Origin: a virus | Virus record (IMG/VR): IMGVR_UViG_3300036846_001083 | Coordinates: 1-25,264 of that record | Strand: one strand, 5' to 3' | DNA length: 25,264 bases | Shown here: piece by piece, positions 1-25,264 of the stretch | Layout of the letters: every line of letters begins with the position of its first letter | Position numbering within the stretch: position 1 is the first letter of the stretch | Program-made: the position numbers and the translations under genes | The notes under the pieces: model-generated | The model's input: the letters and a program-made list of their open reading frames with translations, nothing else | Told to the model about the DNA's origin: nothing | The model's database searches: none

Positions 1-120
1 CCATGCGGTCTTGCAGGTGGGATCAGCTTTCAGCTTCAGGCCCAGCGCCAGTGAGCCGATAAACGGCTCACTCAGCAGCAGGGCGGTGCGGGCGGCGGTC
101 ATCTTTCCTTGTGCGCTCAT
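1..120 (-). CDS. VWA-like metallopeptidase-domain protein (partial, N-terminus only)
   Basis: Only the first 40 codons lie in the window; the gene runs off the left edge. The start, MSAQGKMTAARTALLLSEPF followed by IGSLALGLKLK and TCKTAW, resembles the N-terminus of the predicted metal-dependent peptidase / VWA-like family (DUF2201-type), whose members start with an ARxxLLxxxPFxGxLAL segment followed by a TA(A)TDG motif. The ATG overlaps the upstream gene's TGA in an ATGA arrangement, so translation is probably coupled. It is the third gene of a minus-strand operon behind a MoxR-type AAA+ ATPase; AAA+ and VWA proteins are commonly paired. The family assignment rests on a short stretch and on context. 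Confidence 0.55.
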   Translation of the reverse strand, partial: MSAQGKMTAARTALLLSEPFIGSLALGLKLKADPTCKTAW

Positions 121-1079
121 TTCGAAAACATCCCCTTCCCATAAGTGGCGGTCATAGCATCCAGAATGCTTTGCGCGCGGGCGGCGGTTTCAGCGCGAAC
201 GGCGGGCACTTCGCGCAGGGTTTCAGGTTCCGATACGGCGAGCAGTTCCGCTTCGCGCCGGTACTTCTCTAGCTCCGGATCATCGGTAAGGTTCAGCGTC
301 TTCAGGGCGTCGCACACCTTACGGGCGTTGCCGATAAGCGTGTCCTTGAACGTTTTCATCCCATCCTTGCGGTTAGGGTTGCCGGTGGCCAGCGTCTCGC
401 GGATGCGCGCCAGTGTCTCGTAAAGGCGTTTCACGGCGTCCGCCTGCGCGTCCCTGAACCCCTGCGCGACGCGCTCCTCCGTGCTCTTAGCAATGGCCGC
501 GATTTCAGCGTCCGCCAGTGTCACCCGGAAGTCTGTACCGCTCGGCACCGGCGAATACTCGCAGCCGAATTTAAACTTGGCCGCGATCACCGTGGGATAG
601 TCATCCTCGCGGAACATGCCGTTCAGCAGTTTCCGCGCCAGTTCCCGCAGGGCGGGATAGTCGCGCTCGAACTCGGCGAGCAGGGTATCAAAAGTGTGCT
701 GTGACTCGCGGACAAAGGCGGCGAAGGACTGATAATTCTTGATGGGGAGCAGCCGCCAGCCATCGTCAGACCATGGCAGGGTCATGGCGTAATATTTGAC
801 CCGCACGGCGGCGATGTGTTGGATCAGCGCCTTATGAGAGTTGGCTTTGTTGACCGTCGCAACGGCGGCGGATGCCCGCGCCTTGCTTGACTTGGCGGCG
901 GCGGGCACTTCGAACTCCGACCCGGGGAGCAGGTTTTTTGTGTACTTCCCGGCATCGCCCGATGCGTTGTGAGTGGCGGCGACGTGCTGCGCAATAGCCT
1001 TGTCATCCTTGGTTGCCGCCCAGCTTGAAACCCGCAGGCTCACTAACATGGCGCGGGCGTGCATATCTTGTGTGCTCAT
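117..1079 (-). CDS. Conserved phage protein of the AAA+/VWA operon
   Basis: A 320-residue soluble protein with no signal peptide or membrane segment. Its N-terminal LVSLRVSSWAATKDDKAIAQ segment, the central TLPWSDDGWRLLP motif and the DYPTVIAAKFKF...VPSGTDFRV stretch resemble a widespread phage protein of unknown function found beside MoxR-like ATPase and VWA genes. The C-terminal half (about residues 190-310) is charged, helical and probably coiled. The start has a strong GGGAGGG ribosome site 6 nt upstream. It sits between the AAA+ gene (52 nt away) and the VWA-like gene (4-nt overlap), so it is probably a third component of that chaperone-like module. No catalytic motif was recognised. Confidence 0.6.
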   Translation of the reverse strand: MSTQDMHARAMLVSLRVSSWAATKDDKAIAQHVAATHNASGDAGKYTKNLLPGSEFEVPAAAKSSKARASAAVATVNKANSHKALIQHIAAVRVKYYAMTLPWSDDGWRLLPIKNYQSFAAFVRESQHTFDTLLAEFERDYPALRELARKLLNGMFREDDYPTVIAAKFKFGCEYSPVPSGTDFRVTLADAEIAAIAKSTEERVAQGFRDAQADAVKRLYETLARIRETLATGNPNRKDGMKTFKDTLIGNARKVCDALKTLNLTDDPELEKYRREAELLAVSEPETLREVPAVRAETAARAQSILDAMTATYGKGMFSK

Positions 1080-1108
1080 TCGTCTACCCTCCCGTAAACG
1101 TGTTTTCA

Positions 1109-1126
1109 GGCGGGGTCGCCCCCGCC
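1109..1126 (-). other. GC-rich stem-loop inside the AAA+/VWA operon
   Basis: GGCGGGG (1109-1115) pairs with CCCCGCC (1120-1126) around a 4-nt loop, between the AAA+ stop codon and the next gene. No T-run follows on the minus strand, so it is more likely an mRNA-stability or partial attenuation element than an intrinsic terminator. Confidence 0.35.
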
Positions 1127-1131
1127 CGGGG

Positions 1132-2175
1132 TTACTTCGTGCTGCCGTTCAGGAGTTGCCCCAACGGTCCGGCAGTGATGCGCACAAAGGCGTCGGTATA
1201 TTGCAGAGCCTCATCGCGGCGGACCGCGTCACGCAGGGTCAATACCGCGAACTCGCCGCGCTCGGCGTCTACCATGCGTTGGGCATAGATGCCGATGCCC
1301 TTCAGGTTCTGCGCCGTCGCCCGGGATGCCAGCGCGACCGATACGGCGTACAGTTGATCCGGCTTGGTGGGCAGCGCCGCCGCCTGCGGGTTAAGCAGGA
1401 TGGCGTCCACGTTGACAATGGAACGATACATTGAACGGAAAGCCAGATACTCGCCCGCCGCGCCCTCGCCTACCGCGCCCGCCATGGCCTTGACTTCGAT
1501 ACCGGCGGGCAGGTTCAGCGCCTCAAGTTTGGCCAGATGCGCCCACGTGCGGGGCATCGGGGAGTTGGTAAGGTCCGCCGAGGGAACGAACGCGGAGAGC
1601 AGTTCCGGCCTGAAACGCAGGAATGCAATCAAAACCGGCGGGATATCGTGATCTATCGCCCACTCGCACCACGAGGCAAGGTCTGCTTCCAGTTCCACGA
1701 TAGAGACGAAACGCGACTTGACCGGCTCAAGGATGCCGCTCACCCCGGCGCGATCTGTGCGGCGATTGGTGGCCGCGACCATGACGACATGAGCGGGCAG
1801 CTTATGCCCGTTGACCTCGCCCGCCAGCAGTAGTTGCATGTATGCCGCCTGTACCGCCGGGGTGGCCTGCCCCAAGTCGTCAAGGAACCATAGCAGGGGG
1901 CGGGTGGATTCCATCGCCCGCGCCATGTTCCCGAAGGGTTTGAACGTCGCGTGTTTCGCGCCCTTCTCAAACCATGGCAAGCCCGCGACGGTAGTGGGGT
2001 CCTCGACCGCCGGATGACTCAGCAGCAGGTCAAAGCCGATGGACGCGGCCACTTGGCGGACGATATCGGTTTTGCCGATGCCGGGCGCGCCGGTGATCAG
2101 AATGTTGTGCTCCGCCTTGACGACGGCGCTCAGGAACTGTTCTAGCTCCCGTGGATTGAATGCCATTGCTCCCAT
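1132..2175 (-). CDS. MoxR/CobS-type AAA+ ATPase
   Basis: A 347-residue AAA+ ATPase. Visible motifs are Walker A GAPGIGKT (residues 29-36), Walker B LLWFLDD (94-100) and sensor-1 AATNR (134-138), followed by a helical lid region with arginines that could serve as sensor 2. Size and order fit the MoxR class, whose members act as chaperones that remodel or load VWA-domain partner proteins. The next two minus-strand genes, the second VWA-like, support this. The start at 2175 follows AGAGGAAA at good spacing; the ATG three codons in is less well placed. The role in the phage cycle is unknown. Confidence 0.85.
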   Translation of the reverse strand: MGAMAFNPRELEQFLSAVVKAEHNILITGAPGIGKTDIVRQVAASIGFDLLLSHPAVEDPTTVAGLPWFEKGAKHATFKPFGNMARAMESTRPLLWFLDDLGQATPAVQAAYMQLLLAGEVNGHKLPAHVVMVAATNRRTDRAGVSGILEPVKSRFVSIVELEADLASWCEWAIDHDIPPVLIAFLRFRPELLSAFVPSADLTNSPMPRTWAHLAKLEALNLPAGIEVKAMAGAVGEGAAGEYLAFRSMYRSIVNVDAILLNPQAAALPTKPDQLYAVSVALASRATAQNLKGIGIYAQRMVDAERGEFAVLTLRDAVRRDEALQYTDAFVRITAGPLGQLLNGSTK

Positions 2176-2195
2176 AATTCGTTTCCTCTTTCAGT

Positions 2196-2297
2196 GCCGG
2201 TGACCGGCAGGAATTTAAATCGTTTGGCTTGCGTCTCGCCAGCGCTCAGCAGTTGAGCGCCTGACGCACTTTCCCGTATGCCTGCTATCCGGCAGGC
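2196..2297 (-). promoter_or_regulatory. Leader with three stem-loops upstream of the AAA+ operon
   Basis: Three inverted repeats lie just upstream of the AAA+ start: GCCGG/CCGGC (2196-2200 with 2204-2208); GCGCTCA/TGAGCGC (2242-2248 with 2254-2260), enclosed by an outer GCGTC/GACGC pair (2231-2235 with 2263-2267); and GCCTGC/GCAGGC (2280-2285 with 2292-2297). They could form a structured 5' leader or operators for the minus-strand operon. No confident -35/-10 pair was found. Confidence 0.35.
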
Positions 2298-2351
2298 CGG
2301 TAAAGCTCCCGGGGCGGTACAATCCGCGCCGGGTTCCCCTTGCTTATTAAG

Positions 2352-2447
2352 CTAACTCCGTACCATTCTGCTACTTACGCCGCGCTCACGAGACAACTGC
2401 GAGCGCTTTGCTTTGGCTTCCCGTTCAGGTGTGCGCCGGTTCTGCAT
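2352..2447 (-). CDS. Possible small basic protein (31 aa)
   Basis: A short minus-strand reading frame, MQNRRTPEREAKAKRSQLS then RERGVSSRMVRS. The start has TAAGGA 7 nt upstream. It is rich in Arg and Lys, and the tail looks like a fragment of a DNA-binding helix-turn-helix, but it is too short to classify. It lies alone in the non-coding region upstream of the AAA+ operon and could be a remnant or a chance frame. Confidence 0.25.
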   Translation of the reverse strand: MQNRRTPEREAKAKRSQLSRERGVSSRMVRS

Positions 2448-2973
2448 GGCACGTTCCTTACTTATGGCCGGGGCCGGGGGTTTGGTTCGCGGGAACGTTT
2501 GCCCGCGTCGCTCAACTGTCAAACATCGTTTCCGGGGGTACCGGGTTTGCCTCAGCAACTCTCTAAAACCAATATACACATGATTCGCGTACAGTGCAAA
2601 CAATTCTGGAATTTATTTTCATGCCTGCGAATTCAGGCACTTAGCAGACGCGCACGGCGGAGCGCGCCGTATGTATCGGTAGACGCGATGCGACATATAT
2701 AAGGGGGCGGGGGCATAGGACCCGCGCAGGGTACTCCATTACAGGAGTGAGCCCGGGGAATCCCGGGGCGGAGCGCCCGGAACATGATAGTTGTGGCAAC
2801 GACAATTGCGCGAATCACTAATACCGGTGTGTAACATGCACATTGTAAAGGCGATGCAAGCCATGTTTACAGGTATCTGTGCCCGCTGTGCGATTTCTAG
2901 GGGCAGGCAAGGGGCAGAGCCCCCAAAACCGCCTGCGACGGCAGGGCGACCCCTTGCAGGCCCGGGAAGCGAT

Positions 2974-2997
2974 TGTGGAAAAGCCTGTGGAAACAGG
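2974..2997. other. Tandem TGTGGAAA words with small hairpin (possible DnaA-type boxes)
   Basis: TGTGGAAAA (2974-2982) and TGTGGAAAC (2986-2994) are 12 nt apart. The first is the complement of TTTTCCACA, a known DnaA-box variant in some bacteria. CCTGT/ACAGG (2984-2988 with 2993-2997) forms a small hairpin around the second copy. A third CTGTGGAAAAG occurs before the gene block near 8 kb. Two or three copies are weak evidence for an origin. Confidence 0.2.
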
Positions 2998-3500
2998 TGG
3001 GCTGGTGAACATCTATGGAATCAACAAGTTAGGCATAAATAATCACCAAACGAGGCGCATAGGCAAGTGGCCTGCAAGCGCAATGGAATCATAGCGATAC
3101 CCTGTTTTCACAGCGTTCGCATGTTTAGTAAACACCGTTTCGGCCCGGACCCGCGTAAACACTGGATGAAAGTGTGTTTTCCACTTGTCAAGTTTAGTAG
3201 CGCGCATTGTGAGACGGCGGGCGGATTTATTCAGGCGCTCCGGACCCGGCGCTAGGACCCGCCCGGGAACGTCGTACGGTATCCCCGGGATGCGCCTGCG
3301 CGGCGATCCGCGCACGGAAGAGCCCGCCGCGCGAACGGGCGGACGCACAGCGCGCTCGCCTGCGCCATGGACGGCGGAACGGCAGGCGGACGCACAGCGG
3401 GCGCGGCAGGGGCGTGTACAGGGGCACGGGCGGGCACATTAGGGCGAGAGGTGGAAGGGTTTTCGCCTACTCCTGACGCCGCATTTTTTTCGCGCGCGTC

Positions 3501-3521
3501 ACCTGAAAACCGGTTTCAGGT
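3501..3521. promoter_or_regulatory. Operator-like inverted repeat
   Basis: ACCTGAAA (3501-3508) is repeated in reverse complement as TTTCAGGT (3514-3521) around a 5-nt centre. The 8-bp half-sites resemble the binding site of a dimeric repressor. It lies in the divergent non-coding region. Confidence 0.35.
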
Positions 3522-3684
3522 TGTCCCCGTTTTCCTGCCCGGGTTTGTTCCGTCCGCCTGCCCCCTAAATGCCTGATTTAAAGGGTTTGGACTCCGATTC
3601 TACAGAATGAGATACCACCCCGCCCGGACCCGCCCCCGCGCCCCGCTTGCCCCCCTGTTCCGCCCGCCGCCCCGCCTCTAGTCC

Positions 3685-3696
3685 ACCTCCGGAGGT
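3685..3696. promoter_or_regulatory. Perfect 12-bp palindrome
   Basis: ACCTCCGGAGGT reads identically on both strands. It sits in the divergent non-coding region and contains no obvious start downstream within ribosome-site distance, so an operator is a better guess than a ribosome site. Confidence 0.25.
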
Positions 3697-3964
3697 TGTC
3701 CGGGGTGCCGCACCGCGCCATCAGCATCAACATCTTTCCCCCCTCTCTTCTCTCCAATCCCCCACCCCCGAGGCGCAGCTTATGAAAAAAATTTGGCCTC
3801 CCAAAAATGGAAAAAAATTCCAGCTAAACTCCACACCCAATCCTCCCTGAATTTAATCTCGCTCATTCCAGAATGGTTATAAATATGCGGCCTTGGAAAA
3901 GTATGGAATTCCGATGAAAATAAACCACTTGCATAAGTAATAGCGATGGTGTAGATGGTGATAG

Positions 3965-4174
3965 ATGATGGAGAAACAGATCGAAGCGGCACTGGCGCGG
4001 CGGCTGCAAACCATGAGCCTGATAGACAGAGTACAGGTTCTATTGTGGTTATGGAGCGAACAACCGCCCGCCGCCGAGGTGGCTCAATGGTTAGGACTGG
4101 AGAGTCTGCCGCCCAAAAAGCCGGTGACGGCGGAGAATGGACGGCGGGAAGGGATAAGGCTGGTGCGGCGATGA
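3965..4174 (+). CDS. Small hypothetical phage protein
   Basis: A 69-residue protein starting MMEKQIEAALARRLQT, with an amphipathic helical first half (LIDRVQVLLWLW) and a basic C-terminus. ATG codons at 3965 and 3968 are both possible; the ribosome site is weak. Its TGA overlaps the ATG of the following zinc-ribbon gene, indicating a coupled pair at the left end of the plus-strand gene block. The segment PPAAEVAQWLGLESLPPKKP could be part of a small helix-turn-helix, but this is not firm. Confidence 0.5.
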   Translation: MMEKQIEAALARRLQTMSLIDRVQVLLWLWSEQPPAAEVAQWLGLESLPPKKPVTAENGRREGIRLVRR

Positions 4175-4377
4175 AGTGTCTGAAATGCGGTCATGAGTGG
4201 GAGCGCCGGGTACCTAAGCCCCTGAAGTGCCCGAGATGCGGGACGGTGGCGTGGATGTTTCCGCCGGGGGTGGGGATCGCGCAGGCGGGCAAGGAAGGCC
4301 AAAATATAGCGGTGGAGAGTGAGGGAGTCGCTAAAACCAGTTCTACGGAAGAGTTAAGAAAGAAGCGTATGGAATAA
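4171..4377 (+). CDS. Zinc-ribbon protein
   Basis: A 68-residue protein that begins directly with a zinc ribbon, MKCLKCGHEWERR...KCPRCG, with ligand pairs C3/C6 and C20/C23. The tail is hydrophilic and charged. ATGA overlap with the upstream gene supports this start rather than an earlier one in the same frame. It closely resembles the zinc ribbon encoded at 8045-8218 on the other side of the repeat locus (same C-x2-C-G-[HY]-E-W spacing), so the two are probably paralogues. Such ribbons bind nucleic acid or proteins; no specific role can be given. Confidence 0.7.
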   Translation: MKCLKCGHEWERRVPKPLKCPRCGTVAWMFPPGVGIAQAGKEGQNIAVESEGVAKTSSTEELRKKRME

Positions 4378-4441
4378 AGCTGGAGCGGGCGCGGAACGAG
4401 GGTTAGAGTGGTGGGTACAAAGTACCCGGAGGGTAACGAGT

Positions 4442-4783
4442 ATGCGGCTATGTGTCGGGTGCGGCGCGGAATTTGAAGCGCGGTCCCGTAGTCAGATAAA
4501 GTGCTTTTCCTGTGGGTTTGGGGAACCGCTGGTGCGGATCGTGTGGTGGGGGCTGGACCCGGAAACCGGAGACTGGTGGGGCTGCGGATATCCGCAGTTC
4601 GGGCCGCTGAAGTTTGTGGGGAAGGAAAATGGGCGAAGGATTGGAGCCAGTCTGGGTATGCGACAGGTGCGGGTGGAAGTGGCTCAAGACGGCGGGGCCA
4701 AAGCCGGAACGCTGTCCCAGCCGCAAATGCCGCAGCCGCCAATGGGACAACGCAACAAGCATGGACGGCCCCGGAGAGGGTGA
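4442..4783 (+). CDS. Zinc-ribbon protein overlapping the next gene
   Basis: A 113-residue frame with GGAGGG about 10 nt upstream of its ATG. The N-terminus has two Cys pairs (C4/C7 and C21/C24) typical of a zinc ribbon, then a Trp/Gly-rich segment (WWGLDPETGDWWGCGYPQF). The last 50 or so residues overlap the next gene by 155 nt in another frame and look low-complexity (Gln/Pro/Arg-rich). That suggests either genuine overlapping coding or an original stop lost by a frameshift. The N-terminal half is convincing; the C-terminal half is not. Confidence 0.5.
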   Translation: MRLCVGCGAEFEARSRSQIKCFSCGFGEPLVRIVWWGLDPETGDWWGCGYPQFGPLKFVGKENGRRIGASLGMRQVRVEVAQDGGAKAGTLSQPQMPQPPMGQRNKHGRPRRG

Positions 4784-5033
4784 GGTGGATATGGAGCGCC
4801 TGCGGGAGATCGCGGCGGGGCGGAATCTGGAGTTGGCCGAACCGCCGCCCAAGAAGCCGCCGTCCAGCGCCGCTCCGCTAAACCAGTTTATGGATGAGGA
4901 TGGCGGCGGGACCAAAGTGGAGATGTGCGACCACCGGGAGTTCGACGACCAGACCGGGGAGTTCATCCACTGCGGCCTGCCTAAGCATGGGCCGAAGGTA
5001 AGCCACGGGAACGAGTGGAGGGAGTCGGCCTGA
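4629..5033 (+). CDS. Zinc-ribbon protein next to the repeat array
   Basis: A 134-residue protein. Cysteines C11/C14 and C29/C34 (VCDRCGWKW...RCPSRKC) form an N-terminal zinc ribbon. A linker rich in Pro and acidic residues follows, and the C-terminus has a second Cys/His cluster (MCDHREF...HCGLPKHG). The ATG at 4629 follows GGGGAAGG; a TTG at 4614 in frame is the alternative, with a stop just before it. Its TGA lies 12 nt before the first recognisable unit of the 18-nt repeat array, so the array probably sits on the same transcript. Confidence 0.6.
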   Translation: MGEGLEPVWVCDRCGWKWLKTAGPKPERCPSRKCRSRQWDNATSMDGPGEGEVDMERLREIAAGRNLELAEPPPKKPPSSAAPLNQFMDEDGGGTKVEMCDHREFDDQTGEFIHCGLPKHGPKVSHGNEWRESA

Positions 5034-5045
5034 ACCAAAGTAAGA

Positions 5046-5912
5046 GACAGCGCCCATGGGATTGCGAGTGAGCCATGACATCGGAGAGCACCAAGATGTG
5101 AGAGCGAGCCGAGAGAATCGAGAGTGCCCATAGCTGTGAGCGAGCCGTACCGCCTGAGAGCGCCAGATCGAGAGAGCGAGCCAGAGTAAACGCGAGCACC
5201 ACACAGAAAGAGCGAGCCAAAAGTAGGGAGTGTTGCCAAGGATACGGAGCGAAGCCCGCTGGAGCGAGAGTACCTAAGTCACGGAGCGAACCGGGCCAGA
5301 AGAGAGCACCATTGATCGGAAGTGAACCATAAACCATGCGAGCACCACGATAACTGCGTGAGCCAGCATAGTGGAGAGCGCCACAGTAGCGGAGCAAACC
5401 AGACGGGATGAGGGCACCAAACAAGGGGAGTGGAGCCAATGCAAGTGAGAGTGCCGGAAAGGATGAGCGAGCCGATGACAGAGAGAGCACCAGAACGATT
5501 GAGCGAGCCGCCTTAGCAGAGAGTACCCAACCGAGGGAGCGAACCACTAGCCTCTGAGAGTGCCATACAAGGGGAGTGAGCCAGCGGAAACTGCGGGCAC
5601 CTAAGCGGAAGAGCGAACCATGAGCCAGCGAGAGCGCCCAAGTGGTCGAGTGAGCCGGACATGACGAGAGTACCTGTGAGCAGGAGCGAGTCAGGTTCCG
5701 CGAGAGCACCAAGCCAAAGGAACGAACCGGACATGATAAGAGCGCCAGATCGAGGGAGTGAGCCGCGCAACAAGAAAGCGCCAAGAAAGGGGAGTGAGCC
5801 AGTCCACCAGAGAGCACCATGTTGTCGGAGCGAGCCATGCAGGAAGTGAGCGCCACTGCAAGGGAGTAAACCCAATCCAGCGGAGAGCACCAAGCGAATG
5901 GAGGGACACACC
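5046..5912 (+). repeat. TIGR-like array 1: alternating 9-nt repeats with 9-nt spacers
   Basis: About 46 clear units plus a degenerate one at each end. Two repeat types alternate without exception: E = GAGAGCRCC and L = GAGYGARCC, each followed by about 9 variable nucleotides. Starts run 5066, 5084, 5102, 5120, 5138 and so on to 5883; the step is 18 nt, with occasional 19. The E+L double unit is therefore 36 nt, the reported size of TIGR guide RNAs, which carry two short spacers between alternating repeats. Spacers are mostly unique, with a few repeats (5164-5172 resembles 5746-5754; 5655-5664 equals 5727-5736). The last degenerate unit (5901) merges with the ribosome site of the next gene. 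Orientation is given as that of the flanking genes; the transcribed strand is not proven. Ordinary CRISPR is excluded by the very short repeats and spacers. Confidence 0.85.
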
Positions 5913-6800
5913 ATGAACGACCTGTTGGAAGCCACCACCGCTCCTGAACCCCTGAAGCGGCTGACCAAGGATTTACTGAAGGCCGCGACCACCCTGTCCG
6001 TCGATGAGGCGCGGTTTCTGGTGGACGCCTACTACATGCTGCAGCGCAACCGCATCACCGCCAATAATCAAATCAGGACATTGGAGGTAAACGAAGAACC
6101 ACACACCGTGCTCGAATGGCTGAGCGCCCAGAACCAGATGCTGGAAGGACAGTTGAGGAACGCGCTGGACAAATGGTCGAGCGCCAACCCGGTGGGGGAG
6201 TGGGCCAAATCCATCTGCGGCATCGGCCCCGTCATCGCCTCCGGCCTGCTGGCCCACATCGACATCACCCGCACCCCCACCGTGGGGCACATCTGGGCGT
6301 TCGCGGGGCTGAGTCCGTCGATCCAGTGGAAGAAGGGCGAGAAGCGCCCCTACAACGCCACCCTCAAGACCCTGTGCGCCTTCAAGCTGGGGGAGAGCTT
6401 CGTGAAGACGCAGAGCAACGACGAGGACATCTATGGCCGCGTCTACGTCCGGCGCAAGGCGGTTGAGATCGAGCACAACGAGGCGCTGGCCTTCAAGGAG
6501 ATCGCTGCCGAGCGGCTCAAGACCGTGGGCAAGGGCACCGAAGCCTACAAAGCCTACGCCGTAGGCAAGCTGCCTCCGGCCCACATCCACGCCCGGGCGC
6601 GGCGCTACGCCGTAAAACTGTTTTTAGCCCATTACCACGCCGTGGCTTACTTTGTTGAGTACCGGATCATGCCCCCCTTCCCCTACATGTTCAGCCACAT
6701 GGAAGGGCACGTGGATTTCATCGCTCCACCGCATGCCGCCCTCCTTCCGGGTTTCCCTGCAGCGCTGGAACGCTATAAGCAGGCGCTGCGTGAGAGGTGA
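5913..6800 (+). CDS. Tas-like Nop-domain protein (IS110 Transposase_20-like), predicted guide-RNA binding
   Basis: A 295-residue protein. Residues about 97-170 (WAKSICGIGPVIASGLLAHI, then WAFAGLSP and the basic segment WKKGEKRPYNATLKTL) match the Transposase_20 region of IS110/IS116/IS902 transposases, a helix-hairpin-helix-like fold. The N-terminal 95 residues are helical and lack the DEDD RuvC-like catalytic domain an IS110 transposase needs, so it is unlikely to be a transposase. Tas proteins of TIGR systems carry a Nop-like RNA-binding domain related to box C/D Nop proteins and to IS110; the flanking 36-nt arrays make this the best call. No RuvC or HNH domain is fused, so this would be a nuclease-less type. 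The start at 5913 has GGAGGG 7 nt upstream, formed by the array's last unit; an ATG at 5898 is the alternative. The HNH gene follows after 4 nt. Confidence 0.8.
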   Translation: MNDLLEATTAPEPLKRLTKDLLKAATTLSVDEARFLVDAYYMLQRNRITANNQIRTLEVNEEPHTVLEWLSAQNQMLEGQLRNALDKWSSANPVGEWAKSICGIGPVIASGLLAHIDITRTPTVGHIWAFAGLSPSIQWKKGEKRPYNATLKTLCAFKLGESFVKTQSNDEDIYGRVYVRRKAVEIEHNEALAFKEIAAERLKTVGKGTEAYKAYAVGKLPPAHIHARARRYAVKLFLAHYHAVAYFVEYRIMPPFPYMFSHMEGHVDFIAPPHAALLPGFPAALERYKQALRER

Positions 6801-6804
6801 GGTG

Positions 6805-7407
6805 ATGAGAACCCTCTCTGAAAAAAGAAAGATAGCCGCTGCGAGAGCTATGGCTCAACGAAATGTACCGGCGTCAAGGTGCGCCGATTGCGGGAAGGTG
6901 AGTGGAAGACTCCACCGACATCACAGTAATTACGATGAACCACTAAGTGTGGTGGTGTTGTGTCCTTCATGTCACCGTAAAAGAGATCAATTACTAGGGC
7001 TACAGAGAGTCGCGAGAAAGATCACCCCCCGGACCTGCGCGGTTTGCGGTAAGGAGTTTGTACCTGACCGCAGAAAAGTTGGCGTGATATGCGGCTCTGA
7101 TTCGTGCAGGTCTACCTACGGACGAATATCGAGTGCAAAGTGGTGGCAAGGGAGAATGAGGAAGAACAAAATTAAATCGTGTGCCTTCTGTGGTAAGGAG
7201 TTCACGGCTAAGTATCCAACTGTCAGGACTTGTTCCCAATGGTGCGCCAAAAAGCTAATGTGGAACTTTCGCCATTCCATGGCGAAACTTTGCGCCGCTC
7301 TACCCTGTGCGGATTTAATTCAGAGGCTGGCGGCGGCGGTGCAGGCGGAACTGCACCGACGGGGACCGGAAACCAAACCAACTGAGAGCACCGGGGACGA
7401 TGAGTAA
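6805..7407 (+). CDS. HNH-type zinc protein, candidate partner nuclease of the Tas-like protein
   Basis: A 200-residue protein starting MRTLSEKRKIAAARA, with an AGAGG ribosome site, 4 nt after the upstream stop. Residues 26-60 hold an HNH-like unit: C26-x2-C29, H37/H39/H40, N42 and the zinc pair C53-x2-C56 with H57, in the common phage form HRHHSNYDEPLSVVVLCPSC. Two further related zinc motifs follow (CAVCGKEF from C78 and CAFCGKEF further on, each closed by a later Cys pair). It could be the DNA-cutting partner of the Nop-domain protein or a free-standing homing-type HNH gene. The coding sequence looks more AT-rich and differently composed than its neighbour, which hints at separate acquisition. 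Its last codons and stop are built from the first two units of array 2. Confidence 0.7.
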   Translation: MRTLSEKRKIAAARAMAQRNVPASRCADCGKVSGRLHRHHSNYDEPLSVVVLCPSCHRKRDQLLGLQRVARKITPRTCAVCGKEFVPDRRKVGVICGSDSCRSTYGRISSAKWWQGRMRKNKIKSCAFCGKEFTAKYPTVRTCSQWCAKKLMWNFRHSMAKLCAALPCADLIQRLAAAVQAELHRRGPETKPTESTGDDE

Positions 7408-7772
7408 ACCATTTCAGAAGAGAGCACCACAGAGAAGGAGTGAACCAACGAACACGAGTGCGCCATGGGTAATGAGTGAACCACACCAAAGGAGAGCACC
7501 TTGGAACAAAGAGTGAACCATCTTGTCGGAGAGCACCACACCTGAAGAGTGAGCCAATCCAGCGGAAAGCGCCAAATTAGAGGAGCGAACCACAATCAAA
7601 GAGAGCGCCATGGGATGAGAGCGAGCCAAACTCCTTGCGAGCGCCATGAGTCAGAAGCGAACCAAGGTGAGTGAGTGCGCCAGTGTACCAGAGTGAGCCA
7701 AAGCATAGGAGAGCACCAATATATGAGAGTGAACCATCGCGGGTGAGAGCGCCAAGGTCTACGAGTGGAACC
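7384..7772 (+). repeat. TIGR-like array 2
   Basis: Twenty-two units with strict E/L alternation, starting 7384, 7402, 7420, 7438, 7456 and ending with a unit at 7763; the step is 18 nt except one 19 (7492 to 7511). The consensus is the same as in array 1 (E GAGAGCRCC, L GAGYGARCC), giving 11 double units of 36 nt. The first E unit lies inside the HNH coding sequence and the second (GAGTAAACC) supplies its TAA. The 12-nt stretch CCAATCCAGCGG at 7554-7565 also occurs in array 1 (5872-5883), so at least one spacer is shared. Both arrays begin with E and end with L. Confidence 0.85.
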
Positions 7773-7804
7773 AAATTATCTGCGTGGGGAGAAATTATTT
7801 TCCC

Positions 7805-7826
7805 CCGCCGGAAAACTTTTCGGCGG
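7805..7826. other. Stem-loop just after array 2
   Basis: CCGCCG (7805-7810) pairs with CGGCGG (7821-7826), extended inside by AAAA/TTTT across a single bulged G. It lies 30 nt beyond the last array unit. No T-run follows on the plus strand, so if it ends array transcription or protects a 3' end, it is not a classical intrinsic terminator. Confidence 0.35.
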
Positions 7827-7916
7827 CGTATCCCAGCTTGATGAAAAGGCAAAGAGTATAGCAGCGGAGGGCGCAGCTTTAGGATAGCCGCCCGGTTCTG
7901 TTCTGTGGAAAAGCGG

Positions 7917-7950
7917 TTGACAATTAAATTGTATTGATGATGAATATGAT
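7917..7950 (+). promoter_or_regulatory. Possible promoter with an overlapping palindrome
   Basis: TTGACA at 7917-7922 is a perfect -35-like hexamer. Within -10 distance the best match is weak (ATGAAT at 7940-7945); a better TATGAT (7945-7950) is too far away at 22 nt. ACAATT-A-AATTGT (7920-7932) is a perfect inverted repeat overlapping the -35, as expected of an operator. It would drive the gene block from about 8 kb onward. Confidence 0.35.
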
Positions 7951-8044
7951 GAGTAATGACGAAGATGAGGAGCATCGATTCTTCGTAGGGCTGGTTTTCA
8001 TCACCGGCAAGCAATTCCCTACTGAATGGGCCGGAGATGAGATG

Positions 8045-8218
8045 ATGTGTAAATGCCTGCGCTGCGGCTACGAATGGGATCAACGCACTCCGGAAAAACC
8101 CCGCCAGTGCCCCCGCTGCAAGAACCCGCGCTGGGATACGGAACCCAAATTCCGGGTTCCCCAGCCGTCCCCCAAGAAGATCACCCCCGGGCGGGAGCCG
8201 GAAAGAGCGGTGGCCTGA
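8045..8218 (+). CDS. Zinc-ribbon protein, paralogue of the one at 4171
   Basis: A 57-residue protein beginning MCKCLRCGYEWDQR with Cys pairs C4/C7 and C22/C25 (QCPRCK), then a Pro/Lys-rich tail. GGAG 8 nt upstream and the match to the 4171-4377 product, which also starts at the ribbon, favour this start. The same frame is open back to 7937, adding MSNDEDEEHRFFVGLVFITG and more, so a longer form of about 93 residues is possible. It is the first gene after array 2; the next gene begins 1 nt after its stop. Confidence 0.6.
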   Translation: MCKCLRCGYEWDQRTPEKPRQCPRCKNPRWDTEPKFRVPQPSPKKITPGREPERAVA

Positions 8219-8219
8219 A

Positions 8220-8516
8220 ATGCCGACCCTGTGGGTGAACGGGCTGGTGGCGGTCTCCGACTTCCAGCCTTATATTCAGTTGTCGAACGAGGACCACATC
8301 GTTGCCCAGATGACCATGGCCGAGGCCCGTAATTTCGCCATGGATATTCTGCAGATGGCCTCCCGCACCGAAGCCGACGCCATGATCCACCGCTTCTTCA
8401 AGGACTCGGACAATTCCGACCTGTCGGGCCGCATCATGGTGGAGTTTCGCGACTTTCGCGCGGGCCTCGACAGCCAGCCGGTGGACCACGGCAGCAACGG
8501 CCCGCCCGCCCCCTGA
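8220..8516 (+). CDS. Hypothetical phage protein
   Basis: A 98-residue protein (MPTLWVNGLVAVSDFQPYIQ at the start). The middle, MTMAEARNFAMDILQMASRT then EADAMIHRFFKD, is a clear amphipathic helical segment, and the C-terminus is polar and Pro-rich. It starts 1 nt after the preceding zinc-ribbon stop, so it is very likely co-translated. No family was recognised. Confidence 0.6.
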   Translation: MPTLWVNGLVAVSDFQPYIQLSNEDHIVAQMTMAEARNFAMDILQMASRTEADAMIHRFFKDSDNSDLSGRIMVEFRDFRAGLDSQPVDHGSNGPPAP

Positions 8517-8543
8517 ACTCCTTTCCCCGGAATCCTGCACCAA

Positions 8544-8571
8544 CCCCGCCGCTGCGTGTCACGGGGCGGGG
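8544..8571 (+). terminator. GC-rich stem-loop, possible weak terminator
   Basis: CCCCGCC (8544-8550) pairs with GGCGGGG (8565-8571) in the gap between two genes. It is followed by CGGAATCTT rather than a clean T-run, so efficient termination is doubtful. Confidence 0.3.
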
Positions 8572-8596
8572 CGGAATCTTGAGCGGAGGCGTGTGC

Positions 8597-8842
8597 TTGA
8601 ACGGCTGGAAGGATAACCTGCGGCAGGAGATCATCAAGGGCGGCGGCGAGTCCCCCTGCCCCTTCTGCAGCCTGCCCCGGGTGCGCCGCTCCGACTACGT
8701 CCGCTGTGCGCGTTGCGGAATCAACTGGCTGGAAGGCGAGGCGCTGGGCTCCAACCCGCAGGTGGAACGGCGCAGGAAACTGGCCGCGCAGCAGGCCGCG
8801 ACTACCATAAGGAAAGACAAAGCTGACTCCGGGAGGGAGTAA
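8597..8842 (+). CDS. Small zinc-ribbon protein
   Basis: An 81-residue protein with two Cys pairs, C21/C24 (CPFC) and C37/C40 (CARCGINWLEGEAL), typical of a zinc ribbon, and a Lys/Arg-rich C-terminus. The proposed TTG start lies 7 nt after GCGGAGG; a GTG at 8591 and a TTG at 8579 are in-frame alternatives that fit the ribosome site less well. It is one of five zinc-ribbon genes around the repeat locus. The next gene begins 2 nt after its stop. Confidence 0.6.
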   Translation: MNGWKDNLRQEIIKGGGESPCPFCSLPRVRRSDYVRCARCGINWLEGEALGSNPQVERRRKLAAQQAATTIRKDKADSGRE

Positions 8843-8844
8843 CC

Positions 8845-9063
8845 ATGACCACCACTCCGGCTTCGCCCGACGGCGAGGCCACCACCCTGACGCTGGACGA
8901 CTTCGAGTTCGACACCCTGACCTTGGCGCTGGGCTACGCCACCGGCGCGGCCCTCAAGGGCGGAGACCGGGTTCTGGCCTACCGCTTTGTGCGCCTCACC
9001 AACACCCTCCACCGCCACCGCCCCGGCTGGGTGCCCTATGAAGTGCCGCAGGAGGCCAAATGA
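8845..9063 (+). CDS. Small hypothetical phage protein
   Basis: A 72-residue acidic protein (starting MTTTPASPDGEATTLTLDDF) with a helical middle (TLALGYATGAALKGGDRVLA). A strong GGGAGGGAG ribosome site precedes the ATG. Its TGA overlaps the ATG of the next gene. No family was recognised. Confidence 0.6.
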   Translation: MTTTPASPDGEATTLTLDDFEFDTLTLALGYATGAALKGGDRVLAYRFVRLTNTLHRHRPGWVPYEVPQEAK

Positions 9064-9305
9064 TGCAGACGCTCGCCGCCGCGTGGGAGGTGAGGGCGGG
9101 GCTGATCCCCGGCCAGCCCATAGAAGAGCTTGGTAAAAAATTTTTCTACACCTCCTCAGACAAGGACGAGGATGCCAGCCACAGCAAGGACATCGGCTAC
9201 CAGCCGCTGTTTATGAAACAGATGGCCTGCGCCTCTGCCTACCACCAGCAGATGTCCGACCCCCGATTCAATAACTGGGCGGAGTTGACCTTTATCTGGT
9301 ACTGA
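9060..9305 (+). CDS. Small hypothetical phage protein
   Basis: An 81-residue protein, start MMQTLAAAWEVRAGLIPGQP; either of two adjacent ATGs fits the GCAGGAGG ribosome site. It contains a His/Met/Tyr-rich segment (FMKQMACASAYHQQMSDPRF) and ends in FIWY. The ATGA overlap with the preceding gene indicates coupling. About 100 nt follow before the next gene, with no convincing coding frame. Function unknown. Confidence 0.55.
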   Translation: MMQTLAAAWEVRAGLIPGQPIEELGKKFFYTSSDKDEDASHSKDIGYQPLFMKQMACASAYHQQMSDPRFNNWAELTFIWY

Positions 9306-9402
9306 GATTGCGGTGGGCATGGTGTGCGGGGAGAGCCCGTGACAGGCGAGGCCCAAATGCCCAGTGAAACACCCGCCGCAATGGCCCCAAAAGAGGTGAG
9401 CG

Positions 9403-9606
9403 ATGCGCTTCTATCGTGTCTTTCTGCCCTTCGGCGTAGCCACCGAAGTGGAGGTCTCCGCCGACGGCGTCATTGTCAGCGCCACCCCCATGCTGGGGGC
9501 CTCGGTGGGATTAAAATTCCGCCGCTTCGAGCGCTGGGTGAAACAGAAGGGCGGGGAGGTGACGGTGATCAGCCAGACCGAGGCCCGCCGCCGCGCCGAA
9601 GCCTGA
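9403..9606 (+). CDS. Small hypothetical phage protein
   Basis: A 67-residue protein, MRFYRVFLPFGVATEVEVSA followed by DGVIVSATPMLGASVGLKF, probably a compact beta-rich domain with a basic helical tail (EARRRAEA). GAGGTGA precedes the ATG at good distance. A larger overlapping frame from 9324 was not preferred because its translation is low-complexity and it lacks a ribosome site. No family was recognised. Confidence 0.55.
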   Translation: MRFYRVFLPFGVATEVEVSADGVIVSATPMLGASVGLKFRRFERWVKQKGGEVTVISQTEARRRAEA

Positions 9607-9621
9607 AAAAAGGGAGGGGTG

Positions 9622-10245
9622 ATGAAGGTTCAGATTGAAGACGAAAGCAAGCTGCGCTGGCCGGGAGGCTGGCACCGCACCCTCATCGAGTTGCGCAAGA
9701 ATGAGGCCCACTGGAAACAGCCGCTCGATTACTACCGCAAGAAGCTGATCAACGAACTGACGCTGATGGGGGCCACCGCGATTTTAATCTCCCGCAACCC
9801 CGCCGGGGAGGAGCGCATGGACCCGGGGGTGGCGGTGTGGTTCTCACTGGTCAAGGAGGACTATAGCTGGCAGACCCTGCTGGCCCTCGGTCCCGCTCCC
9901 ACCCTCGACGAGATCGACGCCGCCTTCCGGGAGAAGGTCAAGCCGATCCACCCCGACCGCCCCGACGGCGGGGACGCGGAGATGTTCAAGCGCTTCGGGG
10001 AAGCAAGAAAGAGAGCCCGCGACTGGGTGAAGGGCACCAGCGCCGACCGTCACGAATACGTGATGGCGCTGGACCGCTACTCCACGGCGCGGGCCAACAT
10101 GGCGGGGCTGTGGCGGGCCTTCGCCAACTTCCGCTCCCTGCAGAGGCTGGGCATGCCCAGCATTCTGGAACGGGTGCTGGACAAGGCGTTCAAGGCGGCT
10201 CTGCCCATGAAAGCCGGGGAGGAGGGAAAACCCCATGCCACATAA
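9622..10245 (+). CDS. J-domain (DnaJ-like) phage protein
   Basis: A 207-residue protein. Residues about 83-136 (WQTLLALGPAPTLDEIDAAF, then REKVKPIHPDRPDGG and FKRFGEARKRARDW) form a J-domain with the diagnostic HPD at 110-112 between the two expected helices. J-domains stimulate Hsp70/DnaK ATPase activity, so it may recruit the host DnaK. The N-terminal 80 residues are an unassigned phage-specific domain, and the C-terminal 70 are helical and basic. No zinc-finger or Gly/Phe region is present, so it is not a full DnaJ. GGGAGGGG precedes the ATG; a GTG one codon earlier is possible. Confidence 0.75.
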   Translation: MKVQIEDESKLRWPGGWHRTLIELRKNEAHWKQPLDYYRKKLINELTLMGATAILISRNPAGEERMDPGVAVWFSLVKEDYSWQTLLALGPAPTLDEIDAAFREKVKPIHPDRPDGGDAEMFKRFGEARKRARDWVKGTSADRHEYVMALDRYSTARANMAGLWRAFANFRSLQRLGMPSILERVLDKAFKAALPMKAGEEGKPHAT

Positions 10246-10462
10246 ACTCTGGCTGCTCAAGAATCCGCACACCCTGTCGATGGTCATTACCCTGAACCCG
10301 GACGGCAGCGTAACCGCCGACTTTCCGGGGCTGGAATGCGCGGCCACGGTGCTCGACGACGATCCATGGAGAGCGCGCGACCGGGCCATACTGGCCTGCG
10401 CCAAGCTGATGGTCGCCAAGCTGGAGGTGCCCCATGGGGCTGACACTCACCGCGCTGCCTGA
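10235..10462 (+). CDS. Small hypothetical phage protein
   Basis: A 75-residue protein, MPHKLWLLKNPHTLSMVITL then NPDGSVTADFPGLECAATVL, probably beta strands followed by a helix (RARDRAILACAKLMVAKLEV). The ATG follows GGAGGAGGG and overlaps the end of the J-domain gene by 11 nt; the 3' end overlaps the next gene by 29 nt. Function unknown. Confidence 0.6.
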   Translation: MPHKLWLLKNPHTLSMVITLNPDGSVTADFPGLECAATVLDDDPWRARDRAILACAKLMVAKLEVPHGADTHRAA

Positions 10463-10907
10463 TTCGCATGCCCAGATCGAATCGCTGCAGCGGGCGCTCA
10501 GGGAAAAAGTGGAGCGCATCTACGATCTGGAGGAGGAACTGCGCCAAGCCAAGGCAGAGCGCGCCGCCCTCGGCAACGGGGTGGCCAACCTGCGCATCAC
10601 CCTCGCGCCGCTCTATCAGGCCCTGCAGATGATCTTCGGCCACATCGACGCCATGAACGTGAGTCAGGCTGCTGGCACCCCGGTCTCCGCCTCCAAGCAG
10701 GCGGTGTGGGAGTCGTGGAAGCAAAAACTGGGCGGAGCCAACGCCCGCGCCATCGACATCCTCATGCTGCACGGCCCCATGACCGTCTCCAACCTGCGCA
10801 TCCATCTGTCCTGCGCCGCCCGCACCGCCCAGAACGTGGCCCAAAAATTAATCTCCACCGGCATCGCCCGGCGGGACAACGGGCGCATCGCCCTCAAGGA
10901 GCTTTGA
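10434..10907 (+). CDS. Coiled-coil plus winged-helix-like protein
   Basis: A 157-residue protein. Residues about 12-50 (IESLQRALREKVERIYDLEE, then ELRQAKAERAALG) are a coiled coil. Residues about 102-157 (ARAIDILMLHGPMTVSNLRI, then SCAARTAQNVAQKLISTGIA) have the pattern of a MarR-like winged helix-turn-helix ending in a short wing. It is probably a dimeric DNA-binding protein, a regulator or a replication accessory. GGAGGTG precedes the ATG. The family is inferred from pattern only. Confidence 0.6.
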   Translation: MGLTLTALPDSHAQIESLQRALREKVERIYDLEEELRQAKAERAALGNGVANLRITLAPLYQALQMIFGHIDAMNVSQAAGTPVSASKQAVWESWKQKLGGANARAIDILMLHGPMTVSNLRIHLSCAARTAQNVAQKLISTGIARRDNGRIALKEL

Positions 10908-10935
10908 AGCAACCAGCCAGCCGGGAGGTGGAAGA

Positions 10936-11163
10936 GTGCGCGCAGTGAATGCCCTGAAGCGGGCCGAGGTGTGGCTTGAAGTCGAGGACATCCAAGCCCG
11001 CATCGCCCCGCTGGACTGGTTCGCCTACGACGATCTGCGGCTGGCCATGGTGGCGGCGCGCCTCCTGACGCGGATCACCGGCGTTCCCTCCGGGCCGGTC
11101 AAAGACGGGAGGACAGGGCGGGGACGGACCCTCTACCGCATCGTGGCGGCGGGGGATTTGTGA
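10936..11163 (+). CDS. Small hypothetical protein, possibly helix-turn-helix
   Basis: A 75-residue protein from a GTG start after GGGAGGTG. It is helical (ALKRAEVWLEVEDIQARIAP, then YDDLRLAMVAARLLTRITGV) with a basic Gly/Arg-rich turn and a final strand (RTLYRIVAAG), which fits a small winged-helix fold. The TGA overlaps the GTG of the next gene. Function unknown. Confidence 0.55.
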   Translation: MRAVNALKRAEVWLEVEDIQARIAPLDWFAYDDLRLAMVAARLLTRITGVPSGPVKDGRTGRGRTLYRIVAAGDL

Positions 11164-11702
11164 ACGCCGAGAACCAATCCATCCTCTTCTCCCCGCCCAT
11201 GATCCGGGACATTCTGGCGGGGCGCAAGACCATGACCCGGCGGGTGGTGATTCCCCAGCCCGAAGACGCGGCGCAGATGCCCTTGTGTCCCTATCGCCCC
11301 GGCCAGCGCCGCTGGGTGCGGGAGGGCTGGCGACCGTGGCTGGCTTATTCGGGATGGCGGACGGTGTACTTAGCCGACAAGACGGAGCGGGCTATCACCC
11401 CTCCGCCCCACTGGAGCCCGCGCAGGCTGACGGGGATGACCGCCGCTCAGATGCCGGAATGGGCCAGCCGCATCACCCTCGAAATTATCAGCGTGGCGGT
11501 GGAGCGGGTGCAGCAGATCAGCGCGGAAGACATCATCGCCGAGGGGCTGAGCACGACCCTGCGGGAGTCGGAAGCCTGCGACGACCTGCGCATGCAGTTC
11601 GAGGCGCTCTGGGATCGCCTGAATCGCATGCGCGGCTTCGGCTGGGAGATCAACCCGCTGGTCTGGGTGATCCGGTTTATGGTTTGGAGGTGCCTGCGAT
11701 GA
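11160..11702 (+). CDS. ASCH-like domain phage protein
   Basis: A 180-residue protein. The segments ILFSPPMIRDILAGRKTMTR, CPYRPGQRRWVREGW, ASRITLEIISVAVERVQQIS with EDIIAEGL, and the final WEINPLVWVIRF follow the order of a common phage family (ILFS-xMVxAILxGRKTxTRR ... WVRExW ... WASRIxLEI ... NPxVWVxxF) generally assigned an ASCH-type RNA-binding fold. The GTG start overlaps the preceding stop; the stop overlaps the next ATG. The biochemical role is unproven; RNA binding is inferred from the fold. Confidence 0.75.
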   Translation: MNAENQSILFSPPMIRDILAGRKTMTRRVVIPQPEDAAQMPLCPYRPGQRRWVREGWRPWLAYSGWRTVYLADKTERAITPPPHWSPRRLTGMTAAQMPEWASRITLEIISVAVERVQQISAEDIIAEGLSTTLRESEACDDLRMQFEALWDRLNRMRGFGWEINPLVWVIRFMVWRCLR

Positions 11703-12439
11703 GCGCTCCATCCTTAGAGGGGCAGGAGTTTGGGGAGATCGTCCGCAAGGTCTACGGACCGCTCAAAGGGGTGCGCAGCGAGGTGATCGACTCCTACGAA
11801 GTGCCGCGCGTGTTCTACGCCCATATTCCCAAGTTGTCGGCGGCGAAGCAGGCCGGGACGCTGGGGCTCCTACTTCACTACGGGCTGCACTGCGGGCGCA
11901 TGGGACGTTCAAGGAGGACGGAAATGGATGTAGACAAGATGGTGGAGCGCTGGGCGCGGGTGATCACCGGCTTGGCCGTGGCCCATGACAAGGATGAGGC
12001 CGACCGCTACGAGGCGGCGGTGGAGGAGTGCCTGACCCCGTTGCTGGCCGCGCCCATCAGGCAGATCAGGGAGTTTTACCCTAAGCTGCTGACTACCCTC
12101 AAGTCCAATCCGCAGGTTCCCTTTCTGGTGTGGCGCAGCTACGAGCTATGGGTGGAGCAGGTGATCGCCAAAGCGGGCGACGAAGAGGTGAGGGAACTCA
12201 AGACCGCCATCGCCCGGGAGATCACCGATCTGGTGGAGCAGGACATCAAGGAGCAGCTTCCCGAGGCGCTGGTGCGCGCCCTGCAGTGGAGATCGGCGCA
12301 GACGCTGGAAGAGGTGAAAGAGGCCGTGACCCGCGACAAGGCCAAAGGCCGTAAGGCCAGACTGGTAGGCCGTGAGTCATGCCTTTTTCTGCACTGCGGC
12401 GGAGAGGGAGAGGACTCCGAGGTGTGTGTGCAAATCTAA
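11699..12439 (+). CDS. Hypothetical phage protein
   Basis: A 246-residue, mostly helical, charged soluble protein. The ATG (MSAPSLEGQEFGEIVRKVYG) has GGAGGTG 7 nt upstream and overlaps the previous stop as ATGA. The middle (MVERWARVITGLAVAHDKDE) and later regions are helical with many Glu and Lys; the C-terminus has two isolated Cys (CLFLHCGGEGEDSEVCVQI). No family was recognised. It is the last gene before a 90-nt gap with a stem-loop and a candidate promoter. Confidence 0.55.
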   Translation: MSAPSLEGQEFGEIVRKVYGPLKGVRSEVIDSYEVPRVFYAHIPKLSAAKQAGTLGLLLHYGLHCGRMGRSRRTEMDVDKMVERWARVITGLAVAHDKDEADRYEAAVEECLTPLLAAPIRQIREFYPKLLTTLKSNPQVPFLVWRSYELWVEQVIAKAGDEEVRELKTAIAREITDLVEQDIKEQLPEALVRALQWRSAQTLEEVKEAVTRDKAKGRKARLVGRESCLFLHCGGEGEDSEVCVQI

Positions 12440-12461
12440 TCATCATCGTATTCATATAACT

Positions 12462-12512
12462 CGGAGTTACTGCTCCGACTGCTTGACTCAGGGCGCAGCC
12501 TCGGCGCATGAT
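12462..12512 (+). promoter_or_regulatory. Stem-loop and possible promoter before the XRE gene block
   Basis: CGGAG (12462-12466) pairs with CTCCG (12473-12477). TTGACT (12483-12488) with CATGAT at 12507-12512 (18-nt spacing) is a plausible promoter. The CTTGAC word recurs in the two stronger promoter-like elements at 14.3 and 20.3 kb. Confidence 0.3.
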
Positions 12513-12529
12513 GAGCGGGAATTGTTCTG

Positions 12530-12715
12530 ATGATGCAGGCGCTAGAGGACGAGAGAAACGCCGATTTGCTGGTTCGTTACTGGGGACTCGGCGAGCCCCT
12601 CAAGGAAGTCGAGAGGGAGGCTCTTCTGGCCTCGCTCGACGAGGAAAACCGAGCCCTCAACGGACCCCTGCACACGCGCGCCTTGGAACGGCTCAAGGAT
12701 CGAGGGATCACATAG
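12530..12715 (+). CDS. Small hypothetical phage protein
   Basis: A 61-residue acidic helical protein (MMQALEDERNADLLVRYWGL, then GEPLKEVEREALLASLDEEN). Two adjacent ATGs are possible and the ribosome site is weak. It is followed after 4 nt by the XRE regulator gene, suggesting one operon. Function unknown. Confidence 0.5.
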   Translation: MMQALEDERNADLLVRYWGLGEPLKEVEREALLASLDEENRALNGPLHTRALERLKDRGIT

Positions 12716-12719
12716 GAGC

Positions 12720-12977
12720 ATGCCCAAGCCGCCGCCCACCCCCGACGATTTGAAAGAGCGCAAGAAGCGCGCCAGCGAATGGAAGATGTTCCGCCGCAGG
12801 CACCTCTTTACGCAAAGGCGTCTGGCTGATACCGTGGGTATCTCCCGCCGCACCGTGCAGCAGGTGGAAAACGCGCACATCACCCCTCACCTGAGCACTC
12901 TGGTACTGTTTGAGAAGCTCAAAAGAAAACACGCAAGGGAGAAAAAATGGCCGAAACCGATTACGTCGAACCCTTAA
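12720..12977 (+). CDS. XRE-family helix-turn-helix regulator
   Basis: An 85-residue protein with a Cro/C1-type helix-turn-helix at about residues 30-66 (FTQRRLADTVGISRRTVQQV, then ENAHITPHLSTLVLFEKL), preceded and followed by Lys/Arg-rich helices. It is probably a DNA-binding regulator of this phage; the inverted repeats at 3501, 3685 and 7920 are candidate operators, with no direct evidence. TAGGAG lies very close to the ATG. The 3' end overlaps the next gene by 31 nt. Confidence 0.75.
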   Translation: MPKPPPTPDDLKERKKRASEWKMFRRRHLFTQRRLADTVGISRRTVQQVENAHITPHLSTLVLFEKLKRKHAREKKWPKPITSNP

Positions 12978-13351
12978 CCGGCGAGGAGATCATCATCGAT
13001 CTGTGCAGCCAGATCGCCGACCGGCTGCGCAAGGACTGCAATCTGCGCGATTCCGACAGTTACCCCAGCGGCTACTCGGCCAAGGTCACGGTGCATGTGG
13101 AAGCCTACGGAATGGACCAAGCTACCGTGGATATGTCCCTGTCGGTGGGCGCGGCGCAGGCCGACCCCTCCACGGTGATCGACACGGAGATCGAGGTGCC
13201 GGTGGAAACCGCTCTCGATCAGGTGAGGGAGCGTTCCGACCAGCCCATCCCCACCTTATCCATGGAAGAGGGGGTGGCGGTGATAAAACCGCGCCGCTAC
13301 GTGCGCCCCGCGCGCCTCGCCGGAGGCGGGGCCATGGCCGAAAAACTGTAG
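12947..13351 (+). CDS. Hypothetical phage protein
   Basis: A 134-residue acidic protein (MAETDYVEPLTGEEIIIDLC) with a strong GGGAGAAAAA ribosome site. The centre has alternating strands (YSAKVTVHVEAYGMDQATVD), and the C-terminus is Arg/Gly-rich. It begins inside the XRE gene. It sits just before the terminase-small candidate, where phages often carry small packaging or regulatory genes. No family was recognised. Confidence 0.55.
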   Translation: MAETDYVEPLTGEEIIIDLCSQIADRLRKDCNLRDSDSYPSGYSAKVTVHVEAYGMDQATVDMSLSVGAAQADPSTVIDTEIEVPVETALDQVRERSDQPIPTLSMEEGVAVIKPRRYVRPARLAGGGAMAEKL

Positions 13352-13372
13352 CCGGTTCCCGGCAGGAATCCG

Positions 13373-13702
13373 ATGACCGACGATCAACTCATTGCATTGA
13401 CGGAACGTTTCGTCGTAGCGTGGGAGAAGATCGCCTCGGCTCTGGAGGGCCTCAATGAAACCTGCAGACGGGACCACGAAAAAAAATTCCCGGAGCGGAG
13501 CCAAGTCCGGGAAGCCGTCGTTACTCGCGTTCCCAGCCGGGAAGACCTCCTCCGCGAAGCCCAAGGCGCAAGCTCCGCCCCGCTCTCGGAGTGGCTCAGC
13601 GACGTGGAGCAGGAAGAACGGGACGCCGAGGATATCGGCGTCCGGGAACGGGAGTGGCTCGAAGCCCAAGGCGCTCGCCGTCCCGGCCAAGGGCGGGGTT
13701 AA
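13373..13702 (+). CDS. Small acidic protein overlapping the terminase-small candidate
   Basis: A 109-residue protein (MTDDQLIALTERFVVAWEKI, then ASALEGLNETCRRDHEKKFP) with helical, strongly charged composition throughout, including SEWLSDVEQEERDAEDIGVR. The last 248 nt overlap the next gene in another frame. Both frames look protein-like: this one acidic and helical, the other basic and disordered. The upstream ribosome site (GGCAGGA) is weak. It could be a small packaging accessory protein. Confidence 0.5.
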   Translation: MTDDQLIALTERFVVAWEKIASALEGLNETCRRDHEKKFPERSQVREAVVTRVPSREDLLREAQGASSAPLSEWLSDVEQEERDAEDIGVREREWLEAQGARRPGQGRG

Positions 13703-14285
13703 GCGTCGCCGGGAGGCGCTCAAGCGTCTCAAGGTTTCCCCCCATCAGCTTGCCGCCGCGCCCCAGATCACCCCCCTGCTGAAGCGAGCCGACGGGGGCA
13801 TCAAGCAGGTGGTTGCGGCCATGCGCTTCTCTCCCGACGACACCATCGCCGCTTTCCTTAGTAAGTACGATTCGATTCCCTCGGGCGACCGCGAGCGCCT
13901 GCCCGTGGAGGCCATCGCGCTGGCGGCGGGACTCGATGTCGCCACCCTGCTGGGATCGGTGATGCTGGCGTTGCAGGCGCAGGCGGTGAGCGCCGTCAAG
14001 ATCATCGCCATGACCGCGCACCCCAAGATTACCCAAGCCAGAGTGGTTTGGGGGCAGACGCCGTTTGGGGAGAAGGATCGCACCGCGCTGGACACCGCCA
14101 TGGGCTTCCTTCCCAGCCCCAAGGGGCCGACCTTCATCGGTAAAGCTATTTTCGGGTCCGGCAAGGCCGAGGAGGTTGAGGACGAGGACAGCGGCTCCAC
14201 GCTGGAGGACCGGCTCTTCCCGCCCGCCAACGAGATGCAGCAACGGCTGGTGCCCATCCGCCAGCGCCTGCCGCCGCCTTCTTGA
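13455..14285 (+). CDS. Candidate terminase small subunit-like protein
   Basis: A 276-residue protein immediately upstream of the terminase large subunit. Residues about 1-75 are Lys/Ser/Pro-rich and probably disordered. The rest is helical (LKRLKVSPHQLAAAPQITPL; FSPDDTIAAFLSKYDSIPSG; RLPVEAIALAAGLDVATLLG, a helix-turn-helix-like stretch), followed by an acidic tail. Position and helix-turn-helix character suggest DNA recognition for packaging, but sequence similarity to a known small terminase is not evident. The start has GGAGGG 5 nt upstream even though it lies inside the preceding gene. Confidence 0.5.
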   Translation: MKPADGTTKKNSRSGAKSGKPSLLAFPAGKTSSAKPKAQAPPRSRSGSATWSRKNGTPRISASGNGSGSKPKALAVPAKGGVKRRREALKRLKVSPHQLAAAPQITPLLKRADGGIKQVVAAMRFSPDDTIAAFLSKYDSIPSGDRERLPVEAIALAAGLDVATLLGSVMLALQAQAVSAVKIIAMTAHPKITQARVVWGQTPFGEKDRTALDTAMGFLPSPKGPTFIGKAIFGSGKAEEVEDEDSGSTLEDRLFPPANEMQQRLVPIRQRLPPPS

Positions 14286-14309
14286 CGCGATGGCTGCAGG
14301 GGCTTAGTT
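14282..14309 (+). promoter_or_regulatory. Promoter-like motif, copy 1
   Basis: TTGACG (14282-14287) is followed after 16 nt by TTAGTT (14304-14309). The same arrangement, with a shared GGGCTTAGTTT block, recurs at 20325-20353. The -10 match to a bacterial consensus is poor, so this is inferred from conservation between the two copies. It lies across the stop codon of the terminase-small candidate. Confidence 0.5.
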
Positions 14310-14398
14310 TTTAATCCACAGCGAGACGCATACTCCCCGCGCAGGCGGGATCAAGTCATGGCTCCGGCTACTCCGCCGGGGCCATTTTCATTTTGGCC
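14301..14398 (+). ncRNA. Two-hairpin structured element, copy 1
   Basis: After GGCTTAGTTT comes ACTCCCC, then hairpin 1 (CCCGC 14336-14340 with GCGGG 14345-14349, 4-nt loop) and hairpin 2 (GGCTCCGGC 14360-14368 with GCCGGGGCC 14375-14383), then ATTTTCATTTT. The order and spacing match copy 2 at 20345-20445, and differences inside the stems are compensatory. The final hairpin plus T-rich stretch resembles an intrinsic terminator, so a small RNA, an attenuating leader or an antitermination site are all possible. It argues that the terminase starts after it. Confidence 0.6.
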
Positions 14399-14399
14399 T

Positions 14400-17300
14400 A
14401 TGTATTCCGAAGCCACCATTGAGCGCAATCTCGAAGAGTTTGAAGCCCGCGAGGGCTGGTTCCCGCGCTACCACACCTATGACGAGGTGCGGGAGTTTAC
14501 CGCCTACATCAACGGGCTGCTCAAGACCGAATCGAACACCAAGTCCAGCTACTACACCGTAGTGAAGGAACTCAGCGAAAAGCGGCAGAAAGAGATCACC
14601 CGCTGGGTCCTGAACGAGCAGGCGCTGTGCAATCCGCCAGAAGCTCCGATATGGATGGCCGATTTTACTTTCAAGCCGATTGGCGATATTCAGCCCGGAG
14701 ACAGAATCATCGGTTGGCAGCGAAGCGTTAAAAAAGCGAACCGCAAGTCCACCAAGTCTCCGAAAAATTTAGAGCGGCTGGTTAGAACTACGGTGGTCGC
14801 TGTCGGGAGACGAAAATCGCCAATAGTCAGAGTGACGATGGAATCGGGGCGGGTGATCAGGTGTACGCCAGATCACCTGTGGTCGTGCGGCGCAACATAT
14901 CGCGGTGAGTGCCCTTGGCAGTCCGCGAAGATAGGGCGGCTTCTGCGACGGGTCGTGGATGTTTACAGCAACGAGCCTGCGGACATTAGGCTCGCCGGTT
15001 GGCTGGGTGGAATCTATGACGGTGAGGGGCACAAGGGATCGATTCATCAATCCCCATTTCATAACGCTGACGTTTGTGAGGCGATTGAGTCAACCCTGTC
15101 TGCGCTTAATTTCAGCTTCTCAGTTTACCGCGCAGCCAACAAGACGGAGAAAGGTAAAGACCGACGATCTAATTGCTACCAAATCCTCGGCGGCGTAAGT
15201 GTGCTGGCTCGATTCGCGGCGTGGTGTAAGCCCTGCCGCAATGACGGTCTGGACGCTCGCATCCTGCGGACAATGCGAGCCTCTACCGACAGAATTATCA
15301 ACGTCGAGCCGGATGGAGAGGGAGAGGTCGTCTCCATGCAGACCGAAACCGGCAATTACATTGTCTGGGGATATGCCAGTAAAAACTGCGGGCTGGACTC
15401 CGGCTATTGGGAGCGGAATTACGCATGGGTGTGCGACGAGAAGGGGCAGATATTTAAATTCAAGAACCGCAAATCACAGGAAGTATTCGATAGCATCATC
15501 GCCGAGTTTGACGAAAAGGGCGTGTCCATCGAACTGCTGATCCTGAAAGCGCGGCAGGTGGGGATTTCCACCAAGACGGCCCTCAAGTTCATTCATCGCC
15601 TGATGTTTATTCCCCACACGCAGGCGGTGATGGCCTCGGTGCAGAAGGACAAGTCGGAGTTGATCGGGCGCATTCTGGACACCGCCTATAACCGCTGTCC
15701 GTGGTGGCTGGTGCCCAACCGCATGCCGAGGCGCTCCTTCGATAACGGGTCGATTCTTTCCATTCAGTCGGGCATGCAGGCCACCGGACTGGCGCAAGGA
15801 TGGACGCCCACCTCAATCCACATCTCCGAACTGGCCGATATCCCCAACCCCAAGGTGACCATTGAAGAGGGCCTGTTCCGCGCCGCTCACTCCTCGCGGA
15901 ATTTATTCATGGTGCTCGAAGGCACCGGCGGCGGCAATACCGGATGGCTGGCGGATACATGGCGAGCCGCCAAGGAGGACTGGCCCAAAGGGCTGGCGCG
16001 GTTGTTCCCCATGTTCATCCCGTGGGCCATGTGTCCGGACATCTATCCGGAGCCGGACTGGCTGCTGAAGTTTCCTTTGCCGGGCGGGTTCCAGCCCCAC
16101 GAGATGACCCGCAAGCATGTCATCAAATGTGAGTCCTATATCCGCAACACCCCCTATCTGTCCAGAATCGCGGGCCGGGACTGGCGCATGCCCATGGAGC
16201 AGAAGTGGTTCTGGCAGTTCAACTACGACGAAGCCTGCAAGAAGCACACCCAGCGGACGTGGGCGGCGCAGATGCCCGCTGACGACCACGAAGCCCTAAC
16301 CGGCATTCACGACAGCGTGTTCGACCCCGAGGTGCTGATGGAGGTCGAGGACCGCATCTACGAAATCGCCCCGCTCGCCGACCAGCGGCAGCGCAAACAG
16401 CCGATGCAGATATACGCCATTACCGGTCACGACGTGGATGAGGTGTTTCATCCGCCCGACGCCCGCATCGACTGGGACAAGCCCTGCGTGAAGGTGGAGT
16501 GGGACTCCTATCGCGGCCAGCACTTCGACTGGAACATGATCCCGCTGCTCGCCGTGGACGAGGAAAAAGAGCGCGACACCTTGGATTACCTGCTGGTGTA
16601 TGAATGGCCGAAACACGGTTGCCAGTATAGCTGCGGCGTCGATACGGCGGACGGTTTAGGCAAAGAGGACGAGGAAAGAAGCTGCCTGTCGGTTACCAAA
16701 AACAGGTTTCACGGAGAATGCGACCAGCAGGTCGCGGAGCTTACTTCGAACCGCATCAACTCCGCCCAGATCGTGGCCTTCGCGGCCTGCGTGGGCGCGC
16801 TCTACGGCCCATGCTGCCCCGACAGCCGGGGGCTGAAATACTGCATCGAGCAGATTCAGGGGCCGGGCGACACCTGCCAGCACCAGTTGAAGATGATGGG
16901 CTTCTTTAATCACCACATCCCCCGCCGCTACGACTCGAAAAAGATTAAGGACGACTCCAGCCGCAAGGAAGGCTGGTACTCCAATACATGGTCGGTGCCG
17001 ATCATGATGACCCGCTTTACGGAGGCCGTCAACGGCGGCTGGTACGAGCCCAGATCGCGCTGGCTGATCGAGGAACTGCGCACCTTGGAGCGCCATGAGA
17101 CAGCGGGCAAGTCGAAGATGGAGCACCAGACCGGCAAGTTCGACGACCGGGTGAGAGCCGCCGCCACCTCCTATTTCACCGTCCACGACATGGACGTGCT
17201 GACGGAACGGGCGCAGAAGCGCTACGCCCAGCCGGTGAAGAAGCCGTCGTATTCGAAGAATTTGTGCCGCGCCACGCAGGTGTCAGTGGGAGGCTGGTGA
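14400..17300 (+). CDS. terL: Terminase large subunit (intein-containing)
   Basis: A 966-residue precursor; removing the 253-residue intein leaves about 713 residues. The ATPase Walker A-like motif is ARQVGISTK (about residue 384, or 131 after splicing), the Walker B-like motif is SIHISELADIP, and MVLEGTGGGNTGW is the coupling segment. The C-terminal RNase H-like nuclease is shown by YSCGVDTADG, an acidic residue in YCIEQIQGPG and FDDRVRAA. It cuts concatemeric phage DNA and drives it through the portal. The ATG at 14400 (MYSEATIERNLEEFEAREGW) was chosen because the in-frame ATG at 14358 lies in the structured element and would add a Pro-rich segment coded by a hairpin; no clear ribosome site precedes either. 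Confidence 0.9.
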   Translation: MYSEATIERNLEEFEAREGWFPRYHTYDEVREFTAYINGLLKTESNTKSSYYTVVKELSEKRQKEITRWVLNEQALCNPPEAPIWMADFTFKPIGDIQPGDRIIGWQRSVKKANRKSTKSPKNLERLVRTTVVAVGRRKSPIVRVTMESGRVIRCTPDHLWSCGATYRGECPWQSAKIGRLLRRVVDVYSNEPADIRLAGWLGGIYDGEGHKGSIHQSPFHNADVCEAIESTLSALNFSFSVYRAANKTEKGKDRRSNCYQILGGVSVLARFAAWCKPCRNDGLDARILRTMRASTDRIINVEPDGEGEVVSMQTETGNYIVWGYASKNCGLDSGYWERNYAWVCDEKGQIFKFKNRKSQEVFDSIIAEFDEKGVSIELLILKARQVGISTKTALKFIHRLMFIPHTQAVMASVQKDKSELIGRILDTAYNRCPWWLVPNRMPRRSFDNGSILSIQSGMQATGLAQGWTPTSIHISELADIPNPKVTIEEGLFRAAHSSRNLFMVLEGTGGGNTGWLADTWRAAKEDWPKGLARLFPMFIPWAMCPDIYPEPDWLLKFPLPGGFQPHEMTRKHVIKCESYIRNTPYLSRIAGRDWRMPMEQKWFWQFNYDEACKKHTQRTWAAQMPADDHEALTGIHDSVFDPEVLMEVEDRIYEIAPLADQRQRKQPMQIYAITGHDVDEVFHPPDARIDWDKPCVKVEWDSYRGQHFDWNMIPLLAVDEEKERDTLDYLLVYEWPKHGCQYSCGVDTADGLGKEDEERSCLSVTKNRFHGECDQQVAELTSNRINSAQIVAFAACVGALYGPCCPDSRGLKYCIEQIQGPGDTCQHQLKMMGFFNHHIPRRYDSKKIKDDSSRKEGWYSNTWSVPIMMTRFTEAVNGGWYEPRSRWLIEELRTLERHETAGKSKMEHQTGKFDDRVRAAATSYFTVHDMDVLTERAQKRYAQPVKKPSYSKNLCRATQVSVGGW
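14628..15386 (+). mobile_element. Intein with LAGLIDADG homing endonuclease inside terL
   Basis: A 253-residue in-frame insertion beginning with Cys (CNPPEAPIWM) and ending SKN before a Cys +1. Splicing-domain blocks are visible: block A with IGDIQPGDRIIGW near residues 18-30, block B GRVIRCTPDHLW (74-85) and block F EVVSMQTETGNYIVWGY (about 233-249). A LAGLIDADG-type motif, RLAGWLGGIYDGEG (121-134), marks a homing endonuclease. The residue before the terminal Asn is Lys rather than the usual His. Flanks join as NEQAL-CGLDSGYW, restoring the terminase just upstream of its Walker A. The segment looks more AT-rich than the flanking terminase. Confidence 0.88.
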
Positions 17301-17689
17301 TGACGAACGCGCAACTATCCAAAAAAATCTGCTACTGGCAGGACCGGAACGGGGCGCTTTATATGGGGTTGCCGGAGCGGTTCCCGGCTCCACCCGGCAT
17401 GGAGAAGATTGTGTGCGCCAGCGCTCTTCAGGCGGAGTTCTGGTCCAAGCGGATGCGCCAGCAGGAGCGGGTGCGGGAGATGGCCAAGGACGAAGAGCGA
17501 GAGAGGGTGGAGGGACCGATGCGCAAGAACCTGCGTTCCCATATTCAGCATCTAGCCGCCAACGCCCGCAACAATACCAACCGCGACTTCCTTCTCAAGC
17601 ACTTGGAAAATTACGAACGCCGCCCCGACCTGACCAAGAGCAGGTATGAGAGCTACCTGCACTCCGAAGCCTACGAGCAGAACGGATGA
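17300..17689 (+). CDS. Hypothetical protein between terminase and portal
   Basis: A 129-residue charged protein (MTNAQLSKKICYWQDRNGAL). The N-terminal 45 residues could be a small beta domain; the middle (SKRMRQQERVREMAKDEERE) is a strongly basic and acidic helix, and the C-terminus is helical. The start overlaps the terminase stop (TGATG) with GGGAGG upstream, so it is co-translated. It may be a head-assembly accessory; no family was recognised. About 178 nt without a convincing gene follow before the portal. Confidence 0.6.
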   Translation: MTNAQLSKKICYWQDRNGALYMGLPERFPAPPGMEKIVCASALQAEFWSKRMRQQERVREMAKDEERERVEGPMRKNLRSHIQHLAANARNNTNRDFLLKHLENYERRPDLTKSRYESYLHSEAYEQNG

Positions 17690-17867
17690 TTCCCGTGGAC
17701 GAAGAAATTAATTTGCGCTAGGATACGCGCAGATTTCGGGTTAGCTAAACTCGGGGAAAGAATGGGGCAGGAGTGGCAATTAAGCGGATTGCCGATCTTC
17801 GTCGAACTTCCCAACCTGCGCCGCCCAAATCCACCGATCATAGTATTCATCATCGTATGGAGGACTT

Positions 17868-19958
17868 ATGCCAGTAATTCTGGACAGTCCTCAGTACGCC
17901 CCCTCCTCGCTGGCGCATACCAGTTGGCAGTGCCCGCCCTTCGAATCTCCGCAAAGTACCCGCTTCGGCTGGGTGGAAGAGCAGATTCAGGAAGGCGAGG
18001 GGTTCCTTGAAGGCCAGCAGTGCTACAAGGAATATCCCTCCAACCTGCGCGTCTTCAATGGGGTTTTCAAGGACAACGCGCGCTCTAAATTAATTACCAA
18101 CGAGCTTAAATACGACATCCGCAAGTTCTGCGAGACGCTGGCGCAGGTAAGAGAGATCGCCGGGTACGGTTCCGACCATCCCGCCTTCCGGAAGATGGCG
18201 GAGATGCTGACCAAGGTCTCGAAGGCGATCTATCTGGAATCCGACTTTCCTTTCCAAATCCTGAAGGTGCTCCAGTATGCCAGCGTGATGGGGATCGGCT
18301 ACCTGTGGCCGAGGGTGCGGGCGGACGAATACGGCTACGGCGAACGCAAGATGGAATTCGATGCGCTGGGACTGCTGGACGTGGTTCCGGTACAGATTCC
18401 GCCGCGCTCCAACAACGTGCAGGACGCCTATGCGGTGACGGTGTACGACTATATGCCGATTGCCGAGGCGCACGGCAGGTTCCCGCTCTTCCAAAGTTAT
18501 CTGCAGACGGTGGGACCGAGGAACTATATCACCCGCATGCAGGCGCGCCGGATCGACTACGCGGAGCGATTCCGCTATGGTCAGCAGGGCCGCAGCTTCG
18601 GCGATCTCTACAGCGAAATCCGCTACACCTTCATCCGTGACCTGCGCATCAACAGCACCGGCCTCGAACTGCCCATGGGCGACATTGGAACGACGTGGTT
18701 CTATAAAGTTCCCTTTGTCGGCCAGTCGATTATTGGCGGAGTCAGCAATGGCGCGCCCTTCTTCCGGGCGGCGACCCCGGAAGACTGCCGGGTCTATCCC
18801 AACCTGCGCCTGATCATCACTTCGTCGGGTATGGACAAAGTGATGTATGACGGACCGGCGTTCGACTGGGACTCCAAGGTTCCGGTCATTCAGTACACCG
18901 TGGATGACTGGGCATGGGAGCCGCTGGGCCGGTCCTTGGTGGGCGACGTGTCCAGCATCGAAACCACTACCCGCAAGATCGAACGCAAGATGGATGCGGT
19001 CATCACCGTGACCCTGAACCCGCCGCTGGGCTACAACCATATGGAGACCGGCGGAGCCAAGGTAGAGCACTTCGACATCTTCGAGGAAGACGTTCGCATC
19101 GGCGTGGACGGCAAGCCCCGGGAGACGCTGCAGTCGGTGCTGCCGGATACGGTGAAGGTGGAGAGCGACCACTTCCAGTTCCTGAAGTATCTGAAGGAGT
19201 GCAAGCAGAACCAGCTTGGCCTGCAGGACCTCGGCAACTTGCAGAACATGAAGATGAACATCGCCAACGAGACCGCCGACAAGATGCTGGAGTCTATCGG
19301 GCCAATCGCCAAGGGCATCGCGGCCCGCATCGAAAAAGGCAACAAGGCGGTGGGCTACAGGATGAAATTCATGATCCTGCAGTGGTTCAATGTGCGCCGC
19401 ATCATGGAGTACGTGGGGCCGGAGAATGTAGCCCCGGAGATTTTCGACTTCAACCCCGACGCTCTGGTGCCGTCGCACATGCCCGACGAGATGATCAACG
19501 GGCAGTTTCCCGACACCCCCTCGGTCTATCCGCAGCTTGACCGGGCGCGCTGGTTCGCGCGCAACATCCGCCTGACTTCGGTTCCATCCACTCTACTCAA
19601 GATTACCCAGATGCAGCGCCAGTTGGCCATGCTGCAACTGAAGCGCGGCGGTGCCCCGATCTCATGGCTCACGGTCTTTAAGAACATGGACATCGCCAAT
19701 CCCGAGCAGGAGATCGAGGACAGCTTCAAGGAGCAGTCGCGTCTCGAAGTCATGAAGGTTCTGTCGCAGCTTGACCTGATGAAGAAGCTGAAGGATATGG
19801 GCATCGATCCGCAGGCGCTGATGGGCGGCGGCGATCAGCAGCAGGGCGGCGGAAAAGGCAAGGGCGGCGGCAGGCCAGCCTCCGGCCAGAAGGGGCCGCG
19901 CATTGCCCAGAAGGGCGCGCAAGGAGGCGAGCCCCGTACCGTCGTCAAAGAATCGTGA
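17868..19958 (+). CDS. Portal protein
   Basis: A 696-residue protein in the portal position, between terminase and scaffold/capsid genes. Size and content fit a portal: a long alpha/beta core with the segment SIETTTRKIERKMDAVITVT typical of the portal stem region, a following KMNIANETADKMLESIGPIA helix, and a Gly/Gln/Lys-rich disordered C-terminus (MGGGDQQQGGGKGKGGG). Portals form the dodecameric DNA channel at a capsid vertex and dock the terminase. GGAGG lies 6 nt before the ATG. The assignment is mainly from context and overall pattern. Confidence 0.8.
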   Translation: MPVILDSPQYAPSSLAHTSWQCPPFESPQSTRFGWVEEQIQEGEGFLEGQQCYKEYPSNLRVFNGVFKDNARSKLITNELKYDIRKFCETLAQVREIAGYGSDHPAFRKMAEMLTKVSKAIYLESDFPFQILKVLQYASVMGIGYLWPRVRADEYGYGERKMEFDALGLLDVVPVQIPPRSNNVQDAYAVTVYDYMPIAEAHGRFPLFQSYLQTVGPRNYITRMQARRIDYAERFRYGQQGRSFGDLYSEIRYTFIRDLRINSTGLELPMGDIGTTWFYKVPFVGQSIIGGVSNGAPFFRAATPEDCRVYPNLRLIITSSGMDKVMYDGPAFDWDSKVPVIQYTVDDWAWEPLGRSLVGDVSSIETTTRKIERKMDAVITVTLNPPLGYNHMETGGAKVEHFDIFEEDVRIGVDGKPRETLQSVLPDTVKVESDHFQFLKYLKECKQNQLGLQDLGNLQNMKMNIANETADKMLESIGPIAKGIAARIEKGNKAVGYRMKFMILQWFNVRRIMEYVGPENVAPEIFDFNPDALVPSHMPDEMINGQFPDTPSVYPQLDRARWFARNIRLTSVPSTLLKITQMQRQLAMLQLKRGGAPISWLTVFKNMDIANPEQEIEDSFKEQSRLEVMKVLSQLDLMKKLKDMGIDPQALMGGGDQQQGGGKGKGGGRPASGQKGPRIAQKGAQGGEPRTVVKES

Positions 19959-19993
19959 GCCGTGGCGAAATTAATTCCGGGAGAGGACGAAGA

Positions 19994-20257
19994 ATGGCGA
20001 TCCGAATTAAAACCCAGAGAGATTACCTGCTCACGGAGGTAAGTATGGAACTACCCTGTGATCTGAGCGACCTCGACCTTGTGATGCGCACCCAGCGCGC
20101 CACCGGTAAGATCGTGGCGCAGTACAGCGAGGGCGGCTTACTGGGCATCAACGTGGAACAGCGCACCAAAGTTCGCGAGGGGATCAGCGACAAAGTGCGG
20201 GAGATTATCGGCGTGGGCACCAAGGAATTCAATGGCGATCATGAGGGTTCGGAATAA
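19994..20257 (+). CDS. Small hypothetical head-region protein
   Basis: An 87-residue protein (MAIRIKTQRDYLLTEVSMEL, then PCDLSDLDLVMRTQRATGKI). AGAGGA precedes this ATG at good distance; an equally good start is the ATG at 20045 after GGAGGT, giving 70 residues (MELPCDLSDL). It lies just after the portal gene and before the second promoter/hairpin element. Function unknown. Confidence 0.55.
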   Translation: MAIRIKTQRDYLLTEVSMELPCDLSDLDLVMRTQRATGKIVAQYSEGGLLGINVEQRTKVREGISDKVREIIGVGTKEFNGDHEGSE

Positions 20258-20324
20258 GCTGCGCCTATGTTCCATACATGGCCGAATGGCTCGAAAGAAG
20301 ATTAAAAAATCTGCGAATTAAGTC

Positions 20325-20353
20325 TTGACGGTGCGGAACAGTTGGGCTTAGTT
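20325..20353 (+). promoter_or_regulatory. Promoter-like motif, copy 2
   Basis: TTGACG (20325-20330), 17-nt spacer, TTAGTT (20348-20353), sharing GGGCTTAGTTT with copy 1. It lies in the 220-nt gap after the small gene that follows the portal. Confidence 0.5.
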
Positions 20354-20445
20354 TCGTAGGAGATTAAAACCGAGATGCAGACTCCCCAGTAGGTACTGGG
20401 AATAGGTCGTGGCTCTGGCGCAACGCTAGGGCCATTTTTATTGCG
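20345..20445 (+). ncRNA. Two-hairpin structured element, copy 2
   Basis: GGCTTAGTTT, then ACTCCCC, then hairpin 1 (CCCAGT 20385-20390 with ACTGGG 20395-20400, loop AGGT) and hairpin 2 (GGCTCTGGC 20411-20419 with GCTAGGGCC 20425-20433), then ATTTTTATT. Compared with copy 1, hairpin 1 has a different stem that still pairs, and hairpin 2 has C-G changed to T-A and G-C to G-T. Function unknown; possibilities are a small RNA ended by the second hairpin, an attenuator, or an antitermination site acting near the promoter. Confidence 0.6.
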
Positions 20446-20478
20446 ACCTAGCCCAAACCGAAAAAAAGGAGCATCTCC

Positions 20479-20580
20479 ATGGCAAAGCGTCGTCGTCACT
20501 CCGCAGGTGCCGTCCACATGAAGAAGGCCCGCAAGCGCCGCCACCACAAGGGCGGCAAGAAGTCGGCCATCAAGGCTTAG
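20479..20580 (+). CDS. Small Lys/Arg/His-rich protein (33 aa)
   Basis: The product is MAKRRRHSAGAVHMKKARKR followed by RHHKGGKKSAIKA, extremely basic, with an AAAGGAGC ribosome site. It resembles the basic tails of the two small proteins at 24596 and 24764. It could bind DNA or RNA, or be a minor basic head component. It is the first gene after structured element copy 2. Confidence 0.6.
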   Translation: MAKRRRHSAGAVHMKKARKRRHHKGGKKSAIKA

Positions 20581-20651
20581 CTTCAACTCCCACCCGGCGG
20601 GCACCCCCCGCCGGGAACTCAACCTCATGAGCTTACCCGGGAGTTACAGCA

Positions 20652-20975
20652 ATGGCCACTCCGTCCATGCCACCGCAACCTGATCAAGGAGCGCCTCCGC
20701 CCAACCAGATGGGCGGCGCACCTCCCGACCAAGGCGGGCAGCAGCCCAACGGCCAACCGCCCGATCAAGGTCAGGGGCAACCTTCCTCGTTTCAGGCTCC
20801 GGCAAACCCTCTGCAAATGCTTCTCGCCAAGTGGTTCAAGGTGGCCGAGCAGATGGCCGCTGCCGATCCGCGTCTGGCCTCCGGCGCGCAGAAGGTGCGC
20901 GAAGGGGTTCAGGAAATGCAGACGGCGCTGGTGACCCCTCAGCAGCCCACGCCCATGGCCCAACAACCGAAATAA
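20652..20975 (+). CDS. Pro/Gln/Gly-rich head-region protein
   Basis: A 107-residue protein. The first 50 residues are low-complexity Pro/Gln/Gly (MATPSMPPQPDQGAPPPNQM), followed by a helical segment (ANPLQMLLAKWFKVAEQMAA) and a second helix with VREGVQEMQTAL. A GGGAG ribosome site precedes the ATG. Genes of this kind next to scaffolds often encode small structural or chaperone proteins, but nothing here is diagnostic. Confidence 0.55.
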   Translation: MATPSMPPQPDQGAPPPNQMGGAPPDQGGQQPNGQPPDQGQGQPSSFQAPANPLQMLLAKWFKVAEQMAAADPRLASGAQKVREGVQEMQTALVTPQQPTPMAQQPK

Positions 20976-21007
20976 AACGCAGCACAACCGTCCGGGAGGG
21001 ATGAGTA

Positions 21008-21958
21008 ATGGCAATGACAGTTGAACAAGTTTTGCGCGAGAGCGGATTCACCGACGAGCAGATCAGGGGTCTCGACCCCAAAGCCATTACCGCGTTCGGC
21101 GGAGTGCTGAGCACGGCGGAGAGGGAACGGACGGAAGCGCTGCAGGCGCGTGACGCCGCCGAGCTTGCGCAGCGCTCCAACGTGGACTTCTACGAAAACA
21201 AGATTGCCCCGTCGCTGACCGCGTGGGAAGAGGAGAAGCAGCGCATCGACAACGAGTCCGCCAAATCGAAAGCCGAGGCCGCGTATTACCGCACGCAGGC
21301 CGAAGAAGCCAAGAAAGGCGGATTTATCCCCGCCGAAGCGCCCGGTTTCGATGCCAGCAGGTTCGTTCCGCCGAATCCCGCCGTCCCGCCTCGCGACCCA
21401 CAGGGCCGCTACGTGGCCAACGCTCCCGGCGGCGTCCCCGGCTCCCCGCAATACTTCGACGTGAACAAGGTCTATGAACGCGCCGGTGACGCGGTGGGCA
21501 TCCTGACCGACATCCAGTGGGAGCACCAGCGTTTGTTCGGCCAGCCGCTGCCCATTTCGCCCACGGAATTAATTCGGCAGGCCGATGCGCAGAAGCTGGA
21601 CCCCAAGAGTTATGCCGCGCGCACCTTCAACTGGGATCAGCGCCGCCAGCAGATGCGCGAGGACGAGCAGAAGAAACACGACGACGAGATCGCCGCCAAG
21701 GCTTCTGCCAGCGCTGAGCAACTGCGGAAGGAAGACGAGGAGCGGCACAAGAAGGAACTGCAGGAAGTGGACCGCAAGTGGGCCGAGCGGGTGGGGTCCA
21801 ACCCCGACGTGCGCCGCCCTGTGGACAGCCGGTTCTCCGACATTCAACGCGCGGTGAAGGCTAACGACCTGCCTGATCCGCTGAGCCTGAACGACCAGCA
21901 GCGCCGCGCGCAAACTGCGTCCATGATCCGCAAGGACATGGCGGAGACGGTGCAGTGA
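21008..21958 (+). CDS. Probable scaffolding protein
   Basis: A 316-residue, highly charged protein directly before the major capsid gene. The N-terminus (MTVEQVLRESGFTDEQIRGL) is followed by long Ala/Glu/Lys/Arg-rich coiled-coil stretches (ERERTEALQARDAAELAQRS; RREDEQ-type region near 210-260, e.g. ASASAEQLRKEDEERHKKEL) and a disordered Pro-rich middle (SRFVPPNPAVPPRDPQGRYV). This pattern and position are typical of scaffolds, which template capsid assembly and are removed later. The start was chosen at 21008, with GGGAGGG upstream. Confidence 0.7.
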   Translation: MAMTVEQVLRESGFTDEQIRGLDPKAITAFGGVLSTAERERTEALQARDAAELAQRSNVDFYENKIAPSLTAWEEEKQRIDNESAKSKAEAAYYRTQAEEAKKGGFIPAEAPGFDASRFVPPNPAVPPRDPQGRYVANAPGGVPGSPQYFDVNKVYERAGDAVGILTDIQWEHQRLFGQPLPISPTELIRQADAQKLDPKSYAARTFNWDQRRQQMREDEQKKHDDEIAAKASASAEQLRKEDEERHKKELQEVDRKWAERVGSNPDVRRPVDSRFSDIQRAVKANDLPDPLSLNDQQRRAQTASMIRKDMAETVQ

Positions 21959-22020
21959 TGAACGAGTACCGCCAGAACGTGATCGAGAAAACAGCCTAAC
22001 GCTGAAAGGAAAATTGCGCC

Positions 22021-23259
22021 ATGCCGACCGATCCTCTCTATAACGAAATCGATGCGAGCAATTTGGAGTCAGTGAGAAGGAACGTCGTATTCAACAATTT
22101 ATTTGTTGGCACTCCCTTTCAGGCCAAGCTGCGTCGCGCGGGCGTGTGGGACGAGTTTCTGGGCGGCGCTGGCATGATGGAAGGCGTCCTGTACGGGCGC
22201 ACGCAGGGCGCGGCGGTTAATCCCGGCCAGACCATCACTGTGACCCGCCAGCAAATCAACACCGGCATCAAGTTCCTGCCCAAGGCGTATGCCACATGGT
22301 ATCCGCTGGACGACTGGGAGATGGACGACGGTTCCGGCACCGGCGGGGTCATTAACTCCGGCCCCTCCAAGATCGTGGACGAGTACCAGTTATACATGGA
22401 GAACCTCGTCCTGACCATGAACACCATGCAGGAGATGGACTCCTTCCGCCACGGGCAGGCGGCGTCGGCCACGGTTACGGACAACCGTACCAAAACCATC
22501 AACGGGCTCGATGAGGCGTTGAACAACGGCATCGATCCGTCGGTGTACGGCAATGTCTACAAGTCTTACGGCGGGCAGCAGCGCAACGGCAATGTCGGCG
22601 TGGCGCTGAACTCCACGCCGGTCTACTGCGGCACCCCCTCGGGCGGCACCGGGCAGATCGACTTCGCGGTGCTGATGCAGCTTTGGTCACAGTGCAAGGT
22701 GACCGGCGGCAGTCCTTCGCTGGGCATTACCAACGTGTTCGGCTTCAAGGCCGTGGCCATCGCGCTCGACGCGCAGCGCCGCGACGTTTCCAACACCCGC
22801 CACGATATCAAGTGGGATGGGTTGAACTTCAACGGCGTGGATATCTACGCCGATCCGCTGGCTCCCTCGGCTCAGGCGCAGAACTACATCGCGCTGGGCG
22901 CGGGCGCGGGCGGCGGGCAGGGTAATGCCAGCTTGGTGGACGGCGTGGGACAGAGCACTCAGACGGTGCAGTTCCAGACACCGCAGTTCGTCGGACCCAC
23001 AGGTGCTCCGGTTGCGTTTTCACCGACCGGTTCCGGCCTGCCATCAAACACCACCATCCAACCGGGTGAATACCTCGCCTTCCTTGAGCCGGAGTCATTC
23101 AAGATTCGGCCCACCAACAAGAAGGGCTGGAATTTTGGACTGCGCCGCGCGCCGATGCCCAACAACGTCAGCATCGATGCGCTGTTCATGAGGCTGGGCA
23201 TCAACCTATACAACGTTCAGCCGCGCCACAATTGTTACGCGTTCTCGTTCGCCTCGTAA
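22021..23259 (+). CDS. Major capsid protein
   Basis: A 412-residue protein between the scaffold and decoration-type genes. The N-terminal region starts MPTDPLYNEIDASNLESVRR and is followed by segments rich in Gly, Asn and aromatic residues (GQTITVTRQQINTGIKFLPK; ATWYPLDDWEMDDG; DIKWDGLNFNGVDIYADPLA). Its length and position and the DGLNFNGVDIYAD segment are consistent with an HK97-fold major capsid protein, the shell subunit. AAAGGA precedes the ATG. The fold is inferred, not shown by motif. Confidence 0.75.
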   Translation: MPTDPLYNEIDASNLESVRRNVVFNNLFVGTPFQAKLRRAGVWDEFLGGAGMMEGVLYGRTQGAAVNPGQTITVTRQQINTGIKFLPKAYATWYPLDDWEMDDGSGTGGVINSGPSKIVDEYQLYMENLVLTMNTMQEMDSFRHGQAASATVTDNRTKTINGLDEALNNGIDPSVYGNVYKSYGGQQRNGNVGVALNSTPVYCGTPSGGTGQIDFAVLMQLWSQCKVTGGSPSLGITNVFGFKAVAIALDAQRRDVSNTRHDIKWDGLNFNGVDIYADPLAPSAQAQNYIALGAGAGGGQGNASLVDGVGQSTQTVQFQTPQFVGPTGAPVAFSPTGSGLPSNTTIQPGEYLAFLEPESFKIRPTNKKGWNFGLRRAPMPNNVSIDALFMRLGINLYNVQPRHNCYAFSFAS

Positions 23260-23294
23260 CTGGTTTATCGGTAAAGCTTTCAAGGAGATTGTCC

Positions 23295-24128
23295 ATGCCG
23301 CAGCAACAGATGCTTCCGACTTGGTTGGCGATCAACAACGCCAACTTTCCGACCGCGTCCGGAATTCAGGACTTGCGTACAGGACAAGACTTTCCTGCCG
23401 GTGGACTGAACGCTGGAGACTATTTCGATACGACCGAGCAGGAAGCCAACAATGCGTCGGCGCTGACCGTTGGACTGCTTCACCATGGCCGCTACCGTCT
23501 GGTCAACGTGGATTCAGGCGCTACTGTGGCCAACGTCAAAACCGGCACTATCGGCTATCTGCGCGCTGGCATGTTCGTGCAGGGTGCGGTGGCCACTACG
23601 CCGGGATCAGGCGCGACGGCGGGTGTTTACAGTGTCCCGGTTCCGCTCAACTCAGGGAACGGCAACGGCGCGATCCTATTGATCACTATCGGCGCGACCG
23701 GCGGCATCGCCGCGATCAGCGTGCCGCAGGGCGGGCAGGGCTACACAACCGCGCCGACCATTACCAACGCGCAGATCGCGGCAGTGATCACCGGCCTGAC
23801 GGGCGCGGTGGTGGCGCTGCAGTTGAGTTCTTCGCCTAACCGCGTGACCAGTTCCGATCAGGCCCAAACCTCCAAGACCATGGTGTGCCCGGTAGTGTTC
23901 CTGAACCCCATCACGCCGGGGAACTGGGGCTTCGTGCAGGAGTTGGGTCTGGCCACGGTGCTGGGCAGCGCTGCGGGTACGGCCAACAACTTCGTGAACG
24001 TTGTCCCGGCCAGCGGGCTGGGAGTGGACAGCGCCACATTCGGGCCGCTCACCGTGGGCCAGTCCATCGATGTGCCTATCGCGGGGCTGTTCAAGGCGTA
24101 TCTCAACGGACCGGTGAAACAGGACTAA
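23295..24128 (+). CDS. Decoration- or fibre-type structural protein
   Basis: A 277-residue protein starting MPQQQMLPTWLAINNANFPT after AAGGAGA; earlier in-frame codons fall inside the end of the capsid gene. It is rich in Gly, Ala, Thr and Val with many short strands (TVANVKTGTIGYLRAGMFVQ; ISVPQGGQGYTTAPTITNAQ), like capsid decoration proteins. The GGQGYTTAPTIT segment resembles repeats in phage structural proteins. It has no catalytic motif. The role is inferred from composition and the position directly after the major capsid gene. Confidence 0.55.
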   Translation: MPQQQMLPTWLAINNANFPTASGIQDLRTGQDFPAGGLNAGDYFDTTEQEANNASALTVGLLHHGRYRLVNVDSGATVANVKTGTIGYLRAGMFVQGAVATTPGSGATAGVYSVPVPLNSGNGNGAILLITIGATGGIAAISVPQGGQGYTTAPTITNAQIAAVITGLTGAVVALQLSSSPNRVTSSDQAQTSKTMVCPVVFLNPITPGNWGFVQELGLATVLGSAAGTANNFVNVVPASGLGVDSATFGPLTVGQSIDVPIAGLFKAYLNGPVKQD

Positions 24129-24142
24129 GTGAAGGAGCCGAC

Positions 24143-24502
24143 ATGCAACTGACAATGCTCAAGGGTTACCCGGATTTTGTCGGCAAGCGCGCCACCTTTG
24201 TCGGTTATGGCAACGGCCCCGCTTCTTACGTCCAGTTGGTTCAGGGAGTTGCGCCCGCTGCGGGAACAGGCGGTGATCCGCTTACGTTTCTACTGCCGAA
24301 TTACTACATCGACGCCATCGACAGCGCCGGAGTGCTGACGGTCAGCGGCAAGTACTTCGTGCGGGCAATCTCCAGCGGCGTGGGAGCACGACAGAAATGG
24401 GCGTTGGTGTGGTATGTGACGACAGGTGGCGCGGAGGCGGGCGCAGGAGTAATCCTGTCGGCGGAACAGGTTCAGATCGGCGGCAAATGCGGCCAGTATT
24501 AG
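24143..24502 (+). CDS. Small beta-rich structural protein
   Basis: A 119-residue protein (MQLTMLKGYPDFVGKRATFV) with alternating short strands and Gly/Ala turns (ARQKWALVWYVTTGGAEAGA), likely a small head decoration or completion protein. AAGGAG precedes the ATG. No family was recognised. Confidence 0.55.
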   Translation: MQLTMLKGYPDFVGKRATFVGYGNGPASYVQLVQGVAPAAGTGGDPLTFLLPNYYIDAIDSAGVLTVSGKYFVRAISSGVGARQKWALVWYVTTGGAEAGAGVILSAEQVQIGGKCGQY

Positions 24503-24515
24503 CGCCGCGCACGAG

Positions 24516-24580
24516 GTTCTCTCCCCTCCCGGAGGAACAGCAAACGCCCTTACGGAGAGCGATCTTCGTGGGGGCGTTTG
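24516..24580 (+). other. Two stem-loops between head genes
   Basis: Stem 1: GTTC/CTCC (24516-24524, one bulged T) with GGAGGAAC (24531-24538). Stem 2: CAAACGCCC (24541-24549) with GGGCGTTTG (24572-24580), a 9-bp perfect stem. The architecture is again two hairpins, but sequence and promoter motif differ from the elements at 14.3 and 20.3 kb. No T-run follows, so an mRNA-processing or leader element fits better than a terminator. Confidence 0.4.
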
Positions 24581-24595
24581 AGTCAGGAGATGGTT

Positions 24596-24754
24596 ATGGC
24601 GAAAAAGATGGCGATGGCTGAAGAAGATGAGACGCCCGAGATGGAAGCCAAGGAACATTCCAAGGGCTTCCTGAAGCGCGCCGCTCACGTGGCAGGCAAG
24701 CCGCACCACAAGAAGGCAGGGAAGAAGCACTCCCGTAAACGCGTTTCCAAGTGA
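24596..24754 (+). CDS. Small Lys/His-rich basic protein (52 aa)
   Basis: The product starts MAKKMAMAEEDETPEMEAKE and ends AGKKHSRKRVSK: an acidic patch followed by a Lys/His/Arg-rich tail (KPHHKKAGKKHSRKR). AGGAG lies 6 nt before this ATG; an ATG two codons earlier is too close to it. The tail resembles those of the 20479 and 24764 products. Possibly nucleic-acid binding or a minor head component. Confidence 0.6.
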   Translation: MAKKMAMAEEDETPEMEAKEHSKGFLKRAAHVAGKPHHKKAGKKHSRKRVSK

Positions 24755-24763
24755 GGAGGCGCT

Positions 24764-24997
24764 ATGCCGAGGAACATGCAGCAGTCCAACCCGGATTCCG
24801 GCGTCGATACGGCGCTTTCCAAGGCCAATCAGGCGCAACTGAAATTAAGCCACGAGCGGGGCAAGGCGCAGATCGCCAGCCGCCCGGTATCCATTCAGGA
24901 CAAGACTGGTCGGTGGGTAACGATGCCCCACGCGCAGGCCATGCAGCATGTCAAGGGCGGCAAAAAGAAGAACGCCAGCAAGCGCGTTCCCAAGTGA
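24764..24997 (+). CDS. Small hypothetical protein with basic tail
   Basis: A 77-residue protein (MPRNMQQSNPDSGVDTALSK) with a helical middle and a Lys-rich end, KGGKKKNASKRVPK, similar in form to the tail of the preceding product. GAGGAGGC precedes the ATG, 9 nt after the preceding stop, so the two genes are co-translated. Function unknown. Confidence 0.6.
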   Translation: MPRNMQQSNPDSGVDTALSKANQAQLKLSHERGKAQIASRPVSIQDKTGRWVTMPHAQAMQHVKGGKKKNASKRVPK

Positions 24998-25005
24998 GGT
25001 AAACC

Positions 25006-25164
25006 ATGGCCATAGCAGCGACTCCGCAAAACCGCCCCTACCTGAATTGGGGCAAGGCGAAGTCCGCCATTGTTCCTGCGGCGAGACCGGCGACAGCGCG
25101 GCGCACCGTGCCGACGGCACCGTTTCCGGCTATTCGCTTCTACCTGAAAGCGCTGGCGAAGTAG
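25006..25164 (+). CDS. Small basic hypothetical protein (52 aa)
   Basis: A 52-residue Ala/Pro/Arg-rich protein, MAIAATPQNRPYLNWGKAKS to FPAIRFYLKALAK. GAGGT precedes the ATG, 8 nt after the previous stop. It belongs to the same run of short head-region genes. Function unknown. Confidence 0.5.
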   Translation: MAIAATPQNRPYLNWGKAKSAIVPAARPATARRTVPTAPFPAIRFYLKALAK

Positions 25165-25177
25165 AGGTGCGGCGATC

Positions 25178-25264
25178 ATGTCACTGGACACAATGCGGTC
25201 GGAGCTTCTCGGCATCCCCGGATGCAACTACGGCCTTGTGACCACCAAAATTAACGAGTCCCTC
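25178..25264 (+). CDS. Head-region protein (partial, N-terminus only)
   Basis: The first 29 codons of a gene that leaves the window: MSLDTMRSELLGIPGCNYGL then VTTKINESL. GAGGTG precedes the ATG. The position suggests a head-completion or connector gene, but the fragment is too short to assign. Confidence 0.5.
   Translation, partial: MSLDTMRSELLGIPGCNYGLVTTKINESL

What the first reader, a model, noticed from the sequence alone, without database searches (positions are those of the whole stretch)
5046..7772. TIGR-Tas-like RNA-guided locus in a phage, hidden behind an IS110 transposase-like gene
Direct observation: two arrays of strictly alternating 9-nt repeats (GAGAGCRCC / GAGYGARCC) with 9-nt variable spacers, 36-nt double period, flank a 295-aa Transposase_20/Nop-like protein with no DEDD domain. 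Known family: TIGR systems encode about 36-nt dual-spacer guides used by Nop-domain Tas proteins to target DNA. Inference: this is a phage-borne TIGR-Tas locus with roughly 34 potential guides.
Basis: partly seen in the sequence, partly recalled or inferred. Interest (0 to 1): 0.95.

Follow-up and report, generated by a model that had tools for sequence, protein, structure and literature searches.

The report
Phage TIGR-TasA RNA-guided DNA-binding locus
This phage carries a TIGR-Tas system: a gene mislabelled 'transposase' plus about 34 short guide RNAs that should lead its protein to chosen DNA. It belongs to a family described in 2025, and a cultured relative gives a first candidate for what such systems aim at, namely a rival prophage-like element.

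Summary
Two arrays (5028-5912 and 7366-7772) of strictly alternating 9-nt repeats (GAGYGARCC and GAGAGCRCC, mostly 18 nt apart, 33 complete 36-nt units) flank a 295-aa Nop-domain protein. The protein passes NCBI's curated TIGR-Tas model (204.9 bits, cut-off 100) and fails the IS110 model (27.8, cut-off 140). Its predicted fold matches TasH and TasR ahead of IS110. It has no nuclease domain, so it is a TasA.

New support from the arrays: one base of each edge repeat covaries with its partner in the neighbouring edge repeat, exactly the two that end up at the ends of one processed 36-nt RNA (p=2.4e-4 in the window; repeated in four relatives).

No target was found in the phage itself or in 2.6 Mb of relatives. 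In the cultured Acidobacteriaceae bacterium KBS 96, whose prophage carries a relative of this system, two of six guides match one other prophage-like element (one exactly, one with two edge mismatches), roughly 1 in 1000 by chance after counting six lysogens: a lead, not proof.

Two phages about 89% identical share only 35 of about 84 guides. Verdict: a new member of a known kind, with handles on open questions.

The parts
5028..5912 (+). TIGR array 1: 47 recognisable repeats, edge GAGYGARCC and loop GAGAGCRCC alternating, about 8-9 nt spacers, 36-nt units; degenerate at about 5220-5265; the last edge-like copy (GGAGGGACACACC) doubles as the ribosome-binding site of tas
5913..6800 (+). tasA: 295-aa Nop-domain Tas protein without nuclease domain (annotated 'transposase' in PHROGs, family 4285)
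6805..7407 (+). HNH/treble-clef zinc-finger ORF of 200 aa, 4 nt behind the tas stop; its 3' end runs into array 2. Not found in any relative fetched; probably an inserted homing-type endonuclease
   Evidence: (phrog_1271 8.7e-10, phrog_2340 1.6e-6)
7366..7772 (+). TIGR array 2: 23 alternating repeats, about 11 units
7785..7829 (+). two hairpin-forming stretches directly behind array 2 (GGGGAGAAATTATTTTCCCC and CCGGAAAACTTTTCGG); possible terminator, not called as one by the scan
   Evidence: sequence; scan negative

Best explanation
It is a phage-borne TIGR-TasA locus. The arrays are transcribed with tas (inferred). The precursor is cut in the middle of each GAGYGARCC edge repeat into 36-nt tigRNAs of the form half-edge, spacer A, loop repeat, spacer B, half-edge (supported here by covariation, shown by others for relatives). 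A TasA dimer binds each tigRNA (family knowledge, fold shown here). Spacer A pairs with one DNA strand and spacer B with the other at an adjacent 16-18-bp site (family knowledge). TasA has no nuclease, so it should bind and bend the site rather than cut it, blocking transcription or replication (inferred). The most likely use is against competing mobile elements in the same host (inferred, supported by one candidate target in a relative).
For: Curated model, PDB sequence hits and fold all say Tas rather than IS110. Dual-repeat 36-nt arrays are present next to tas in 81 of 85 further related loci, some of them duplicate records, and beside the type TasH of Salicola phage CGphi29. Edge-repeat bases covary only in the combination brought together in one mature tigRNA: OR 30, p=2.4e-4 in the window, and p=6.5e-5, 1.3e-5, 2e-6 and 4.9e-6 in four relatives, while within-repeat pairing and loop repeats show nothing in these five genomes. 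KBS 96 guides 2 and 5 match one other integrated element, whose rep and capsid genes are homologous to those of the TIGR-bearing prophage.
Against: No RNA or binding data. No target found for the window's own guides in its genome or in up to 2.6 Mb of related phage DNA. Own-genome target tests in five other lysogens were negative or at control level. No sigma-70 promoter was called in front of the arrays.
Confidence: 0.88

Rival explanations
1. Split nuclease system: the HNH ORF behind tas supplies the cutting activity in trans, so that the pair works like a two-gene TasH.
For: Same strand, 4 nt behind the tas stop, HNH-endonuclease family matches; fused HNH is the TasH solution (PMC12045711).
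Against: The ORF is absent from every relative fetched, where array 2 or another gene follows tas directly; it shows no meaningful similarity to the HNH part of Salicola TasH; it looks like a free-standing homing endonuclease with extra zinc fingers.
Confidence: 0.1
2. IS110-type transposase with array-like bridge RNA repeats, i.e. a mobile element rather than a targeting system.
For: Pfam Transposase_20 hit (25 bits, cut-off 21.3) and the PHROG name 'transposase'.
Against: No DEDD catalytic domain, far below the curated IS110 cut-off, closer to Tas in sequence and fold; arrays of dozens of guides are not bridge RNAs.
Confidence: 0.02
3. The guides regulate the phage's own or host genes (transcription control during infection) instead of attacking rivals.
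For: A nuclease-less RNA-guided binder is suited to repression; arrays are large and some lie far from tas.
Against: No excess of own-genome targets over shuffled pairings. Guides turn over fast between close relatives, which does not fit control of conserved genes. Host unknown, so host targets are untested.
Confidence: 0.2

Closest known systems
TIGR-TasA (Faure et al. 2025, PMC12045711; type example Flavonifractor plautii FpTIGR)
   Same: Solo Nop protein, alternating edge/loop repeats of 9 nt, about 9-nt spacers, 36-nt units, arrays on both sides of tas, phage-borne
   Different: Repeats are purine-rich GAGYGARCC/GAGAGCRCC, with CCA kept but GA in place of the UG box D of TasR; many more guides (about 34 here, 85-86 complete in two sister phages) than the usual 5-15 units; an HNH ORF inserted beside tas
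TIGR-TasH, Salicola phage CGphi29 (PDB 9w04, 21kl)
   Same: Same fold (Z 18.5), 36-nt dual-repeat array with similar repeats (GAAGCGAGCC/AAGACAACC)
   Different: TasH has a fused N-terminal HNH; here only about 26 residues precede the Nop coiled coil
TIGR-TasR (PDB 9mty)
   Same: Best sequence match in PDB (1.3e-15), Z 17.5, same extra edge pair supported by covariation
   Different: TasR has a RuvC nuclease domain, lacking here
IS110/IS621 bridge-RNA recombinases
   Same: Homologous RNA-binding (Nop-like) domain, Z 12.7
   Different: No DEDD domain; IS110 curated cut-off not reached; guide array in place of a bridge RNA

Membership tests
TIGR-Tas | Protein of the Tas Nop-domain family | tested here: met
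   NF052498.1 TIGR_Tas_endo 204.9 bits, cut-off 100; PDB TasR 1.3e-15 and TasH 1.5e-9; Foldseek top ten all Tas
TIGR-Tas | Array of two alternating 8-12-nt repeats with about 9-nt spacers beside the gene | tested here: met
TIGR-Tas | Array starts and ends with truncated edge repeats | tested here: met
   Truncated starts at 5028 and 7366 and an edge-like end at about 5900; clearer in L003 and L128
TIGR-Tas | Rho-independent terminator behind the array | tested here: inconclusive
   Hairpins at 7785-7829 by eye, none called by the scan
TIGR-Tas | Extra edge-repeat base pair supported by covariation | tested here: met
   controls
TIGR-Tas | 36-nt processed tigRNAs bound by the protein | not testable with these tools
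   Needs RNA sequencing
TIGR-Tas | Tandem-spacer pairing with opposite strands of one DNA site | tested here: inconclusive
   No target for the window's guides; one candidate element in KBS 96
TasA subtype | No HNH or RuvC nuclease domain | tested here: met
   Pfam finds only Transposase_20; about 26 residues before the Nop coiled coil in the model and its alignments
TasH subtype | Fused N-terminal HNH nuclease | tested here: not met
   No N-terminal domain; the separate HNH ORF is not similar to the HNH part of Salicola TasH
IS110 transposase | N-terminal DEDD catalytic domain | tested here: not met
   Absent from Pfam results; alignment to IS621 starts only at its residue 125; NF033542 27.8 bits, cut-off 140

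The most novel reading that the evidence does not exclude
Nuclease-less TIGR-TasA systems are RNA-guided silencers with which a prophage or phage holds down homologous rival or satellite elements. In KBS 96 one guide sits exactly on the start of the rival's excisionase/regulator gene and a second on its replication gene. Their guide sets turn over by loss and gain of whole 36-nt units at scattered places, unlike the leader-end growth of CRISPR arrays.
Probability: 0.3. Interest if true: 0.85.

Novelty: new member of a known kind. Interest (0 to 1): 0.5.

Why it matters
TIGR-Tas was described in 2025, and its authors state that natural targets and the way arrays grow are unknown (PMC12045711). 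This lineage offers handles on both. It gives a pair of sister phages with large, half-shared guide sets; a cultured lysogen (KBS 96) with a concrete candidate target element; and a simple sequence test (edge-pair covariation) that marks the guide unit without any RNA data. It also shows that a PHROG family named 'transposase' holds Tas proteins.

Tried and rejected
Own-genome targets: hits with at most 3 mismatches do not exceed shuffled pairings or wrong geometries. Targets in relatives and in the same phage family (0.8-2.6 Mb): small, non-significant excesses only. Palindromic targets (A like B): 48 observed, 41.9 +/- 5.8 expected. Host by provirus capsid search in 297 Acidobacteriota genomes: one distant hit (29% identity), host stays unknown. 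Lysogens other than KBS 96: Halomonas NO4 0/7 exact (one 17/18 hit in a chromosomal gene), G628 0/25, three MAGs 1/22 with 1/22 in the controls, hit in a chromosomal region. Three genus-level hits of G628 guides lie beside a transposase gene and in two ordinary chromosomal genes and look like chance. Eight of the nine Microcystis phage Mvi-JY20 guides against 50,697 phages: one unrelated 17-nt match. KBS guides in 364 kb of capsid-related contigs and in two further KBS 96 capsid-bearing elements: none with at most 2 mismatches at gap 0. Rfam: nothing. PADLOC: nothing.

Full report
What is in the window. The record is a 25,264-base IMG/VR virus contig. At 5028-5912 and 7366-7772 lie arrays of two 9-nt repeats, GAGYGARCC and GAGAGCRCC, strictly alternating with start-to-start steps of 18 nt (60 of 67; the rest 19 or 20). 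That makes 70 recognisable repeats and 33 complete 36-nt units. Letter-shuffled copies of the same DNA never give more than 3 linked repeats in 200 tries; the rest of the + strand gives none and the - strand at most 3. The base after each CC is mostly A, the next 8 are variable. Between the arrays are tas (5913-6800, 295 aa) and an HNH/zinc-finger ORF (6805-7407).

What the protein is. Pfam gives only the C-terminal Transposase_20 domain, and PHROGs a full-length match to family 4285, named 'transposase'. Better-resolved tests point one way. NCBIfam TIGR_Tas_endo scores 204.9 bits (cut-off 100), while the IS110 model scores 27.8 (cut-off 140). In the PDB the best sequences are TasR 9mty (1.3e-15) and TasH (1.5e-9), IS621 only 0.13. 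An AlphaFold2 model from an 11-sequence alignment (mean pLDDT 83) has Tas chains as its ten best Foldseek matches. VIA Z is 18.5 for TasH, 17.5 for TasR and 12.7 for IS621. Alignments to the Tas structures begin at about residue 26, so there is no room for a fused nuclease: this is TasA.

Family-wide linkage. 315 related proteins were found in viral contigs and six in bacterial genomes. Of 85 loci fetched in these two scans (some duplicate records), 81 have the same kind of array beside tas. The Salicola TasH locus, a type locus of the family, and the cultured Microcystis phage Mvi-JY20 also show a 36-nt period.

Which repeat is the edge. Faure et al. (PMC12045711) report an extra pair between the two ends of one tigRNA, each end being half of a different edge repeat. 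I tested this on the DNA alone. In the window, Y of the downstream GAGYGARCC against R of the upstream one gives CG 13, CA 2, TG 3, TA 14 (odds ratio 30, p=2.4e-4). Within one repeat p=1, in the opposite combination p=0.72, and for loop repeats p=0.33. Four relatives repeat the pattern (6.5e-5, 1.3e-5, 2e-6, 4.9e-6). Base pairing between tigRNA ends explains this. So would inheritance of whole units bounded in the middle of the edge repeat. Either way the unit is edge-half, A, loop, B, edge-half.

Array turnover. Two phages of about 121 and 122 kb, with capsids 93% and Tas 68% identical to the window's, are about 89% identical to each other over 103 kb. They have 86 and 85 complete guides and share 35 distinct ones, in the same order, with replaced units scattered along the arrays. 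Each also has an array far from tas (G002 54,152-54,617; G003 69,179-69,641). None of the window's guides is shared with G001 or G002. This is evidence for unit-wise, non-polar turnover. The mechanism stays unknown.

Targets. With the published geometry (A followed by reverse-complement B), the window's guides have no excess of matches in the window or in related phages over re-paired or wrongly oriented controls. In lysogens I searched whole genomes with predicted targets plus positive controls, which were found. In Acidobacteriaceae KBS 96 (TIGR prophage near 0.14 Mb), guide 2 matches 16/16 core bases, 17/18 with outer bases, at 6.330 Mb. The site lies in the first codons of an excisionase/regulator gene of another integrated element with integrase, repressor, replication gene, small terminase, capsid and protease. 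Guide 5 matches the same element's replication gene with two mismatches at the outer end. Background: re-paired guides hit 0.0017 times per guide per genome over 160 genomes (8 hits), so about 0.01 for six guides. Of 700 unrelated guides 2 reach at most 2 mismatches in the element, so about 0.014 for the other five. The product, times six lysogens tested, is about 1e-3; this is my estimate, made after seeing the first hit, and gap 0 was fixed. The same guides find nothing at that level in 364 kb of capsid-related contigs or in two other capsid-bearing KBS 96 elements. The element's rep is 58% identical to that of the TIGR prophage over 124 residues, which the guide does not match (best 5 mismatches). 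Its capsid is 68% identical to the prophage's. That fits competition between related elements. Other lysogens gave no such signal.

The HNH ORF. It is absent from all fetched relatives, unlike TasH's HNH, and its 3' end runs into array 2. I read it as an inserted homing-type gene. A partner role is possible but not favoured.

Conclusion. Membership in TIGR-Tas (TasA) is firm at the level of protein and array; RNA processing and DNA binding are inferred from the family. The finding is a new member of a known kind. The interest lies in the covariation test, the array turnover and the KBS 96 candidate target.

Noticed in passing
window 14358-17300: The large terminase ORF carries an in-frame insert of about 770 bp (about 14631-15401) that is absent from relatives G001-G003 and has intein-like ends (..LC/NPPEAPIW... 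to ...GYASKN/C) and a LAGLIDADG-like stretch (LAGWLGGIYDGEG); probably an intein (for the gap in the alignment).
   Followed up: partly
L248 (Microcystis phage Mvi-JY20, PP438412.1), about 3600-4040: A cultured phage carries an unannotated Tas homologue and a 36-nt dual-repeat array (ATGCGAGCC/ACGAAACCC) ending in a clear terminator: a tractable laboratory system.
   Followed up: partly
L013 (188-kb phage contig): About 200 TIGR repeats in several arrays around a Tas protein with two large inserts.
   Followed up: no
L002/G001 about 48,180 and 50,510: The giant arrays are interrupted by a motif GATACCGGGGCTTTT in both orientations, found only inside the arrays of that phage.
   Followed up: partly
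L215 (KBS 96, 6.325-6.335 Mb): Element with integrase, XRE repressor, excisionase-like genes, replication gene, small terminase, HK97 capsid and protease in about 7 kb; looks like a capsid-forming satellite or a prophage remnant related to the TIGR prophage.
   Followed up: partly
PHROG family 4285: The phage family labelled 'transposase' matches this Tas protein over its whole length (1e-46); annotations based on it hide TIGR systems.
   Followed up: no
window 5028-5912: The last edge-like copy of array 1 provides the ribosome-binding site of tas; in L003 and L128 the first edge copy contains the tas stop codon, so array and gene are tightly interlocked.
   Followed up: no
L128:10882-10934: KBS 96 guide 4 specifies an imperfect palindrome (AGGACATTACTGTGTCCT) like an operator; palindromic guides are not enriched overall.
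   Followed up: yes

What the first reader, a model, noticed from the sequence alone, without database searches (positions are those of the whole stretch)
14282..20445. Duplicated promoter plus two-hairpin RNA element with compensatory stem changes
Two intergenic copies 6 kb apart (14282-14398 and 20325-20445) share TTGACG-N16/17-TTAGTTT, then ACTCCCC, two hairpins in the same order and spacing, and a T-rich end. Hairpin 1 stems differ (CCCGC/GCGGG versus CCCAGT/ACTGGG) but still pair; hairpin 2 also covaries. This supports a conserved RNA: a phage small RNA, an attenuator, or an HK022 put-like antitermination site close to a promoter.
Basis: partly seen in the sequence, partly recalled or inferred. 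Interest (0 to 1): 0.7.

Follow-up and report, generated by a model that had tools for sequence, protein, structure and literature searches.

The report
Repeated RNA switch in phage leaders
A family of soil phages, probably infecting Acidobacteriota, carries up to eight or so copies of one folded RNA leader in front of its structural genes; it looks like a built-in on/off switch (attenuator) of a type not in the RNA family database, and one copy sits in front of a toxin gene in a bacterial chromosome.

Summary
The two copies (14282-14398, 20325-20445) belong to an RNA family absent from Rfam, found in relatives of this phage at 2-8 copies per record, all in one orientation, directly upstream of genes (terminase, the gene after the portal, major capsid, others). 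In 62 diverse copies three helices covary: a 5' hairpin (Stem I), a terminator-like hairpin (A) with a T-rich tail, and, in most relatives but not the window, a third (B). In prefix folding Stem I forms first and hairpin A replaces it as the T-tract is reached. A sigma-70-like -35 box lies upstream of 19/19 terminase and 22/23 post-portal copies but 1/12 capsid copies. A few copies lack hairpin A; there the alternative fold covers the ribosome site. Best reading: a cis-acting attenuator-type switch, ON when Stem I is stabilised by an unknown factor. A put-like mode remains possible; membership in put was not supported. No expression data exist here.

The parts
14282..14310 (+). Copy 1 promoter-like boxes: TTGACG 14282-14287, TAGTTT 14305-14310 (spacer 17)
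   Evidence: the same position relative to the RNA element in relatives
14323..14364 (+). Copy 1 Stem I: P0 GAG 14323-14325 / CTC 14362-14364; P1 CATAC 14329-14333 / GTCATG 14355-14360 (one bulged base); hp1 14336-14340 / 14345-14349; 3' internal loop ATCAA 14350-14354
14358..14385 (+). Copy 1 hairpin A (terminator-like), mutually exclusive with P0/P1
14386..14394 (+). Copy 1 T-rich tail TTTCATTTT
14400..17300 (+). Downstream gene: terminase large subunit with an intein-like insert (an in-frame upstream ATG lies at 14358, inside hairpin A)
20325..20354 (+). Copy 2 promoter-like boxes: TTGACG 20325-20330, TAGTTT 20349-20354 (spacer 18)
20372..20415 (+). Copy 2 Stem I: P0 GAG 20372-20374 / CTC 20413-20415; P1 CAGAC 20378-20382 / GTCGTG 20406-20411; hp1 20385-20390 / 20395-20400; 3' internal loop 20401-20405
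20409..20435 (+). Copy 2 hairpin A (terminator-like)
20436..20442 (+). Copy 2 T-rich tail TTTTATT
20479..20580 (+). Downstream gene: 33-aa Lys/Arg/His-rich protein with a GGAG ribosome site
   Evidence: no family in Pfam or PHROGs

Best explanation
A multi-copy cis-regulatory leader RNA. Transcription starts about 5-8 nt upstream of the element (inferred from promoter position) or enters from the gene before it. Stem I (P0, P1, hp1, with a conserved AA-N-AA internal loop) folds first. Left alone, its 3' strand (AAUGGCUC) is taken over by the emerging complementary strand to form hairpin A, whose T-rich tail ends transcription before the gene: OFF. If Stem I is held, most likely by an unknown phage or host protein or by RNA polymerase reading its conserved loop, hairpin A cannot form and the gene is transcribed: ON. 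In a few copies without hairpin A the competing fold covers the ribosome site, so Stem I folded again means ON. Shown by sequence: structures, covariation, mutual exclusion of pairings, positions. Inferred: termination, start site, the stabilising factor, the direction of control.
For: Covariation over 62 copies against shuffles and slid controls: Stem I 92.3% paired, 51 double-changed cells versus 12.4 shuffled; hairpin A 96.8%, 40 versus 9.0; hairpin B 81.1%, 41 versus 24.4. Hairpin A shares columns 51-58 with P0/P1. Prefix folding: P0 and P1 in about 80-94% of copies until column 78, then hairpin A in 97% and P0 in 2% once column 85 is out; A is favoured by 4.4 kcal/mol on average. Unpaired loop A44 A45. 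A47 A48 carries 1.4-1.6 bits and the T-tract up to 1.9 bits; conservation starts at GAG and ends at TTT. In most copies the next gene starts about 90-140 nt after the element start. Promoter-type -35 box at the expected distance in 19/19 terminase, 22/23 post-portal and 1/12 capsid copies. One orientation per record for all Stem-I hits. Stem I persists without hairpin A in two groups of copies whose free fold pairs the ribosome site.
Against: No RNA-end, termination or reporter data. Tails are T-rich but not pure T runs. The shared strand could partly reflect chance plus sequence constraint, since P0 GAG/CUC hardly varies. Relatedness inflates pair counts. The ribosome-site alternatives reach only modest significance against control gene starts (fractions 0.03-0.33), and hp1-to-ribosome-site pairing falls from p 0.0002 to 0.01-0.06 after thinning related copies. 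No trans factor identified; NusG domain absent in 10 records.
Confidence: 0.55

Rival explanations
1. A put-like element: the folded leader binds the elongating RNA polymerase and makes it ignore terminators downstream, including its own hairpin.
For: Similar size (66-79 nt against about 70) and two-stem plan right after a promoter, as in HK022 putL (PMC9378689); conserved internal loop; several copies ahead of long gene blocks.
Against: No covariance-model match in the HK022 regulatory region even at E 10; hairpin A cannot coexist with full Stem I; a T-tract follows; copies lacking the second hairpin exist; capsid copies have no promoter.
Confidence: 0.15
2. A lambda-Q-like late control: promoter plus short leader plus terminator, overridden by a phage protein that loads at the promoter or a pause.
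For: Promoter-leader-terminator order upstream of terminase; many late operons share it.
Against: Promoterless capsid copies keep the full element; conservation lies in the RNA structure, not in the DNA between promoter and start; copies occur upstream of nuclease/RecT genes as well.
Confidence: 0.1
3. Mainly translational or mRNA-processing element: the stems set ribosome access or RNase cleavage and stability, and the T-rich tail is incidental.
For: Element abuts the ribosome site; hp1 is more complementary to its own downstream leader than to others', localised at +0 to +24; copies without a terminator pair the ribosome site instead.
Against: T-tract and hairpin A conserved in nearly all copies with terminator spacing; hp1 pairing weak after thinning.
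Confidence: 0.15
4. A small RNA made from the promoter and ended at hairpin A, acting elsewhere.
For: Promoter and terminator bracket about 100 nt in window copies.
Against: Many copies per genome, each fixed to a gene start; promoterless and terminator-less copies.
Confidence: 0.05

Closest known systems
Terminator/antiterminator attenuators and riboswitch-type leaders
   Same: Mutually exclusive 5' stem and terminator-like hairpin upstream of the regulated gene; constant sensor part with more than one output arrangement
   Different: Repeated up to about eight times along one phage genome; ligand unknown; no Rfam match
HK022 putL/putR antitermination RNAs (PMC9378689)
   Same: About 70 nt, two stem-loops, 5' end of phage transcripts, irregular stem I
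   Different: No model match; second hairpin has a T-tract and competes with the first stem; many copies at late genes
Lambda pR'-tR' late leader with Q
   Same: Promoter, short leader and terminator ahead of late genes
   Different: One site in lambda; conserved RNA structure and promoterless copies here
Cluster K mycobacteriophage SAS/ESAS repeats (PMC3203893)
   Same: Multi-copy elements, about half with inverted repeats, placed just upstream of phage gene starts, mostly one orientation, function unknown
   Different: Those lie in the non-structural half and are a 13-bp motif plus 17-bp inverted repeats; here structural genes, different sequence and a competing-stem design
ANTAR (EutV) two-hairpin antiterminator RNA (from general knowledge)
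   Same: Two hairpins, the second overlapping a terminator
   Different: ANTAR loop motif not looked for; the switch here is a long-range outer stem

Membership tests
Rfam families (release 15) | Score above gathering cut-off | tested here: not met
   No family match at the element in window, L045, L133, L138, L033, L032
HK022 put RNA | About 70 nt with two stem-loops near a promoter | tested here: met
   Element 66-79 nt, two stems, promoter-type box upstream in most terminase and post-portal copies
HK022 put RNA | Recognisable homology to put sequence or structure | tested here: not met
   Model R1 finds nothing in HK022 25000-40000 up to E 10; the converse search with a put model was not run
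HK022 put RNA | Both stems coexist in the active RNA | tested here: inconclusive
   Hairpin A excludes P0/P1; hairpin B could coexist with Stem I but is absent in the window copies
HK022 put RNA | Acts through RNA polymerase beta-prime zinc-binding domain without a dedicated protein | not testable with these tools
   Needs transcription assays
Terminator-type attenuator | Intrinsic terminator (GC hairpin plus T-tract) between transcript start and gene | tested here: met
   consensus match, not measured termination
Terminator-type attenuator | Alternative 5' stem sharing a strand with the terminator, supported by covariation | tested here: met
Terminator-type attenuator | A signal that shifts the balance | not testable with these tools
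   No ligand or protein identified
Leader-peptide attenuator | Conserved start codon and reading frame in the leader | tested here: not met
   Columns 52-54 read ATG in 52 of 62, but GCG or ACG in 8 while column pairs 12-53 and 53-86 mostly stay paired; lengths vary out of frame

The most novel reading that the evidence does not exclude
Stem I is a true sensor domain with exchangeable outputs (terminator or ribosome-site cover) that lets one phage or host factor switch a whole set of operons in the same phage at RNA level, and a bacterium has taken the same element to drive a TacA/TacT-type toxin gene so that infection by such phages triggers it.
Probability: 0.15. Interest if true: 0.88.

Novelty: new variant of a known kind. 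Interest (0 to 1): 0.68.

Why it matters
Phages usually run late genes from one promoter or with a phage sigma factor, polymerase or antiterminator. Here one structured RNA, absent from Rfam, is repeated in front of many operons of large uncultured soil phages, which would make a regulon controlled by RNA folding in cis. It gives a concrete, easily tested part and a way to look for the factor that works it. The single chromosomal copy in front of a toxin gene raises the testable idea of phage-responsive toxin control.

Tried and rejected
Exact pattern ACTCCCC..GTCRTGGCTC in viral contigs: 49 stretches, not more than my rough chance estimate; apart from L054 they were not followed up. Pattern CATGCCC..AGCAATGGCTCA in 84,980 genomes: 61 stretches, only L262 scores with model R1. 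R1 in 300 genomes of the same family: six with a match at E 1e-4, of which L298 and L301 look like plain terminators and G253 is a phage-like contig with two diverged copies; class-wide 399 genomes: only G025 and G072 at E 1e-5. Antisense hits of R1 come from the palindrome of hairpin A; model R2 (Stem I only) gives none. Leader-peptide idea rejected. hp1-to-ribosome-site pairing tested and left as suggestive. NusG domain absent in 10 phage records; Sigma70 region 4 over cut-off in two of ten, not followed up. Literature searches found no description of this element.

Full report
What is there. The window is a 25,264-base IMG/VR virus fragment. Both copies are as described. They lie between genes: copy 1 between the gene ending at 14285 and the terminase large subunit (its real start is probably ATG 14400), copy 2 between the small ORF after the portal and a 33-aa basic protein at 20479. 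A search of a phage collection by DNA gave nothing; by portal and capsid protein the only hits were the Acidobacteriota phages Tunturi_1 and Tunturi_2 at about 28-30% identity. Tunturi_1 and the HK022 regulatory region hold no copy at E up to 10. So the host is probably an acidobacterium, by inference.

Relatives. The portal protein brought 52 related loci. A covariance model from 19 copies (R1) found the element in most of them, with the best matches at 1e-15 to 1e-22, usually at three sites: before terminase, after portal, before major capsid protein. Whole-record searches gave 2-8 genuine copies per record in most records, in the better covered ones spread over 30-40 kb of same-strand genes. 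A second model of Stem I alone (R2) matched in 28 of 32 records, over 100 places, one orientation per record. Distant phages (L032, L037, L040, L049, L022) keep the plan with changed bases. No Rfam family matches.

Anatomy, by alignment A5 of 62 copies. P0: GAG(C) with (G)CUC. P1: CAUGC with GC(A)AUG, five pairs and one bulged base. hp1: C-rich 5' side, G-rich 3' side, variable loop, with a conserved AA-N-AA on the 3' side. Hairpin A: AAUGGCUCAAG with CUUGGGCCAUU, then UYURUUU. Hairpin B, absent in the window clade: AGAAAUGGC with GCCAUUUCU. Pair counts exceed shuffled and slid controls for all three. Individual changes are telling: P1 pair 12-53 is A-U in 53, G-C in 8, U-A in 1 and never unpaired; pair 14-50 is G-C, A-U or G-U in all 62. 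In L037 and L040 P0 reads UAG/CUA by eye, which the automatic alignment misplaces. In L143/L303, P1 becomes UAUGC/GC(C)AUA.

Competition. The 3' strand of P0/P1 is the 5' strand of hairpin A; the 3' strand of A is also that of B. Folding successive prefixes predicts Stem I first (P0 0.79-0.90, P1 0.84-0.94 of copies up to column 78) and a change to A between columns 82 and 85, with A more stable by 4.4 kcal/mol on average. This is prediction, and since R1 was built with P1 and A but without P0, only P0 is independent of the model.

Position and promoter. In most copies the preceding gene ends about 10-60 nt before GAG and the next gene starts about 90-140 nt after it (ORF choice is heuristic and sometimes skips a short first gene). 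A TTG-type -35 box at 36-50 nt is found in 19/19 terminase, 22/23 post-portal, 1/12 capsid and 27/52 other copies (classes assigned by simple text rules). The -10 box begins 17-22 nt upstream in most of the better-scoring copies, so transcripts should start 5-8 nt before the element; 26% of copies exceed the 95% shuffle threshold for a full promoter. The capsid copies show that the RNA part is kept without a promoter.

Copies without a terminator. L137:9648, L138:11953 and L139:12483, about 280 nt upstream of a full copy, keep Stem I but run into a ribosome site complementary to hp1. L143:9170 and L303 keep Stem I, and the switching strand can pair with the start region. In all five the free fold covers much of the ribosome or start site and forced Stem I exposes it more, but random phage gene starts behave similarly often enough (fractions 0.03-0.33) that this is only suggestive. 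The same holds for hp1 pairing with the downstream leader in full copies.

Mechanism. I think the element is an attenuator-type switch: default OFF through hairpin A, ON when Stem I is stabilised. The conserved internal loop argues for something that reads it. Put-like antitermination, Q-like control and translation or processing remain rivals with lower weight. No step of function has been tested.

A chromosomal copy. L262 (Acidobacteriaceae MAG, 186-kb contig) has a 67-bit copy with a TTGACA-N17-TATGGT promoter-like sequence between a TacA1-like antitoxin and a GNAT (TacT-like) gene. Only this one convincing chromosomal case was found in 84,980 genomes by pattern and about 700 by model, so capture from a phage is likely and its function unknown.

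Novelty. The logic is known; this RNA family and its repeated use along a phage genome are, as far as the tools show, not described.

Noticed in passing
window 5066-5900 and 7402-7670; ORF 5898-6797: Two tandem arrays of 36-nt units, each with two conserved 9-nt edges (GAGCGAGCC, GAGAGCACC) and two variable 9-nt stretches, beside a protein with a weak IS110/Transposase_20 match; looks like a phage TIGR-Tas system (compare PMC12045711).
   Followed up: partly
L262 4346-5393 (minus strand): Element copy in an Acidobacteriaceae chromosome between a TacA1-like antitoxin and a GNAT toxin-like gene.
   Followed up: partly
L158 10704-12229: CRISPR array of 22 identical 37-nt repeats in a 26.9-kb viral contig, beside an element copy upstream of a PD-(D/E)XK nuclease and RecT; spacers match none of the loci held.
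   Followed up: partly
window about 14628-15389: Intein-like insert in the terminase (begins with Cys, ends Asn before Cys); several relatives have a 716-aa terminase, others 1088 aa. Pfam gave no match for the stretch.
   Followed up: partly
window 20479-20580 and the same site in relatives: Many copies are followed by small Lys/Arg-rich proteins (33-42, 58, 81-93 aa) that could be RNA- or DNA-binding.
   Followed up: no
L006:6021, L045:10010, L027:6309, L018:4509: In several relatives an extra ORF, perhaps a homing endonuclease, sits between the element and the capsid gene.
   Followed up: no
L137:9648, L138:11953, L139:12483: Stem-I-only copies about 280 nt upstream of a full copy, ahead of a 58-aa basic protein.
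   Followed up: yes
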